Assembly: GCF_001634285.1 (NCBI RefSeq)
Contig: NZ_CP015438.1
Coordinates: forward strand, 2,368,001 to 2,432,000
Direction of reading: 5' to 3'
Source: Anoxybacillus amylolyticus
GTDB taxonomy: Bacteria > Bacillota > Bacilli > Bacillales > Anoxybacillaceae
Length of the DNA stretch: 64,000 bases
Part shown: positions 1-64,000 of the stretch, one piece after another
How the letters are laid out: every line of letters begins with the position of its first letter
How positions within the stretch are numbered: position 1 is the first letter of the stretch
Translations under genes and position numbers: made by a program
The notes under the pieces: model-generated
What the model was told of the DNA's origin: nothing
The model's database searches: none
What the model saw: only the letters and a program-made list of their open reading frames with translations

Positions 1-566
1 TCCCATCGCTCCGTTGTCGATAATAACGTAAATCCGCCGCCAAACGGCACCGTCCATTCCCAAAACGGCTTTTCCTCCGGCGCATAACGCGCTAATACAT
101 AGCGAATCGATCCGCCATGCGTCACAATGGCAATATGCGAAGCCGAACGCTGTTTCGCAAGCGCAATCGTTTCCGTCAGCGCTTTTTCGATTCTCGCTTG
201 AAACTCGCGATAATGCTCCCCATTGGGCGGTGCAACACCAAACGGGGAATCGAGCCATTTTCTATACTCTTCTACTTCTTTCAACTCCGCATACGTTTTT
301 CCTTCCCAATCGCCAAAATTTATTTCGCGCCAAGCGCTTCGTTCATATACAGGAAGCGTTTCTGCAAATAAGAGGCGACACGTTTGTCGGCATCGCTGCA
401 AATCGCTCGTGACGACGAAATCAGGCGAACACGTAACGGAAACGCTCCGAAGCCGAGCAATTTCCCGTTCTAAAAGCGGCACATCCGAAAAACCGATGTA
501 CCGCTTTTCTTCGTTTTCCTTTGTTATGCCGTGACGAACGAACGTAACAGCCAAATGAGAAACCAT
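1..566 (-). CDS. cobC: histidine phosphatase family protein, probable alpha-ribazole phosphatase (partial)
   Basis: The gene runs off the left edge, so only about 188 N-terminal codons are seen. Near the N-terminus is the RHG phosphohistidine signature and near the visible end THGGSIR, the second catalytic His of the phosphoglycerate mutase-like superfamily. The ATG at 566 has a GGAGGG ribosome binding site and lies 43 bases inside the 3' end of cobS, so it is translationally coupled. Placement last in a cobalamin operon makes alpha-ribazole-5'-phosphate phosphatase, which completes the lower ligand, the most likely role. The superfamily has many substrates, so the specific activity is inferred from context. 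Confidence 0.8.
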   Translation of the reverse strand, partial: MVSHLAVTFVRHGITKENEEKRYIGFSDVPLLEREIARLRSVSVTCSPDFVVTSDLQRCRQTCRLLFAETLPVYERSAWREINFGDWEGKTYAELKEVEEYRKWLDSPFGVAPPNGEHYREFQARIEKALTETIALAKQRSASHIAIVTHGGSIRYVLARYAPEEKPFWEWTVPFGGGFTLLSTTERW

Positions 567-1294
567 AGCCATCCCTCCGTTCCTTCGACAAAGGCGCCGA
601 GCATATCGCCAGTAATGCCGCCAAATTGCCGCTCATAAAACGACCGCGCACTAAGCCAACTAAAAACGGCACCAAGCGCAAGCACTATCGTTTCGACCGG
701 ACGAATGGCAACAAAGCTGGCTATTCCTATACTTAACAAAAAGATAATAAAACGTGCATCGCTTTTCGTCACATGTTCGCGAAACGCCGCCGCCATCCCT
801 GTCGGTTTTGCCAACTTTCCATACAGCAATAAAAGCGACATGAACGACCGGGAAAAAAACGGAATAGCGATAAAGACAATCGGCACTACATGTCCGATTG
901 TTTCATAGAAAAAAACGAAGCGAAATGAAAGAAGAAAAATAATCGATAAGACCGCAAATGCTCCAACGCGCGAATCTTTCATAATGTCAAGTCGCCGCTC
1001 TTTATCCCGATACGAAAAAAAAGCATCGCTAACGTCCATCCAGCCATCCGCATGCAAGCCCCCCGATAAAAAAATCGAAAAAAACAAAAGAAAAAGAGCA
1101 AGAAATAATGGCGAAACCGATGTTTGTAAAAAAAGCCAATAAACAAGCGCCTGTACGCTACCAACCACTAACCCGACAACAGGAAACATCCGAACCGACC
1201 AGCGCGCCGTTTTTTCTTCCCACGTCACTTCTTTCCCAAGGGGGAAAACGGTTAAAAACTGAAGTGCCAAACATAGTCCATGCCATATCATCAT
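524..1294 (-). CDS. cobS: adenosylcobinamide-GDP ribazoletransferase (cobalamin synthase)
   Basis: A 256-residue, strongly hydrophobic protein of the CobS family, which joins adenosylcobinamide-GDP to alpha-ribazole to give adenosylcobalamin at the membrane. The N-terminus (LALQFLTVFPLG) and the internal GGLHADGWMD segment, carrying the conserved acidic residues, are typical, as is the C-terminal GGITGDMLGA stretch. The start ATG overlaps the cobU stop as ATGA, and an AAGGGGG ribosome binding site lies inside the cobU end. The length matches the family. The identification rests on motifs and operon position. Confidence 0.93.
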   Translation of the reverse strand: MMIWHGLCLALQFLTVFPLGKEVTWEEKTARWSVRMFPVVGLVVGSVQALVYWLFLQTSVSPLFLALFLLFFSIFLSGGLHADGWMDVSDAFFSYRDKERRLDIMKDSRVGAFAVLSIIFLLSFRFVFFYETIGHVVPIVFIAIPFFSRSFMSLLLLYGKLAKPTGMAAAFREHVTKSDARFIIFLLSIGIASFVAIRPVETIVLALGAVFSWLSARSFYERQFGGITGDMLGAFVEGTEGWLWFLIWLLRSFVTA

Positions 1295-1851
1295 AAAAAA
1301 TTATCCCCCTTTTTCACAATCAGGATGCCATGTTGCACAACGATCGCGGATGAAGCAACGCGAACGACTTGCTGATGAAGCCAGCCGAGCATTTTCATAA
1401 AATGATATGTTCCTATGTCTTGCAACACACCGCCCGAAAATAGTTCGTTGGAGACGATGACGACCGCCTTAGCAACGGCAGAAAGTTCGTTTATTGTTGC
1501 GAAAATATCGTCCGCTTTTCGCCGACAATACGATTCCTTTTCCCAACCTTGTTCAGCAAACAATTCGTTTGCGACCCAATTCGTCAAACAATCGAGCAAA
1601 ACGACATCTTCTGTACAAACCTTTCCAATCAGTTCATGCACGTTACGCGGCTGTTCCCACGTCACCCATTCGACCGGCTGTAGACGTCGAGCTTGTTGGT
1701 GGCAAATGACGCGTTCGCGCATTTCGTCATCGGTCACGTTTGCTGTCGCGATGTAATGAATCGTGCTCGTTGGCGAAGCAAGCGAACGGACGGTGCGCTC
1801 CGCTATTCCACTTTTTCCGCTCCGTACACCACCGCTAATAAAAATTACCAT
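1291..1851 (-). CDS. cobU: adenosylcobinamide kinase / adenosylcobinamide-phosphate guanylyltransferase
   Basis: The bifunctional enzyme phosphorylates adenosylcobinamide and transfers GMP to it, activating the nucleotide loop end. A P-loop (GGVRSGKS) sits at about residues 7-14, and the VVLLDCLTNWVAN segment around residue 90 is characteristic. A GTG three codons further out would give a longer form, but it forms part of the AAGGTGG ribosome binding site, so the ATG at 1851 is preferred. The start overlaps cobD by 7 bases and the end overlaps cobS by 4. About 186 residues, normal for the family. Confidence 0.93.
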   Translation of the reverse strand: MVIFISGGVRSGKSGIAERTVRSLASPTSTIHYIATANVTDDEMRERVICHQQARRLQPVEWVTWEQPRNVHELIGKVCTEDVVLLDCLTNWVANELFAEQGWEKESYCRRKADDIFATINELSAVAKAVVIVSNELFSGGVLQDIGTYHFMKMLGWLHQQVVRVASSAIVVQHGILIVKKGDNFL

Positions 1852-2918
1852 GTTTGCCACCTTGTAAGAGAAGATACTAGCTGATCATTTTCTTCCGTTG
1901 TTTTCACCGCCAAGCGCAAATAGCGGCCGTTTAATCCTTGAAAGTTTAATGTATGGCGCGGGACAATTCCTTCCTTTAATAAGCCGTACAAAAGCGGTTC
2001 CACTGGCTTGTTTAGCGGACGAAGCAAATAAAAATTAGCAACCGACGGAGAAACATAATATCCTGCTTCCCGCAAGATCGACGTCACCCGTTGCCGTTCG
2101 CTTGCAATCATCGAACGCGTATGCCTCACAAATTCACGCATTGGCAAAAAATGCAGCGCTAACTGTTGCGCCAATTGACTTACACTCCACGCCGGCTGCA
2201 ACGCCTTTAGTTTTTCGACAATCGTTTCATTCGCTGCTACATACCCGACGCGCGCCCCCGCTAAATGATAAATTTTTGTTAACGAACGAACGACAATGAG
2301 ATGAGGAAACGATGAAATCCATGGCAATGTTGTATATCCCCCATCCCAAAAATGATAAAACGCTTCATCGATGACAACAAATTTCCTACGCTCATCCGCC
2401 GCTTGCACTAACGTATAAAGCGATTCTTTCTCCATTGCCGTACCGGTCGGGTTGTTCGGCTGGCAAAGAAATAGTACGTCGACTTGTTCGAGTAAATCCA
2501 ATAGCGCCGACAATTCATGCCTCCAGCTGCTTTCTTCCGTCGAAACGAGAGATTGTACAGGGCAGCCATTGGCTAGGCACGACCGGCGATATTCTGAAAA
2601 CGTCGGCTCTACTATGCCGACACGTTTCCCGGAAAATAATCGGGCGAGTAAATCAATGCATTGCGATGCCCCGTTTCCGACAAAAATGTGCTGTTCGGAA
2701 AGCTGTTCTGTCTGGGCAAGCGCGCGGATTAGTTCTTCTGCCTCTGAATCGGGATATTCGCTTGCCCAGCGACAAAAATCGGCTTGCGTCGGCCAAAGCG
2801 CAAGCGGCAACGTATACGGATTCGTATTCACGCTAAAATCAAGCACCCGTTCAGGAAGCGGTAACCCGGTTGTTTCATAGAAACGGTGTGGATTTGCTCC
2901 ATGCAATGGCCAATTCAA
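1845..2918 (-). CDS. cobD: L-threonine-O-3-phosphate decarboxylase (PLP-dependent)
   Basis: A 357-residue class I/II aminotransferase-fold protein beginning HGANPHRFYETTG, as CobD proteins do. It should make (R)-1-amino-2-propanol O-2-phosphate, the linker CbiB attaches to the corrin ring. The PLP lysine is seen in RSLTKIYHLAGAR at about residue 215, and the DFSVNTNPY motif lies near the N-terminus. The closest alternative family, histidinol-phosphate aminotransferase, is less likely given the cobalamin neighbours. It overlaps cbiB by 44 bases and cobU by 7, consistent with one polycistronic message. Confidence 0.9.
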   Translation of the reverse strand: MNWPLHGANPHRFYETTGLPLPERVLDFSVNTNPYTLPLALWPTQADFCRWASEYPDSEAEELIRALAQTEQLSEQHIFVGNGASQCIDLLARLFSGKRVGIVEPTFSEYRRSCLANGCPVQSLVSTEESSWRHELSALLDLLEQVDVLFLCQPNNPTGTAMEKESLYTLVQAADERRKFVVIDEAFYHFWDGGYTTLPWISSFPHLIVVRSLTKIYHLAGARVGYVAANETIVEKLKALQPAWSVSQLAQQLALHFLPMREFVRHTRSMIASERQRVTSILREAGYYVSPSVANFYLLRPLNKPVEPLLYGLLKEGIVPRHTLNFQGLNGRYLRLAVKTTEENDQLVSSLTRWQTW

Positions 2919-3846
2919 CGATCATCCCCCCTATTAACAGCAGCACAACAAACACAAACAACGTTCGCCACATTACCGAAACCGCTTGGCGAATATGTTC
3001 TTTTGTTAGCGTGTGCACCGCATCGCCAATTTTCGGGCGCTCGGATATGACCCCTCGATATGTATTCGTTCCGCCAAGCTGCACGCCTAAAATCGCAGCC
3101 ATCGCCGCTTCTCCCCAGCCGCTGTTCGGGCTTGGGTGCTTACGGGCATCGCGCAATAGTAGCCGCGCGTGGCGGCGGAGCGAACGGCTATTTGCTAACA
3201 GCATCACCCATGCCGTCAACCGAGCAGGCACGTAATTGAGCACGTCGTCTAGCCGCGCCGATGCCCAGCCAAATTCGCGGTACATTTCGTTTTTATATCC
3301 GAGCATCGAATCGCACGTATTGACCGCCCGATACAAAAGAGCAAGCGGCGCGCCGCCGATGAGCGCATAAAAAAGCGGAGCGGTAACCCCGTCGCTTGTA
3401 TTTTCCGCCACCGTTTCCACGCAGGCGCGCACCATTTCCGGCTCATTGAGCGTTTCGGTATCGCGTCCGACGATCATGCCTAATTCTTGCCGCGCCTTTT
3501 GGATATCGCCATTTTCAAGTGGGTCAAGGACGTTCCACGCCGCTTCTTGTAAACTTTTTGCCGCGATTGTCGTAAAAATGCACACCGCTTCGACGATGAC
3601 ACCAACTACCGGCGATAGCTGATAGCTTAGCGAAATAAGTGCATAGCTAAACGAGAAAACGGTGCCGATGACGACCATTACTGCCAAAATTCCTTTCCAC
3701 CGCCGAGCCCGTCCTTTATTGAGATGACGATCAAGCGCGGCAATTAGCGCTCCCATCGCTCGCACCGGATGTGGCAACGAGCGCGGATCTCCAATAAACG
3801 TATCGAGGAAGACTGCACCAACCATCGCATATAAATGGTAAATCAT
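2875..3846 (-). CDS. cbiB: adenosylcobinamide-phosphate synthase
   Basis: A 323-residue multi-spanning membrane protein of the CbiB/CobD family that couples adenosylcobyric acid to aminopropanol phosphate. Typical features are the N-terminal DTFIGDPRSLPHPVRAMG region and the ENTSDGVTAPLFYALIGG segment near residue 145. In a salvage setting it re-attaches the linker to the cobyric acid released by the CbiZ domain encoded just upstream. Its start ATG overlaps the btuD-cbiZ stop (ATGA), and its end runs 44 bases into cobD. Confidence 0.93.
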   Translation of the reverse strand: MIYHLYAMVGAVFLDTFIGDPRSLPHPVRAMGALIAALDRHLNKGRARRWKGILAVMVVIGTVFSFSYALISLSYQLSPVVGVIVEAVCIFTTIAAKSLQEAAWNVLDPLENGDIQKARQELGMIVGRDTETLNEPEMVRACVETVAENTSDGVTAPLFYALIGGAPLALLYRAVNTCDSMLGYKNEMYREFGWASARLDDVLNYVPARLTAWVMLLANSRSLRRHARLLLRDARKHPSPNSGWGEAAMAAILGVQLGGTNTYRGVISERPKIGDAVHTLTKEHIRQAVSVMWRTLFVFVVLLLIGGMIVELAIAWSKSTPFL

Positions 3847-5318
3847 CGGCGCTCCCCTTTCCGCTTTTCATAGTTTCGTAACGCATTTATCGTCGCTTCA
3901 TATACCGCGCGGCCAATTGCTTTCCCGAGTGCGGTTGCCGACCCTGCATAGGCGTATTCTCTCCCTGTTTGCGAAGCGGCGATGGCAATACAGTCGGTCG
4001 ATGTTCCAGTAGCGAACGTGTTCGTCACTGGATCGAGCACCCCTTCGTCGCTTAACGCCTTCGTTTTCGCTTCCGTTGCCGTCATGACTGCCTGTACGAA
4101 CGCCGCATCTGTCAACATCCCGTCAATGAAAATCATCGTATTAATCGTGCCGACCGACGAAGAAACGTTTTGTTGCCATGCTTTCGTGACATCGACCGCA
4201 TTGCCGACACCGGCGGTGACTATCGCACATAATGAAACTTCTAAATCTTTTTCATACACAATGGACGCATCTTCCACATGTACGGCGGTCATCATGCCAA
4301 TCGTTTGTTGCACATCAAATGAGCGCTCACGCAAATATTGTTTCATTTCCGCTTCGGGGTCACTAGAAGTGTATTGCTTCGGCACGTGGCGATTAACAAA
4401 ATAACGCGCCCATTGAACCCCAGCGCCAACGACGGCAGAAGAAAGCACTTTAAACGGCGTTTTCGTTGTGACTACGAGCTGTTCACTCGTTGTTGTCATG
4501 GTAAGTGATGCCAATCCTTCGCTCATATGCTTTACGTGTGGCAAAAACGTCAATAGCGGCGCAGGCAGTACGGGATGGGCTTGCCGGCGCACCGCGACGT
4601 GAAATACGTGCTCCATCGTCGTTTCTTCTATCAGCTCGCTAGGCGTACCGTTCGCCGCCACATGTCCTTCATGAAGCAACAAAAGACGGTCGCAGTAGAG
4701 GCTTGCTAAATGGAGGTCATGAAAAATCGCGACGACCGTCAACCGCTTTTCATTCGTCCATTGCTTCAACTCATTGAGTAAACGCACTTGTTGGGCGATG
4801 TCCATATGATTGGTCGGCTCATCTAGAAGCAATACTTTCGGCTCTTGGGCAAGCGCCCGTGCCAAATAGACCCTCTGGCGTTCGCCGCCGCTTAATTGGT
4901 CGATTGGCTGCTGCTGCTTAGCAAGCAACCCGGTTTTTGCCAACGCTTCTTGAACGGCTCGTTCGTCTTCTTCTGTCCATTTCGGCAGTAGTCCGCGCTG
5001 ATGAGCGTAGCGCCCAAGCTCTACCGTTTCTTTTACCGTATAGCCAAACGCTGCCTCCACGCTTTGCGGCAAAACGGCAACGACGCGCGCCAATTGTTTT
5101 GGTGAAAAGGAAACAAGCGGCATGTCGTTCAATGCAATTGCTCCTTCTTGCAACGGAAGTTCCTTGCTTAATAGTTTTAATAACGTCGTTTTTCCGCTTC
5201 CGTTTGGTCCTAAAATACCGAAAAACTCCCCTTGCTCAACGGCAAACGATACACGATGCAGCACTTGTTTTGTTCCATACCGATACGACAATTCGTTTAC
5301 TCGTAGCATTTTGCTCAC
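3843..5318 (-). CDS. btuD-cbiZ: cobalamin ABC transporter ATPase fused to adenosylcobinamide amidohydrolase (BtuD-CbiZ)
   Basis: A 491-residue two-domain protein. Residues 1 to about 255 form an ABC ATPase: Walker A GPNGSGKTT near 36, Q-loop, signature LSGGERQR near 143, Walker B VLLLDEPTNH near 162, and an H-loop. Residues about 265-485 match CbiZ, the amidohydrolase that cuts the aminopropanol side chain of imported pseudo-cobamides or cobinamide to give cobyric acid, with a conserved VTAGVGNAVD-type segment and a C-terminal TGTSTDC region. The fusion links uptake to remodelling. It is coupled to btuC and cbiB by 4-base overlaps. Whether the domains are processed apart cannot be seen. Confidence 0.92.
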   Translation of the reverse strand: MSKMLRVNELSYRYGTKQVLHRVSFAVEQGEFFGILGPNGSGKTTLLKLLSKELPLQEGAIALNDMPLVSFSPKQLARVVAVLPQSVEAAFGYTVKETVELGRYAHQRGLLPKWTEEDERAVQEALAKTGLLAKQQQPIDQLSGGERQRVYLARALAQEPKVLLLDEPTNHMDIAQQVRLLNELKQWTNEKRLTVVAIFHDLHLASLYCDRLLLLHEGHVAANGTPSELIEETTMEHVFHVAVRRQAHPVLPAPLLTFLPHVKHMSEGLASLTMTTTSEQLVVTTKTPFKVLSSAVVGAGVQWARYFVNRHVPKQYTSSDPEAEMKQYLRERSFDVQQTIGMMTAVHVEDASIVYEKDLEVSLCAIVTAGVGNAVDVTKAWQQNVSSSVGTINTMIFIDGMLTDAAFVQAVMTATEAKTKALSDEGVLDPVTNTFATGTSTDCIAIAASQTGREYAYAGSATALGKAIGRAVYEATINALRNYEKRKGERR

Positions 5319-6355
5319 GTCTTTCTTTTAAAAAATAAATAGGCAAATAAAGGCGCACCAATTAATGCCGTAATAACACCAATCGGTAACTCCCGCGGTG
5401 AAATGATTGTCCTCGCCACTAAATCGGCCAGCACTAAAAACGCCCCTCCATACAAAAGCGATAACGGCAAAAGCAAGCGGTGGTTCGGTCCGATAATAAG
5501 CCGAACGATATGGGGGACGACGAGCCCAACAAACCCGATCGCTCCAGAAACGGCAACTGCCGCCCCTGTCAATAGCGATGCGCCAACTAAAATAGCAAGT
5601 TTTCGTTTCTCCACGTCGACACCAATATGTGCCGCAACCGCTTCCCCAAACGAAAACGCATTTAATTCACGAAGATGGACGATTAATAAAGCACTTCCTA
5701 TTAGAAAAAAAGGTGCAATCATCAGCGTGTACTTCCAACCGCGCATTGCAACACTTCCCATTAGCCAGCCAATCACTTGGCGCAGTTCCTCGCCTGATAA
5801 CGCAATCATTAACGAAATAAGGGCGCTAAAAAAGGCGCTGAAAATAATCCCCGTTAGTATAATCGTTTCAATCGACAACCGGCGATCTACTTTTCTTGCA
5901 AATAAAAGCACGAGAAAAAGGGTAGCAAGACCAAATGCGACGCTGACAAACGGTAATGTAAACGTTCCAAAAAAAGGAATTTGCCAATGGAAAAACAGCA
6001 CGAGAACCGCGCCGACGGAAGCGCCGGACGACACACCAAGCGTGTATGGATCTGCCAACGGATTTTTCAGCAACCCTTGAAAAGCTGCGCCGGCAAGCGA
6101 GAGTGCTGCCCCGACAAAAAAGGCAAGAACGACGCGCGGCAAGCGAATCGCTAAAACGATTTGCACAAGGTTGTCTGGAATATTATGTTTACTAATCATT
6201 CCTATTTGCGACAAAAAAATCTCGATAATAGTAGAAAAGGGAATCGATAGAGCGCCTATCGATATCCCTAATAGTATCGCAAACGCTGCCGCAAAAGCAG
6301 CGCCCGCATAAATCATCGTATTATTTAAAGACGTCTGGATAAATGACTTTCGCAA
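5315..6355 (-). CDS. btuC: cobalamin ABC transporter permease (FecCD family)
   Basis: A 346-residue polytopic membrane protein of the FecCD/BtuC family, the transmembrane half of the B12 importer. Diagnostic pieces are RLPRVVLAFFVGAALSLAGAA near residue 70, then NPLADPYTLGVSSGA, and a late GFVGLVVPHIVR, all standard for this family. The likely start is a TTG at 6355, with GAGG five bases upstream; an internal ATG 13 codons later would also leave the first helix. It overlaps btuF by 35 bases and the ATPase gene by 4. Confidence 0.93.
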   Translation of the reverse strand: MRKSFIQTSLNNTMIYAGAAFAAAFAILLGISIGALSIPFSTIIEIFLSQIGMISKHNIPDNLVQIVLAIRLPRVVLAFFVGAALSLAGAAFQGLLKNPLADPYTLGVSSGASVGAVLVLFFHWQIPFFGTFTLPFVSVAFGLATLFLVLLFARKVDRRLSIETIILTGIIFSAFFSALISLMIALSGEELRQVIGWLMGSVAMRGWKYTLMIAPFFLIGSALLIVHLRELNAFSFGEAVAAHIGVDVEKRKLAILVGASLLTGAAVAVSGAIGFVGLVVPHIVRLIIGPNHRLLLPLSLLYGGAFLVLADLVARTIISPRELPIGVITALIGAPLFAYLFFKRKT

Positions 6356-7280
6356 GTTCCTCTACTCCTTCGACAAGGCGTGGACCTGGGCGCGATACTA
6401 AATCAGAGTTGACGTCATACACTCGCTTGTTTTTAATCGCCGGAACGTCTTTCCAAGCCGGACGGGCCAATACTTGGTTGACGGCATCTTTCACATAGTA
6501 GCCGTATGTCGTAATAATGACGTCTGGGTTTAGCGCAACCGCTTTTTCTTCGGTGAACATCGGCCAGCCTTCTTGGTCGCCGGCTACGTTTTTCGCTTGG
6601 ATCGCTTGTAACATATCGTCAATAAACGTTCCTTTTCCTGCTGTATAAATTTCCGGCGCTGGCGATACTTCTACCCATACTTTCACTGGCTGTTTTACGT
6701 TTTTCGCTTTTTCTTTGATTTCTTCTAGCTTCGTCTTCATATGATCGACAATTTCTTTTGCTTTTTCAGTCGTGCCAGTTGCTTTGCCAACTAATTCAAT
6801 CGAATGATACACATCATCAAATGATTTCGCGTCATTGACAACAAGTACTGCAATACCTGCGTCTTTTAGCTGCTTGAGCCCGTCTTTCGAGTTATGGGCG
6901 CTCGACGCGTGGGCGAGTACTAAGTCTGGTTTCAAGGAAATAATTTTTTCGACATTAAACTCCATGCCACCAATTTTTTCTTTGTTTTTCACATCTTCTG
7001 GATAGTTGTCAAAATCGCTCACGCCAACAATTTTATCCCCTAATCCTAGTTCGTACGCAATCTCTGTGTTGCTTGGAATGAGGGATACAATTTTTTTCGG
7101 CTCGGCTTTAATCGTCACGTCTTCTCCAAGACCGTCTTTCACGGTGACTGGAAATGCCGCTTTCGTTTCTTGTTTTGCATTCGATTCACTCGTTTTGCTT
7201 GTGTCGTTGCTGCACGCCGCAATCATGCCGAACGTCAGCAAAAAAACAACGAGCAGCGCGTAATGCTTCCACTGTTTCAT
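6321..7280 (-). CDS. btuF: cobalamin ABC transporter substrate-binding lipoprotein
   Basis: A 319-residue lipoprotein: a basic hydrophobic signal ends in a lipobox (MIAAC) with Cys near residue 21, followed by a Ser/Lys linker and a class III periplasmic-binding fold (ERVVSLIPSNTEI-like stretch, then GWPMFTEEKAVALNPD). It captures cobalamin or cobinamide and delivers it to BtuC. The ATG at 7280 has an AGGAGGAG ribosome binding site; a longer reading frame exists upstream but runs into the leader. First gene of the riboswitch-controlled operon. Specificity comes from the riboswitch and neighbours, since sequence alone could also fit iron siderophore binding. Confidence 0.92.
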   Translation of the reverse strand: MKQWKHYALLVVFLLTFGMIAACSNDTSKTSESNAKQETKAAFPVTVKDGLGEDVTIKAEPKKIVSLIPSNTEIAYELGLGDKIVGVSDFDNYPEDVKNKEKIGGMEFNVEKIISLKPDLVLAHASSAHNSKDGLKQLKDAGIAVLVVNDAKSFDDVYHSIELVGKATGTTEKAKEIVDHMKTKLEEIKEKAKNVKQPVKVWVEVSPAPEIYTAGKGTFIDDMLQAIQAKNVAGDQEGWPMFTEEKAVALNPDVIITTYGYYVKDAVNQVLARPAWKDVPAIKNKRVYDVNSDLVSRPGPRLVEGVEELAKVIYPDVFK

Positions 7281-7312
7281 AGTTTCTCCTCCTGTATGTA
7301 TGGTGTGAAAAT

Positions 7313-7343
7313 GAAAAACGCTCACCTCGGACGAAGTGAGCGG
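7313..7343 (-). terminator. intrinsic terminator of the cobalamin riboswitch
   Basis: On the minus strand a stem CGCTCACTTCG/CGAGGTGAGCG is followed at once by TTTTTC. It sits between the aptamer and the btuF ribosome binding site, the expected place for the expression platform of a transcription-attenuating switch. Confidence 0.8.
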
Positions 7344-7414
7344 GAAACGACATCATGCGGACATACTACATTGCCGTTTCGCCATCTCACTCCCCGAAGA
7401 TAGGAAACTAACGC

Positions 7415-7590
7415 AAAAAAGGCAGGTCTACTGACTCATGCTTCCTCCTACTTTGAACCTTCCCATACGACCTTGCCGTACAGTGGTGATTTCATTTCGT
7501 CTGCATTTACAGTTGCGGGGACAGCTCTGGACTTGCACCAGATTCCCTATTAAGTCTTTGTGACACCTTTTTTGCCTTGTATGCAATTGA
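7415..7590 (-). promoter_or_regulatory. cobalamin (adenosylcobalamin) riboswitch
   Basis: On the minus strand the leader carries the conserved blocks of the cobalamin element in order: GGTGCAAGTCC, CCCCGCAACTGT, an ACCACTG box, GGGAAGG, and the closing AGTCAGTAGACCTGCC. It lies directly upstream of btuF with a terminator hairpin between, so high coenzyme B12 should stop transcription of the whole salvage operon. Confidence 0.96.
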
Positions 7591-7608
7591 ATTTTTCGAA
7601 CAATTATA

Positions 7609-7637
7609 ATATTAAAGGAAGAAGCGTGGTTTGGCAA
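7609..7637 (-). promoter_or_regulatory. probable sigma-A promoter of the cobalamin operon
   Basis: On the minus strand TTGCCA (7632-7637) and TAATAT (7609-7614) are spaced by 17 bases, just upstream of the riboswitch. A perfect TATAAT overlaps slightly downstream at 7603-7608. Assigned by pattern and position only. Confidence 0.5.
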
Positions 7638-7735
7638 TCCATTATTTATAGCAAAAAAACAAAGAAAATTATGATTTTTTCACTTCCCTTTTAATGGTAT
7701 TTTATGGTATGATAATGAAAAAGGAGGAGAAGTTC

Positions 7736-7921
7736 ATGGGCTGGATTATCCTTATGGGCAGCTTGCTTATTTCCGGCTTTCTGATCGATCGAATCGCGAA
7801 AAAGCGCAACATCCAAATGAATCCAAAAGAAGGAGCGAAAAACGCCACCGACGCAGAACGAATTTACGTCGAAACATACTTGCATCAGCAGCGCGAAACG
7901 AATAGTCATCCTTACGTATAA
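7736..7921 (+). CDS. small single-span membrane protein, function unknown
   Basis: A 61-residue protein starting at the ATG after an excellent AAGGAGGAG site at 7721-7729; an earlier in-frame ATG at 7694 lacks such a site. The first 20 residues form a hydrophobic segment (WIILMGSLLISGFLID) followed by a charged cytoplasmic tail with KKR, so it is probably membrane anchored by its N-terminus. It is alone on the plus strand between two minus-strand operons and ends at a strong hairpin. I do not recognise the family; similar short anchored proteins are common in Bacillaceae. Confidence 0.7.
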   Translation: MGWIILMGSLLISGFLIDRIAKKRNIQMNPKEGAKNATDAERIYVETYLHQQRETNSHPYV

Positions 7922-7928
7922 AACAAGA

Positions 7929-7962
7929 CTGCCCCCACAACGCACATGCGTTGTGGGGGCAG
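7929..7962. terminator. perfect bidirectional terminator hairpin
   Basis: A 15-base perfect inverted repeat (CTGCCCCCACAACGC and its complement) around a short centre. It lies between the convergent small membrane gene and resE and should stop transcription from both sides; the minus-strand copy is followed by TCTTGTTTT. Confidence 0.85.
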
Positions 7963-7969
7963 CCCCATT

Positions 7970-9736
7970 TTACAGCGGCAGCGTAAACGTAAACGTTGTG
8001 CCTTCGCCAAGTTTGCTATGGACGGTGATCGTGCCTTTATGCGCTTCGACGATGTTTTTCGCAATCGCAAGACCAAGCCCTGTTCCCGAGCGGCCGCGCG
8101 TACGCGCTTTATCCGCCTTGTAAAAGCGCTCAAAGACAAACGGCAAATCGTCTTCTGGAATACCAGAGCCAGAATCTTGCACATGAACAACGACCGAATT
8201 ACCATTAATTTCCACCGTTACTTTCACGGACCCTTGCTCGTCTGTATGGCGAAGCGCGTTGTCAATTAAATTCGTTAACACTTGCTCAATGCGATCTGGG
8301 TCGATAACGACTTCCACTTCGGTTCGAAACTCGGCCGATAAATCGACACCCTTTTCTTTTGCCAAGCCTTGAAACTTGCGAATGACACGGTCGATATATG
8401 GACGAAGCTGTACTTCTTCTAAATTTAACGTAATGTGTCCTGCCTCCATGCGCGCTAAGTCTAGCAAATCGTTCACAAGCCGACCCATGCGCAGCGACTC
8501 GTCATAAATAACTTTCGCCATCTCTTTTTTCTCTTCGTCGGTCGCCGCAATATCGTCAATAATCGCCTCACTATACCCTTGCAGCATTGCGATTGGCGTG
8601 CGCAACTCATGCGATACGTTCGCTACGAAATCTTTACGCAATTTATCTAGTCTTCTCTCTTCCGTCATATCGCGCAACACCGCTACCGCCCCACGCACCG
8701 TCGTTTGGCTGTAAAGGGGGGTCATTAAAATAACCCACGTCCGTCCTTGCAACGTCAGCTCCATCGATTGCTCTTTCTCTTCGTTCACGACACGCGAAAA
8801 CAAGTCGGTCACTTGCGGTGGCAATGCCTCCATCGCTTCGCTTTCGTTTCCTTGCTCAAAATACCACGATTGCAAAAACCGCTCTGCCGGCGGATTTGTG
8901 ATTAAAATCTCACCGTCTCGATTAAACGTAATCACCCCGTCCGCCATGCTGCTTAAAATGCTTGCCAACTGCTCCTTTTCTTGATTGAGCGCATTCATGT
9001 TAAACTGAAGACGCCGCCCCATTTGATTAAACGCCATCGCCAATTCCCCAATTTCATCATGGGTTAAAATCGGGACTTTCGTATCGAATTTACCGCGCGC
9101 CACTTCAAACGCAGCTTGCCGCATTTTCCGTAGCGGTGCTGTAATGCGCGTCGATAAGAAAAAAGCAAATATCGTCGTCAACACAATCGCAATAAACGCC
9201 GCTAAAAAAATAAACTTTTTCGTCTGTTGCGTCGTATCCTCTACCGCTTTTAGCGATTGAAAAACAAACACCGCCCCTTGTTTCCCGCTCGCCGTTTCTA
9301 GCGGCACGCCGACAATAAGCCATTGGCTAGAGCCGTCTGAGGTCTGCATGGTTGGCAAATACATTTTCTTTTTCACTTGCTTTGTAAACGCTTGTTTTAG
9401 GACATCGTCTGATTCAATAAGAGAAAGCGGGATATCTTGCTGCTTCGAATGTGACGGCAAATACCAATAATGGGTTTTATCAAACATGATTATCGCTTTT
9501 GATGAGTCCCCAACAAGCGATGAAGCAATCGAGCGGGCAAGCGCTTCATCTTGCCGCTCGTGCATCACCCCCGCTACTTTCACCGCCAGCTGTGTCAATT
9601 CTTTTTCCGCCTCTTGGACGTGGTACGTTTCAAAAAATTTAAGGAGCAGCATCGTCAATACCACTAACACGCACGACACAAGCAATAAAATCGTCGCCCA
9701 TAGTTTCCCAACGACGCTTCGCCAAAACCGCATCAT
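7970..9736 (-). CDS. resE: sensor histidine kinase ResE
   Basis: A 588-residue membrane kinase pairing with ResD to sense respiratory redox state. Two transmembrane helices (about residues 12-32 and 172-192) bracket an extracellular sensor domain. They are followed by a HAMP linker (to about 245), a PAS domain (about 250-360), the HisKA helix with phospho-acceptor His in [12 protein letters not shown], and a HATPase domain with N box (LIDNALRHT), G1 [18 protein letters not shown] and G2 GTGLGLAI. The start ATG overlaps the resD stop as ATGA. Length and architecture match B. subtilis ResE. Confidence 0.95.
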
Positions 9737-10449
9737 TCACTCACAACCTCAAACTTATAGCCAACTCCCCAAACAGTAACAATCATTTTTGCCGCTGCTG
9801 GCGATACTTTATTTAATTTTTCGCGAAGACGCTTAATGTGCGTATCGACTGTCCGTAAATCGCCAAAAAATTCATAATGCCATACTTCTTTCAACAACTG
9901 CTCTCGGTCGAACACTTTATCCGGTGATTTTGCTAAAAATAGAAGCAATTCATACTCTTTTGGTGTTAGACTTACTTCTTTTCCGTCCGCCGTCACACGA
10001 TGCGCATCATTGTCAATAGTTAAATGCGGGAAAACGAGCACATCTTTTGCGGTTGTGTCCGCTTGAACGTACGTCGCATTCGCCGCACGGCGCAACAATG
10101 CTTTGACGCGCAGTACAACCTCGCGCGGGCTGAACGGCTTGACGATATAGTCGTCTGTTCCCGCTTCAAATCCTTGCACGCGGTTTGCTTCCTCGCCTTT
10201 TGCTGTTAACATAATAATCGGCGTCGCTTTCTTTTCGCGAATTTCTTTGCATACTTCCACTCCATCTTTTCCTGGAAGCATTAAATCAAGCAAAATCAAA
10301 TCATATTCATTTTCGAGCGCTTTTTTAAGCGCCATGTCGCCTGTTTCGGCTTCATCAATGACATACTCTTCGCGCTCTAGGTACATTTTTAATAAGCGGC
10401 GAATGCGCTCTTCGTCATCAACAACTAAAATTTTCACTTGTTTATCCAT
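9733..10449 (-). CDS. resD: response regulator ResD (OmpR family)
   Basis: About 238 residues: a receiver domain with acidic pocket (VDDEE), phospho-acceptor Asp in LLDLMLPG, the switch Thr in MLTAKG and Lys in VKPFSPRE, then an OmpR-type winged helix ([23 protein letters not shown]). ResD activates resABC, fermentation and nitrate respiration genes when oxygen is low. The ATG at 10449 sits nine bases after GGGAGG; a preceding in-frame ATG abuts that site and is disfavoured. It is followed directly by resE. Confidence 0.95.
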
Positions 10450-10534
10450 ATAGAACATCCTCCCTCGTTCACTATTTTACAAAAACTGAAACCGTTTATC
10501 TACAAATATTACTGAAATAACAGTAAAAGGCATA

Positions 10535-10569
10535 GAAAAGAGGACATCTCTATGAGATATCCCCCTTTA
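10535..10569 (-). terminator. terminator-like hairpin between resC and resD
   Basis: On the minus strand GGATATCTC and GAGATGTCC form a stem with a three-base loop, followed by TCTTTTCT. It begins within the last codons of resC. It probably ends or thins the resABC message, leaving resDE partly dependent on its own promoter, as described for B. subtilis. Confidence 0.6.
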
Positions 10570-11757
10570 AGACCCTGCATACGAGTGCAAGCCGGCAATG
10601 ACAAGATTGACCGCCACAAGGTTAAACATAATAATGGCAAAGCCAATGACCGCAAGCCATGCCGATTTCTCCCCGTGCCATCCGCGCGATAAGCGGAGAT
10701 GTAAAAAGGCTGCGTAAAAGAGCCACGTAATAAGCGCCCATACTTCTTTCGGATCCCAACCCCAAAAACGCGTCCACGCAATTTGCGCCCAAATCATGGC
10801 GAAAATAAGCGCACCGAGCGTAAACACAGGAAATCCAATCGCCACTGCCCGATAGCTAATTTCGTCCGTTAAATCTAAGTTGACGTTTTTCACAAGCGGC
10901 TGAATAGCAGCAGCAACCCGCTTTCGCAGCACAAGACGCAACAATAAATAAAGCGCCGTACCGCCAATCAATGACCAAATGACCGTGTTTAACTTTTTCG
11001 CATTAATGATCGCCGGCATTTCGACAAGCGGCTGCATGCGGTCTTTGCTTTCTTTCTCTAATGTTCCTTTATGCGGGCCAACAAGCGCTGGCAGCTCATA
11101 AATCGCCTCTGTTTTCTTCCCGTTTTTATCGATCCATTGAAACTTCGCTTCGTAATCTGCAATGGCAAATGCGCTTGAAACGCCAACAAAGCCAAGCGTC
11201 GTAATTAAACAAAACAACACGAACTCCAACCAAAACGTGCGTTTGCTCGGTTTTGACTGGTCAACAACGCGAATTAAATAAATAAGCCCTGCCGCAAAAC
11301 TGACTGCTAAAATTGCTTCCCCTGCTGCTGCTGTCGTGACGTGAATTTTTAGCCAATCGCTTTGCAACGCTGGAATAAGTGGGGTAATTTCCCGCGGAAA
11401 CATGCTCGCATAAGCGATGACAAGAAGCGCGACAGGCAACGTAAATACACCGAGAATGGCAGTTTTATAAATAAAATAAATGATGATAAACGCTGCAACA
11501 AGCATCATGCCAAAAAATGTCGTGAACTCGAATAAGTTGCTGACGGGCGCATGCCCTGCTGCCATCCAACGAGTAATAAAATATCCTAGCTGTGCAATAA
11601 ACCCTAAAATCGTAATAACGATCCCGATTGTCGCCCAGCGGTTTGTTCGCTCTTTCCCCTTTTTCTCACGAATTGTTCCACCAAAAAAGAACGTTCCGAT
11701 TAAATAAAGAACGAATGCAATATAGAGCAGCGTACTACTAAGTTGTACCAAGCTCAT
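10567..11757 (-). CDS. resC: cytochrome c biogenesis protein ResC (CcsA family)
   Basis: About 396 residues with many membrane spans and the haem-handling tryptophan-rich motif [12 protein letters not shown] near residue 335, the hallmark of the CcsA/CcmC/CcmF superfamily. With ResB it forms the system II haem translocase/cytochrome c synthase. The ATG at 11757 follows a GGGGGG run at proper distance; the frame extends eight codons further without a better site. The start overlaps the resB end by 20 bases. Confidence 0.95.
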
Positions 11758-13387
11758 TCCCCCCTTGTGCTTTCTTTGCAATTTCGGCTTGATCGATTGG
11801 CATCATAATGTCTGTCCCATCAATAACTGCTTGAATTTCTCGTTTAAGCCCGAACCAGTTTTTATTCGTATGCGCAGCAAGCCATACTTCCCCGTTCGTC
11901 CGCTTCAGCCAAATGCGGCGATGGTTCCAATACATTCCTTGGATAAGTCCAATCATGAAAACCGTCCCTCCAATTCCTAACACCCATAGCGTCAAATCAC
12001 GGCGCACCGTTAGGGCGGAGACATTTCGCGTATCAATGCCAGCGAACGCCATTTTATATTTGTTGTTGCCAAACGGCTCAATCGTTTGGCGGATCGCGAC
12101 AAAACTTACTTCTCCTTTTGGTTTATCCGGTGTATACATTTTAAAGACAAAGGCTGGATTGTTTGGCACTCTCGATTTTGTGTTTGGATTCCCATCGTCA
12201 TCAAAATAAAAATCTGGGAAGTAACTTAATAGCTCGACACGGTAGCCGTTACCTAAATCATATTTCTCCTTCGGCTGCAATAAATCAACAGTAATCATCC
12301 CAAATGATTTGCTCGTCTGTTTATCAATAAGCGAAAACGACATGCTTTTTAACTCATTTAGCTTAAAATCCACTTGGTATAACGCATAATGATCGTATTT
12401 CAGCGGCTCGTTGACACGAATCTTATATTCTTTTATTTTTTTCAATTTCGGCTCCTCGCCAGCGATAACCGGACCGACGCGCTTATAAAGCACCGCTTTC
12501 GTTTCATATGTTTTCGCAACCATTCCGCTGCCAACACGGTCAATCGCTGCGTTAAATACAGCGTTTTCTTTTCCTTTTTGATAGGTTTCAAACGTGAATT
12601 TTTCATTTTTTAAAAAATATTCGCCGTTCGTTCCCGGAATTTCTTTCGTTTCCCCTTCGCGAATCCATAACACTTTATCGACGTACATTCCTGGTACGAA
12701 ACGAAGCATTGCCCCGATTAAGAAAATAATAAGTCCGATATGGTTGACGTACGGGCCCCAACGCGAAAAGCGCCCTTTTTCGGCAAGAATATTACCGTTT
12801 TCTTCTCGAATATGATAACGACGTTTGGCAAGCCGCTCCTTGATCGTTTCCAACAGGTGATCATCCGCTATCTTTGTCGCGCTAAATAACCGTTGACGGC
12901 GCAAAAAGGAGTCGTGGCGCGTCACTCCTTGATTGTTAAGCGCACGATAGAGGGGAATCACCCGGTCTAAGCTACAAATCACAAGTGAAACGCCAATCAG
13001 CGCAATCAATAGCATGTACCACCATGAGCCGTATAAATTGTCAAAGCCAAGTTCATAGTACAATTTTCCAGCCCAACCGTACTCCTCTTCATAATATTGC
13101 GCCGGTGTCACGTTCGGCGGCAAATACATTTTTTGCGGAAAAATCGTTCCAATAGCCGAGGCAATTAACGTAATGACAATGAGCCACACGCCTACTTTTA
13201 CGGATGAGAAGAAATTCCAAATTTTATCAATTGTCGTTTTATTATATGTTTGCGAACGGCGGGCACTTCCTTCATAACGCATGTCCAATAGTGGTTTTTC
13301 GACTTCTTCCAACGGTTTCCCGCACGCTTCGCAAAAAGCAGTACCATATGGGTTGACATGTCCACATTCACATTTTACTTGTTCCAT
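11738..13387 (-). CDS. resB: cytochrome c biogenesis protein ResB
   Basis: A 549-residue membrane protein, partner of ResC in haem delivery to apocytochrome c outside the membrane. It opens with a short zinc-ribbon-like segment (CECGH then CEACG, four cysteines in the first 22 residues). Then come three N-terminal membrane helices (near 75, 125 and 215), a large extracytoplasmic domain, and a final helix near residue 485, as in the ResB/Ccs1 family. It starts at an ATG 12 bases after the resA stop. Nothing appears broken. Confidence 0.94.
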
Positions 13388-13399
13388 TTGAAAAACTCC

Positions 13400-13921
13400 C
13401 TACGGTTTAATGCTTTCCATGTATTGGTTCACTTTTTCTTCTGTCATCGTTCCAGTAATAATCGCTTGAATTTTGCCGTTTTTATCGATTAAAAACGTCG
13501 TCGGCAATGGGTCGATTTCATAGGCGTTCATTACTTGGTCTTCACGGTCAATGACGACTGGAAATGTTAACCCGAACCGATCGACAAACTTTTGCACGCT
13601 TAACTTTGGTTCGCCAACGTTGACTGCCAGCACCTCAACACCTTGCTGTTTATACACTTTATACTGTTCATTAATGAACGGCATTTCCCGTTCACACGGC
13701 TTGCACCACGTCCCCCAGAAGTTTAAAAATACCCCTTTGCCGCGATAGTCTGACAGACGATGTTTTTTTCCATTCAAATCGGTGAGCACAAAATCCGGAG
13801 CGGTTGCCCCCACTTTAATTTCCGTTTTTTCGGTAAAAAAATTCGAATAAATTGTATACCCAACAGCGGCTAACAAAAGCAATAAAATAACCGCCCGCAT
13901 TACAAATCGCTGTTTTTTCAT
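13400..13921 (-). CDS. resA: membrane-anchored thiol-disulfide oxidoreductase ResA
   Basis: A 173-residue thioredoxin-fold protein with one N-terminal membrane anchor (residues 8-26) and the active site WGTWCKPCERE near residue 77. It reduces the haem-binding CXXC cysteines of apocytochrome c before haem ligation. The CKPC dipeptide differs from the CEPC usual in the best-studied homologue, a minor change. First gene of resABC. Confidence 0.95.
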   Translation of the reverse strand: MKKQRFVMRAVILLLLLAAVGYTIYSNFFTEKTEIKVGATAPDFVLTDLNGKKHRLSDYRGKGVFLNFWGTWCKPCEREMPFINEQYKVYKQQGVEVLAVNVGEPKLSVQKFVDRFGLTFPVVIDREDQVMNAYEIDPLPTTFLIDKNGKIQAIITGTMTEEKVNQYMESIKP

Positions 13922-14015
13922 CTAACAACTCTCCCATAACGAAAAATATACCATTTTTCATTATAGCAATATTCACTACGCTCATAATGAAAATTATGTG
14001 AAGATTATGTGACAA

Positions 14016-14163
14016 ACACGAAAAGCGCAGGCAACTGTCTAGCCCCGACAGGCGCTGGAAGACCGGCGAGGAGGCTGTCGCCGCCGCATCGGGGCTGAAG
14101 CGTCCCGAGGGGCTAGGAGCCGCAGCTAGACAACACGAAAAGCGCAGGCGACTGTCTAGCCCC
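14016..14163. repeat. GC-rich structured repeat with 31-base direct repeats at its ends
   Basis: A 31-base block starting ACACGAAAAGCGCAGGC occurs at 14016-14046 and again at 14133-14163 with one mismatch. Between them are matched arms: TGTCTAGC (14036-14043) with GCTAGACA (14125-14132), AGCCCCGA (14041-14048) with TCGGGGCT (14089-14096), and TAGCCCC (14040-14046) with GGGGCTA (14109-14115). The segment is clearly richer in GC than its surroundings and ends exactly at the rluB stop codon. It resembles small dispersed elements known in Geobacillus-type genomes; no ORF of note. Confidence 0.75.
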
Positions 14164-14901
14164 TTATACACGCGCATGTTCGCCAGATAACGCAAGCGCC
14201 CGCAATTGCTTCACTTCATGCGGCGTTAACTCGCGATAGTCGCCAGGGTTTAACCCTTTTAAATCAAGAAACGCATACCGTTCCCGCTTTAATTTCGTCA
14301 CTTGGCAACCAATCGCTTCAAACATGCGGCGCACTTGGCGGTTTCGCCCTTCGTGAATTCGGACTTCGATAATCGCTGTTTTCTTCCGTTTATCGAGTGA
14401 AAGCATTTTCACTTTTGCCGGTGCGGTCATGCCGTCTTCGAGCATAATCCCTTTTTCTAGTTGCTTGAGTTGCTCTCTTCTTGGAATCCCTTTTACTTTC
14501 GCCACGTACACTTTATCGATTTCATAGCGCGGATGCATTAAAAGGTTCGCAAAGTCGCCGTCATTTGTCAAAAGCAACAGCCCCGACGTATCATAATCAA
14601 GCCGCCCAATCGGATAAATGCGCTGACGCAACTCTTTAAAAAAGTCGGTCACCACTTTCCTTCCTTTGTCATCTTTCACGCTCGAAATGACTCCGCGCGG
14701 TTTATAAAAAAGATAATACACCGGTTCTTCTCTCTCCACCGGGATGCTGTCTACTTCAATTTTATCTTGCGGACCTACTTTCACGCCAAGTTCGGTCACG
14801 ATTTTGCCGTTTACTTTCACTTTTCCTTGTAAAATGAGCTCTTCTGCCTTTCTTCTCGATGCAATGCCTGCATGGGCAATTACTTTTTGCAATCGTTCCA
14901 T
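14164..14901 (-). CDS. rluB: 23S rRNA pseudouridine synthase (RluB family)
   Basis: About 245 residues: an N-terminal S4 RNA-binding domain (MERLQKVIAHAG, ASRRKAEELI) and a RsuA/RluB catalytic domain with the Asp of GRLDYDTSG and the KVYVAKVKG and EGRNRQVRRM motifs. It modifies a uridine in 23S rRNA helix 89. Two adjacent ATGs follow the GAGGTG site; the second (14901) has better spacing and matches the family N-terminus. Same position, between spmB and resA, as in B. subtilis. Its stop codon abuts the repeat at 14016-14163. Confidence 0.93.
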   Translation of the reverse strand: MERLQKVIAHAGIASRRKAEELILQGKVKVNGKIVTELGVKVGPQDKIEVDSIPVEREEPVYYLFYKPRGVISSVKDDKGRKVVTDFFKELRQRIYPIGRLDYDTSGLLLLTNDGDFANLLMHPRYEIDKVYVAKVKGIPRREQLKQLEKGIMLEDGMTAPAKVKMLSLDKRKKTAIIEVRIHEGRNRQVRRMFEAIGCQVTKLKRERYAFLDLKGLNPGDYRELTPHEVKQLRALALSGEHARV

Positions 14902-15016
14902 CATTTTCACCTCATCACTCATCTTACTCTTTTCGACAAAAAGATACAAGCATACAGCCTACTTTTATCATACAATAGTTCCTTTTCGAAACAAAAAAGC
15001 AACCGCCACCGGTTGC

Positions 15017-15553
15017 TTACTTCCCAAACACAAACAATACGATGAAAAAAGAGATAATAAAGCTTAAAATGTCCGCTAATACCCCGACTTTTAACGCATC
15101 CCCCATTTTTTTTATGCCGACAGCGCCAAAGTAAACAGTTAAGACGTACAACGTCGTTTCAGTGCTCCCTTGAATCGTTGAAGCAAGCCGCCCGATAAAA
15201 GAATCTGGTCCGTATGTCGCAATAAGGTCAGTCGTCATGCCTAAAGCGGCAGTGCCAGAAATCGTCCGAACGATTGCTAGTGGAACAACTTCCGGCGGCA
15301 TCCCGATTGCCTCGACTAACGGCTTAATTCCCCTCATCAAATAGTCAAGCGCACCGGACGCACGAAAAATCGACACCGACACAAGCATGCCAACTAAATA
15401 CGGAATAATGGAAAACGCGATTTGGATGCCTTCTTTCCCTCCCTCGACAAACGATTCATACGTCGGTACGCGTTTCCACGTCCCGTATAACAAAATAAAC
15501 CCGATAACGGTTGGAATAAGCCAAAGCGAAATCCATTGCACAAGCGCCATCAT
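15017..15553 (-). CDS. spmB: spore maturation protein B
   Basis: A 178-residue multi-span membrane protein of the nucleoside-recognition/gate-domain family (SpmB). Together with SpmA and DacB it is needed for proper spore core dehydration. The conserved VVPLAIVRTISGTAALGM segment lies mid-protein. It overlaps spmA by four bases and is the last gene of dacB-spmA-spmB. Confidence 0.93.
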   Translation of the reverse strand: MMALVQWISLWLIPTVIGFILLYGTWKRVPTYESFVEGGKEGIQIAFSIIPYLVGMLVSVSIFRASGALDYLMRGIKPLVEAIGMPPEVVPLAIVRTISGTAALGMTTDLIATYGPDSFIGRLASTIQGSTETTLYVLTVYFGAVGIKKMGDALKVGVLADILSFIISFFIVLFVFGK

Positions 15554-16143
15554 TGCTTCCCACCTCGCGTCCGTTTCCAGTAATAATACCGGTCAATAAA
15601 AATCGCACCAATCGTCGCTAATAAGGAAGCGATAAACGTCGTACCAATAATTTCCCCTGGCGACGCCGAACCGTAGGTCATGCGAATCGAAATGACGGTT
15701 GCAGGAATAAGGGTAATTCCTGACGTATTCATCGCTAAAAACGTAACCATCGACCGGCTTGCTGTCTCGCGATTTCTGTTTAGCTTTTTCAATTCTTCCA
15801 TCGCTTTAATGCCAAGCGGGGTAGCCGCATTGCCAAGCCCGAACATATTCGCAATCATATTCGAAACGATGTAACCGAGCGCCGGATGATCTTTCGGCAC
15901 TTCCGGAAACAGCCGGCGCACAAGTGGGGTAAACAAACGAGCAAGCTTCGCAAGCAATCCTGCATCTTCGGCAATTTTCATCAATCCGAGCCAAAACACT
16001 AAAATGCTAATCATCCCAATGCTAATCGTCACCGCTTCTTTGGCACTTTTAAAAATCGCTTCATTTACTTCTTCCATCGTGCCGTTTATCGCCGCAAAAA
16101 CAATACCGATAAGCGCCATGACTGCCCAAATCAAATTAACCAT
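15550..16143 (-). CDS. spmA: spore maturation protein A
   Basis: About 197 residues, hydrophobic, with the SpmA signatures FGLGNAATPLGIKAMEE and TFLAMNTSGITLIPATVISIR (split here by eye) in the second half. The ATG at 16143 is taken because family members begin MVN-IW; AGGTG nine bases upstream serves it. Four codons upstream is a GTG that is less likely. The start lies inside the 3' end of dacB (8-base overlap). Confidence 0.93.
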   Translation of the reverse strand: MVNLIWAVMALIGIVFAAINGTMEEVNEAIFKSAKEAVTISIGMISILVFWLGLMKIAEDAGLLAKLARLFTPLVRRLFPEVPKDHPALGYIVSNMIANMFGLGNAATPLGIKAMEELKKLNRNRETASRSMVTFLAMNTSGITLIPATVISIRMTYGSASPGEIIGTTFIASLLATIGAIFIDRYYYWKRTRGGKQ

Positions 16144-17275
16144 CGTGCCCAACACCTAAAAAGAACACAAGTTTCCAAATGGAAGCGTTCGTTTGTTTGC
16201 TCTGGCTCTGCTTATACAAAAGTGGTACTTCATCGACCGGTTGTCCATCTAAATATAGCACTGCTTTTCCAACAACGATCGGAATAAGCGCTCGCTCTTC
16301 TTTCCATTGTTTTTTTGGACGAAGAAGATGAATACGCACACGCAATTTTTCCATTTCGTCTTTTTTGACTGGATATACTAAATCGCGAGATGCTTGCAGA
16401 TGGTTTCGATAAAACTTGTCGTTTACACGTTTCCCGATTCGCTCTTTACTTACTTTCGCAAGCACATAATGGTCAAATCCGTATTCGTACATGGAAATAT
16501 GGTCGTTCCAATCATCAGGGGCGTTGAGTGTCACAGCGATTAATTCTAGACCGTCTTTTTCTGCACTCGTCACAAGCGTCCGTTTGGCCCGTTTCGTATA
16601 GCCTGTTTTTCCGCCTGTACAATATTCGTACAAGTTCGTTAACAATTTGTTTTTATTGCGCCAGATCCGATCCCAATTTTCATCCGGATTCGGAGCACGA
16701 TATACTTTCGTACCGGAAATTTTTCGAAACGTTTTGTTATGCATCGCATAGCGCATTAATAGCGCCATATCATAAGCGGTCGAATAATGATTTTCCGCAT
16801 CGTCAAGCCCGTGTGGATTGGCAAAATGCGTGTCGCGCATCCCGATTTCGGCTGCTTTTTGGTTCATTAAAAACACAAAGCCTTCCATACTGCCGCCGAC
16901 ATGTTCCGCAATCGCCACAGCAGCATCGTTCCCTGAACGGAGCATAAGCCCATAGACGAGGTCGCGTAATTTAATTTTTTCCCCTTCTTTCAAATATATG
17001 GAAGAACCTTCCGCTCGTACCGCGCGGGCGCTTACCGTCACTGTTTCATCTAGTTTCCCTGACTCAATCGCCAAAATGGCCGTCATAATTTTTGTAATGC
17101 TGGCAATGCGTCGCTTCGTATGGGCGTCTTTTTCAAACAATACTCGCCCTGACGTCTGTTCCATTAAAATCGCGCTTTGCGCGCTGACGTCTTGCGCTTT
17201 GGTCCGCTGCGGAATGCATGAAAAAATCATTGCCAGCATCACAATGCAAGCAAGCAACCGTTTCCTTTGCCGCAT
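16136..17275 (-). CDS. dacB: sporulation D-alanyl-D-alanine carboxypeptidase DacB (PBP5*)
   Basis: A 379-residue secreted penicillin-binding protein. A signal peptide (about residues 1-27) precedes the peptidase S11 domain with catalytic SITK near residue 60, SGND near 113 and the KTG box GGKTGYT near 218. It trims cortex peptide side chains in the developing spore. Being first in front of spmA and spmB fits the B. subtilis operon. The ATG has GGGATGGGG upstream. Confidence 0.94.
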   Translation of the reverse strand: MRQRKRLLACIVMLAMIFSCIPQRTKAQDVSAQSAILMEQTSGRVLFEKDAHTKRRIASITKIMTAILAIESGKLDETVTVSARAVRAEGSSIYLKEGEKIKLRDLVYGLMLRSGNDAAVAIAEHVGGSMEGFVFLMNQKAAEIGMRDTHFANPHGLDDAENHYSTAYDMALLMRYAMHNKTFRKISGTKVYRAPNPDENWDRIWRNKNKLLTNLYEYCTGGKTGYTKRAKRTLVTSAEKDGLELIAVTLNAPDDWNDHISMYEYGFDHYVLAKVSKERIGKRVNDKFYRNHLQASRDLVYPVKKDEMEKLRVRIHLLRPKKQWKEERALIPIVVGKAVLYLDGQPVDEVPLLYKQSQSKQTNASIWKLVFFLGVGHDG

Positions 17276-17338
17276 GTAACCCCATCCCTTTTGCTGTTTT
17301 GTACAAGTGTATGCGGAAAAAAAGGGGATATGCGTAAA

Positions 17339-17366
17339 AGCAGGAAGAAGAGGATTCTTCCCACTT
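17339..17366 (-). terminator. possible terminator after sodF
   Basis: On the minus strand GGAAGAA and TTCTTCC pair around a short loop, followed by TGCTTTTAC, nine bases past the sodF stop. The stem is imperfect, so this is a weak call. Confidence 0.4.
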
Positions 17367-17374
17367 TTTACATT

Positions 17375-18259
17375 TTAAAATGGTTGCCATCGAAGACGCC
17401 GCGCCTGCTCAAATCGTTGCTCAACATCACGCCAGTTGACAACGTTCCAAAAGCTGTTAATGTAAGCAGCACGGTCGTTTTTATATTGCAAATAATACGC
17501 ATGTTCCCACACATCAAGAACAAGCAGCGGAATCGTATCCCATTGCGTCATTAGTTGATGTTTTTCTGTCTGCAAAATTTCTAACCGATGGGCACGTGGC
17601 GACCAGACAAGAATGGCCCATCCGACTCCTTCTACTTTTTTCGCTGCTTCGGTAAAATGGTTTTTAAAACGGGCAACGCTGCCGAAATTTGTTTTGATTT
17701 GTTCAAGCAATGCCCCTTTTGGCTCGCCACCGCCTTTTGGCGTCATGTTATACCAAAAAATTGTATGCAAATAATGACCAGAGCCGTGAAATGCCGCTTC
17801 GCGCTCCCAATGGATGAGCAGTTCGTAATCGTTCGTTTCACGCGCCGTTTCCATCATTTTTTCCGCCTTATTCAATCCGTCGACATAACTTTGATGGTGC
17901 TTCGTATGATGGAGGTACATAATTTCCCCAGAGATATGCGGTTCTAACGCATCATAACGGTACGGTAGCGGTGGCAGCGTATGTGTGCCAGCAGTGCGTT
18001 CAAGCCCTTGTTCCATTTCACTTCTTTCGTCAGTTGCTCGTTCTTCTACGAGCGAAATACGTTGCACTGTTTTTTCATAAAGCGATGCAACGATCGCTTC
18101 CACCTCTTTCACCGCTTCTTCCGTCCATCCCCCTTCGTGTGAAGAAAGATACGTGAGCAGCTCCTCCACCTCCCCGCGCATGTCGCTTCGTTCTGCTAAC
18201 TGACTCATCCATTCCATGACTTCATGCACATATTGCTCAAACAGTTCCTGCTGTTCCAT
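17375..18259 (-). CDS. sodF: superoxide dismutase [Fe/Mn] with N-terminal extension (SodF-like)
   Basis: About 294 residues. Residues from about 95 on form a complete Fe/Mn superoxide dismutase: LPPLPYRYDALEPHI opening, metal ligands in MYLHHTKHH, AAFHGSGHYLH, and DVWEHAYY. The first 90 residues are an acidic, probably helical extension not found in ordinary SodA and reminiscent of B. subtilis SodF. No secretion signal is evident, so it is probably cytoplasmic. The ATG at 18259 has GGAGGAG nine bases upstream; nearby GTG and TTG are worse. It lies between the dacB operon and a regulator gene, a place where B. subtilis has no sod gene. Confidence 0.9.
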   Translation of the reverse strand: MEQQELFEQYVHEVMEWMSQLAERSDMRGEVEELLTYLSSHEGGWTEEAVKEVEAIVASLYEKTVQRISLVEERATDERSEMEQGLERTAGTHTLPPLPYRYDALEPHISGEIMYLHHTKHHQSYVDGLNKAEKMMETARETNDYELLIHWEREAAFHGSGHYLHTIFWYNMTPKGGGEPKGALLEQIKTNFGSVARFKNHFTEAAKKVEGVGWAILVWSPRAHRLEILQTEKHQLMTQWDTIPLLVLDVWEHAYYLQYKNDRAAYINSFWNVVNWRDVEQRFEQARRLRWQPF

Positions 18260-18336
18260 CACCAATCTCCTCCTTCTTTATCCGCCATTATCGTATGAAG
18301 GATAGGAGAAAATCGTTCTTGTCCTTATGAAACGAT

Positions 18337-19842
18337 TTATTGAATAATACCAAGACGTATCGCTTTCGCAACCAATTCGGTACGGTTTTTCGCATTCAAT
18401 TTCTTCATAAGACTAGAAATATAATCTCTTACTGTAAATTCACTCAAATATAGTTGCGAAGCAGCTTCAGCAGTCGACGCGCCATCGGCAAGTAGCTTCA
18501 TGATTTCCATTTCCCGTGACGAAAAAGAAACAGCATGTACACCTAAAGATTGCTTTTGAACAGGCGCCTCTATAAACCGCAACAACAATTCCCCCGCGCT
18601 TTGCCCAAATTTCATCAAGGCCGGAAATAAGCTGCGATCAACTGCAAAATGTTTACCAGCTCCTTGATCTAATACAATCCCCCCTATAATTTTTCCCTCA
18701 GTTGGCACATAGACAGGGACAATAACAAGAGACGCAATCCCAAATTTTTTTGTGTAATTTTCCGGAAATTCCTTATTCGCAAACGGAACATAAATGGGCT
18801 GAAAATGTTTCATATCATGATGTTGCGATTTCAACTTCCCGATGCTTTCGTTTACAATCGGAATATTTGCAATTTCATCGGTAATCGCTTGAATTTCTTC
18901 ATTGTTTAGTCGATACCCATATAAACCAACAATTTTACTTTCCATATCGGAAAGTTGGAAAAGGGCGCAACGCTCAAATGGTAAAAAATATCCAAATCCA
19001 AAACAAATATTTTCCATCGCTTCTTGAAAATTTTGTGAACGAATAATCCATTCGTTAAATAAAATAACTGCATCTTTCCAACGATTTTCTTTCCATCGAC
19101 GAAACGTTTTCTCTTCTTCTTCTTGAAACGCACGGAATAAATGAACACTAACGGTCAACCGCTCCGCGACTTGCTTATCTTCTGTCCCAAACAAAAGCAA
19201 TTCGTTTTTCCACGGAACAGGAAGATGAGAACTCCCTAATACACTCACAATTTCATCCCAAGAACAAAACACAGCATTTTCACCGGAAATATTTTTATAC
19301 GGATGAACGCCAATAATTTTTTTTATAGAAAACCCTTCTTTTGTTTCTTCGATTCTCGCAATCCATTGGGTTGGTAGGTTAGGGTTACTTAATAGCCGCT
19401 CACACACATCGTCTATTTGTATTTCTTGACGATACAAATAAAGCATCGACTCACTTATTTTTGAAAACAAATAGTGCACGGAAGGATGTAGTTTAGAGGA
19501 ATAGGCAATTCGCTTCTTCAAAACTTTATGAGCTGCATTTTCTAATAAGTTTAGATGAAAAATAACTAACTCTGGCTCCGGACATCGTTGGAACATTTCC
19601 ATCCACTCTGTTTGAATGGCTTGAATCACGTCATCGACATTCACACTCCCTATCTTGGAAAAAGTGAAGTGGCGCAATAAGCATTTTTTCACAAGCGCAA
19701 ATACATGTACCGGTTTTTCGTTTTGTTGGAGGAAATACAAAATGTGCTGCCATTCTTGCGAAAGATCTTCTTTATAAATGCTTAACAAATGAATGGCATT
19801 GTTTAAAAGATGGTTTAAATGTTCATGAAGTGTCCGAGACAC
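18337..19842 (-). CDS. LuxR-type transcriptional regulator with central GAF-like domain
   Basis: A 501-residue protein starting at a GTG with AGGGGGG upstream. The last 65 residues are a LuxR/GerE helix-turn-helix: SSREMEIMKLLADG, then STAEAASQLYLSEFTVRDY and NAKNRTELVAKAIRLGI. Residues about 265-415 look like a GAF sensor domain (ENICFGFGYFLPFERCALFQLS onwards, ending in FGQSAGELLLRF). The N-terminal half is not recognised. There is no membrane span and no receiver domain, so the input is probably a small molecule or partner protein. It diverges from the DUF6230-like operon across a 537-base gap rich in inverted repeats, which suggests it controls that operon. Ligand unknown. Confidence 0.8.
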   Translation of the reverse strand: MSRTLHEHLNHLLNNAIHLLSIYKEDLSQEWQHILYFLQQNEKPVHVFALVKKCLLRHFTFSKIGSVNVDDVIQAIQTEWMEMFQRCPEPELVIFHLNLLENAAHKVLKKRIAYSSKLHPSVHYLFSKISESMLYLYRQEIQIDDVCERLLSNPNLPTQWIARIEETKEGFSIKKIIGVHPYKNISGENAVFCSWDEIVSVLGSSHLPVPWKNELLLFGTEDKQVAERLTVSVHLFRAFQEEEEKTFRRWKENRWKDAVILFNEWIIRSQNFQEAMENICFGFGYFLPFERCALFQLSDMESKIVGLYGYRLNNEEIQAITDEIANIPIVNESIGKLKSQHHDMKHFQPIYVPFANKEFPENYTKKFGIASLVIVPVYVPTEGKIIGGIVLDQGAGKHFAVDRSLFPALMKFGQSAGELLLRFIEAPVQKQSLGVHAVSFSSREMEIMKLLADGASTAEAASQLYLSEFTVRDYISSLMKKLNAKNRTELVAKAIRLGIIQ

Positions 19843-19964
19843 CTTATCCCCCCTAAATTAAAATAAACGCCTGCTTTACTATTCACCGTACATCGTCCTA
19901 TCCCTTCTTTATGAAAAAAATATAGAATCCTATGGCTGAACACAAGATTTTCTGCCTTTTCCCT

Positions 19965-20100
19965 CGAACAAGAACGCCGGCGGGCAAATGACATTTGCCC
20001 TTCAAGCGTTCATTGTTGGAGGAGGGCATGCTAATACTCCCAGTCGGCAAAGTGCCGACAACAACAGAAAAGCTATAGAGCGATGTCAACTGGCTTTTAT
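19965..20100. other. unexplained structured segment with nested hairpins
   Basis: Three strong pairings nest here: GAACGC (19972-19977) with GCGTTC (20006-20011), enclosing the near-perfect palindrome at 19982-20000 (nine-base arms, one-base centre), and GTCGGCA (20043-20049) with TGCCGAC (20053-20059). TTGTTG (20013-20018) can also pair with CAACAA (20059-20064). It may be a leader of the regulator on the minus strand or a small RNA. It matches none of the riboswitch consensus patterns I know. A short minus-strand reading frame across it lacks a ribosome binding site. Confidence 0.5.
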
Positions 20101-20144
20101 TCGTTAATCAATACGCCTGATAAATGCACATTGAAATGTTACCA

Positions 20145-20182
20145 TTTTTCGACTGTCACGCGTCCGCGTGACAGTCGAAAAA
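20145..20182. repeat. perfect 18-base inverted repeat in divergent intergenic region
   Basis: TTTTTCGACTGTCACGCG (20145-20162) and its exact complement (20165-20182) are separated by two bases. The flanks are A/T, so it looks like a bidirectional terminator, yet no gene ends here: the neighbours diverge. It could end a small RNA, be a regulator binding site, or be a cruciform. Confidence 0.75.
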
Positions 20183-20309
20183 ATACGTTAAACTCCTCAG
20201 TTACATGTATATAGTTCGACTCATTTCTACAAGCTCCTTCCTTATTTTAATGAAAATCCTACAAATGTAGGGATTAACTTTTATAGGTAGATAGCATAAA
20301 ATTTTCAAC

Positions 20310-20355
20310 AAAATAAAGAAAACGTCCACTTTTCCGTAAGCGTTTTCTTTATTTT
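20310..20355 (+). promoter_or_regulatory. 15-base inverted repeat in the leader of the DUF6230-like gene (possible attenuator)
   Basis: AAAATAAAGAAAACG (20310-20324) pairs perfectly with 20341-20355 around a 16-base loop. The 3' arm is T-rich, so on the plus strand it could act as a terminator 15 bases before the ribosome binding site of the next gene, either as an attenuator or as the end of an upstream transcript. Confidence 0.5.
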
Positions 20356-20379
20356 GAATGTTACACAAAGGGGGAGTAA

Positions 20380-20964
20380 ATGGTGGCAGAAACAGTGATT
20401 GTCGGAGGGTATACGGTTAAAAGGAGGTTGTGGTTTGCACTGTTAGGCGGTTTTTTATTTTTAGGCATCCTTCTTTCGTTATTCGGGATGACAGGAATGG
20501 CCTATGCTGTTCCGCTGAGCGGGTTTGGAGAGTTTACCGTAAAATTTGACAAAATGGTCGGTACAGGCTTTAAGCTATACGGCGGAGCTGCAGATGGGGC
20601 AGAAACGAAAAACATCCCTGTTACTGTTAACGAAATTAATCATGCGACCATTACTGGATTAGAAATCTCCAAAACGATTCCTGCGCTTGGGATTCGGGTC
20701 GTGATTTCTTCTGATAAACCGGTCGAAATTGACGGCTTAATTCAAAAAGCAACGCTCATTAACGGTAGCGCACAATTCGGCAATTTAACGATGTCGGAAA
20801 ATTATGTTGGTGACATTCAAGATCCAGTCCAAAAAATCGTTCGGGAATTTACACAAAGTGCAGATAGCATTGTGATCGAAAATGGCGATTTAAAAACGCT
20901 CTACCTTTTCCAAAAAACTGTTTCCCTTCCAGGAATGAAAGTATCGTTTGAAAAACTAAATTAA
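20380..20964 (+). CDS. DUF6230-like membrane-anchored or secreted protein
   Basis: A 194-residue protein with one N-terminal hydrophobic helix (about residues 18-44) and a roughly 145-residue extracytoplasmic domain predicted to be beta-rich (GFGEFTVKFDKM, then ITGLEISKTI, and INGSAQFGNLTM). The pattern is that of the DUF6230 family, known mainly from Actinobacteria, where it travels with DUF6114; this comes from memory of the family, not a search. The start ATG follows AGGGGGAG closely; a GTG one codon later is equally possible. First gene of a probable operon with the next gene, 22 bases away. Confidence 0.7.
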   Translation: MVAETVIVGGYTVKRRLWFALLGGFLFLGILLSLFGMTGMAYAVPLSGFGEFTVKFDKMVGTGFKLYGGAADGAETKNIPVTVNEINHATITGLEISKTIPALGIRVVISSDKPVEIDGLIQKATLINGSAQFGNLTMSENYVGDIQDPVQKIVREFTQSADSIVIENGDLKTLYLFQKTVSLPGMKVSFEKLN

Positions 20965-20986
20965 ATTTTTGCGAGGATGATTAGAA

Positions 20987-21424
20987 ATGAACATGTTTTT
21001 TTCCAAACGAGAAGCGTTTAAAGAATGGAAAGCAAGACGCCCTTTTTGGGGAGCGACATTAACGATTTTGTCTGGTTTGGTTATATTATGGATTCCTATC
21101 CAGCTTTATGAAGTAGCCATCGTCCCAGGCAGCATTTTGTTTTCAGGGTTCTTTTTAGGTGGGCTTGTGTTCCTTTTAGGGGTTATGTCTTATGCCATGC
21201 CCAAATTATCAACTGTATTCGGGATTATCACTATTTTCTCTGCTGTTTTGTCGATCATGGGAGCGCTCGGTGGCTTTTTAGTGGGAACAATTTTAGGCAT
21301 TATCGGCGGAGCGTTATGTATTGCGTGGAAACCCGAGTTAGCAGTGGTAGAAACAAGCCACCTCGATCTGAACAACGACCATTCAGTAGAAAACGAGATT
21401 GCATCTGGAATTATGGAGTCTTGA
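20987..21424 (+). CDS. DUF6114-like four-helix membrane protein
   Basis: A 145-residue protein with a short charged N-terminus (FKEWKARRPFWGA) and four hydrophobic helices (about residues 21-42, 47-69, 73-90, 92-113), then an acidic cytoplasmic-looking tail. Topology and the RPFWGA opening resemble DUF6114 proteins. It sits 22 bases after the DUF6230-like gene with a GCGAGGATG-type site. Co-occurrence of both families suggests they form one membrane complex; the function is unknown. Confidence 0.7.
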   Translation: MNMFFSKREAFKEWKARRPFWGATLTILSGLVILWIPIQLYEVAIVPGSILFSGFFLGGLVFLLGVMSYAMPKLSTVFGIITIFSAVLSIMGALGGFLVGTILGIIGGALCIAWKPELAVVETSHLDLNNDHSVENEIASGIMES

Positions 21425-21478
21425 GCTGGGTATTTCCTTCTCGTTATGGAAAACGATTATTTTCATAGTCCATTTGCT

Positions 21479-21518
21479 AAGAGCCAACTCCCTTGAAAAT
21501 AGGGGAGGCTCTTTTTTT
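21479..21518 (+). terminator. intrinsic terminator after the DUF6114-like gene
   Basis: AGAGCC plus CTCCC pair with GGGGAG plus GCTCT around a loop, followed by a run of seven T. It separates the first two genes from the third exported protein. Confidence 0.85.
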
Positions 21519-21556
21519 AAAAGACAAGCCTATCACAGATAGAAAAGGTGGTTGCA

Positions 21557-22195
21557 TTGATTAATAGGCGCTTTATCGTTATCATTTTTCTTATTTTTAC
21601 TAGCGGGGTTTTATTTGTTCGACAAGGGAGTGCTACTACTCCTACGGTTGTCGGTTTTGTCATCGAAGCAACTCAGCTAGAAGGGACGCTGAAATCTGTT
21701 TCGCTTGGGACAGGCGATACGGCGGAACAACCAAACACTCCAATACTGTCACTTTCGCTCGAACAGATAGTGGCAAATGGACTCACGATTCGTAAAATTG
21801 TTCGTACTCCATCTGGAAATATAACCGTCCGTATGACTTCGTCCGACGTTGCTACCTTTCGACAACTAACGGTACAACTATCTAACGCACAATTTAGTGA
21901 AGTATATCAACCAACGGATGGAAAGATTGGGTTTAAGCAATTAAAAATGCTCGCTCACCGCATCGTTTCTGATGATGTCAAACTGCCGCAACTGCTTATC
22001 ACCCTAGAAAGTGGAGGAGAGGCAGAAATAACTCCCGCCAATGAGGAAGCGTTAGCACAAATGAAAAAAACCCTCGAAACGCTTATAAATAACACGTCGC
22101 AAGTAAGTGAGCCAACCCAAACAGAACACCAGCCGTCTACCGCTGGACAACCAAATGACCAACCAACAGGCGAAAAAGCGGATGCGACAAACTAA
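21557..22195 (+). CDS. secreted protein distantly resembling the DUF6230-like protein
   Basis: About 212 residues beginning at a TTG five bases after AAGGTGG; a GTG inside that site is possible but unlikely. A signal peptide or anchor (residues 1-27) precedes a domain in which SLEQIVANGLTIRKI, then NITVRMTSSDV and LTVQLSNAQFSEV run parallel to ITGLEISKTI, GIRVVISSDKPV and ATLINGSAQFGNL of the protein encoded at 20380. I read it as a diverged relative. The last 35 residues are Thr/Gln/Pro-rich and probably disordered. It comes after a terminator, so it needs its own promoter or readthrough. Confidence 0.65.
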   Translation: MINRRFIVIIFLIFTSGVLFVRQGSATTPTVVGFVIEATQLEGTLKSVSLGTGDTAEQPNTPILSLSLEQIVANGLTIRKIVRTPSGNITVRMTSSDVATFRQLTVQLSNAQFSEVYQPTDGKIGFKQLKMLAHRIVSDDVKLPQLLITLESGGEAEITPANEEALAQMKKTLETLINNTSQVSEPTQTEHQPSTAGQPNDQPTGEKADATN

Positions 22196-22219
22196 GCGCT
22201 CCGCTTTTCCAACATCCCT

Positions 22220-22711
22220 TTACTTCGACTGCATCATTTTTGTCCGGTAGTCTGTTTCATAAAATTCGAGTTCTTCACGCATCGCTTGGAAGCTTCTTTC
22301 TAGTGAGGAAAGAAGCGCTTTGAGCGATGGCGGCGGCGTTTGCCGGAATTTAATTGAATTTCGCCCTGTATAGGCAGAACGGCTGTCTTCATACCAAGCA
22401 TCGTTTTTCGGCGCAAAAAATTCGGCAATACACGAATGATAAATACGGTAGAGCGCTTTTTCAGCAGCCGCTTTGCGGAACGGCTCATCTTTTAAAACAA
22501 CGCGACACGCTTCTAGCCCTTCTTCACAATAAACGACTAAGCGGCGCAAGTTGAGCAATAGCTGCTCATAGTACGCCTTATCCCCATCTTCTTGTTCCGC
22601 AAGCAACCCTGTAAGCGTCGTTTCGTTCAAATAGTTCGTCATCGCTCGAACGGTATGCTGCAAAAACGTCTCGACTTGTTTCGTTTGATTCATGACGATT
22701 GCATTTGCCAT
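22220..22711 (-). CDS. ypuI: YpuI family protein (DUF3907)
   Basis: A 163-residue soluble, mostly helical protein matching B. subtilis YpuI in composition, length and position beside scpB. The conserved central part (DEPFRKAAAEKALYRIYH, then SIKFRQTPP) is intact. Its role is not established. It follows the unknown gene at 22729 by about 17 bases. Confidence 0.8.
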   Translation of the reverse strand: MANAIVMNQTKQVETFLQHTVRAMTNYLNETTLTGLLAEQEDGDKAYYEQLLLNLRRLVVYCEEGLEACRVVLKDEPFRKAAAEKALYRIYHSCIAEFFAPKNDAWYEDSRSAYTGRNSIKFRQTPPPSLKALLSSLERSFQAMREELEFYETDYRTKMMQSK

Positions 22712-22728
22712 AAAAATCCCCCCATAAT

Positions 22729-23148
22729 TTAGGATGGTTGTACGATAAATAAAAGCGGCGACAAAAGCTCATATTCGCCTGTTGCTTCTAACGCGGAAAA
22801 TATTTCTGGTAGCTTCGCAAAATCAATATGCTCAAAATAGCGGCGAAATTCCTGTTCATCGCTCACATACACGCGTTTGCGGTGGCGAAAGCTCGGATTT
22901 TTCAACAAACAAACGAGCGCCACTATGTCTTTAAACGACACGTCGCGTCCATTTACGGTGAAAATTGGGCTTTGTGCATACGGAGTAAACGTCGGGAAGA
23001 GTTCATCAAAATAGCGGACGTACAAGACGTGCAACGTCTTTTCCTCTCCATCTTCGACAAACGTCACCTCCGAGCGATTAAAAAAATCTTCGGATGTGTT
23101 CGGTTGTGCTTTTTCGAGTTCGTATCCATAACAGCGGCGAATTCGCAT
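22729..23148 (-). CDS. hypothetical protein
   Basis: A 139-residue soluble protein starting MRIRRCYGYELEKA, with two aromatic-rich stretches (YVRYFDELFPTF, EFRRYFEHIDF). No membrane span, signal or known motif seen. It lies between scpB and ypuI on the same strand with short gaps, so it is probably co-transcribed with them. B. subtilis has no gene here as far as I recall. Base composition resembles the neighbours. Confidence 0.65.
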   Translation of the reverse strand: MRIRRCYGYELEKAQPNTSEDFFNRSEVTFVEDGEEKTLHVLYVRYFDELFPTFTPYAQSPIFTVNGRDVSFKDIVALVCLLKNPSFRHRKRVYVSDEQEFRRYFEHIDFAKLPEIFSALEATGEYELLSPLLFIVQPS

Positions 23149-23198
23149 ACGTAAGCCTCCCTATATGCAAAAGAGAAAATTTGGTTACTTTTATCTTA

Positions 23199-23783
23199 TC
23201 ATACTCCCGCGCTATTGTTTAATGTTTCTGCGAATTTTTCGAAGAATAAATCAGCTTCTTGTTCATCTTGTTCTTCTTGCAGCTCTGGAAGCGGCGGCAG
23301 TTCTTCCAACGTTTTTAATCCGAAATAATCTAAGAACTCTTTTGTCGTCCCGTATAAAATCGGCCGCCCTGTTCCTTCCGCCCGTCCGACTTCTTTCACT
23401 AGCGCTTTTGCCACCAGCGTCTGCAGCGGCTTATCACTTTTGACTCCGCGAATTTCCTCAATTTCCGCCCTTGTAATCGGCTGGCGGTACGCGATAATCG
23501 CAAGCGTCTCAAGCGCCGCCTGCGACAGCGAAGAAGCTCCTGGGGACTCGACAAGCTTTTTTAAATACGGGGCGTGTTCTTTTTTCGTCGTCAGCTGAAA
23601 TACTCCTGCAAGCTCTACAAGCTGAATACCACGGCTCGGCGCATCATACTCTTTTTTCAGTGCTGTCAAAACGTCGAGCGCCACTTCTTCTGACACATCA
23701 AGCACCGTAGCAATTTGCTTTAGCGACAATCCTTCATCGCCAGCCGCAAATAATAGCCCTTCGACAATCGCTTTATACTCCAT
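23199..23783 (-). CDS. scpB: segregation and condensation protein B
   Basis: About 194 residues with the two winged-helix domains of ScpB ([18 protein letters not shown] opening, [20 protein letters not shown] mid-protein, split by eye). It forms the SMC-ScpA-ScpB condensin that compacts and segregates the nucleoid. The ATG at 23783 has GGAGGAGG upstream and overlaps the scpA stop by 11 bases. Confidence 0.95.
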
Positions 23784-24519
23784 GTTCCTCCTCCTTGCAT
23801 ACAACAAAAATATCAGCAAAATTTCGTTCTTGCTCAATCGTCACTAAATTTTTCTTCATTAGTTCTAAAAGCGCTAAAAACGTAACGACAACGTATTCAC
23901 GATCGTAGTACGGAAATAAGTCAAAAAAGTTTTTCCGCTTTTTCGTTTTTCGCAACTCCGTTAAAATTTCTTCCATTCTCCGGTCAATCGGAATTTCTTG
24001 CCGCGTTACTTTCGTATGCAGCGGTTTTTGCAATTTTTTGCGACGCAACAGTTTCGACAATGCCAGCAGCATATCGTATACGTTTACCTCTAACGGCCGC
24101 TTCTCGATTTCTTCCGCTGCATACATACTTAAATCGCTCGGCGGCTTTGTAAACAACAGCGCCCGCTCCTCCTCGCGCTTTTTCAGTTCCTGTGCTGCTT
24201 CTTTATATTTTTTATACTCTAGCAATCGATGCATCAATTGTTCGCGCGGGTCTTCTTCTTCTATTTCCCCGTCGAACAACTCTTCTTCATGTTTTGGAAG
24301 CAGCATTTTGCTTTTCATCGCCAAAAGCGTTGCCGCCATCACTAAATATTCGCTCGCGACATCTAGCTGCAACTCTTGCATCGCATGAATATACGCCATA
24401 TATTGTTCCGTAATTTCCGCAACGGGAATATTATAAATATCAATTTCATATCGGTTGATTAAATGCAACAACAAATCAAGCGGACCTTCAAACGCTTCAA
24501 TTTTTACTTTATATTGCAC
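23773..24519 (-). CDS. scpA: segregation and condensation protein A
   Basis: A 248-residue kleisin. The N-terminal motif [19 protein letters not shown] binds the SMC neck and the C-terminal winged helix ([17 protein letters not shown]) binds the SMC head. It bridges SMC heads together with ScpB. Overlap with scpB indicates coupled synthesis. Confidence 0.95.
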
Positions 24520-24636
24520 ACATATCCCACCTTCTCGACACTATCACTAGTATAAGTGACATTTACGCGTTGTCCAAGCAAATTTTTCCCGCTTTTATGA
24601 TACAATGCAGCTATGATAAGAAAGAAGGTGAAAACA

Positions 24637-25126
24637 TTGTATCCAACTGCTTATATCAAGTATTTATTTCATTTTCATACCGACCGCGACTATTTTGAAT
24701 GCCATGAACTATTAGAAGAACATTGGAAACAAGATGAAAAAAAACACGTGTGGGCATTGCTTATTCAAATCGCCGTTGCGCTTTATCACCATCGGCGCGG
24801 TAACGTTTCTGGGGCAAAACGAATGATGCAAAAAGCGAGCACGTTGCTTGAACAAAGAAAAGACGCGATTCGGAAGCTCGGGCTTGACGAGGAAGAACTT
24901 GCGGTGCTTTTAAAGCAGTATGTCAAGCAAATCGACGAAGGAAAGCCGTACGAGAGCATTATGTTGCCGATCAAGGACGAAACGCTCTTACAAACATGCC
25001 TTGCCCTCTGTAAACAAAAAGGCGTCGTATGGGGGCAAAAAAGCGATATGACAAATGAATTTTTGCTGCATAAACATACGTTGCGCGACCGTTCAGACGT
25101 CATCGCCGCACGAGCAGCAAAAAAGA

Positions 25127-25143
<17 letters not shown>
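24637..25143 (+). CDS. ypuF: DUF309 family protein YpuF
   Basis: About 168 residues of the DUF309 family, recognised by RDYFECHELLEEHWK near the N-terminus and an all-helical composition. The TTG at 24637 is taken as start because AAGGTG lies six bases upstream and the family begins with YP-[AE]YI. It is divergent from scpAB and convergent with ribT. Role unknown. Confidence 0.85.
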
Positions 25144-25596
<453 letters not shown>

Positions 25597-25600
25597 CTAT

Positions 25601-26065
25601 TTATGTGAAAGAACGAAGAAGATTGGCCATTTCGATGGCGCCAACGGCTGCCTCCCAACCTTTGTTTCCTGCTTTTGTTCCAGCACGCTCAATCGCCTGC
25701 TCGATCGTGTCGGTCGTTAGCACCCCGAAAATGACCGGCGTTCCCGTAGATAGCGACGCATGGGCAACGCCTTTTGCCACTTCATTGCACACATAATCAT
25801 AATGGCTCGTTGCGCCGCGAATGACCGTACCGAGCGCAATGACCGCATCGTATTGTTTCGATTCCGCCATTTTTTTGGCGACAAGCGGGATTTCAAACGC
25901 CCCTGGCACCCATGCGACCATCACATCGTTTTCTTCTACACCGTGGCGTTTCAATCCGTCTAATGCTCCCGATAACAGCTTGCTTGTAATAAATTCATTA
26001 AATCGCGAAACAACGATTCCTACTTTTAATCCAGTACCAACTAAATTTCCTTCCATTACTCTCAT
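25601..26065 (-). CDS. ribH: 6,7-dimethyl-8-ribityllumazine synthase
   Basis: A 154-residue lumazine synthase that condenses the pyrimidine from RibD/RibA with 3,4-dihydroxy-2-butanone 4-phosphate. Conserved: [10 protein letters not shown] near the N-terminus, [10 protein letters not shown], and [14 protein letters not shown] holding the catalytic His. AGGAGGAA precedes the ATG by five bases. Confidence 0.96.
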
Positions 26066-26084
26066 AGTTCTTCCTCCTACGTCA

Positions 26085-27278
26085 TTAAAAATGTAGCATA
26101 TGCCCTAATTTTTCGTATTTCGTTTTTAAATATTGTTCGTTTTCTTTTTTCGCTGGCATTTGCAGCGGAACGCGCTCAACGACTTCTAAATCATATCCTT
26201 TTAAGCCAGCAATTTTGCGCGGATTGTTCGTCAAGAGGCGCATTTTCGTCACGCCTAAATCTTTTAAAATTTGCGCGCCAATCCCATAGTCGCGCAAATC
26301 GGCCGGAAAGCCAAGCTTTTCATTCGCTTCGACTGTATCGTAGCCTTGTTCTTGCAATTTATACGCCCGCAATTTGTTCAATAAGCCAATGCCGCGACCT
26401 TCCTGGCGCATGTAAAGCAAAATGCCGCGACCTTCTTCTTCAATTTGCCGCAACGCCGCATGAAGCTGTGGACCGCAATCGCAACGATACGAACCGAACA
26501 CATCCCCTGTTAAGCACTCCGAATGAACGCGAACGAGAATCGGCTCATCGGGAATAACTTCACCTTTGACGAGCGCGACATGCTCCTTTCCGTCGACGGA
26601 ATTCGTATAGCCAATTGCTTTAAATTCCCCAAACTCCGTCGGCAACGTAATTTCGACTTCACGTTTGACGAGTTTTTCTTTTCGATTTCGGTATTGAATT
26701 AAATCTTTAATCGTAATCATTTTTAAGCCAAATTCGTCCGCGATTTTTCGCAAGTCGGGCACGCGCGCCATCGTCCCGTCTTCTTTAATAATTTCACAAA
26801 TAACACCCGCTGGCTTTGCCCCACATAACCGCGCCAAGTCCACTGCTGCTTCCGTATGCCCTGCGCGGCGCAATACCCCACCTTTTTTCGCTACAAGCGG
26901 AAATACATGGCCAGGTCGTTTAAAATCGCTCGCTTTCGCATTCGGGTTCAACAGTTCTTGAATCGTTAGCGACCGCTCATGGGCGCTAATTCCGGTTGTC
27001 GTGGATTTATGATCGATGCTAACCGTAAACGCCGTTCCGTGCGGGTCGGTGTTATGATTGACCATCGGTGCTAAATCGAGCTTGTCCGCTAATTCTTCTG
27101 TAATCGGCACGCACACAAGCCCACGCCCGTACTTAATCATAAAATTAATGACTTCTGGCGTTGCTTTTTCAGCAAGTGCGACAAAATCCCCTTCGTTTTC
27201 CCGGTCTTCATCGTCGCAAACGATAACGACGTTTCCTTGCATTAACTCATAAATTGCTTCTTCAATTGTATGAAACAT
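26085..27278 (-). CDS. ribBA: 3,4-dihydroxy-2-butanone-4-phosphate synthase / GTP cyclohydrolase II
   Basis: A 397-residue bifunctional enzyme. Residues 1-200 form the butanone phosphate synthase ([25 protein letters not shown]). Residues 205-397 form GTP cyclohydrolase II, with zinc cysteines in [17 protein letters not shown] and the [10 protein letters not shown] loop. It supplies both precursors to RibH and RibD. A strong GGAGGGG site precedes the ATG. Confidence 0.96.
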
Positions 27279-27323
27279 AAAATCCCCTCCATCACGAACT
27301 TGCGCAAGGATTGTAACTGTTCC

Positions 27324-27971
27324 TTACTTATAGCCGTGCGTTTCTAAAAATTCAAGCGTAATTGCCGAAGACGTTTTTTCTTCTTTTTGCCCAAGAAATT
27401 GCTCAACATATTTCCCAATGACATCACATTCGATGTTGACAATATCCCCCACTTGTTTGTCGCCTAAAATCGTTTCCGCGCGCGTATGCGGAATAAGCGA
27501 AATCGTTAACGTATCATCGGTAAGCCCAAAAATCGTCAGACTTGTCCCATCAATGGCGACAGAGCCTTTTACAATCATATATTTCCTGAGCGGTTTTGGC
27601 ACTTTAATTTCATAATAGACAGCGTTTGCGACCGGTTCTTTGCGAATAATTTCCCCGACGCCATCAACATGACCAGACACGAAATGCCCACCGAATCGTC
27701 CGTTGGCCGCCATCGCCCGCTCTAAATTCACTTTCGCACCACGCGCTAGTGTGCGAAGCGATGTTGCTCTTACTGTTTCCGGCATAACATCAACCGTAAA
27801 CGTGCGGGGAGTAAACGATGTGACTGTTAAGCATACCCCGTTGACGGCAATGCTATCGCCTAGCTTGACATCTGCTAAAATTTTTTTCGCGCCAATGGTA
27901 AAAACAATCGCTTCGCCCGCTTGTTTCATTTGCTCAATCGTCCCGACTTCTTCGATAATGCCTGTAAACAT
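27324..27971 (-). CDS. ribE: riboflavin synthase alpha chain
   Basis: About 215 residues made of two repeated lumazine-binding halves (each with a VNGVCLTV or IDGTSLTI-type motif). It dismutates two lumazines into riboflavin. The MFTGIIEEVG start at 27971 is universal in the family; the upstream GTG lies inside the AGGTG ribosome binding site. It overlaps no gene but sits six bases from the ribD stop. Confidence 0.95.
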   Translation of the reverse strand: MFTGIIEEVGTIEQMKQAGEAIVFTIGAKKILADVKLGDSIAVNGVCLTVTSFTPRTFTVDVMPETVRATSLRTLARGAKVNLERAMAANGRFGGHFVSGHVDGVGEIIRKEPVANAVYYEIKVPKPLRKYMIVKGSVAIDGTSLTIFGLTDDTLTISLIPHTRAETILGDKQVGDIVNIECDVIGKYVEQFLGQKEEKTSSAITLEFLETHGYK

Positions 27972-27976
27972 CTTTT

Positions 27977-29065
27977 TCACCTCTTTGGCGCCGCAATAAT
28001 TTTTATATCTTGACCAATCGTTTCGACGCGTTTAATCGTCAATTCGAGCACATCAGTCATGTGCGCAAATCCAATGCCTCCAACCGGCGTTTTCGCCTCT
28101 CTTCCTCCAATGATTTTTGGGGCAAAGTAGGCGATGATTTCTTGTACTGCGCCGGCTCGAATAAAGCTGTCATGCACTTTCGCCCCGCCTTCAACAAAGA
28201 TAGACGTTATTTTATGCGCAGCTAGCATGTTCAATAATTCACGAATTTCAATCGTCGGTGTAGGCATCGAAAGGATGCGAACGTTCGGACGAGTATATCG
28301 CGCGATTCGTTCGCTCGATACTTCGCTTCCGACAACAATCCACGTTTCCGCTTCACCGTCTTGAATAACTTTTGCATCAAGCGGCGTGCGTAAATGCGTA
28401 TCTAAAATGATACGAATCGGATTTTTTCCTCCTTCGGGAAGACGTACCGTTAAGCTCGGATTATCGGCAATGACCGTATCGACTCCGACGAGAATCGCAT
28501 CGTGGCACACACGGTAGTGATGCACATCTTGTCGCGCTTCTTCCGACGTAATCCATTTGCTTTCGCCCGTTTTCGTCGCAATTTTTCCGTCTAAACTAGA
28601 TGCAAACTTCATCGTGACAAACGGCGTTTTCGTCGTGATGTAATGAAAAAAGACACGGTTCAATTCATCTGCTTCTTCTTTTAACACGCCAACCGTCACA
28701 TCAATGCCAGCTTGTCTTAACTTTTCAATTCCTTTTCCAGCGACAAGTGGATTCGGGTCAGTCGTCGCAATAACGACCCGCTGAACGCCTATCTCGACTA
28801 ATAAATCGGCGCACGGTGGCGTTTTACCGAAATGGCTGCACGGCTCAAGCGTTACATAAACAGTCGCCCCTTTTGCTTTATCGCCCGCCATGCGAATCGC
28901 ATGAACTTCCGCATGCGGCTCTCCCGCTTTTAAATGAGCACCGAAACCAACAATTTCCCCATTCTTTACGACAACCGCACCGACCGCTGGATTTGGCGAC
29001 GTTTGTCCAATCCCCGTTTTAGCGATTTCAAGCGCTAAGCGCATATATCGTTCATCGTGCTGCAT
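27977..29065 (-). CDS. ribD: bifunctional pyrimidine deaminase / reductase RibD
   Basis: A 362-residue enzyme: an N-terminal cytidine-deaminase-fold domain with zinc ligands in PHAEVHAI and PCSHFGKTPPC, and a C-terminal NADPH reductase domain (MKFASSLDGKIA, FVEGGAKVHDSF). It carries out the second and third steps of the riboflavin pathway. First gene after the FMN riboswitch, with AGGGGAGG upstream. Confidence 0.96.
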   Translation of the reverse strand: MQHDERYMRLALEIAKTGIGQTSPNPAVGAVVVKNGEIVGFGAHLKAGEPHAEVHAIRMAGDKAKGATVYVTLEPCSHFGKTPPCADLLVEIGVQRVVIATTDPNPLVAGKGIEKLRQAGIDVTVGVLKEEADELNRVFFHYITTKTPFVTMKFASSLDGKIATKTGESKWITSEEARQDVHHYRVCHDAILVGVDTVIADNPSLTVRLPEGGKNPIRIILDTHLRTPLDAKVIQDGEAETWIVVGSEVSSERIARYTRPNVRILSMPTPTIEIRELLNMLAAHKITSIFVEGGAKVHDSFIRAGAVQEIIAYFAPKIIGGREAKTPVGGIGFAHMTDVLELTIKRVETIGQDIKIIAAPKR

Positions 29066-29111
29066 CCAATCCTCCCCTTGCTAACTACTCGCTAGTAGCG
29101 CTTTCTAGTGA

Positions 29112-29146
29112 TAAAAAGAAAACCCTAGGAGAAAAGTCCTAGGGCA
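29112..29146 (-). terminator. terminator of the FMN riboswitch
   Basis: On the minus strand GCCCTAGGAC/TCCTAGGG forms a stem followed by TTTTCTTTTT, between the aptamer and ribD, as expected for FMN-dependent termination. Confidence 0.85.
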
Positions 29147-29228
29147 GTTGTAGATAAAGATCGCCTTTTTTTTGCATAGCAAACATAGCCCAGCGCCACG
29201 TTGATTTTTTTCACGAAGCGTGAGCAAC

Positions 29229-29375
29229 GGCAATCCTTCTCCCATCCAGACTATACTGTCGGCTCCGGAATCGCACCGGATCATGCCTGTTCGGCTCGCG
29301 GGCTGAGAAACGTTTCGTTTCAATACCGCCGGTCGGGAATTCCACCCTGCCCCGAAGGATATGTTATGATATTCC
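29229..29375 (-). promoter_or_regulatory. FMN riboswitch (RFN element)
   Basis: On the minus strand the leader contains TCTTCGGGGCAGGGTG-like opening, CCCGACCGGCGGT, AGCCCGCGAGC, GATCCGGTG and CCGACAGTATAGTCTGGATG: the conserved RFN blocks in order. High FMN should favour the downstream terminator and shut the rib operon. Confidence 0.97.
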
Positions 29376-29385
29376 ATTTTCACTT

Positions 29386-29413
29386 ATTATAGCACAATTG
29401 AACAAATTGTCTA
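29386..29413 (-). promoter_or_regulatory. sigma-A promoter of the riboflavin operon
   Basis: On the minus strand TAGACA (29408-29413) and a perfect TATAAT (29386-29391) are 16 bases apart, immediately upstream of the FMN aptamer. The -35 box overlaps the end of the 28-codon gene upstream. Confidence 0.7.
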
Positions 29414-29500
29414 TTATTTCGCGATAAACAGCCAGTAAATCGCACCCCATGCAAAGCTTAAGAATAAAAGGAAGAAAAACAATACCCAGTTTTTTTTCAT
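29414..29500 (-). CDS. 28-residue hydrophobic membrane peptide
   Basis: A 28-codon frame starting MKKNWVLFFFLL and ending WLFIAK, with a single membrane-length hydrophobic stretch. AAAGGATGG lies six bases before the ATG at 29500. It sits 14 bases after the ppiB stop on the same strand, so it may be co-transcribed with ppiB, and it ends at the rib promoter. Short but with a good start site and sensible composition. No family recognised. Confidence 0.55.
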   Translation of the reverse strand: MKKNWVLFFFLLFLSFAWGAIYWLFIAK

Positions 29501-29514
29501 CGTCCCATCCTTTC

Positions 29515-29958
29515 TTATTCCGCTTCGTCCCACACTTTCACTTCTTTCATCACATCTCCGTTACGCATCGCTTTCACAGCATCCATTCCTGCCGTCACTT
29601 GACCAAACACTGTATGTACGCCATCTAAATGTGGCTGTGGCTCATGTACGATAAAAAACTGGCAGCTGCCTGTATTGCGACCGCGGTGTGCCATCGATAT
29701 TGCCCCTTCGATATGTTTGTGCGGGTTGTTGTCCGTTTCGCATGGAATCGTATATCCTGCATCGCCTGTTCCGTTGCCGCGCGGGCATCCTCCTTGGCTG
29801 ACAAACCCCGGAATGACACGGTGGAACGTCAATCCGTTATAAAATCCGTCGTTCGCTAATTTTGCAAAATTCGCCACCGTTTTTGGCGCTTCGTTTGGAA
29901 ATAAGTCGAATTCTATTTTTGCACCGTTTTCCATTAAAATATATCCTTTTTTTGTCAT
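29515..29958 (-). CDS. ppiB: peptidyl-prolyl cis-trans isomerase (cyclophilin)
   Basis: About 147 residues, cytoplasmic cyclophilin with the active-site segment [13 protein letters not shown], then [11 protein letters not shown] and the conserved [11 protein letters not shown]. It catalyses prolyl bond isomerisation. The ATG at 29958 aligns with the family start ([11 protein letters not shown]) and has AAAGGGG about ten bases upstream. Confidence 0.93.
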
Positions 29959-30099
29959 ATGTTCAGTCCCCTTTCTTTTCCCTCCTATCATACCATTGTT
30001 TCATGCACAAAAAAAGTGAGGTGTTTTCGCTTCTATCTTGTCTGATTTGTTTGTAGAATAGGAATGATGGCAATAAGGAAAGAGAAGGAGGCTGTTTCG

Positions 30100-30981
30100 A
30101 TGAAACGAATGTTTACTGGCTGGCTAGCTGCCGTGATGGTGCTGATGTTTCCTGCCTTTGCTGTTGCGGATGTAACAGAAGGCGATGTCATTATTACGCT
30201 AGGAGAAAATTTAACAGAAGCGCAAAAGCAGCAAGTATTGAACGAAATGAATGCGCCTCAAACTGCGCAAACGATTACCGTTTCCAATGCCGAAGAGCAT
30301 AAATATCTTGACGGGTTAATTCCGAAAGCGCAAATTGGTACAAAAGCAATTTCGTCATCGATGATTACGATCGGAGCGAAAGGTTCGGGATTAGATGTCG
30401 AAACGCATAACATTACATGGGTAACAAAAGAAATGTACACAAACGCGCTTATTACAGCCGGCGTGAAAGATGCAAAAATTTACATTACTGCTCCGTTCCC
30501 TGTATCGGGTACGGCAGCGCTCACTGGATTGATGAAAGCATACGAAATTTCAGCCGATAAAGTCATTCCCGATGAAGTGAAAAAAGTAGCCAATGAAGAA
30601 ATGGTAAAAACGGCACAGCTTGGAAAATCAATCGGCAACGAACAAGCGGTCGCTCTTTTCACGAAATTAAAAGAAGAAATTGCGAAAAATCCGCCGCAAA
30701 CAGACGCCGACATGCGTGCATTGATTGAAAAGGTAGCGAAAGATTTAGGTATTACCCTTACACCCGATGAAATCAACAGCTTAATTTCCTTATTTAATAA
30801 AATGAAAAACTTAAATATTGACTGGAATCAAGTCAATGACCAGTTAAGCAAAGCAAAAGAAAAACTATCTACCTTTTTACAATCAAAAGAAGGAAAAACG
30901 TTTATTCAAAACATCATCGACATTTTAAAAGAAATTTGGAACGCGATTAAATCCGCCTTCACATCCGAACCGCAAAAATAA
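30100..30981 (+). CDS. ypuA: exported DUF1002 family protein YpuA
   Basis: About 293 residues with a cleavable-looking signal peptide (MKRMFTGWLAAVMVLMF to about residue 24). The mature part is rich in helices: NLTEAQKQQVLNEMNA near the start, ITAPFPVSGTAALTGLMKAYE mid-protein (split by eye). This is the DUF1002 pattern, and the gene lies beside ppiB as ypuA does in B. subtilis. ATG at 30100 with GAAGGAGG. Role unknown; probably cell envelope. Confidence 0.85.
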   Translation: MKRMFTGWLAAVMVLMFPAFAVADVTEGDVIITLGENLTEAQKQQVLNEMNAPQTAQTITVSNAEEHKYLDGLIPKAQIGTKAISSSMITIGAKGSGLDVETHNITWVTKEMYTNALITAGVKDAKIYITAPFPVSGTAALTGLMKAYEISADKVIPDEVKKVANEEMVKTAQLGKSIGNEQAVALFTKLKEEIAKNPPQTDADMRALIEKVAKDLGITLTPDEINSLISLFNKMKNLNIDWNQVNDQLSKAKEKLSTFLQSKEGKTFIQNIIDILKEIWNAIKSAFTSEPQK

Positions 30982-30985
30982 GGGG

Positions 30986-31013
30986 AAAGGAGCCTCTCTC
31001 GCAAGGCTCCTTT
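30986..31013 (+). terminator. terminator after ypuA
   Basis: AAAGGAGCC pairs with GGCTCCTTT around a ten-base loop, followed by CTTGTG. It starts five bases after the stop. Confidence 0.75.
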
Positions 31014-31075
31014 CTTGTGAACAAAAGCAAGATTTTGTATACTTAAAGCAACATCTTTCGCTGGAGTTGAGTGCA

Positions 31076-32740
31076 GTGAAAAAAATTCCGATTGGCATAA
31101 GCGACTTTAAAAAGATCATGGATGAAAATTTTTTCTTTGTCGATAAAAGTTTGTTGATAAAAGAAATTATCGAAGATGGTGCCGAAGTCATTTTATTTAC
31201 CCGCCCAAGAAGATTTGGCAAAACGTTAAATATGAGCATGTTAAAATATTTTTTTTCAATAACAGAGCAAAATAACCGTCGTTTATTCCGTCATCTAAAT
31301 ATTTTCGAAGAAACCTATATGATGGAAAAGCAAGGGACGTATCCCGTTATTTTCATTACCTTAAAAGACGAAAAGCATCGACAGTTTACCCAATTCAAAA
31401 AAAGCTTTGCATTGTTAATGAGCGAAATTTACAAACAACACCTCTATCTTCTAGAAGGCACACAATTGCTTCCATCAGAAAAGGAATATATACAGCAAAT
31501 CATTAACAAAGAAACGGACGAAGTGGAGTTGCAAAAAAGTTTGCTTTTGCTAAGTTCGTATTTGTATAAATACCACCAGCAAAAAGTGATTATTTTAATT
31601 GATGAGTACGATGTTCCTCTTCAAGAAGCGTATATATACGGCTATTACGATGAAATGATTTATTTTATGCGCAATTTTTTCAGCGCTGGGCTAAAAGATA
31701 ACGTCTATTTAGAAAAAGCGATTTTAACTGGTGTTCTTCGCATTGCCAAAGAAAGCGTTTTTTCTGGGCTGAACAATTTAGAGACATACAGCATTTTAAA
31801 ATCGAAATATAGCCAATATTTTGGGTTTGTCGAAACAGAGGTCGAGCAACTGCTCTCGTATTACGGATTAGAAAAAAAAATGGGCGACATTCGTACGTGG
31901 TATAACGGTTATACTTTTGGAACACATGTAATATATAATCCTTGGTCTATTTTGCATTTCGTAAAAGATCCGGGCGCCGGATTCCGCGCATATTGGGTGA
32001 ATACGGCGGAAAATGGGCTACTTCGAACATTGTTCGCAAAAGCAAATAAAAACATCAAAAAAGAACTCGAACAGCTCATCAAAGGGGAAACGGTCATCCA
32101 GCCAATTGATGAAACGATTGTCATGCCCGAAGTAGAACAAACCGAAGCAAATATATGGAGCTTCTTACTTTTTACCGGCTATTTACGCGCTGCTCATCAA
32201 GAAATAGAAGAATCGTTACATGTCGACTTGCAGATTCCAAATACAGAAGTACTCACTTTGTTTAAGCAAATCATTTTATCATGGTTTCAAGTACGAACAG
32301 CAGATACATTCTCGCTTTTGCTGAAAAGTTTAACAAATGGAGATATCGAATCATTCGAAGATGCTTTAAGCGACCTCATCGAGCAAACGATCAGCTACTT
32401 TGACGTGGGACAAGAAAGCGAAAAATTTTATCATGCACTCGTATTAGGAATGCTCGTTTCTCTCGAAAATGAATATACGATTAAGTCCAATCGTGAAAGC
32501 GGCTACGGACGATACGATATCATGCTCATTCCAAAACAACGGGGGAAATACGGAATCGTTATCGAATTTAAATCTGTGAACAAACGAAAAAAAGAAACAC
32601 TGGAGGAAGCAGCGCGAGCAGCTGTTCAACAAATCCGCGACAAACAATACAAAAAAGAACTATTGTCATTAGGCATTCCCTCTATCCTTGAAATCGGCAT
32701 CGCATTCGACGGGAAAAAAGTGTGCGTAAAAAAAGGCTGA
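31076..32740 (+). CDS. AAA-ATPase-like / PD-(D/E)XK nuclease family protein
   Basis: About 554 residues. The N-terminal part is an AAA-ATPase-like module (PIGISDFKKI opening, P-loop TRPRRFGKT near residue 47, Walker B IILIDEYDVP near 172). The C-terminal 100 residues carry a nuclease-like core: YGRYDIMLIP then IVIEFKSV, the D...ExK pattern of the PDDEXK_9 family. Such proteins occur in variable copies in many bacteria; their job is unproven, and defence or mobile-element maintenance has been suggested. The GTG at 31076 with GGAG is preferred over a TTG three codons earlier. It stands alone between ypuA and lysA. Confidence 0.85.
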   Translation: MKKIPIGISDFKKIMDENFFFVDKSLLIKEIIEDGAEVILFTRPRRFGKTLNMSMLKYFFSITEQNNRRLFRHLNIFEETYMMEKQGTYPVIFITLKDEKHRQFTQFKKSFALLMSEIYKQHLYLLEGTQLLPSEKEYIQQIINKETDEVELQKSLLLLSSYLYKYHQQKVIILIDEYDVPLQEAYIYGYYDEMIYFMRNFFSAGLKDNVYLEKAILTGVLRIAKESVFSGLNNLETYSILKSKYSQYFGFVETEVEQLLSYYGLEKKMGDIRTWYNGYTFGTHVIYNPWSILHFVKDPGAGFRAYWVNTAENGLLRTLFAKANKNIKKELEQLIKGETVIQPIDETIVMPEVEQTEANIWSFLLFTGYLRAAHQEIEESLHVDLQIPNTEVLTLFKQIILSWFQVRTADTFSLLLKSLTNGDIESFEDALSDLIEQTISYFDVGQESEKFYHALVLGMLVSLENEYTIKSNRESGYGRYDIMLIPKQRGKYGIVIEFKSVNKRKKETLEEAARAAVQQIRDKQYKKELLSLGIPSILEIGIAFDGKKVCVKKG

Positions 32741-32757
32741 GCACTCAGCCTTTTTTT
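32731..32757. terminator. bidirectional terminator overlapping the stop codon at 32740
   Basis: AAAAAAGGCTGAG and CTCAGCCTTTTTTT form a near-perfect hairpin that includes the stop codon of the ATPase gene and reaches into the end of lysA. It has T-runs on both strands. Confidence 0.88.
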
Positions 32758-34067
32758 ACTTTTATTTTCAACGGCACATCAAGCCGCACTAAATCTTCGT
32801 ACGTTTCGCGTTTGACGACAAGTTGCGCTTCGCCGTTTTCGACAAAGACAACCGCTGGACGCGGCAGTCGGTTATAGTTGTTCGCCATCGAATAGCCGTA
32901 CGCACCGGTACAAAAGACGGCTAAATAGTCGCCTGCTTCTGCTTTCGGAAGCGGTAAGTCCCAAATGAGCATATCTCCTGACTCGCAGCATTTCCCAGCA
33001 ATTGAAACGACTTCTTCGTTTGCATCAAGCACCCGGTTAGCAAGCACCGCTTCATATTTCGCCTCGTACAGCGCCGGGCGAATGTTATCGCTCATGCCTC
33101 CATCGACCGCCACATAATGGCGCACGTTCGGCACTTCTTTCCGCGAACCGATCGAATAAATCGTCGTACCCGCATCGCCAACGAGTGAGCGCCCCGGCTC
33201 AATCCAAATTTCCGGCATTGGAAGAGAGAACTTTTCCACTTGTGTCTTTACTTCAGCAATGATTTGCTCGACATATTGCGCCGCTGGAAGTGGATCGTCT
33301 TCGTTCGTATAGCGAATCCCAAAGCCGCCGCCGAGGTTGACGATTTGCGGCACAAATCCATACTCCTCACGCCAATCAGCGATTTTTTGGAAAATTTTTT
33401 GAGCTGCCAATACAAATCCTGTCGTTTCAAAAATTTGCGACCCAATATGGCAATGAATGCCTAACACATGAAGCGAGGTTGATTGCATCGCCTGTTGCAG
33501 CGCTTCATCCGCTTGGCCGTTATTTAAATCAAAACCAAACTTCGAATCTTCTTGCCCTGTTAAAATATAATCGTGCGTATGCGCCTCAATCCCTGGCGTC
33601 ACCCGAAGCAAAATGTCCGTCACCGTTTCCCGTTGGCGGCTCAGCTCTTCTAATAGCTGCAACTCATAAAAATTATCAACTACGATGCAGCCGACACCGC
33701 AATCAAGCGCCATTTCCAATTCGGAGCGGCTTTTGTTGTTCCCATGAAAATGAATGCGCTCTGGCGGAAACCCAGCTTTTAACGCCGTATACAACTCCCC
33801 GCCTGACACGACATCAAGCGACAATCCTTCTTCTTCGATAAGTTGGACGATTGCAATTGTCGAAAACGCTTTGCTCGCATATGCGACTTGCGCTTTCACT
33901 CCGTGCTTTTCAAACGTTTCTTTAAACGCACGAGCGCGAGCGCGAATGAGCGCCACATCATAAATATACAACGGCGTCCCATACTGTTCTGCGAGCGTGA
34001 CGACGTCGACGCCACCAATTTCTAAATGTCCCTTTTCATTCACACGACTCGTTCCGTGGAAAAACAT
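32745..34067 (-). CDS. lysA: diaminopimelate decarboxylase
   Basis: A 440-residue PLP enzyme of the Orn/DAP decarboxylase family that makes lysine from meso-diaminopimelate. The PLP lysine is in AYASKAF near residue 60, the phosphate loop in NLGGGFGIRY, the substrate Cys in KCCESGD, and the dimer-interface Tyr in CTGAYGYSM. The ATG follows GAGGGG. It is next to spoVAF in the same orientation, as in B. subtilis, but separated by a terminator. Confidence 0.95.
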   Translation of the reverse strand: MFFHGTSRVNEKGHLEIGGVDVVTLAEQYGTPLYIYDVALIRARARAFKETFEKHGVKAQVAYASKAFSTIAIVQLIEEEGLSLDVVSGGELYTALKAGFPPERIHFHGNNKSRSELEMALDCGVGCIVVDNFYELQLLEELSRQRETVTDILLRVTPGIEAHTHDYILTGQEDSKFGFDLNNGQADEALQQAMQSTSLHVLGIHCHIGSQIFETTGFVLAAQKIFQKIADWREEYGFVPQIVNLGGGFGIRYTNEDDPLPAAQYVEQIIAEVKTQVEKFSLPMPEIWIEPGRSLVGDAGTTIYSIGSRKEVPNVRHYVAVDGGMSDNIRPALYEAKYEAVLANRVLDANEEVVSIAGKCCESGDMLIWDLPLPKAEAGDYLAVFCTGAYGYSMANNYNRLPRPAVVFVENGEAQLVVKRETYEDLVRLDVPLKIKVKKG

Positions 34068-34130
34068 GCTAACCCCTCATTCCGACACATTAAATATTCA
34101 AAACCATTCATTTTTATGCGAACCGAAAGC

Positions 34131-34168
34131 AAAAAAGACAGTTAACGAACAAATATTAACTGCCTTTT
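34131..34168 (-). terminator. terminator of the spoVA operon
   Basis: On the minus strand GGCAGTTAA pairs with TTAACTGTC, followed by TTTTTTGC, about 70 bases past the spoVAF stop. Confidence 0.75.
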
Positions 34169-34234
34169 CTGCGAGAAAAAGATTACGTATAACGTATCAC
34201 AATTTTAAGGAAGTTGCAATATAAATCTTTTCCA

Positions 34235-35707
34235 TTAGGTCGGTTGTTTTTGTTGGTTTTGCGGGTGGACAATGCTTGGACGAACCGTTGTCCCTGCCAC
34301 CGATCGGCGCACTAAAATTTGCAAAAACGCTGCTGGATCAAACGGGATAAACGGCCATAAGTACGGCGTATTGAGCGAACGAATTCGCACGAGCCAAATG
34401 AGGTAAACGGTCGTACCAATGACAAGCCCCGGCACTTTAAACACCGCAACGGCAAGCGCTAGCACGAGTCGCGCAATTTTATTGGCAATGCTTAACTCAT
34501 AGCTTGGCGTCGCAAACGAGCCAATCGCCGCTACCGACACGTACAAAATCACTTCTGGCACAAATAAACCGACATCAATGGCAATTTGTCCGATTAAGAC
34601 GGCAGCAATCAACCCCATCGCCGTCGACAGCGGCGTCGGCGTATGGATTGCAGCCATCCGCAAAAACTCAATCCCGAAATCGGCGATAAAAATTTGCACA
34701 ATGACCGGAATATTCGTATGTTTATTCGGTCCAATGTACGACAGCTTCTCTGGGAGCAATGACGGTTCTAATACAAACAAAACCCAAAGTGGCAACAAAA
34801 AGAGCGACGACAATATTCCTAAAAACCGCACCCAACGGACAAACGTCCCAACCGCTGGATTTTGCCGATATTCTTCGGCATGCTGTACGTGGTGGAAAAA
34901 CGTCGTCGGCGTAATAATCACGCTTGGCGACGTATCGACCATAATGATAACATGCCCTTCTAATAAATGTGTCGCCGCTACATCAGGGCGTTCCGTATAG
35001 CGCACAAGCGGGTACGGGTTATACCCTTGCTTCACTAAAAACTCTTCGATTGTTTTATCTCCCATCGTAAGGCCGTCAATTTTAATTTGCTGAATTTCTT
35101 TTTTCACTAGCTCTACAAGCCCTGGATCCGCGACGTCTTTAATATAGGCGATGCAAACATCCGTTTTCGACCGCTCGCCGACTTGAATAATTTCAAATCG
35201 CAACCGCTCATCGCGAATGCGCCGTCTTGTTAGCGCGGTGTTGACGATAATGTTTTCCACATACCCGTCACGCGCACCGCGTACGACTTTTTCTGTATCT
35301 GGCTCTTGAGGCTGGCGTCCAGGATAGCTGCGCACATCGACAATAAAGCCGCTTGTCTCCCCTTCTAATAAAATAACAATCAACCCTGACAACAATTTAT
35401 TAATCGCTTCGTTTAAATTGTCGACCGAACTTACTTGCTGGTGGACGAGGCGGTTTTCAAGAATTTGCTTCGCCTGCGCCGTTTGCCGCTCTCGGTCGTT
35501 AATTTGCACAATCTGCTTTAACAACTCAATTAAATATTGCGTATCGCAAAGCCCGTTGCAATAATAAATGTGCACTTCTTTTTTCAAAATATATACTTTT
35601 CGTATTCCTAAATCAAAACTTGTCCCAATCCCGATTTTTTCTTTTAAATACGCTTCGTTATCAGCGAGGCTTTCAAAAATCGGCACTTTTTTTTCTGTCG
35701 TCGTCAC
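34235..35707 (-). CDS. spoVAF: stage V sporulation protein AF (GerA-type A subunit homologue)
   Basis: About 490 residues, homologous to germinant receptor A subunits: a long soluble N-terminal half ([19 protein letters not shown] region) and several membrane helices between about 290 and 460. It associates with the SpoVA dipicolinic acid channel in the spore inner membrane. The GTG at 35707 has AAGGAG eight bases away; the GTG three codons upstream overlaps that site. It overlaps spoVAEA by 35 bases. Confidence 0.92.
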
Positions 35708-36269
35708 ATACTCCACTCCTTTCTAAAATTAACTCGACCGCTTTTTTCGTAATCGGGGAACCGTATTTGATATGATCGCGATAGCCCATTTTCCCAATGT
35801 CACCAATGCCAACGATGATAGGGATGTTTAACTGTTCGAGGCAATATACCGTATCGCCATTAATGCGCCCTACGTCTAATTCGCGAATGCCTTCTTTATC
35901 GACGCCATATTCGGTTAAATAGCCGTCTCGGTCGATGCTGACATCTACTTTTGTCCATTCGTGCTGATGGGTATTTGATGCAACGGCAATCGCGCCGATG
36001 ACCTCGATTTGCTTATGGGTCGCAACGTATTTTAACGCTTGTTCCCCTGCCCCTTCGCCAATGGCACCACAATCATCAAACATGACAAATACAGGATCGT
36101 AAGGGGTTTGTAAAATAAGCCGTACAAGTTCTTTTCCTGTCAACACCGACGGGTTTCCGCGTGAACGGCTAATGCAGCGGCCGCCGACTTCTTTTGCGAC
36201 ATGTTCAATCGTTCGCCATGCAAACTCGTCTCCATCGGTTACAATAATGACCCGTCTTTTTTTCATCAT
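35673..36269 (-). CDS. spoVAEA: stage V sporulation protein AEA
   Basis: A 198-residue soluble protein starting with a Rossmann-like strand ([14 protein letters not shown]) and containing [14 protein letters not shown] and [13 protein letters not shown]. It matches the SpoVAEa component, a germination protein on the outer face of the spore inner membrane. It lies between spoVAEB and spoVAF as expected. Confidence 0.92.
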
Positions 36270-36272
36270 GTT

Positions 36273-36617
36273 CTATCCTTTCGGTTTGCAAATAAGTGCG
36301 GTAAAAAACGAAAGAATGATTATCGCTACTATCTCTATCCCAACAAGGCGAAAGACGTTCGCGCCTGCTGCCATTACGTTTTGCTCTGTTGCCATGATAA
36401 CGCCTTTAATAAGCCAATAACCAAAGCCGCTCATCGGCAACAGCGCCCCCATCCCAGCGATGTCAACTAGCCAATCATATACGCCTAGTGCACCTAAAAC
36501 GACGCCAACTAACACTAAACCGATCACGACTTGCAACTGCGAAAATTTATAATCAATAAATAACTGAGCAACCCCACAAATCAACCCACCTACTAAAAAC
36601 GCCAACCAATACTCCAT
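36273..36617 (-). CDS. spoVAEB: stage V sporulation protein AEB (membrane)
   Basis: A 114-residue protein with three or four hydrophobic helices (WLAFLVGGLICGVAQLF opening, GMGALLPMSGFGYWLI). It belongs to the SpoVAC/SpoVAEb family of small channel subunits for Ca-dipicolinate movement and is short relative to SpoVAC. The start follows spoVAD by one base. Confidence 0.92.
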   Translation of the reverse strand: MEYWLAFLVGGLICGVAQLFIDYKFSQLQVVIGLVLVGVVLGALGVYDWLVDIAGMGALLPMSGFGYWLIKGVIMATEQNVMAAGANVFRLVGIEIVAIIILSFFTALICKPKG

Positions 36618-36618
36618 T

Positions 36619-37629
36619 TCACTCCCCCCTCACCGCTTCAATGACGACCCCGTGGGCAATCGCAGGAATGGATTCGTTTTGTTGAATCATCGTCGGGCTT
36701 AATAACGCCCCGGTAGCCACGACTAACATTCGTTCAATCGCGCCTGCTGCCATTTCTTTTAACAAATGACCGTACGTCACTACAGCGCAACATGCACATC
36801 CGCTTCCGCCAGCAAACGCTGCTTTTTCCGGACGGTATATAAGTAACCCGCAATCATTGTAATTGCTCGTGACATCATACCCTGCTTCCATTAAAAGTTC
36901 TTTCACAATGACGCTGCCGACTCGGGATAAGTCTCCAGTCACAATTAAGTCATAGTCCGATGGCGAACGGCGCAAATCGTAAAAATGTTGTTCAATTGTA
37001 TGGGCGGCAGCCGGCGCCATCGCGGAGCCCATATCAAGCGGGTTCGTTACCCCTGCATCGATTACCCTTCCAATCGTAGCAGCCGTCACACGAAAACGTC
37101 CCTTTTCTTTTCCAATTAATGCTGCTCCTGCTCCCGTGACCGTAAACGTTGCGCTTTTCGGCTTTTGGACACCAAGTTCCGTCGGATAACGAAACTGTCG
37201 CTCGGCGGTAGCGTTATGGCTGCTTGTTGCCGTAAGCGCACGCTTCGCAAATCCACCGTCAACGAGCGCTGCCCCAACCGCCAACGTTTCCATTGACGTT
37301 GAACATGCCCCGAACATGCATAGAAACGGAACGGGAAACTCACGCGCCGTATAGTTGGCAGTGGCGTTTTGATTTAATAAATCCCCAGCAAGCAGCACAT
37401 CTACCTCATTCATCATGGTGTTGCCCTGTTGTAAACAGGCAGCAATCGCTTCTTGCATTAACCGTCGCTCGGCACGTTCCCACGTTTTTTCCCCACAGTA
37501 TAAATCACGGTAGACGACGTCAAAACACTTACCAAGCGGTCCGTCTGCCTCAAAAGGACCAACCGCTGTGCCTGTCGCTTGAATATACACGTCATCAAAC
37601 ACCCACGTCTGCTTCCCAACGATCTTCAC
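36619..37629 (-). CDS. spoVAD: stage V sporulation protein AD
   Basis: A 336-residue thiolase-fold protein without the full thiolase active site, the dipicolinic-acid-binding SpoVAD. Seen: CSTSMETLAVGAALVDGG (split), RALTATSSHNATAERQFRYP and GGSGCACCAV near the end. It starts at a GTG with GGAGGGG upstream. Exposed on the inner membrane of the spore by analogy with B. subtilis. Confidence 0.94.
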   Translation of the reverse strand: MKIVGKQTWVFDDVYIQATGTAVGPFEADGPLGKCFDVVYRDLYCGEKTWERAERRLMQEAIAACLQQGNTMMNEVDVLLAGDLLNQNATANYTAREFPVPFLCMFGACSTSMETLAVGAALVDGGFAKRALTATSSHNATAERQFRYPTELGVQKPKSATFTVTGAGAALIGKEKGRFRVTAATIGRVIDAGVTNPLDMGSAMAPAAAHTIEQHFYDLRRSPSDYDLIVTGDLSRVGSVIVKELLMEAGYDVTSNYNDCGLLIYRPEKAAFAGGSGCACCAVVTYGHLLKEMAAGAIERMLVVATGALLSPTMIQQNESIPAIAHGVVIEAVRGE

Positions 37630-37641
37630 CCTATCCCCTCC

Positions 37642-38070
37642 TTACCTCATGAAGTACACCAGCCCCAACAAGTAGGCAGCAACAATTCCATATACGAGCG
37701 CTGCCCCGCCAATTTTAAACATATGACCTGCAATTCCGTTCACCACTCCTTCACTTCGATGCTCTAATGCAGCGCTTGTTAGCGAATTCGCAAACCCTGT
37801 AATTAACACCGTGGAACCAGCCCCAGCAAACTGGCTAAAATCGTCATACACGCCAATGGCAGTAAGCACGACCGCAGCGCCAATAAATAGAAGCAACACC
37901 GCCTGTTCCGCTGCTAACGACGGTATATTCACGCGAAATTGTGCACGTAACACTTCCGCTAAAACCGAAAGCCCCCCGCCGACAAAAAACGCCTTTAGGC
38001 TATTGGCTACATACGGTGGTTTCGGCTGAAATTTTTTTACTGCTTGTCGATAATTGTCGTGCAATCGCAT
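37642..38070 (-). CDS. spoVAC: stage V sporulation protein AC
   Basis: About 142 residues; N-terminal basic segment (YRQAVKKFQPKPP) then four hydrophobic helices with GGGLSVLAEVL and GAGSTVLITGFANSL. In B. subtilis SpoVAC acts as a mechanosensitive channel for dipicolinate release. The ATG at 38070 with GGAGGGG is chosen over an upstream GTG that would add 42 uncharacteristic residues. Confidence 0.93.
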   Translation of the reverse strand: MRLHDNYRQAVKKFQPKPPYVANSLKAFFVGGGLSVLAEVLRAQFRVNIPSLAAEQAVLLLFIGAAVVLTAIGVYDDFSQFAGAGSTVLITGFANSLTSAALEHRSEGVVNGIAGHMFKIGGAALVYGIVAAYLLGLVYFMR

Positions 38071-38072
38071 CG

Positions 38073-38501
38073 CTACTTCCCCTCCACAACATAAATCCAG
38101 TAAAATAATGATCCGAACACTTTGCCAAAAACGATAGCCATGAGCAATAAAATCAATTTGTCCGCCATCCTCATTCGTTTCGCTAAAATTGGCCAAACAT
38201 TTAGCACTTCTGTCAATGCCGCTGCTAACATTCCAATAAACACACCACTAAATAACCCAAGCGGAATAAGCCAATATTTCGATGCCCCTAATACGGAAGA
38301 GCGGAGGCTCATCCAACCGCCGATGACTGCACCAGCTACCGCACTCCATTCATAGGCGTGAATCGATTTCATCGTTTTCGTAAGTTGCGTCAATCGTGGA
38401 ATAACCCCGAGAACGACTAAAAAAGCAACGAACCCTGTTCCAGTCGCAAGCCCTCCGGCAAAACTGACGATGACAACGAACGCAATTTCAATTGTCGTCA
38501 A
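38073..38501 (-). CDS. spoVAB: stage V sporulation protein AB
   Basis: A 142-residue membrane protein with four or five hydrophobic helices (FAGGLATGTGFVAFLVVLG near the start). It overlaps spoVAA by 14 bases and is two bases from spoVAC. Part of the spore inner-membrane dipicolinate transport complex. Confidence 0.92.
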   Translation of the reverse strand: MTTIEIAFVVIVSFAGGLATGTGFVAFLVVLGVIPRLTQLTKTMKSIHAYEWSAVAGAVIGGWMSLRSSVLGASKYWLIPLGLFSGVFIGMLAAALTEVLNVWPILAKRMRMADKLILLLMAIVFGKVFGSLFYWIYVVEGK

Positions 38502-39108
38502 TTCGCTTCATACTTTCTTTATTTTCGTGCAATATTACGTACTGATCGAGCGACTGCTGGTAGTTGAACATCTCGACTTCAAGAGGGCTTGGCTCTTCGT
38601 TGAGCCGTTTGCGGAACAGATGGTTAAAAAATAAAATCATGCCTATCCCTAATCCAAGCGAATACGGAATTTGAAACAGTAATGGTTTTTGCGTTTTTTC
38701 ACCAGTAATCATCGTATATAAATGTTGATGCATTTCTTTCATGCTGACGTCTTCATGAAAATTCATAATCGCTAGCGCCGAACCGATAAACAGCAATAGC
38801 CAAACGAGCAAAAAGGAAAGAAACGGCACGCGCTTTTTTTCATAAACTACTTCAACAATCGTTTGCGCTGGCCCGATCGTTTGGACGTCTACTGTTTTCT
38901 CGGTGCGAACAATCGTGTCGATCACTTTCATAACATCGATAATGACGATATTTTTATCGTGCGGTTGAATTTGATAAATGGGAAGCTGCTTTATTTTTTT
39001 TAGTAATTGATCGTCCGTTGCGATCATTTGTGCAACATCCCCAACAACGACAAGTTCGTGCGGCTTTACTTGGACGCGATGACGTAATTTCATGAAAACT
39101 GTTTCCAA
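38488..39108 (-). CDS. spoVAA: stage V sporulation protein AA
   Basis: About 206 residues: an N-terminal soluble part (FMKLRHRVQVKPHELVVVGD) and two membrane helices in the second half (LLVWLLLFIGSALAI, GLGIGMILFFNH). A TTG at 39108 is taken as start because AGGTG is eight bases upstream and family members begin a few residues before the RLRHRV motif; a GTG at 39117 overlaps that site. First gene of the spoVA operon, behind a sigma-G-like promoter. Confidence 0.9.
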   Translation of the reverse strand: METVFMKLRHRVQVKPHELVVVGDVAQMIATDDQLLKKIKQLPIYQIQPHDKNIVIIDVMKVIDTIVRTEKTVDVQTIGPAQTIVEVVYEKKRVPFLSFLLVWLLLFIGSALAIMNFHEDVSMKEMHQHLYTMITGEKTQKPLLFQIPYSLGLGIGMILFFNHLFRKRLNEEPSPLEVEMFNYQQSLDQYVILHENKESMKRIDDN

Positions 39109-39140
39109 TCGTCTCACACCTTTATTTATTTTTTCTCACT

Positions 39141-39171
39141 TAGTATGTTTGGACAAAAAAGGAATGATACG
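39141..39171 (-). promoter_or_regulatory. sigma-G-type promoter of the spoVA operon
   Basis: On the minus strand CATACTA (39141-39147) matches the forespore -10 consensus exactly. CGTATC (39166-39171), 18 bases upstream, keeps the G and AT of the TGAATA -35 box. It lies 33 bases upstream of spoVAA. Confidence 0.65.
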
Positions 39172-39198
39172 GCTAACGGATAATTACCATCAATTAAA

Positions 39199-39240
39199 TA
39201 AAAAAAGAAAAGAATGGGTACTATTCACCCATTCTTTGTT
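39199..39240 (-). terminator. terminator of the spoIIA operon
   Basis: On the minus strand AAAGAATGGGT and ACCCATTCTTT pair around the sigF stop codon, followed by TCTTTTTTT. The stem includes the last three sigF codons. Confidence 0.85.
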
Positions 39241-39970
39241 TTATTTGTTGTAAAATCTTTTTTTCCAACCGTGATACTTGCACTTGAGAGATGCCTAATC
39301 TAGATGCCACTTCTGATTGCGTTTGGTCTTTATAATAGCGCAAATACACGATGAGTCGTTCCCGTTCCTCTAGCTCTTCAATCGCTTTTTTTAACACGAG
39401 CTTATCGAACCATAGCTCTTCTTGATTCGCAATTTGGTCAAGAAGTGTAATCGGGTCCCCATCATTTTCATACACCGTTTCATGAATGGACGCTGGAGAA
39501 CGAGCGGCTTCTTGTGCCAGCACGACGTCTTCTGGTGAAATTTGCAAGTAATCGGCGATTTCTGTTACCGTTGGCGCTCGACCGTATTGCTTGGATAGCT
39601 CGTCTTTCGCTTTGCGAATTTTATTGCCTGTTTCTTTTAACGAACGGCTCACTTTCACGGTGCCATCATCGCGAATAAATCGTTGAATTTCTCCAATAAT
39701 CATCGGTACCGCATACGTCGAAAACTTTACATCATACGATAAATCAAATTTATCGACTGATTTTAGTAAGCCGATGCACCCGATTTGAAACAAGTCGTCC
39801 GGCTCATAACCGCGATTGAGAAAGCGTTGCACGACCGACCAAACAAGGCGCATGTTTTTTTGAATAATTTCATCACGTGCCTCTTCGTCGCCTTCTTGGC
39901 TGCGCCGGATGAGTTCTTTCAGTTCGTGGTCTTTCATCGGCGTCTGCTCTTGCTTGACATCGACATCCAT
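39221..39970 (-). CDS. sigF: RNA polymerase sigma-F factor
   Basis: About 249 residues of the SigF/SigG/SigB class. Region 2 is GYEPDDLFQIGCIGLLKSVDKFD (split by eye) with the YDVKFSTYAVPMI element, and region 4 ends ASRLGISQVQVSRLEKKIL. It is the first forespore sigma factor. The ATG at 39970 is eight bases after GGGAG; an ATG two codons earlier is closer to that site and less likely. Third gene of spoIIAA-spoIIAB-sigF, after a 13-base gap. Confidence 0.95.
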   Translation of the reverse strand: MDVDVKQEQTPMKDHELKELIRRSQEGDEEARDEIIQKNMRLVWSVVQRFLNRGYEPDDLFQIGCIGLLKSVDKFDLSYDVKFSTYAVPMIIGEIQRFIRDDGTVKVSRSLKETGNKIRKAKDELSKQYGRAPTVTEIADYLQISPEDVVLAQEAARSPASIHETVYENDGDPITLLDQIANQEELWFDKLVLKKAIEELEERERLIVYLRYYKDQTQSEVASRLGISQVQVSRLEKKILQQIKQRMGE

Positions 39971-39983
39971 AGGCATGTCTCCC

Positions 39984-40424
39984 TTAATTGCATAGCGCTT
40001 TACTCTTTGTAATGTACTTCGTTAATTGTACAGTTGTGCCTTTATTCATTTCCGAATGAATCGTTACTTCATCCATGAAATTTTCCATAATCGTAAAGCC
40101 CATTCCAGACCGTTCTAATTCAGGCTTTGTCGTAAACAACGGCTGCCGCGCTTCTTCCACATTCGCAATGCCAATTCCTTCATCTTTAATCGTCATTTGC
40201 ACAACGCCATCCTCGATGACGACTGAAATGTAGACAATGCCATTCGGGTCGTTATTATAGCCATGAATGATGGCGTTTGTGACCGCTTCGGAGACGACCG
40301 TTTTAATTTCTGTCAGTTCATCCATCGTCGGGTCGAGCTGTGCGACAAACGCTGCCACCGTTACCCGTGCAAACGATTCGTTTTGGCTTAGTGCGGAAAA
40401 CTGGAGGTGCATTTCGTTTCTCAT
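39984..40424 (-). CDS. spoIIAB: anti-sigma-F factor / serine kinase
   Basis: A 146-residue GHKL-type protein with N box [14 protein letters not shown]1 DEGIGI and G2 RSGMGFTIM. It holds sigma-F inactive and phosphorylates SpoIIAA. Its start follows the spoIIAA stop without a gap. Length and motifs as in B. subtilis. Confidence 0.96.
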
Positions 40425-40775
40425 TTACGCCACCCCCAACGTTTGTAATGCATATTGTTCATCCGACTCAAGCCGGATGATTTTAAATAATCCGGACATA
40501 TCGAACAGCCGTTTAATTGCCGGAGAAATGGCGCAAACGATCATTTCCCCACCGACATTTTTAATTTGTTTATACCGGCCTAAAATAACGCCAAGACCGG
40601 AGCTATCCATAAAGGTTAATTGGCTTAAATTAAGCACGATATGGCGAATTGGTTTTGTTTCCATCAAGTCCGTCACTTTCTCGCGGAGCGCTTCCGCTGT
40701 GTGATGGTCAAGCTCTCCGGAAAGACGAACAAGCAATACATTTTGCTTTACTTCAAAGTCCATCGTCAGACTCAC
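40425..40775 (-). CDS. spoIIAA: anti-sigma-F factor antagonist
   Basis: A 116-residue STAS-domain protein with the phosphorylated serine in [17 protein letters not shown] (central). Dephosphorylated by SpoIIE, it pulls SpoIIAB off sigma-F. The GTG at 40775, seven bases after AAGGGGGA, gives (M)SLTMDFEV, the expected family N-terminus. A candidate sigma-H promoter may lie around 40809-40835 (minus: AGGACTT and CGAAAT), but that match is loose. Confidence 0.95.
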
Positions 40776-40899
40776 TGCACTTTCCCCCTTATCGCATGAT
40801 AGAAAACTATTTCGTGCACAAGAAGGGAAAGTCCTGCTGACTGACAAAAGTAGTCGGCATTCGCGGAAAATAGAACAAAAACTACAAAAATGGACATTT

Positions 40900-42066
40900 T
40901 TACGCAGATTTTGTCAATGCTTGTAACGTCCGTTTAAACAAATCCCACCAGCTCGCTTCGGCGACTGACTGTTTCGCTACAAGCGGGCGGCGCAATATCT
41001 CTTTCCCATTTTGTTTTAGAATGAGTGTTCCAAGCACATCTCCTTTTCGAACAGGTGCCTGTATGTTTTCGTTTAGTTTCACGACCTTTTTCATTTCTTT
41101 CACAGATACGCCTTTTTTCGTTAATACCGAAATCGGCTCATCGGTAACGGCTTCTATTGCTTTCGTTTTTCCTTTGCTTACTTTGACCGTGGCAATGACC
41201 GTATTTTTCTTATACACCGGATGGGTTTCGTATTGGCTAAAAGCATAATCTAGTAGCTTTGTCATTTGTGCGTTTCGGTCTTTTGGCGTTGGTGCTCCAA
41301 AGATGACACCAATGACGCGCATGCCGTTCTTTTTCGCCGTCGCCGTTAAACAATATTTTGCTTCTGCCGTAAATCCTGTTTTCACACCATCGACCCCTGG
41401 GTAAAATTTCACGAGTCGGTTTGTGTTAACAAGCCAAAATTTTTCGTCCGTATTTTCCCGTAAATAGTCTTCATATTTTCCGGTATATTTTGTAATGTCG
41501 TCATATTTTAATAACTCTTTTGCCATCATTGCCATGTCGTAAGCGCTACTGTAATGCCCTTCGGCAGGAAGACCGGTCGCATTTTTAAAGACGGTATCTT
41601 TTAAACCGAGTTGCTTCGCTTTTTTGTTCATCATTTTGACAAACGCTTCTTCCGATCCAGCGATTCGCTCCGCCATGGCGACAGAGGCGTCATTTGCCGA
41701 ACCGATGGCAATCCCTCGCATCATCTCATCGACGGTCATTTCTTCCCCCGGCTCTAAAAAGATTTGCGAACCGCCCATCGATGCCGCATATTCGCTTGTA
41801 CGCACTTTTTCATTCCATTTTAGCTTTCCTTCATGAATCGCCTCCATAATCAGTAGCATCGTCATAATTTTCGTCATACTCGCTGGCGGCAGTTTTTCAT
41901 GTGCGTTTTTTGCATATAACACCATGCCTGTATCACGCTCGAGCAAAATCGCTGACCGGGCTTGAGTTACAAGCTCAATGCTAGAGTCTTTCTCCTGTGC
42001 GTAAACATTGGACATTGGAACCGTCCAAGCAATTAACAGCAAAAAACTCGTCATTACTTTCCACAT
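40900..42066 (-). CDS. dacF: sporulation D-alanyl-D-alanine carboxypeptidase DacF
   Basis: About 388 residues with a signal peptide (first 26 residues, ending in YAQE). The S11 carboxypeptidase domain has SMTK near residue 63, SAND near 120 and GVKTGFT near 225, followed by the C-terminal PBP5 beta domain. It acts in the forespore on cortex or germ-cell-wall peptidoglycan. The ATG at 42066 follows GGAGGGTTGGGT. It lies upstream of spoIIAA as in B. subtilis, with a 125-base gap. Confidence 0.94.
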
Positions 42067-42120
42067 ACCCAACCCTCCATTCTTTATACATTCCATTTTT
42101 TCCATTTTGTTATTTTTTAT

Positions 42121-42166
42121 ACAAAAAAAGAAGGCATCCCAAACGTATTGGGACACCTTTTTATAC
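42121..42166 (-). terminator. terminator after pdp
   Basis: On the minus strand AGGTGTCCCAA pairs with TTGGGATGCCT around a short loop and runs into TTCTTTTTTT, 20 bases after the pdp stop. Confidence 0.85.
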
Positions 42167-42184
42167 ACATATGAAAAATCTTTA

Positions 42185-43486
42185 TTACGAAATTTTATCG
42201 TAAATAAGCGTTGGCGCTTGCACTCGTTCGGAAGAAAGACGAATATTTTCATACAGCTTTTGTTTGACGTCGTCGATTTGTTCTCGGTTGCTGTAAATCG
42301 TTACAAGCGATTCGCCTTGTTTCACCGCATCGCCCACTTTTTTGCGCAATACTAAGCCGACCGCTAAATCAATCGTCGATTCTTTCGTCGCTCGTCCCGC
42401 CCCTAGTAACATCGCTGCTGTACCAATTTCATCGGCAACAATTTCGGCTACATAGCCGTCTTCTTTCGCCTCTAATTCGATGACATATTTTGCTTGCGGC
42501 AATTTGCTTTGGTCATCAACAACGGACGCATCCCCGCCTTGTGCGGCTAAAAACCGTTTGAACGCCTCAAGCGCTGAACCATCTTCGATTGCACGTTCTA
42601 GCATATGGCGCGCTTCTTCTAAAGAGGACGCTTTTTTCGCTAAATAGACCATATGGCTGCCAAGCACAAGGCAAAGTTCTTGCAAATCTTTCGGTCCTTC
42701 TCCTTTTAACGTATCGATCGCTTCTTTCACTTCGAGCGCATTACCAATCGCATAGCCGAGCGGCTGGCTCATATCAGAAATAATCGCCATCGTTTGTCGG
42801 CCGACGCGGTTGCCGATTTCGACCATCGCTTTCGCGAGCGCTTTCGCATCGTCTAGTTCTTTCATAAATGCGCCAGCACCTGTTTTGACATCTAAAACGA
42901 TCGCGTCTGCCCCAGCGGCAATTTTTTTGCTCATAATCGATGAAGCGATTAATGGAATGCTATTAACCGTTGCTGTCACATCGCGCAAGGCATACAATTT
43001 TTTATCCGCCGGCGTTAAGTTGCCAGACTGGCCGACAACAGCAATTTTATTTTTGTTGACTAACTCAATGAATTCCTCGTTACTAATTTCGACGTGGAAA
43101 CCAGGAACGGACTCAAGCTTGTCAATCGTTCCACCTGTATGCCCAAGACCGCGCCCAGACATTTTCGCCACGGGCACACCAACGGAAGCGACGAGCGGAC
43201 CAAGTACAAGCGTCGTCGTATCACCCACGCCGCCTGTTGAGTGTTTATCCACTTTAATTCCGTTAATTTTTGAAAGGTCGATCGTTTCTCCAGAGTGAAC
43301 GATCGCCATCGTGAGTTCAGCTGTTTCTTCATCGGTCATACCTTGGAAAAATACTGCCATCGCAAACGCGCTCATTTGGTAGTCGGGAATTTCCCCATTT
43401 GTGTAGCCTTGAATAATAAACTGAATTTCTTCTTTCGTCAACGCGTAGCCGTCGCGCTTTTTTTCAATTAAATCGACCATTCTCAT
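42185..43486 (-). CDS. pdp: pyrimidine-nucleoside phosphorylase
   Basis: A 433-residue enzyme that phosphorolyses uridine, deoxyuridine and thymidine. The glycosyltransferase family 3 signature [16 protein letters not shown] lies near residue 110, the phosphate site is in [14 protein letters not shown], and a C-terminal alpha/beta domain follows. Last gene of deoB-punA-pdp; GAGGTG precedes the start. Confidence 0.95.
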
Positions 43487-43497
43487 CGCTTTTCACC

Positions 43498-44325
43498 TCA
43501 TTTGTTTTCTGCCATTTCACGCACAATTGCTTTCACAAACTGTAAAAAGTCCGCCTTTACTTTTTCCGTCGTTTCGATCACTTCATCGTGCGTTAGCGGC
43601 TGGTCGAGAATGCCTGCTGCCATGTTGGAAATGCAAGAAATTCCTAATACTTCCATGTGTGCATGGCGAGCAACGATGACTTCTGGTACGGTCGACATGC
43701 CGACCGCATCGCCACCAATGGCGCGAATCATGCGAATTTCTGCTGGTGTTTCATAGGACGGACCGGTATTTGCGACGTACACTCCTTCTCGCACGCGAAT
43801 TCCTAAGCGGGAAGCAACGTCTTTCGCAAGCTTCCGCAACCGCTTGCTATACGCTTCGGTCATATCTGGGAAACGAACGCCGAGCGCCGAATCATTTGGT
43901 CCGATAAGCGGATTTGTTCCCATGTTATTAATATGGTCGGAAATAATCATTAAATCGCCCGGCTGGAACGTTTCGTTTACACCGCCGGCTGCATTTGTGA
44001 CAATTAATTTCTCCACACCAAGCGCCTTCATCACGCGAATCGGGAACGTCACTTTGTCTAAGCTGTATCCTTCATAATAATGGAAGCGGCCTTGCATCGC
44101 GAGCACGGTCGCACCTTCCAATTGGCCGTACACTAATTGCCCCGCATGGCCTTCCACCGTGGAAACCGGAAATTGCGGGATCTCGCTATACGGAATTTTC
44201 ACGGCACTCTCGATTTCATCAGCCAACACGCCAAGGCCAGAGCCGAGAATGAGTCCGATTTGCGGCGGTGTTGAAAATTTTTCGGTTAAAAATTGTGCGG
44301 CTTGTTCAATCGCTGCTCGATTCAT
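43498..44325 (-). CDS. punA: purine-nucleoside phosphorylase
   Basis: A 275-residue trimeric-type PNP with GLILGSGLG near residue 25, [12 protein letters not shown] and [12 protein letters not shown], and the late [11 protein letters not shown]. It cleaves guanosine and inosine-type nucleosides with phosphate, giving (deoxy)ribose 1-phosphate for DeoB. Also called pupG in Bacillus. Short gaps of about 12 bases on both sides indicate one operon. Confidence 0.94.
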
Positions 44326-44337
44326 GCATGTTCCCCC

Positions 44338-45522
44338 TCACTTCAATTCCGCTAAAAAACTTGTTCCGTATTTTGGCATGTTGACGTGAAAGTTTTCCGC
44401 AATCGTCGCACCGACATCGGCAAACGTTTGGCGAAGCGTCAATTCTTTTCCGCCATTCATGCTCGGGCTGTAGACAAGAAGCGGCACGTATTCGCGCGTA
44501 TGGTCAGTGCCATGATGGACAGGGTCATTTCCATGGTCTGCGGTAATGATTAGTACATCGTCTTCTTTTAAAAGCGACAACACTTCCGCTAGGCGTTCGT
44601 CAAACGCTTCAAGCGCATCGCCATATCCTTTCGGGTCGCGGCGGTGGCCGTATAGGGCATCAAAATCAACAAGGTTGACAAAGCTAAGCCCCGTAAAATT
44701 CATATGCAGCGTGTCAATCAATTTATCCATGCCATCCATATTCGATTTCGTGCGGAGCGATTTTGTCACGCCTTCATTATCGTAAATGTCGGAAATTTTC
44801 CCGATCGCAATCACTTCATAGCCCGCATCTTGTAGTTCGTTCATCACGGTGCGGCCAAACGGCTTTAGCGCATAATCGTGGCGATTTGCCGTACGTTGGA
44901 AATTTCCTGGCGTGCCGATGAACGGACGGGCGATGACGCGGCCGACCATATATTTTTCATCAAGCGTCAACTCACGGGCGATTTTACAAATGTTGTATAG
45001 CTCGTCAAGTGGAATGACCTCTTCATGCGCGGCAATTTGCAATACAGAATCTGCCGATGTATAGACGATTAATGCCCCTGTTTCCATATGCTCTGGACCA
45101 AGCTCGTCAATGATTGCCGTTCCGCTTGCTGGTTTATTGCCAATGACTTTCCGCCCTGTTCGCTTTTCTAATTCGGCAATTAATTCTCGAGGGAAGCCGT
45201 CAGGAAATACTTGAAACGGGGTGTCGATGCGCAGTCCCATTAACTCCCAATGGCCAGTCATCGTGTCTTTCCCAGCCGATGCTTCTTGCATTTTTGTATA
45301 GTAGGCAAGCGGTTTGTCCGCTTTCGGCACTCCTTTGATTTCACGAATATTGCTTAAGCCAAGCTTCGCCATGTTCGGCATGTTCAAGCCACCGCGATGT
45401 TCGGCGATATGCCCGAGCGTATCAGCCCCTTTATCGTTATATTTTTCCGCATCCGGTGCTTCGCCGATGCCGACCGAGTCCATGACAATTAAAAAGACGC
45501 GTTTGTATTTGTATGTAGACAC
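44338..45522 (-). CDS. deoB: phosphopentomutase
   Basis: About 394 residues of the alkaline phosphatase superfamily (DeoB/Drm), interconverting ribose or deoxyribose 1- and 5-phosphates. Metal ligands are seen in [12 protein letters not shown], in DTMTGHWE with the phospho-acceptor Thr, in ITADHGNDP and in HTREYVPLL. The GTG at 45522 follows AAGGAGG; an upstream TTG overlaps that site. First gene of the nucleoside catabolic operon, after a leader of about 280 bases. Confidence 0.95.
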
Positions 45523-45790
45523 TTTTTTTCCTCCTTGCAAACCATCGTTTTTTCGCGTACAGCTATAAATAGTCTACCATTTTGTCCCTTTTATTGGTTC
45601 TTCGCCAAAAGTTGTGCTTGATTTTTTATAACACGCTCTACTGACGCTTGTGAGGAAGAATCAGCAAATCAATGATTTTTGCACATTCTTGTTCAAGAAA
45701 GCGTATCACTTATCAAGTACATATTGTGGTGATGAACCCTTTTATTTGTAGCATGCCCTTCCTTTTGAAAAACAGACAGTTCCACCAATG

Positions 45791-45840
45791 GTCAGAAGTC
45801 TGACAACTACATTATAAAACGTTTTCATATTGATGTGCAA
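45791..45840 (-). promoter_or_regulatory. promoter with cre-like site and a downstream operator-like palindrome (deoB operon)
   Basis: On the minus strand TTGCAC (45835-45840) and a perfect TATAAT (45811-45816) are 18 bases apart. ATGAAAACGTTTTAT (45814-45828), a near match to the CcpA cre consensus, lies between the boxes and touches the -10. Just downstream GTCAGAAGTCTGAC (45791-45804) is a perfect palindrome resembling GntR-type operators. The rest of the 45523-45881 gap is the operon leader, in which I see only a 13-codon frame and no known motif. Confidence 0.6.
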
Positions 45841-45866
45841 TAAAATAAATGTGAACAATTTGCGCC

Positions 45867-45899
45867 TAAAAAAAACACCCGCTACGCCCGCGGGTGGTA
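45867..45899 (-). terminator. terminator of xerD
   Basis: On the minus strand CACCCGC and GCGGGTG pair around GGGCGTA and run into eight T. The stem includes the last xerD codons and the stop. It insulates xerD from the deoB promoter immediately downstream. Confidence 0.88.
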
Positions 45900-46778
45900 T
45901 TGCTGGTACACGTCTTTTAAGCGCGTTTTCGTGACGTGCGTATAAATTTGTGTCGTAGAAATATCGGCATGTCCTAACAACTCTTGCACAGCACGCAAGT
46001 CGGCACCGTTTTCAAGTAAATGGGTGGCGAACGAATGGCGAAACGTATGTGGGGTTAGTTCTTTTTCGATGTTCGCTTCTTTCGCAAGCTTTTTTAAAAT
46101 TTTCCAAAACCCTTGCCGCGTTAATCGTTCGCCGTGATGATTTAAAAATAAAGCATCCGTCGCCCGTTTTTTCGGATGAAGCAGTTTCGGTCGCGCTTCT
46201 TCGATGTATATCTTTAACGCTGAAAGCGCAATCCGCCCGACTGGAATAATCCGCTCTTTATTCCCTTTTCCGTAACAACGGACAAACCCCATCGTCAAAT
46301 GGACGTCAGAAAGGTTTAAATTAATCATTTCACTGACGCGCATGCCGGTCGCATACAACAATTCAAGCATCGCTTTGTCACGAATGCCAAACGGCGTGTT
46401 TGCTTTCGGTGCATCTAACAGCGCCTCGACTTCCGCTGTCGATAATACTTTTGGCAAGCTCCGCTCAAGCTGCGGCGTTTCGATATGAACGGTCGGATCT
46501 TTGTCCGTCACTTTTTCCCGCAATAAAAACTGGTGAAACGAACGAATGGACGCGATATGGCGCGCAATCGTTTTCGCCGAGTTCCCGCCCTCTTTTAAAA
46601 ACTTTAAAAATTGCAAAATATGAAGGCGGGATACATCATTCCATGATTGCACTTGTTCGACGTTGATTAAATAATGTGCATATTTTCGCAAATCGCGTTC
46701 ATACGACACGATCGTATTTTTCGCCAAATTTCGCTCGACCGTTAAGTAATGGAGGAAATCTTTCATTTCATCGTTCAA
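45882..46778 (-). CDS. xerD: tyrosine recombinase XerD
   Basis: A 298-residue XerC/D recombinase resolving chromosome dimers at dif. The N-terminal SAM-like domain ([21 protein letters not shown], split) is followed by the catalytic domain with Arg in [18 protein letters not shown], and [13 protein letters not shown] carrying the Tyr nucleophile. A TTG start nine bases after GGGGAG is the best site. As in B. subtilis it lies between fur/yqzK and deoB. Confidence 0.94.
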
Positions 46779-46784
46779 TGTTCT

Positions 46785-46997
46785 CTACTCCCCATCGCGA
46801 TAAAAAAGTATAAATCGTTTCAGCCAATCGGTTGATGTCGTTTCGGTTGTCGATACTTTCACCGCCGACCCTTGTGGCTCATCATAGCGATGATAGCTTT
46901 CGTACTCTCGATAGAACCATATAAGACTATAATAAAACAAAATTGTACATCCCGTAAATAAAACAAATGTTTTAATCACTTGCCACAACGTTTTCAC
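46785..46997 (-). CDS. yqzK: YqzK family small membrane protein (DUF4227)
   Basis: A 70-residue protein with one helix (FVLFTGCTILFYYSLIWF) and a polar tail. Size, sequence feel and location between fur and xerD match YqzK. Starts at GTG with AGGAGGGT upstream. Function unknown. Confidence 0.8.
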   Translation of the reverse strand: MKTLWQVIKTFVLFTGCTILFYYSLIWFYREYESYHRYDEPQGSAVKVSTTETTSTDWLKRFILFYRDGE

Positions 46998-47062
46998 GGC
47001 ATACCCTCCTAAAATAGCACTTATTATTAAGGATATGCCTTCGTTTTTTCTTTTTATACATG

Positions 47063-47092
47063 AAAAAACCTTTCCCGATGGAAAAGGTTTTT
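47063..47092 (-). terminator. terminator of fur
   Basis: AAAAAACCTTT and AAAAGGTTTTT pair around TCCCGATGG just past the fur stop. The hairpin is nearly symmetrical and could work in both directions. Confidence 0.8.
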
Positions 47093-47093
47093 A

Positions 47094-47546
47094 TTATTCT
47101 TGCTCATCTTTTTGTTGGCACCGATAACAAATGCCATGAAACGTTAACCGATGGTCTTTAATTTTAAATTTCCAATCTCGTTCGACAATTGCTTCTACTT
47201 CCTCTAATAAATCTTCTTGAATCTCCGCTACTGAGCCGCATTCGATACATACTAAATGATGATGAAAATGAGCCGCGCCTTCTTGGCGAAGATCATACCG
47301 TGATACGCCGTCGCCAAAGTTGATCTTATCGACGATTTTCAACTCGGTTAATAGCTCTAACGTCCGATATACCGTCGCTAATCCGATTTCGGGAGATTTT
47401 TCTTTAACGAGGAGGTAGACATCTTCTGCACTTAAGTGGTCTTCTTCATGTTCTAACAGAACTCGCACAGTCGCCTCGCGCTGCGGTGTCAATTTGTATC
47501 CGGCGGTATGCAATAATTTTTTGATTCGCTCGATTCGATCTTCCAT
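47094..47546 (-). CDS. fur: ferric uptake regulator Fur
   Basis: A 150-residue metalloregulator. Winged helix with recognition helix GLATVYRTLELL near residue 57, metal site HFHHHLVC and paired cysteines CIECG and CYRCQQ for structural zinc. It represses iron uptake genes when Fe(II) is abundant. In Bacillus the xerD-fur neighbourhood is conserved and favours Fur over its paralogues PerR and Zur. Confidence 0.93.
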   Translation of the reverse strand: MEDRIERIKKLLHTAGYKLTPQREATVRVLLEHEEDHLSAEDVYLLVKEKSPEIGLATVYRTLELLTELKIVDKINFGDGVSRYDLRQEGAAHFHHHLVCIECGSVAEIQEDLLEEVEAIVERDWKFKIKDHRLTFHGICYRCQQKDEQE

Positions 47547-47606
47547 TTCTTTTCCCTCCCTCGTCGTTCATTTATCATTATACAAAAGAACGGGGGAAGT
47601 ATCAAA

Positions 47607-47621
47607 GTAAAATTATTATCA
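47607..47621 (-). promoter_or_regulatory. Fur/PerR-box-like sequence upstream of fur
   Basis: On the minus strand TGATAATAATTTTAC matches the first half of the 7-1-7 box (TGATAATNATTATCA) exactly and the second in part. It is 61 bases upstream of fur in a very AT-rich stretch, so chance is possible; autoregulation by Fur or PerR would fit. Confidence 0.45.
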
Positions 47622-47655
47622 TTAAATAAATAAAAATATTATTAAATAATAAAAA

Positions 47656-48303
47656 TTATCTTTTGTTTATGAATTCGATGACTTGCTTCATCACAATCGG
47701 CGAGACGTACGCTTCCATTGACGCGGAAAGAAGCAACACTGCGCTAATCGCCACCATGACAAACGCATAGCGCATAATCATCGGAAAAATCGGTTCATGC
47801 ATCCGCTTCATAAATTGATTACGAACCATTTTTAACGAAAAAGAAATCGCGATCGTCCCCATGATAATAACCGCTGGAATGACGATCACATTTTGCGGCA
47901 TCACCGAAACGAACGATAATAAAAACCCTTGCCAACCCATTTGATTGACAAGAAACCCAACCGTAAATCCGACGACGACCCCTTTTAAAAACAAAAGCAC
48001 TAAAATCAGCGGCAAGCCGATAATCGAAATCCCGAGCACCCACATAAAGCCGATATATTGCAAATTGTGAAAGTAGCTTTGTTGAAACATGTCGTACTCA
48101 CTAGCCAACTGCCCCTTCGCTACTTGTCCAAAAAATTGCGTTAAATAATAATATAAATCTTGTTTTTGGTTTAAATTTAAACTATTCACAACGATTGCCC
48201 CGAAAATAACGCCCATTAGAAACAAGACAATGGTAAATAAATACACCGAAGCATGTTCCCGAACATGCATGAGAACGGCGGATTTCAACGGCTGCTTCCT
48301 CAT
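47656..48303 (-). CDS. spoIIM: stage II sporulation protein M
   Basis: A 215-residue membrane protein with about five helices, of the SpoIIM/DUF95 family (LNQKQDLYYYLTQFF, FLKGVVVGFTVGFLVNQMGW, MPQNVIVIPAV). It is part of the DMP complex that degrades septal peptidoglycan during engulfment. AGGAGGAAG precedes the ATG. Confidence 0.94.
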   Translation of the reverse strand: MRKQPLKSAVLMHVREHASVYLFTIVLFLMGVIFGAIVVNSLNLNQKQDLYYYLTQFFGQVAKGQLASEYDMFQQSYFHNLQYIGFMWVLGISIIGLPLILVLLFLKGVVVGFTVGFLVNQMGWQGFLLSFVSVMPQNVIVIPAVIIMGTIAISFSLKMVRNQFMKRMHEPIFPMIMRYAFVMVAISAVLLLSASMEAYVSPIVMKQVIEFINKR

Positions 48304-48373
48304 CTTCTCTTCCTCCTACTTTCGCTCTTACTAGATTGTATGAAAAAAGCGAACGTCTATGACGAAAGAAAAG

Positions 48374-48404
48374 AAAAAATCGCCCTTATGTAAGAGCGAT
48401 TTTT
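48374..48404 (-). terminator. terminator of the nudF / PHP-domain operon
   Basis: On the minus strand AAAAATCGCTC and GGGCGATTTTTT pair around TTACATAA, followed by CTTTTCTTTC. The stem overlaps the last codons of the gene ending at 48386. Confidence 0.82.
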
Positions 48405-49549
48405 CCGTATTTGCCGCCACCGCCTGCTGTAATCGCAAGCTGACCGCTTCTAGCAAGCACAATCCGTTCCGCCAATTTTTCGCCGACGACATCCGCCAAC
48501 TGTTCTTTTGTCGCTTGATGAAGCACATACATTTCCGTGCCAAAATGTTGAAGCAACATGTTATACGTTTTCTCTCCAAGCCCGGGGATAAATTCGAGCG
48601 GCACTTGATAAATGTAAGGCGGACGCTTTGGCGGTACACCGTCCGTTTTCAATTCATGCAGCCGGTCAAACACCCCTTTTACACACCGGTCATGTCCGCA
48701 CGACGGGCAGCGTTCATTGCTTCCGTTCATCGGGGCAAAGCATCGTTCACACGCCGTTTGATAGTATTTGCCAAGCTTCGGGTTTAATCCATAGTTTGCC
48801 ACAATCGCTCTCCCATCCTCTTTTCGTAACGCCTTTTTCAACTCAGCAAACATCGGGTGATGCATGCGTACAATTTGATATTCGCGCGCCATTTTTCTTA
48901 GCGAATGGGCGTCGGAGTTAGAAAGGTACGGATAGCGGTGCAATTCGGCAATTTGATCGGCCATCTCGGAATCAGCGCTTAACCCCAGCTCCACCGCGTC
49001 CATCCAATCCGGTTCGAACACTTCCGTTAAGCTTTGCTTCACTCCTCTGCCATATAGACTTTTAAACGGGGTAAAAGCATGCGCAGGAATAAACAACCCT
49101 TCTAATTGTTTGACGATTTCTTGCAGTTTGCGCCCTGTTCCGTACATGCGCTGGGAGCTGAGCGAGATGTTTTTGATGCGCTTTTCTAGCCACTCGGAAA
49201 ATAAGCGCATCGCAGCGATCGTCGGCAAAAAAACAAGCACATGAATGGGACCGTGGCAATGGTTATCGTAAATTTCGATCTCACTCCCTAATAAAAGCGT
49301 GACGTTTCCTGCCTGCACGCCTCCTTCTTTCTGTTCACTCCAGCCGTTTGCTTCCATTTCCCGTTCCAATTCATCAAGCACTTCCGGAACGTGGCTATCG
49401 ACAATCCCGACGATATGCAGTCCTTTCACACGTTCTGCCTCATGTAAAATATTCGCTAGCGTTAACGTTTTTGCGCCTGTTACCTTTACTGGCTTGCCAG
49501 AAGCCGTTCGCCCGATGTGAATGTGCAAATCGACGTAATAGTCGTTCAT
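48386..49549 (-). CDS. endonuclease Q family protein (PHP domain, TIGR00375)
   Basis: A 387-residue protein with a PHP metal-binding domain: DLHIHIG at residue 7, DSHVPE near 51, IPAHAFTPFKSLYG near 155 and LSNSDAHSL near 215. After it come a four-cysteine zinc ribbon (CERC and CPSC, near 285-305) and a helix-hairpin-helix (FIPGLGEKTYNML). This is the layout of EndoQ, which nicks DNA 5' of deaminated or abasic bases. Start ATG overlaps the nudF stop (ATGA). Conserved in this Bacillus neighbourhood (yqxK region). Repair role inferred from the family. Confidence 0.85.
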   Translation of the reverse strand: MNDYYVDLHIHIGRTASGKPVKVTGAKTLTLANILHEAERVKGLHIVGIVDSHVPEVLDELEREMEANGWSEQKEGGVQAGNVTLLLGSEIEIYDNHCHGPIHVLVFLPTIAAMRLFSEWLEKRIKNISLSSQRMYGTGRKLQEIVKQLEGLFIPAHAFTPFKSLYGRGVKQSLTEVFEPDWMDAVELGLSADSEMADQIAELHRYPYLSNSDAHSLRKMAREYQIVRMHHPMFAELKKALRKEDGRAIVANYGLNPKLGKYYQTACERCFAPMNGSNERCPSCGHDRCVKGVFDRLHELKTDGVPPKRPPYIYQVPLEFIPGLGEKTYNMLLQHFGTEMYVLHQATKEQLADVVGEKLAERIVLARSGQLAITAGGGGKYGKIALT

Positions 49550-50097
49550 TTTTTTAATGCCCGCGCAAGCTGCAAATATTGTAAAGCATAGGCGGTCTTC
49601 GCATCGTAAATTTCTTTCGCTTCAAGCATAGCCAACGCCTCCTCTAACGTCACTTCCAATAAATCGACAAATTCATCGGCATCAAGCCCCGCTGCTTCTT
49701 CTAGTTTCACAAGCCCTTCGGCGACATATAGATGAACAAGTTCATCGGCAAACCCTGGGGACGTGTAAAAAGAAATCAAGTGGCGCATCGATTGAGCGGA
49801 ATAGCCCGTTTCTTCTTCTAGTTCACGTCGAGCCGTTGCAAGCGGTTCTTCCCCTTTTTCTAATTTTCCCGCTGGAATTTCGATTAATACACGCTCTAAC
49901 GCTTTCCGGTATTGCCGAACAAGCACTAATTTTCCTTCGTTTGTCAGCGGGAGAATCGCCACCGCTCCCGGATGTTTGACGATTTCCCGCTTGCTCGTGT
50001 TTCCGTTTGGCAATTGCACGTCCTCGACATATACTTGAATAACTTTGCCGCTAAAAATTTTCTCTTGACGAATCGTTTTTTCGATTAAATGGTCCAT
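49546..50097 (-). CDS. nudF: ADP-ribose pyrophosphatase (Nudix hydrolase)
   Basis: About 183 residues with a full Nudix box (GKLEKGEEPL then ARRELEEETGY near residue 80-95). It hydrolyses ADP-ribose to AMP and ribose 5-phosphate. The ATG at 50097 with GGGAG nine bases upstream matches the homologue length of about 185; the frame is open upstream but overlaps the divergent gene. Confidence 0.92.
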   Translation of the reverse strand: MDHLIEKTIRQEKIFSGKVIQVYVEDVQLPNGNTSKREIVKHPGAVAILPLTNEGKLVLVRQYRKALERVLIEIPAGKLEKGEEPLATARRELEEETGYSAQSMRHLISFYTSPGFADELVHLYVAEGLVKLEEAAGLDADEFVDLLEVTLEEALAMLEAKEIYDAKTAYALQYLQLARALKK

Positions 50098-50185
50098 TCG
50101 TTTTCGCTCCCGTCGAATCATTTTCGTTTTCATTGTACTACATTTTCGTATAAAATGGAGAAAATTAGTGATTGGAGGAGAAAGG

Positions 50186-51106
50186 ATGAACAAACGGCGC
50201 ATCGGTTCATCGGATTTATATGTAAGCGAAGTCGGGCTTGGCTGCATGTCGCTCGGTACAGAGGAGAAAAAGGCCATTCGCCTCATTCATGAAGCGCTTG
50301 AGCGTGGCATTAACTATTTAGACACCGCAGACTTGTACGACCGCGGCTTAAACGAGCAGTTTGTCGGCAAAGCGATCAAAGGAAAACGCGATCAAGTTGT
50401 GCTAGCAACGAAAGTCGGAAACCGTTGGGAAGAGGGGAAAGACGGCTGGTATTGGGACCCGTCCAAAGCGTATATAAAACGAGCGGTAAAAGAAAGTTTG
50501 CGTCGCTTACAAACGGACTACATCGATTTGTACCAATTGCACGGCGGAACTATCGACGATCCGATCGATGAAACGATCGAAGCGTTTGAAGAGCTAAAAC
50601 AAGAAGGGGTTATTCGCTACTACGGCATTTCCTCGATTCGCCCAAATGTCATTCGCGAATATGTAAAACGGTCGAATATCGTTAGTGTCATGATGCAATA
50701 TAGTTTGCTCGACCGCCGTCCGGAAGAACTTTTCCCGCTTCTAAAAGAGCATCATATTAGCGTCATCGCCCGCGGACCAGTGGCGAAAGGGTTGCTCACA
50801 GAGCGACCGCTCGAAGCAGCAAGCGAGGCGGTGAAAACAAGCGGCTATCTTGATTATACATACGAAGAATTGCAAGCACTTTTGCCGGCGTTAAAAGCAA
50901 AAACAGCAGCTCACCGCTCGTTTACCGCGACCGCTCTGCAATTTTGCCTATATGATCCGGTCGTCGCTGCTGTCATTCCCGGCGCTAGCAGCGTCGAGCA
51001 GCTGACGGGCAATATTGCCGCTGCTTTCGCTCCCGCATTGACGAAAGAAGAATACGAATGGCTAAAACAACATACGAAAGCGTCTATTTATAATACGCAT
51101 CGCTAA
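50186..51106 (+). CDS. yqkF: aldo/keto reductase YqkF
   Basis: About 306 residues, TIM-barrel NADPH-dependent reductase. Catalytic tetrad visible: Asp and Tyr in DTADLYDRG, Lys in ATKVGNR, His in YQLHGG. The ATG at 50186 follows GGAGGAGAAAGG. Substrate unknown. Diverges from nudF, as in B. subtilis. Confidence 0.9.
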   Translation: MNKRRIGSSDLYVSEVGLGCMSLGTEEKKAIRLIHEALERGINYLDTADLYDRGLNEQFVGKAIKGKRDQVVLATKVGNRWEEGKDGWYWDPSKAYIKRAVKESLRRLQTDYIDLYQLHGGTIDDPIDETIEAFEELKQEGVIRYYGISSIRPNVIREYVKRSNIVSVMMQYSLLDRRPEELFPLLKEHHISVIARGPVAKGLLTERPLEAASEAVKTSGYLDYTYEELQALLPALKAKTAAHRSFTATALQFCLYDPVVAAVIPGASSVEQLTGNIAAAFAPALTKEEYEWLKQHTKASIYNTHR

Positions 51107-51130
51107 AAAAGCCCTGAACACTCAGGGCTT
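51105..51130. terminator. terminator between yqkF and yqkE
   Basis: AAGCCCTGA and TCAGGGCTT form a hairpin; the minus strand copy is followed by six T, giving a good terminator for yqkE and a weaker one for yqkF. Confidence 0.8.
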
Positions 51131-51353
51131 ATTCCTTAAATTTTCGCCAATCTAAATTGCTCTCATTGAGCAGTTCTTCAAACGTTTTATTTTTCTCGCG
51201 CTGCCGCTGTTCGTCTCGTTTGCGCGCTTCTTCTTCCGCTTTTTTTCTTTTTTCTTCCGCTTCTAACGCGCTCTTTTTCGCGCGCAGCTTCGCGTATAAA
51301 TCGGTGTCAAGGTAATCTTTTACCGTGATTTTTTCTTCTGATTGATTTTTCAC
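51129..51353 (-). CDS. yqkE: YqkE family protein (DUF3886)
   Basis: A 74-residue, highly charged protein with a long Lys/Glu/Arg helix in the middle (KKSALEAEEKRKKAEEEA) and a conserved end (EELLNESNLDWRKFKE). Matches B. subtilis YqkE. Probably a coiled-coil; role unknown. Confidence 0.85.
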   Translation of the reverse strand: MKNQSEEKITVKDYLDTDLYAKLRAKKSALEAEEKRKKAEEEARKRDEQRQREKNKTFEELLNESNLDWRKFKE

Positions 51354-51432
51354 TACAATCCCTCCGCATAAAAATACGATTCTTTTTCCAAGATAAAAAA
51401 GGACATGATTTTAACGAAAGGAGAATCGTTCT

Positions 51433-51549
51433 ATGACGAACCGTGCGCAAAAAGGAAAGCCGTCCGCAGATACGGTCAACCCAACAATTGCTAAAGAAGA
51501 ATTAGAAAAAGCGACCCATCCAACCAAACGGCAAAATTCCCCGCAATGA
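51433..51549 (+). CDS. small hydrophilic protein, 38 residues
   Basis: The ATG at 51433 follows AAAGGAGA at good distance. The product (MTNRAQKGKPSADTVN opening, THPTKRQNSPQ end) is rich in Lys, Thr, Asn and Pro with no hydrophobic core, similar in style to minor small acid-soluble spore proteins but not one I can name. It is transcribed toward yqkC and ends at a shared hairpin. Confidence 0.6.
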   Translation: MTNRAQKGKPSADTVNPTIAKEELEKATHPTKRQNSPQ

Positions 51550-51550
51550 C

Positions 51551-51570
51551 AAGGAGGCGGTTGCCTCCTT
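51551..51570. terminator. short hairpin between the 38-residue gene and yqkC
   Basis: AAGGAGGC and GCCTCCTT are perfect arms around GGTT/AACC. The plus strand continues ATAAAAT, the minus strand TGTCATTG, so termination is probably modest in either direction. Confidence 0.5.
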
Positions 51571-51808
51571 ATAAAATCTCGGTAACGTTCGGCAGATGCT
51601 CTTTTATCCACTGAATCGCCTCATCAAGCGTCGCAAATTCCGTTGTCGTAAACGTCATTTCATCTTGCAGTAGCCAAACATCTTTCGGTTCTTGATAAAT
51701 ACCGGCAATCGACCAATGCAATAAACTATATGGGTCGTTTTCATGCATAAATGATACCCATGTTTTTTGTTTCGCGATATTGGCAATTTGCTTTAATTTA
51801 TCATTCAT
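51569..51808 (-). CDS. yqkC: YqkC family protein
   Basis: About 79 residues, soluble, with aromatic-rich LHWSIAGIYQEPKDVWLL and DEAIQWIKEHLP. Matches B. subtilis YqkC in length and position after yqkB. The ATG at 51808 overlaps the yqkB stop by eight bases. Function unknown. Confidence 0.75.
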   Translation of the reverse strand: MNDKLKQIANIAKQKTWVSFMHENDPYSLLHWSIAGIYQEPKDVWLLQDEMTFTTTEFATLDEAIQWIKEHLPNVTEIL

Positions 51809-52136
51809 GCTGTTCACTCACTTCCACAAGCGACATGCGCGGATTTAAGATTTGATTCGAGCTTTTCAACAGAAAACACCCTGCTCCTTCCACAGCGTCA
51901 ATCACCATTTTATCATCGTAAAAAACAAGACGTGATTTTTCCAAAAGCACTGGAACATAATTCGTTTCAATCGCTATATCATCTTCCTCTGCTTGATCGA
52001 CGAGCCATAATGTCGGCACGCCGCTGACGGCGCAACCGCAGCCTTCCGTATCATATTTTAATTTTAATCGCTTTTTTGTATTCGACAAAATCTGTTCGAG
52101 TTGTTGCATTGCTCGATCCGTAAATGTAATATTCAT
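51801..52136 (-). CDS. yqkB: HesB/IscA-like iron-sulfur biogenesis family protein YqkB
   Basis: About 111 residues with the HesB-like opening (ITFTDRAMQQLEQIL), a cysteine pair in EGCGCAVSG and another in EGAGCFLLK. It differs from canonical A-type carriers, which end in CGCG. The ATG at 52136 has AAGGGCGG upstream; the frame continues seven codons further without a better site. Confidence 0.83.
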   Translation of the reverse strand: MNITFTDRAMQQLEQILSNTKKRLKLKYDTEGCGCAVSGVPTLWLVDQAEEDDIAIETNYVPVLLEKSRLVFYDDKMVIDAVEGAGCFLLKSSNQILNPRMSLVEVSEQHE

Positions 52137-52221
52137 AATGACCGCCCTTTTTGTCATTAAATTTTTACATACGCTAACTATACTACCAAAAATGAGAGCA
52201 CAAATAAAGGAGGAACCCTAC

Positions 52222-52431
52222 ATGGCTAAAGTACAAATTAAAGTAAATGACAACGGCTCATTTCGCGTAACAGGAGAAGTGGAATTAATCGACGCGGAAG
52301 GCAACAAATTCGAAACGAAAGAAACGTTTTCGCTCTGTCGTTGCGGCATGTCGCAAAAGATGCCGTTTTGTGACGGATCGCATAAAGGAAAGTTCCAATC
52401 GGTCGTCCGTGCCACCCCATCGCAATCATAG
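52222..52431 (+). CDS. CDGSH iron-sulfur domain protein
   Basis: A 69-residue protein with one CDGSH motif: CRCG, then CDGSHKGKF, the three-Cys-one-His ligand set for a redox-active [2Fe-2S] cluster. AAAGGAGG precedes the ATG at 52222. Divergent from yqkB, itself an iron-sulfur family member. Partner and role unknown. Confidence 0.88.
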   Translation: MAKVQIKVNDNGSFRVTGEVELIDAEGNKFETKETFSLCRCGMSQKMPFCDGSHKGKFQSVVRATPSQS

Positions 52432-52443
52432 GAGATGAATCGA

Positions 52444-52638
52444 TTGGACGAAAAATGGCTAAAAAAATTCGTGCAAAACTGCCTTCGCCAATATGGGCGA
52501 GATACGGAAGCGTTCCCGCTCACCGATTCGGAGTGGGCGGATCTATATCAAAACATCATGCGAGAAAACGAAACACATCCAGAGATGGATGTATACGAAA
52601 TCGTTCATGATGTCGTGTATGAGTATATGACAAAATAA
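52444..52638 (+). CDS. yqzH: YqzH family protein
   Basis: About 64 residues, soluble, acidic (DSEWADLYQNIM, VYEIVHDVVYEYMTK). It resembles B. subtilis YqzH in length and C-terminus. The TTG at 52444, eight bases after AGGAG, is preferred to the ATG that abuts that site. Co-directional with the CDGSH gene, 12 bases apart. Confidence 0.7.
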   Translation: MDEKWLKKFVQNCLRQYGRDTEAFPLTDSEWADLYQNIMRENETHPEMDVYEIVHDVVYEYMTK

Positions 52639-52672
52639 GCCTCCTTGCGCAGCCAAGGAGACTTATTTTTTA
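52639..52672. terminator. terminator between yqzH and yqjQ
   Basis: CTCCTTG (52641-52647) pairs with CAAGGAG (52654-52660), followed on the plus strand by ACTTATTTTTT. It overlaps the end of the convergent gene. Confidence 0.75.
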
Positions 52673-53454
52673 AAAAAAGCATTTTTCCCCATCGCTTCAA
52701 CGAGCGACGGAAACATCTGATACAGCTTACTTCCAGCATTCATCCAGCGCGGCATGTTCACTTCACGCGTCGGTGTCATCATCGCATCGACGACGCGGCG
52801 AGCGACGTCATCTGCTTGAAGCATCCACCGTTTCACATTTTTTACGTAATCCCCTGTTGCATCGGCAACAGAAAAAAAGTTCGTTTCAATCGGTCCAGGG
52901 TTGACGGCGGTCACAAATATCCCATATTGCGCCGCTTCCATGCGCAAGCTGTTCGTAAACCCAAGCACCGCATGCTTCGTCGCCGCATAAACGCTCGACT
53001 TCGGCGTCGCAATTTTCCCCGCCTGTGAAGCAATATTGATAATATGCCCTTTCCGCCGCTCCATCATCTGTCGATACACCATTTTCGTACAAGCAATCAG
53101 CCCGCATACGTTCACCGCAAACATCGCTTCCGTCTCTTTTAAATCAATGTCTTCGACGTAGCGAAACACGCCAAACCCAGCATTGTTGACAAGCACATCG
53201 ATTTCTATTTCTTGCAACAGCTTTTGAAACAATGCTTCAACCGCGGCGAGGTCACTGACATCCAATCGTTCATAACGGCACGGAACACCGTATGTCGCTT
53301 TTATCTTTTCCGAAATCTGCGCTAAGTTTTTCTCATTGCGCGCAAGCAATACCGGAATACCGCGCCTTTTCGCCACTTCATAAGCGATCCGCTCGCCAAG
53401 CCCTCCGGATGCGCCGGTAATGACGACGTATTTTCCCTCCAAACTCCTCACCAT
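52663..53454 (-). CDS. yqjQ: short-chain dehydrogenase/reductase YqjQ
   Basis: A 263-residue classical SDR: cofactor motif TGASGGLGERIA near residue 14, NNAGFG near 90, catalytic Ser (NIASQAG), Tyr and Lys in SSVYAATKHAV near 155. Substrate unknown. Overlaps yqjP by seven bases, and the pair is conserved in Bacillus. Confidence 0.9.
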   Translation of the reverse strand: MVRSLEGKYVVITGASGGLGERIAYEVAKRRGIPVLLARNEKNLAQISEKIKATYGVPCRYERLDVSDLAAVEALFQKLLQEIEIDVLVNNAGFGVFRYVEDIDLKETEAMFAVNVCGLIACTKMVYRQMMERRKGHIINIASQAGKIATPKSSVYAATKHAVLGFTNSLRMEAAQYGIFVTAVNPGPIETNFFSVADATGDYVKNVKRWMLQADDVARRVVDAMMTPTREVNMPRWMNAGSKLYQMFPSLVEAMGKNAFFKK

Positions 53455-54407
53455 CTCACCGCCTCATAAACATACGCATCGTTTTCTTTTCGTTTCATTA
53501 TCTCCCCGATATGTTCTAAATAATCGAGCTGTCCGATTGTTTCTGACATCGTCAGCAAAAATTCCCGCTCATACACGGTTGAAAAAAGATGTCGGCATAC
53601 ATCAAAGGCAGTCATTGGTCCTTGTGTTAACATCTCTAATACTTGTTCCGCGCGCTCATGTTGTTTTTTCAACCGCTTTTCCACTAGCTCCGGCACGTCG
53701 GTGACATCTTCACCATGCCCTGTTTTTATTTTCGCAATGTCATATGACAGCAATTTTTTTAATGAATCATTATATTGCAAAAGTGGTTTCGGACGTTCCC
53801 ATGTTCCGATTTCCGGAGGTTCTAAAAGCGGATTTGATGACACTTTTGCTAATAGATGGTCACCGCCAATCATCAGCCCGTCTTTTTCCCGATACAACAC
53901 GATATGGCTTTGCGCATGCCCTGGCGTTTCAATTACCGCCCAACCTTCCATACCGTTGATGCGGTCGCCTTCCGAGATCGCTGTGGTGAGCGAGCGCTCG
54001 CATGAATAGCGAAGCGAACGGCGAAGTTTCGGCAGCTGCGGCAAAAACGCAGCATCAATACCACACTCAACTAAAAATTGTTCAAAGTAATGCTGATGCC
54101 ACTCCAAAAACTTCGGGTCTTTGCTAATCCATGGCTGCGCTTTCGGATGGGCGATGACCGGAATGGAATCTGGCAAATAATCAAGCAAGCCGACATGGTC
54201 AGGATGATGATGCGTCAAGACCACTTGTTCAATATCGCTCGGTTCATAGCCTATTTCTCTCAATTGGCATTGAAACACTTGCCACGCTTCTTCCGTTTTC
54301 ACCCCGGCATCGATTAATGTCAGTAACTCACCTTTGACAATATACATATTGACGTCCCCGACAGGAAACGGCGTCGGAACGACAATGCGATACACCTCTT
54401 TTTCCAT
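53448..54407 (-). CDS. yqjP: MBL-fold metallo-hydrolase YqjP
   Basis: About 319 residues: a metallo-beta-lactamase domain with THHHPDHVGLL near residue 75, ETPGHAQSHIVL and GGDHLLA, then a C-terminal winged-helix-like segment (TQGPMTAFDVCRHLF). Substrate unknown. The ATG at 54407 follows AAGGGG. Confidence 0.88.
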   Translation of the reverse strand: MEKEVYRIVVPTPFPVGDVNMYIVKGELLTLIDAGVKTEEAWQVFQCQLREIGYEPSDIEQVVLTHHHPDHVGLLDYLPDSIPVIAHPKAQPWISKDPKFLEWHQHYFEQFLVECGIDAAFLPQLPKLRRSLRYSCERSLTTAISEGDRINGMEGWAVIETPGHAQSHIVLYREKDGLMIGGDHLLAKVSSNPLLEPPEIGTWERPKPLLQYNDSLKKLLSYDIAKIKTGHGEDVTDVPELVEKRLKKQHERAEQVLEMLTQGPMTAFDVCRHLFSTVYEREFLLTMSETIGQLDYLEHIGEIMKRKENDAYVYEAVRW

Positions 54408-54543
54408 CAATATTCCCCTTATCATTATATTATAATAATTTCCGAATTATCATGTTATTAAACAGTTTACACCGTTTTTCGTCATTTGTCATTTCTTTCT
54501 TATTATTCGCAAAAAAATTCAGAAAATAAATTGATTTTCCCTA

Positions 54544-54573
54544 TTGACAACAAGCTTGTTTTCCGTGCATAAT
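54544..54573 (+). promoter_or_regulatory. sigma-A promoter of proC
   Basis: TTGACA (54544-54549) and CATAAT (54568-54573) are 18 bases apart, just upstream of the T-box leader. The AT-rich stretch 54426-54540 holds nothing else recognisable. Confidence 0.7.
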
Positions 54574-54584
54574 TGCAAACAAAA

Positions 54585-54819
54585 CAAGGCGATGATTGGG
54601 ACTAGTAAATGGAAAACGGCAAAAGAGAGTGAAACCCACCGGCTGAAAGGTTTCATTGCCCTCTTTCCCATTGAACCTACCCAGGAGCTGTTAGGCAAAC
54701 CTAACCGTACAGCCGACGATACCGGCTAAAGAGGTGGGCGTGTCTTGCGCCAACAAAGGTGGTACCGCGGAAACAAAGACCTTTCCGTCCTTTTTCGAAG
54801 GGGCGAAAGGTCTTTTTTA
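54585..54819 (+). promoter_or_regulatory. T-box riboswitch, probably tRNA-Pro responsive
   Basis: The conserved T-box AAGGTGGTACCGCGG lies at 54756-54770, followed by a terminator (stem GACCTTTCCGTCC with GGGGCGAAAGGTC, 54777-54811, then TTTTTT). In stem I the specifier region reads GAACCTA at 54673-54679, so the codon is CCT (Pro) at 54676-54678 followed by A. Uncharged tRNA-Pro should allow antitermination and proC expression. Confidence 0.93.
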
Positions 54820-54841
54820 TTTGAGATGAGGAGGAGAGAAG

Positions 54842-55675
54842 ATGAGCAAAGAAACAACGATTACGTTTCTTGGTGCAGGGTCGATGGCAGAAGCGCTTAT
54901 TTCTGGGGTGGCAAAAACGTTATACGAGCCAAACCAAATGATTGTTACGAATCGTTCAAACGTCGAACGTCTTCACTATTTGCAACAAACATACGGTGTG
55001 CGAACAGAAACTAATAAAGAAAAAGCGGTGAAAGAAGCGGATATTGTCATTTTGGCAATGAAACCAAAAGACGTCGCAGAAAGCCTCACTCCGATTGCAC
55101 ACGCCTTTAGCGAACAACAGCTCATTATTTCTTTACTTGCGGGAGTAACAACTGATACGATTACATCGCTTATTGGAAAACAACTCGCCGTCGTTCGCGC
55201 GATGCCGAATACGTCGGCCGCCATTCGAAAATCAGCGACTGCGCTTTCATCCGGTCGGTATGCAACAGAAACCCATTTAGCAGTCGCCAAGACGCTATTT
55301 GAAACGGTTGGTATCGTCACCGTCGTGGAAGAACAACATTTGCATGCGGTAACAGGGTTGTCTGGGAGCGGACCGGCGTACGTCTATTATTTAGTGGAAG
55401 CGATGGAAAAAGCAGCGGATGAAATCGGGCTTGAGCGCGCTGTGGCGAAAGAGTTGATTTTGCAAACGATTATCGGCGCCGCCCATATGTTAAAAGCGAC
55501 GAACAAACATCCTTCTGTGCTGCGCAAAGAAGTAACAAGTCCAAGCGGCACGACAGAAGCTGGCATCAGTGTGCTTGAGCGCTACCGCTACCAAGAAGCG
55601 ATGGTTGCTTGCATTAAGCGGGCGACCGAACGCTCCAAAGAACTCGGTCAGGCACTCCTTTCCTCCGTCCAATAG
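54842..55675 (+). CDS. proC: pyrroline-5-carboxylate reductase
   Basis: A 277-residue NAD(P)H-dependent enzyme performing the last step of proline synthesis. The nucleotide-binding GAGSMAEAL is near residue 12 and the family signature [15 protein letters not shown] with [10 protein letters not shown] follows in the C-terminal half. Start follows GGAGGAGAGAAG. Under proline T-box control. Confidence 0.95.
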
Positions 55676-55746
55676 TGCAAGTTGTTTTTCTTTTCCAAGT
55701 GCGCGTGGTATCATTTTTTATGGAAGATACTACGGGAGGGATGGAT

Positions 55747-56754
55747 ATGTTATTTTCACCATATACGATTCGAGACGTCATCTTAAAAAACCGCATCGTC
55801 ATGTCACCGATGTGCATGTACGCATGCGACAGAGAAGACGGGACGGTACGCAATTGGCATCTCATTCATTATCCGACACGTGCCGTAGGGCAAGTCGGAC
55901 TCATTATTGTCGAAGCGACAGCCGTAACACCGCAAGGACGAATTTCCGCTCGCGATTTAGGCATTTGGGACGATAACCATATCGACGGATTACGCACGCT
56001 CACGACGCTCGTTCATGAACAAGGCGCAAAAATCGGCATTCAGCTTGCCCATGCGGGACGAAAAGCGATGGTGGACGGGGAGATCATCGCTCCATCGCCG
56101 CTTCCGTTTGATGAAAACACGCACACACCGAAAGAGATGACGAAAACGGATATTGATGAAACGATTCAAGCGTTTCAAAACGGCGCGCTTCGTGCCAAAA
56201 AAGCCGGCTTTGACGTCATTGAAATCCATGCGGCGCACGGCTATTTAATTAACGAGTTTTTATCGCCATTAACGAACAAACGAAATGATGAATACGGTGG
56301 CACGTTTGAAAATCGCTACCGCTTTTTAAGCGAAGTCATTGAGGCTGTAAGAGAAATATGGGACGGACCGCTGTTTGTCCGCGTCTCCGCTTCCGATTAT
56401 CATCCAGACGGTTTAACCGTAAAAGACTACGTCGAATACGCCAAACGCATGAAAACGCAAGGCGTTGATTTGATCGACGTTAGTTCTGGTGCCGTTGTTC
56501 CAGCCAAAATTGACGTATACCCAGGCTATCAAGTGCCGTTTGCCGAAGCGATTCGTCGTGAAGCTGACGTACCAACAGGCGCTGTTGGACTGATTACATC
56601 TGGACGGCAAGCAGAAGAAATTTTACGAAACGGTCGCGCCGATTTGATTTTCATCGGGCGAGAACTCCTTCGCAACCCATATTGGCCAAAAACAGCTGCA
56701 AATGAGCTTGGCATCCCGCTTGAGGCGCCAAAGCCATATGTGCGCGGATGGTAA
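55747..56754 (+). CDS. namA: NADPH dehydrogenase NamA (old yellow enzyme YqjM)
   Basis: About 336 residues, FMN-dependent ene-reductase. The redox-tuning Cys in SPMCMY is near residue 23, the substrate His pair in EIHAAHGYL, and the [10 protein letters not shown] and [13 protein letters not shown] motifs are present. It reduces electrophilic C=C bonds and is linked to oxidative and xenobiotic stress. The ATG at 55747 is six bases after GGAGGG; the ATG at 55741 abuts that site. Last conserved gene before the accessory island. Confidence 0.92.
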
Positions 56755-56805
56755 ATAAAGCGCACGTTTAGAGGATTGACCACCTGCTTTAACTTTGCGA
56801 AAATT

Positions 56806-56811
56806 TATAAT
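56806..56811 (+). promoter_or_regulatory. -10 box of the toxin-antitoxin operon
   Basis: A perfect TATAAT lies 28 bases upstream of the antitoxin GTG; no convincing -35 is seen at the usual distance. Confidence 0.4.
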
Positions 56812-56839
56812 GAGATGATTAAAAATAAGGGTGATACAT

Positions 56840-57001
56840 GTGAGGGCGGAAGAGTTCATGAAAGCTTTAGACGAAATGGACAATGCGGAGCGAATTAAAT
56901 TGCTATCATGGCTTTTCGACAAATACTTTGACAACAGACCTCCAAAAGATGTCATTGAAAAAGAACTAGAAAAAGAAATATGGGGAGAAGACGATGAGTA
57001 A
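56840..57001 (+). CDS. candidate antitoxin of a MazF/PemK-type module
   Basis: A 53-codon frame from a GTG six bases after AAGGGTG (an internal ATG seven codons later is the alternative). The product is helical and acidic (MKALDEMDNAERIKLLSWLF, ending in an EKELEKEIWGEDDE-type tail), without the ribbon-helix-helix or AbrB look of common MazE proteins. It overlaps the toxin gene by eight bases, the usual arrangement for an antitoxin. Identity rests on size, charge and context. Confidence 0.65.
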   Translation: MRAEEFMKALDEMDNAERIKLLSWLFDKYFDNRPPKDVIEKELEKEIWGEDDE

Positions 57002-57311
57002 TCTGGGAAGACGAGGCGAAGTATGGTTTGCAGAAATAAAAGGAAAACGAAGACCTGTGCTCATCGTATCTCACCATAATGTTGTCGTAGAATTGGACAG
57101 AGTGATTGCAAATATTACAAGTCAACAGCCACGAAACAAATATGATGTCGTCTTAGAATATTGGAAAGAAGTGGGATTAGACAAACCGTCCGTTGTTAGG
57201 TGCTCAAAAATTAACACCATTCATTATCGGGAGCTTCTTTTCAAGATTGGAAACTTGCACGAACATGACCTAAAACGGGTAATGGAAACGATTAGAAACT
57301 ATTTTTCTTAA
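56994..57311 (+). CDS. type II toxin of the MazF/PemK family
   Basis: A 105-residue protein with the PemK/MazF core: RRGEVWFAEIKGKRRPVLIVS near the start and IANITSQQPRNKYDVVL mid-protein. The family cuts mRNA at short motifs. It differs from the chromosomal EndoA (NdoA) type of Bacillus, so it is probably an acquired module. Translationally coupled to the upstream small gene and closed by a terminator. Sits between namA and rnz where B. subtilis has no such genes. Confidence 0.82.
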   Translation: MSNLGRRGEVWFAEIKGKRRPVLIVSHHNVVVELDRVIANITSQQPRNKYDVVLEYWKEVGLDKPSVVRCSKINTIHYRELLFKIGNLHEHDLKRVMETIRNYFS

Positions 57312-57343
57312 AGCTGACCGACATTATCGGTCAGCTTGTTTTT
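57311..57343 (+). terminator. terminator of the toxin-antitoxin operon
   Basis: AAGCTGACCG and CGGTCAGCTT form a perfect 10-base stem around ACATTAT, followed by GTTTTT. The same hairpin in diverged form occurs at about 61026-61055 next to intact rnz. Confidence 0.88.
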
Positions 57344-57422
57344 CGCCTCTTTCAATTGGAAACGATGAAAAATCGAAAGCAAGTGAAACGTTCGGAAAAA
57401 TCGTTTTGGCTTCTTCAACGAG
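57324..57422 (-). pseudogene. relic of the 3' end of an rnz (ribonuclease Z) gene
   Basis: Read on the minus strand this codes for [18 protein letters not shown], then SSFPIERGEKQADR and a stop: a close but clearly different version of the last residues of the intact RNase Z at 61055-61987 ([29 protein letters not shown]). Homology starts abruptly at LVEE, where an in-frame stop precedes it. It is a truncated second copy from a related lineage, not a tandem duplication, judging by the many synonymous differences. Confidence 0.8.
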
Positions 57423-57702
57423 CTAAATGGGGAGTCCCTCCAAACGATTCTCCATTCCTCCTAGGGCATTTTCGATACGGGAAATGCCCTATTGGTGCTG
57501 GATTCTGAAAATCTCACTAGTATTGGGCTGAATGGATACTATTTAGATCACTTTAACTTCTAAAAAGTCACATCCTGTTATATTATTTTTCTCTATTAAT
57601 TCTCTAAGTTCTTCTGATATGAATATTGGAATTTCATCACCCTTGAGTTTAATAATATGCTTTGATTGTATTGCCTCCTTACATAAAGCATATTTTCTTA
57701 TA

Positions 57703-58896
57703 CTATATACATCCAAATTGACATTTTAACCTCTGGTTCACGCAGCACACCCGATGCTGCGTAACACTTCATCTCGGTGCTGCAACACATATTGTTCAAA
57801 ACGAGTAATAGACTGGGCAATGTCGTTTTGATCTTTATGCAAGACGTTGGCAATGACTTCATCTTTCAGCCACTTCCACAACCGTTCCATCGGATTCAAA
57901 TGAGGCGAATACGGTGGCAGAAAAATAAAGTGAAAGGCACCGCCTTCTTCTCCATCGAGGAATGCTTGCACCATGTTGGCATGATGAATCGGTGCATTGT
58001 CCAACACAAGCACGATGAATCGATCCGGATATTTCTCTTTCAACAGGCACAAAAAGTCTAGGAACGTTTCGGCATTGGCGGATGATGCGCGATGAAACAC
58101 GACATCGCCTTGTTGCACGTCGACGGCGCCAAAAATGGACACGTGGGTATGGTGACCGTAGCTTGGCACTTGTTTTTGATTCCCTACTTCTGCCCATGTC
58201 GTACGAAGTGCTTGATACGCGCGAACATGCGTCTCATCGACATGAAGCAGAACGATTTCTTCCGTGATTAGTTTTTTTTATAAACTCGAGTTCTTTTTCA
58301 AAGGCCGCTTGAAGTACTGGATCGCCTTTGACGAGCTTATAGGTCGGGCGTGTCCATGACAAGCGAAGACGATGCAACAACTTACGAATGCCTTCCCGTG
58401 ACATCGAAACACCATAGGTTTGTTGGATGTAGGACTGTAAGATACGTGTGTTCCATGACGAAGAAATGCCCTATCCGACATCCACAGGAGTGGTGGTTAA
58501 TACCAGTTGTCTGATCTCCTGTTGTTGTTCTTCCGTCAGAAATGGAACGCGACCAGGTGGCAAGCGACGATCGAGTAAATGATCGAGCCCACCTTCATTA
58601 AAGCGTGCGACGTAGAGAGCAACCGATTGACGGCATAAATTGATCATTTTCGCTACATCTTTTCCGAGATGCCCTTCCATGACGAGGCGAACGGCGGTAA
58701 CCCGAACGCGAAGAGAAGCATCTTTGATTTTCCGTTCTTATTTCCGAAGTTTTCGAGGCGTCCAGCCGTGATCATTCGTCATTTTAAGACGTTTCATGTC
58801 ATTTCCGCTCCTTTTATATGTGGGTGTTTAGGAGCAGTATAACCATGGAAAAAGGCGTTCATACAGAAGTCATTGCTTTAAAGTGCATGTATATAG
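57703..58896 (-). mobile_element. decayed IS630-type insertion sequence, 1194 bp
   Basis: Terminal inverted repeats CTATATACAT (57703-57712) and its complement (58887-58896) start perfect and stay loosely matched inward. The element is flanked by TA on both sides (57701-57702 and 58897-58898), the target duplication typical of the IS630/Tc1 group. It contains one broken transposase gene. Ends were inferred from repeats, TA and restored host frame together. Confidence 0.8.
57738..58797 (-). pseudogene. IS630 family transposase, broken by two stops and a frameshift
   Basis: The frame starts at ATG 58797 (MKRLKMTNDHGWTPRKL). A TAA near 58738-58740 replaces a likely CAA, then comes the helix-turn-helix part (GKDVAKMINLCRQSVALYV). 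A TAG follows DVG near 58470, then a +1 shift in an A8 run near 58274. The C-terminal catalytic part is intact: LHVDE, VLVLDNAPIHH, LPPYSPHLNPMERLWKWLK, the DDE residues of IS630. At least three lesions make it inactive. Confidence 0.88.
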
Positions 58897-59320
58897 TACC
58901 CTTAATAATACTCACAGCCTGATCTAATTTTTTCGGATCAATATCAAATCCTTTCTTAATGGCATTTGTTACTTTTGAAATGTTCTTTAGACCACCTAGT
59001 CCCGGAATAAAACCAACTAACGCTTCGGCCACATCTTTTGCATTGGATTTCGGATTGCTTAACACTTGATACAAGCGATAGGCATCTTTGATCGTACCTA
59101 CCACCGGAACGAAGTCGGTGACCACATCGATTAGTTCCTTATAAATAATCAAACATTTTTTTTCGACATTTTCCTTTTTTTAACATCTTTCCGAAAGAAG
59201 TCTCCCACTTCTAAACGAAGTGAAAGTGGGAGATGAATTTCGGTGAGGCGTAGGTATGAGTTGTTTCTTTTTTGTGTTATGATATAATCAGTATTAGAAA
59301 AATGAAAGGTTGTTGTATAA

Positions 59321-59705
59321 ATTAAATTAGACAGTAATAACCATTCAGTATTCCTGTTGTATTATCATCTTGTTCTGGTTGTAAAATATCGCAGACAAGT
59401 GATTGATGATACCATATCTGACTATGCAAAAGATATGTTTGTGAGATTGGGGAAAAATTACAATATTTCCTTGGTCGAATGGAATCACGATATGGACCAT
59501 GTGCATATTTTGTTCAAAGCACATCCGAATAGTGAACTATCAAAGTTCATCAATGCCTATAAAAGTGCAAGTTCTCGACTGATTAAAAAGCATTTTCCGC
59601 AAGTGAAAAGAATATTTTTGATCAAGAAATTTTTTCCTGTTTACAACGGGCGGTGCCATCCTTGAAGTAATAAAAAAATATATAGAAAATCAAGGGATGA
59701 AGTGA
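59321..59705 (+). pseudogene. tnpA: IS200/IS605 transposase TnpA (Y1 HUH), inactivated
   Basis: The frame opens at ATT where ATG would be expected (then KLDSNNHSVFLLYYHLVLVV). The HUH pair is intact in DHVHIL. After VKR at about 59610 the frame shifts, and in the restored frame a TGA stands where TGG (EYFW) is usual; the remainder (FTTGGAILEVIKKYIENQGMK) carries the catalytic Tyr and is lost from the in-frame product. Start, frame and active site are all damaged, so mobility would need TnpA from elsewhere. Confidence 0.85.
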
Positions 59706-59717
59706 TGTGGTGTCGAT

Positions 59718-60827
59718 ATGGTAAACAAATCATATAAATTCCGTCTGTACCCAACAAAAGAACAAGAACAGCTGCTTGCCAAAATCTTCGGTTGTGTCCG
59801 TTTCGTTTATAACAAAATGCTTGAAGAACGCATACAAATTTATGAAAAGTTCAAAGACGACAAAGAAGCTTTGAAAAAACAAACATTTCCGACCCCTGCC
59901 AAGTACAAAAAGGAGTTTCCTTGGCTTAAAGAAGTGGATAGCCTTGCGTTAGCAAACGCCCAATTGAATTTGCAGAAAGCGTTTCAAAATTTCTTTTCGG
60001 GTCGTGCTGGATTTCCAAAGTTCAAAAACCGCAAGGCGAAACAGTCGTACACCACAAATGTGGTCAATGGCAATATTCAACTTTCAGATGGCTATATCAA
60101 GTTACCCAAACTGAAATGGGTCAAGTTCAAGCAACATCGGGAGATTCCTGCCCACCATATCATCAAGGCTTGTACGATCACGAAAACAAAAACAGGAAAA
60201 TACTATGTTTCTATTCTCACCGAATACGAACATCAACCTGTCCCCAAAGAAATACAAACGGTTGTTGGGCTTGATTTTTCCATGAATGGTTTATTTGTCG
60301 ATAGCGAGGGTAAGAGAGCCAATTATCCTCGTTTCTATCGGCAAGCATTGGAAAAATTAGCGAAAGAACAACGGATATTATCACGCCGAAAGAAGGGTTC
60401 TAATCGTTGGCACAAACAGCGTTTGAAAGTAGCGAAGCTACATGAGAAAATAGCGAACCAACGAAAAGACTTTCTACACAAAAAATCATACGAATTAGCG
60501 AAACAGTATGATTGCGTGGTCATCGAAAACCTCAACATGAAAGGGATGTCGCAAGTCCTGAATTTCGGCAAGAGCGTTCATGACAACGGCTGGGGGATGT
60601 TCACGACATTTCTCCAATACAAGTTAGAGGAGCAAGGGAAAAAGCTTATCAAAATAGATAAGTGGTTTCCGTCATCTAAAACTTGTTCATGTTGCGGTCA
60701 AGTAAAGGAATCTTTATCGCTTTCTGAGCGTACATTCCGCTGTGAATGTGGATTCGAGAGCGACAGGGACGTCAATGCGGCAATCAATATCAAACATGAG
60801 GGCATGAAACGATTAGCGATAGCCTAA
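59718..60827 (+). CDS. tnpB: RNA-guided nuclease TnpB of IS200/IS605
   Basis: A 369-residue, uninterrupted TnpB. N-terminal YKFRLYPTKEQEQLLAKIFG, RuvC-like triad: Asp in VVGLDFSMNG near residue 190, Glu in VVIENLNMKGM near 270, Asp in ESDRDVNAAINI near 350, with the zinc finger CSCCG and CECG between. Family members use an RNA from the element's right end to cut DNA beside a short motif. All catalytic residues are present, so it may still be active although tnpA is not. Confidence 0.92.
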   Translation: MVNKSYKFRLYPTKEQEQLLAKIFGCVRFVYNKMLEERIQIYEKFKDDKEALKKQTFPTPAKYKKEFPWLKEVDSLALANAQLNLQKAFQNFFSGRAGFPKFKNRKAKQSYTTNVVNGNIQLSDGYIKLPKLKWVKFKQHREIPAHHIIKACTITKTKTGKYYVSILTEYEHQPVPKEIQTVVGLDFSMNGLFVDSEGKRANYPRFYRQALEKLAKEQRILSRRKKGSNRWHKQRLKVAKLHEKIANQRKDFLHKKSYELAKQYDCVVIENLNMKGMSQVLNFGKSVHDNGWGMFTTFLQYKLEEQGKKLIKIDKWFPSSKTCSCCGQVKESLSLSERTFRCECGFESDRDVNAAINIKHEGMKRLAIA

Positions 60828-60940
60828 CTTGTCCTCGAACCGTGGGACACACGGGGATCGCTCAGTCAACTTCCCGTCATGAGATGGGATTACCTGAGAA
60901 GCCCCCACCTCTAAGCGAAGCGTAGGTGGTGGGAGCATGT
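60828..60940 (+). ncRNA. right end of the element, probable guide (omega/re) RNA scaffold
   Basis: The segment after tnpB is rich in possible stems (CCGTGGGACACACGG at 60840-60854, TCCCGTCATGAGATGGGA at 60872-60889, and the terminal hairpin 60902-60934). In known TnpB systems the guide RNA scaffold starts within or after the 3' end of tnpB and the guide is the host sequence past the right end, here from about 60940. The 5' end cannot be set from sequence alone. Confidence 0.6.
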
Positions 60941-61054
60941 CACTCGACATTTCAAAATCATGAACAAGAGGCGAGAATCGTATGTCGGGCGTACTGTACG
61001 ATCCAGTATGAATCTTCGTAAGGAACTGGTCTGCATCATCGGCCAGCTCTTTTT

Positions 61055-61987
61055 TTACTCCGCGCTTCTTTTCGGAATCGGAAACGAGGCAAAATCAAAC
61101 GCAATTGCCACGTTCGGAAAAATCGTCTTTGCCTCTTCCACGAGTTGATCACACATCTCCCCTTGGTAACGCGAGCTAATATGAGTCAGAATAAGTTGCT
61201 TCGCCCCAGCCCGCTTCGCCACCTCAGCCGCCTGCACCGTTGTTGAATGATAGTAATCACGCGCTAAATGGGCTTCCTCTGCGCCAAACGTCGCTTCATG
61301 CACGAGCACATCCACTCCTTCGGCAAGTTCCACGCTCGCGTCGCAATAGCGCGTATCGCCCATAATCGCTAGCTTTCTTCCCTTTTTCGACGGACCGACA
61401 AACTCGCGGCCATCAATCACCGTGCCATCGTCTAATATGACCGTTTCCCCTTGTTTAATTTTTTGGTAAACCGGCCCTGGACGAACGCCAAGTGCTCGCA
61501 GCTTGTCCACTAACAACGTACCTGGCAAATCTTTTTCGACGATGCGAAAACCGTAGGAAGGCATCCCATGATCCAATCGTCTTGCCGTTACGATAAACTG
61601 CTCGTCTTCCAACACAACCCCTTCTGTTATTTCAACGACTTGCAACTCATATTTGAGGCGCGTTCCGCTGACCGATAGTGCCGTTTCGATAAACGGACGA
61701 ATTCCTTTTGGTCCATACACGCAAAGCGGCGTGTCGCCCCCTTGAAACGAGCGGCTGCCAAGCAACCCTGGAAGCCCAAAAATATGGTCGCCGTGCAAAT
61801 GGGTAATAAAAATGTTTTCGATCCGCCCCGGTCTGACAGACGTATGTAAAATTTGATGCTGTGTTGCCTCCCCGCAATCAAACAGCCACGTCGTTCCCCG
61901 TTCTTCTAACAACTGAAGCGCAATGGCCGACACGTTTCGCCCTTTAGCCGGAACTCCCGAACCTGTCCCTAAAAACAACAGTTCCAC
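61055..61987 (-). CDS. rnz: ribonuclease Z
   Basis: About 310 residues. Starts at a GTG giving (M)[17 protein letters not shown], six bases after AGAGGTG; a longer frame upstream is not supported. The zinc motif [15 protein letters not shown] is near residue 64, with later GDTRYC and LTHISSRY. It matures the 3' end of tRNAs lacking encoded CCA. Normally follows yqjM/yqjL in Bacillus; here a 4-kb accessory segment lies on its 3' side. Confidence 0.95.
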
Positions 61988-62154
61988 TCCATACACCTCT
62001 TCCAGATTATTCTGATGTTTAGCGTACCAATGTTTCCGACACAATTCAACATTGTTTTCCGTATCTTCTGTGTTAAAATGTTTGCGTTCATGACTGAAAA
62101 TATCTACAATTAGATATTTGAAGAGACAATTTTAGCTAAAGCGAGGTACATATC

Positions 62155-63642
62155 GTGAACAACGTGAATCCAAAGTCACTGATCGTTATCTTTGGCGCCA
62201 CAGGGGATTTGGCGAAACGCAAACTGTTCCCTTCCATTTACAGACTATACCAAAAAGGAAAACTATCAGAAGAATTTGCCGTCGTAGGGGTGGCACGGCG
62301 TCCTCTTTCTAACGATGAGTTTCGTCGCTATGTAAGCCAATCCGTTGAGGATTCGACGAAACAAGAACTGTCTGATCCATCGTTTGTTTCCCGTTTTTAC
62401 TATCACTCGCTCGATGTGACAAGCGCGGCGTCATATCAAGAGCTGAAAACGTTGCTTGAACGATTGGAAGAAACGTATCGTATTCCAGGCAACCGTATTT
62501 TTTATTTAGCGATGGCGCCAGAATTTTTCGGGACGATTACATCGCATTTAAAATCAGAAGGGCTAACGGCAACGAACGGCTGGAAGCGGCTTGTCATCGA
62601 AAAACCATTCGGTCATGATGTAAAAAGCGCTCAACAGCTAAACAAAGAAATCCGTCAATCATTTTCTGAAAAGGAAATTTTCCGGATCGATCATTACCTC
62701 GGCAAAGAAATGGTGCAAAACATCGAAGTCATTCGCTTTGCGAACGCGATTTTTGAGCCGCTCTGGAATAACCGGTTTATTGCCAATATTCAAATTACAT
62801 CGAGCGAAACGCTCGGTGTGGAAGATCGCGGTCGCTATTATGACCATTCTGGCGCGCTTCGCGATATGGTGCAAAACCATATGTTGCAAATGGTCGCGCT
62901 TTTGGCAATGGAACCACCGATTAAATTGACGACGGATGACATTCGCAACGAAAAAGTGAAAGTGTTGCGCGCGCTTCGCCCGATTACGCACGATGAAGTC
63001 GATCAATATTTTGTGCGGGGGCAATATGGACGCGGCTTTATTCGCGGCCAAGAAGTGGTCGGCTATCGGGAAGAAAACAGCGTCGATCCACAGTCGAATA
63101 CCGAAACGTTTGTCGCTGGCAAACTAATGATCGACAACTTCCGTTGGGCTGGCGTGCCGTTTTACATACGTACTGGGAAACGGATGACCGAAAAATCGAC
63201 GAAAATCGTCGTGCAATTTAAAGATGTGCCGATGAATTTATATTATCGAACGAGCGAACACGTTCATCCGAATTTGCTCGTTATTCACATTCAGCCAGAT
63301 GAAGGGATTACGCTTCATTTAAATGCGAAAAAAAGCGGCGAAAGCATGAAAACAACACCGATTAAACTCGACTACTGCAACAATTGCATCGACGGCATTA
63401 ATACGCCAGAAGCGTATGAGAAATTGCTGTATGACTGCATGCGTGGCGATGCGACAAACTTTACGCATTGGGATGAAGTCGCTGCGTCATGGAGCTTCGT
63501 TGACCCGATTTCCGAAGTATGGGCAAATACGAAAGCCGCTGACTTCCCGAACTACGAAGCAGGCTCGATGGGACCGAAAAAAGCAGATGAACTATTGCAA
63601 AAAGACGGCTTCCATTGGTGGCCATTAAACGGAACAATGTGA
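62155..63642 (+). CDS. zwf: glucose-6-phosphate 1-dehydrogenase
   Basis: A 495-residue enzyme opening the oxidative pentose phosphate pathway. The NADP fold motif GATGDLAKRKLFP is near residue 14 and the substrate-binding RIDHYLGKE near 180; EKPFGHD precedes it. GTG start after GAGGTACATATC. Divergent from rnz, as in B. subtilis. Complete. Confidence 0.96.
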   Translation: MNNVNPKSLIVIFGATGDLAKRKLFPSIYRLYQKGKLSEEFAVVGVARRPLSNDEFRRYVSQSVEDSTKQELSDPSFVSRFYYHSLDVTSAASYQELKTLLERLEETYRIPGNRIFYLAMAPEFFGTITSHLKSEGLTATNGWKRLVIEKPFGHDVKSAQQLNKEIRQSFSEKEIFRIDHYLGKEMVQNIEVIRFANAIFEPLWNNRFIANIQITSSETLGVEDRGRYYDHSGALRDMVQNHMLQMVALLAMEPPIKLTTDDIRNEKVKVLRALRPITHDEVDQYFVRGQYGRGFIRGQEVVGYREENSVDPQSNTETFVAGKLMIDNFRWAGVPFYIRTGKRMTEKSTKIVVQFKDVPMNLYYRTSEHVHPNLLVIHIQPDEGITLHLNAKKSGESMKTTPIKLDYCNNCIDGINTPEAYEKLLYDCMRGDATNFTHWDEVAASWSFVDPISEVWANTKAADFPNYEAGSMGPKKADELLQKDGFHWWPLNGTM

Positions 63643-63655
63643 GGAGGAAACAACG

Positions 63656-64000
63656 ATGAAAATATACGATGTCACCGCTCCGATTTTTGAAGGAATGCCT
63701 GTGTATAAAAATAAGCCGGAAAAACAACCGAAACTAACAACCGTCACCAACGATTACGTCACCGAATCGCGCATCGACATGGATGTGCATACCGGTACGC
63801 ATATTGACGCACCACTTCATATGGTGAAAAACGGAGAAACGTTTGAAACGATTTCGCTTGAAAAACTTGTCGGCTACTGCAAAGTATTGGACGTCACAAC
63901 CGTCAATGATCGCATTACAAAAGAGGATCTCATTCATTTTGATATTCAAGAGAACGATTTCATCTTATTCAAAACAAAAAACTCATTCGACGACGCATTT
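63656..64000 (+). CDS. cyclase family protein (partial)
   Basis: The first 115 residues of a cyclase/kynurenine-formamidase-like hydrolase, cut by the window edge. It has the family signature HTGTHIDAPLH near residue 47 that binds metal, and begins MKIYDVTAPIFEGMP. GAGGAGG precedes the ATG, 13 bases after the zwf stop, so the two are co-transcribed. Substrate cannot be set from this part. B. subtilis has gndA nearby instead. Confidence 0.85.
   Translation, partial: MKIYDVTAPIFEGMPVYKNKPEKQPKLTTVTNDYVTESRIDMDVHTGTHIDAPLHMVKNGETFETISLEKLVGYCKVLDVTTVNDRITKEDLIHFDIQENDFILFKTKNSFDDAF

Follow-up and report, generated by a model that had tools for sequence, protein, structure and literature searches.

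An alkane-linked cassette of envelope proteins with its own regulator

A gene cassette encoding three cell envelope proteins and a dedicated regulator recurs across Gram-positive bacteria and haloarchaea. In several lineages it lies beside genes for the oxidation of alkanes and fatty acids, and it may be used to take in such hydrophobic molecules. The cassette was examined in a 64,000-nucleotide stretch of Anoxybacillus amylolyticus DNA (NZ_CP015438.1, positions 2,368,001 to 2,432,000), hereafter the window, to which all coordinates refer. An initial annotation had described, between dacB and ypuI, a divergent regulator, proteins resembling DUF6230 and DUF6114, a third exported protein paralleling the first motif by motif, and a SodF-like enzyme. 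The observation is confirmed by our analysis. Its interpretation as an undescribed envelope system of spore formers is only partly supported, as DUF6230 proteins are already in print as the alkane-inducible membrane proteins P16 and P21 of Geobacillus (PMC2676291), the cassette also occurs in Actinobacteria and Halobacteria, and the link to long-chain hydrocarbon and fatty acid oxidation had not been seen.

To establish the identity of the proteins, the open reading frames, all found where they had been annotated, were searched against Pfam. The first exported protein (20380..20964, +, 194 aa) belongs to DUF6230 (PF19741, E 7.3e-14, 52.7 bits against a gathering cut-off of 27.5). The second (20987..21424, +, 145 aa) belongs to DUF6114 (PF19609, E 8.3e-30, 104 bits against 27.9). 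The divergent regulator (18337..19842, -, 501 aa) consists of an N-terminal region, a GAF-like region and a C-terminal LuxR/GerE helix-turn-helix (GerE, E 2.5e-17, residues 439-493). The GAF region is only weakly visible, with no hit in the window protein and a hit to PF01590 in a relative at E 4e-4, 21.4 bits against a cut-off of 22.4. The Fe/Mn superoxide dismutase with an N-terminal extension (17375..18265, -) contains both Sod_Fe_N and Sod_Fe_C. The flanking genes encode DUF3907/YpuI and Peptidase_S11/DacB. NCBIfam and PHROGs gave nothing useful for the three envelope proteins.

The third exported protein (21548..22195, +, 215 aa) has no Pfam hit of its own. Profile-profile comparison of the two exported families gave a probability of 98.6 and E 8.8e-16 over 163 columns, and 7 of 36 proteins of the third family hit PF19741 directly. 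The annotated parallel between the two proteins therefore holds, and the third protein is DUF6230-related rather than a member of the Pfam family. It carries a variable hydrophilic tail, whose matches to apolipoproteins are weak and may be compositional.

Structures were predicted with AlphaFold2. The DUF6230 model is beta-rich (pLDDT 81.5), and the DUF6114 model has four long helices of membrane length (20-43, 48-70, 72-92 and 98-113), as the initial annotation had proposed. Foldseek returned no match at E 1e-3 or better for either model, although these absences do not show a new fold. A second comparison of the DUF6230 model with VIA gave a best Z of 3.0, to acetoacetate-decarboxylase-like beta sheets, and the top Foldseek row for DUF6114 was p22phox at E 0.16. 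A profile search of DUF6230 against PDB chains found nothing below E 0.3.

To determine whether the genes travel together, the best 80 of 119 relatives found were examined as named DUF6114 loci. DUF6230 lies just upstream in 80, a relative of the third gene lies downstream in 72, and a divergent relative of the regulator of over 300 aa is present in 62. In contrast, sodF occurs in only 3, all from Anoxybacillus, and was rejected as part of the system. Profile similarity to the two DUF families and co-occurrence with the regulator had been named beforehand as tests of the idea, and both were passed. In a draw of 249 genomes of the order, the regulator was found in 30 of 31 genomes with DUF6114 and in only 3 of 218 without. 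The expected pairing in Actinobacteria was also confirmed, with DUF6230 adjacent at 15 of 17 DUF6114 places.

The intergenic regions were then searched for regulatory sites. A conserved palindrome, CCTACA-NN-TGTAGG, is a putative binding site for the regulator and is present in the window as CCTACAAATGTAGG (20258..20271), its only exact copy there. It is exact in 21 of 62 intergenic regions, the window included, and has at most 3 mismatches in 53 of 62, against about 5.7 in shuffled sequences. A putative -10 box, TAAAAT (20297..20302, +), begins 39 bases from the operator start. The same offset was observed in 18 of the 21 loci with an exact operator, while the other 3 have TAATAT at 38. The operator plus -10 composite gave 51 hits in the loci collected, 42 of them distinct since the locus sets overlap in part, against 4.7 hits in shuffles. 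All shuffles preserved base composition only. The operator was not found within 2 mismatches in the type II loci L046-L053 (P21 type) and L118. Only L119, the same place as L230, has it. Two genomes possess the regulator and an operator, next to an ABC-2 membrane gene, without the cassette.

Comparison with published work connects the cassette to alkanes. Edman N-termini of P16 and P21 from Geobacillus thermoleovorans B23 match Geobacillus relatives at the site corresponding to the predicted mature start of the window DUF6230 protein, residue 44 (AYA|VPLSG). The P16 N-terminus is found in type I cassettes of Geobacillus and P21 peptides in type II cassettes. Geobacillus type I proteins are 63-68% identical to the window protein and the P21-type ones about 30%, placing the window protein with the P16 type in family and cassette position. 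P16 and P21 are membrane-fraction proteins induced at the mRNA level, more strongly by longer alkanes (PMC2676291). In G. kaustophilus HTA426, P21 (GK2770) is next to R2lox, aldehyde dehydrogenase and beta-oxidation genes in the GkR2loxI alkane monooxygenase cluster GK2769-GK2782 (PMC10867098). Apart from Figure 3b of the latter, which assigns a role to GK2769, the text examined from these two papers describes only the DUF6230 proteins, called transporters without a transport test, and names no regulator, operator, DUF6114 partner or third protein. Pfam lists both families as of unknown function, and a literature search found one incidental mention of DUF6230 and none of DUF6114 in the papers covered. 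What is added here is the cassette, its partners and a candidate regulator for P16/P21, and extension of the R2lox link to other Bacillota families, with a shared operator in one of them.

To investigate this link, R2lox was searched in the 249 genomes. R2lox close to GkR2loxI (E below 1e-90) occurs in 9, and all 9 carry DUF6114, as do 31 of 249 overall (Fisher 2e-9, uncorrected for phylogeny). In 7 it lies within 10 kb of the cassette and in one within 6 kb of the regulator. In the ninth, Heyndrickxia coagulans 36D1, R2lox is unlinked, but the operator (1 mismatch) with TATAAT at the same offset, 39, precedes SCP2-R2lox-SDR-thiolase-ligase. Conversely, all 13 R2lox copies of other clades in DUF6114 genomes lie on another contig or over 400 kb from the cassette. 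In 3 genomes of one Bacillota family DUF6114 is fused to a long-chain acyl-CoA ligase, and R2lox lies within 10 kb of DUF6114 in all 4 genomes of that genus searched. The fused genes, however, have no DUF6230 nearby.

Some cassettes neighbour SCP2, thiolase or acyl-CoA dehydrogenase genes, and in Bacillota some sit beside R2lox, SCP2, thiolase and acyl-CoA ligase. FadB-like enzymes occur in 6 of 7 loci of one Actinobacteria group, which has a fadB/thiolase neighbourhood, and an alkyl sulfatase occurs in Nonomuraea. A long-chain ligase lies near the cassette at 12 of the 80 named loci, though not at the window locus. In 57 representatives chosen by hand, whose counts are descriptive only, acyl-CoA ligase was found in 11, R2lox in 6, SCP2 in 6 and thiolase in 4. 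Other observations count against the proposed role in uptake. At 66 of the 80 named loci none of seven marker genes lies within 8 kb of DUF6114, although 15 of the 80 are cut short by contig ends. No R2lox was found in the window's genome at E 1e-40. No marker was found in 10 of 16 Actinobacteria regions, including all 9 outside the one group. DUF6114 was found in 13 of 145 haloarchaeal genomes, none with R2lox at E 1e-30. The single R2lox among the 145 is not in a DUF6114 genome, and a divergent relative about 4 kb from a cassette at locus L266 scores under the NCBIfam cut-off.

Taken together, these results suggest, with moderate confidence, that the cassette is an inducible envelope module for long-chain hydrophobic carbon, namely alkanes, fatty acids or related acyl chains. 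In this view the regulator, probably an activator, would bind the operator centred about 44 bases upstream of the start of transcription and turn on DUF6230-DUF6114, with or without the third gene. DUF6230 would be exported, lose its signal peptide and stay on the membrane, the third protein, which carries a related domain, would reach other envelope material with its tail, and DUF6114 would be the membrane-embedded partner. Most likely the exported domains would collect or shield the substrate at the cell surface and DUF6114 would help pass it to cytoplasmic enzymes such as acyl-CoA ligase and, in some species, the R2lox alkane monooxygenase. The families, the conservation of the cassette, the homology of the two exported proteins, the operator and its spacing, the genome neighbourhoods and the DUF6114-ligase fusion rest on our own analysis, while alkane induction, signal cleavage and membrane-fraction location of P16/P21 rest on published experiments in Geobacillus. 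Substrate binding, transport and its inward direction, recognition of this operator by this regulator, its activator role, and use of the window's own copy for the same substrates, including its induction by alkanes, are inferred. No transport or binding experiment was found, and Kato et al. saw no induction by palmitate or triglycerides and could not make knockouts (PMC2676291).

We considered whether the proteins might instead protect or seal a membrane disturbed by hydrophobic compounds. Kato et al. themselves leave uptake, tolerance or degradation open. In the one Actinobacteria group the third protein's domain is joined to SLT and M23 wall-hydrolase domains (2 of 7 proteins were run against Pfam, both positive). 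The two genomes retaining regulator and operator beside the ABC-2 gene, and the absence of catabolic markers at most named loci, also fit a tolerance or repair module. However, the fusion to acyl-CoA ligase and the operator shared with an R2lox/thiolase operon point to catabolism rather than general stress, and paraquat, fatty acid and DCPK were no efficient inducers of P21/P16. This alternative appears unlikely. Somewhat less likely still is a role unrelated to hydrocarbons, with the catabolic neighbours of some lineages as secondary acquisitions. The absence of markers at 66 of 80 loci and the position of the window copy between ypuI and dacB next to sodF favor it, but several separate lineages with different gene sets show the same theme and induction of P16/P21 by alkanes is experimental. 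Least likely is that DUF6230 is an extracellular lipid hydrolase. The N-termini of P16 and P21 are reported to resemble a Streptomyces lavendulae cholesterol esterase (PMC2676291), but Kato et al. found the similarity negligible over full length. Among 70 relatives no Ser, His or Cys is conserved at 80% or more from residue 39 on, and among the acidic residues only D57, E140 and E191 are. The esterase reading was rejected on this basis.

A broader reading, which remains tentative, is that DUF6230, DUF6114 and the third protein form the uptake machine for long-chain alkanes and fatty acids of monoderm bacteria and haloarchaea. It would comprise a surface beta-domain relay and a four-helix membrane gate that can be welded to the acyl-CoA ligase, switched on by a dedicated regulator that also controls an R2lox operon. 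By analogy it would work like the FadL-FadD vectorial acylation of Gram-negative bacteria, coupling membrane entry to acyl-CoA ligase, but in cells with no outer membrane. It would be the single-membrane counterpart of FadL/AlkL plus FadD, built from unrelated proteins. How cells with a single membrane and a thick wall acquire water-insoluble hydrocarbons and fatty acids is not known to have been settled, and the diderm answer (FadL, AlkL) cannot apply. The cassette gives two domain-of-unknown-function families a testable role, a predicted operator, a predicted regulon member in the R2lox operon of H. coagulans, and a natural fusion that names a partner enzyme. It also supplies a context for P16/P21, reported in 2009 without a proven function.

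A cre (CcpA) site is also enriched in the intergenic set, with 25 of 62 regions having at most 1 mismatch against 2.4 in shuffles. The best candidate in the window has 3 mismatches, and no such site is claimed there. A search of plasmids with the window DUF6114 protein found it only in Natronococcus.

The window holds, between ypuI (22220-22711) and dacB (16136-17275), a sodF gene (17375-18265), a LuxR-type regulator on the minus strand and three envelope genes on the plus strand. The proteins were compared with Pfam to determine their families. The first exported protein is placed in DUF6230 and the membrane protein in DUF6114, both well above cut-off, whereas the third protein has no hit. 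Profile-profile comparison of 70 DUF6230 proteins with 36 third proteins gave a probability of 98.6 and E 8.8e-16 over 163 columns, and 7 of the 36 hit DUF6230 in Pfam on their own. Therefore the motif-by-motif parallel between the two exported proteins, as claimed in the initial annotation, holds and is real homology. A terminator-like hairpin with a T run lies between the DUF6114 gene and the third gene (21488-21507), suggesting that the third gene may be expressed separately or at a lower level. SodF carries an N-terminal extension of about 90 residues before the SOD domains.

To examine conservation of the cassette, named genomes were scanned and 80 DUF6114 loci, the best of 119, were kept. 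DUF6230 lies directly upstream in 80/80, a DUF6230-related third gene lies downstream in 72, and a divergent regulator of over 300 aa is present in 62. All four genes occur in 57 loci and sodF in 3. Of the 8 loci without a third gene, 2 have less than 1.5 kb of sequence left after DUF6114. In an even draw of 249 genomes of the order, DUF6114 is over cut-off in 31, DUF6230 in 30, all among those 31, and the regulator (E 1e-30) in 33, of which 30 are among the 31. Of the three regulator genomes without the cassette, one (genome G138) has a copy carrying two in-frame stops. The other two (genomes G045 and G155; loci L225, 3552-8739, and L226, 7285-13048) have the regulator beside a 995-aa membrane gene without DUF6114, with a one-mismatch operator between the two genes. 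The 995-aa genes are 95% identical to each other and putatively YhgE-like, and the one scanned, in L225, has an ABC-2 transporter match. This gene is a possible second target of this regulator family.

In wider draws DUF6114 is over cut-off in 8 of 398 genomes of the phylum, 12 of 159 Actinobacteria and 13 of 145 Halobacteria. DUF6230 is adjacent at 15 of 17 Actinobacteria places, and a DUF6230-like gene lies within 1.5 kb at 20 of 30 Halobacteria loci, which represent 30 of the 35 places found. A Natronococcus plasmid carries the order DUF6230, DUF6114, exported protein with repetitive tail. We read the last of these as the third protein, although the profile did not score it. Four haloarchaeal genomes hold 5 to 7 DUF6114 matches each, in tandem or at the end of long multi-helix membrane proteins (loci L263-L265, L271, L272 and L274).

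To investigate regulation, 62 intergenic regions between the regulator and DUF6230, including that of the window, were searched for dyads. The palindrome CCTAC-N4-GTAGG occurs in 23, whereas no dyad exceeds 4 in ten shuffled sets. The longer form CCTACANNTGTAGG is exact in 21 and within 3 mismatches in 53 of 62, against 0 and about 5.7 in shuffles. In 18 of the 21 exact cases a TAAAAT hexamer starts exactly 39 bases after the start of the putative operator, and in the other 3, from Geobacillus, TAATAT starts at 38. A combined scan of the collected loci found 51 composite elements, 42 of them distinct, against 4.7 in shuffled loci. In the window the putative operator is at 20258-20271 and the putative -10 is at 20297-20302. 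This arrangement places the operator at about -44, the usual position of an activator that contacts polymerase, from which we infer an activator role.

A functional anchor comes from P16 and P21, which Kato et al. 2009 (PMC2676291) isolated from G. thermoleovorans B23. Their N-termini were determined by protein sequencing, and they were found in the membrane fraction. They were induced at the mRNA level by alkanes, more strongly with longer chains, while palmitate and triglycerides gave no induction and knockouts were not obtained. The P21 peptides match DUF6230 proteins of Geobacillus type II cassettes (N-terminal residues in 6 loci, internal peptides in 3 of them), and the first nine residues of P16 match those of type I cassettes. 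The mature N-terminus (VPISGVGEF) corresponds to residue 44 of the window protein. A 2024 paper (PMC10867098) reports that the neighbor of P21, GkR2loxI, degrades alkanes when made in E. coli, and calls P16/P21 membrane transporters. A literature search found one incidental mention for DUF6230/DUF6114, and a search on G. kaustophilus loci and GkR2loxI found no further study of the cassette proteins, in a library without most subscription papers.

The distribution of R2lox was examined in the 249 genomes. R2lox of any clade (E 1e-40) is in 18 of 31 DUF6114 genomes and 21 of 218 others. R2lox close to GkR2loxI (E below 1e-90) is in 9 of 249 genomes, in seven families, and all 9 carry DUF6114. 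Seven have it within 10 kb of the cassette, one (G141) has it within 6 kb of the regulator with its cassette on another contig, and the ninth (G249, assigned to H. coagulans 36D1) has it far away. In the ninth genome the run SCP2-R2lox-SDR-thiolase-ligase is preceded by the operator with one mismatch and a perfect TATAAT at offset 39. As an internal control, the 13 R2lox copies of other clades in DUF6114 genomes all lie on another contig or over 400 kb from the cassette. In two genomes, G276 and G190, the cassette adjoins a run of SCP2, acyl-CoA dehydrogenase, enoyl-CoA hydratase, SDR, thiolase, SCP2, R2lox and, in G276, acyl-CoA ligase. In locus L046 (12749-13207) and nine further loci a conserved protein of about 150 aa without a Pfam match lies beside R2lox and mostly aldehyde dehydrogenase.

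In one Bacillota family (f59) three genomes encode DUF6114 fused to a long-chain acyl-CoA ligase in one frame of 870-873 aa, with the family scan run on one of them, without DUF6230 nearby. All four genomes of that genus searched have R2lox within 10 kb of the DUF6114 gene. In an Actinobacteria group of 7 loci (L284-L290) a FadB-like enzyme lies near in 6 and thiolase in 4, and a cytochrome P450 was identified in one locus, the only one scanned there. In the same group a large divergent protein carries a DUF6230-like domain (7/7 by profile) and, in both proteins scanned with Pfam, SLT transglycosylase and M23 peptidase wall-hydrolase domains, suggesting that the third component works at the cell wall. 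Nonomuraea has an alkyl sulfatase beside the pair. Against this, 66 of 80 named loci have none of seven marker genes within about 8 kb, and 10 of 16 Actinobacteria regions had no marker.

The recurring theme is long-chain hydrophobic carbon. Direct membrane coupling to an acyl-CoA ligase, export of a beta domain to the membrane surface, alkane induction, and a shared operator with an alkane-oxidation operon favor uptake or surface handling, while tolerance remains the main rival. Homology, conservation of the cassette, the composite element and the neighborhoods are observed here in the sequences and alkane induction is published for P16 and P21, whereas uptake, surface handling and activation through the putative operator are inferred. 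Since no catabolic marker was identified beside the window's own copy, and no R2lox was found in its genome (E 1e-40), the substrate in Anoxybacillus may be fatty acids or something else.

Structure prediction was carried out on both families. AlphaFold2 with 70 sequences gives DUF6230 an N-terminal helix and long beta strands (mean pLDDT 81.5, pTM 0.65), with alternating hydrophobicity in 5 of the 6 strands checked. PMC10867098 describes public models of P16/P21 as a large beta-barrel with an N-terminal helix. The tails of the third protein, in locus L121 and in members of one alignment (A4), are repetitive and show weak resemblance, which may be compositional, to apolipophorin, apolipoprotein, phasin or perilipin models. 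No clear relative was found among solved structures, a result that does not decide the question of the fold. The best structural row for DUF6114, which is not significant, is human p22phox (Foldseek E 0.16, probability 0.96). The DUF6114 model itself consists of four membrane-length helices (pLDDT 77.2).
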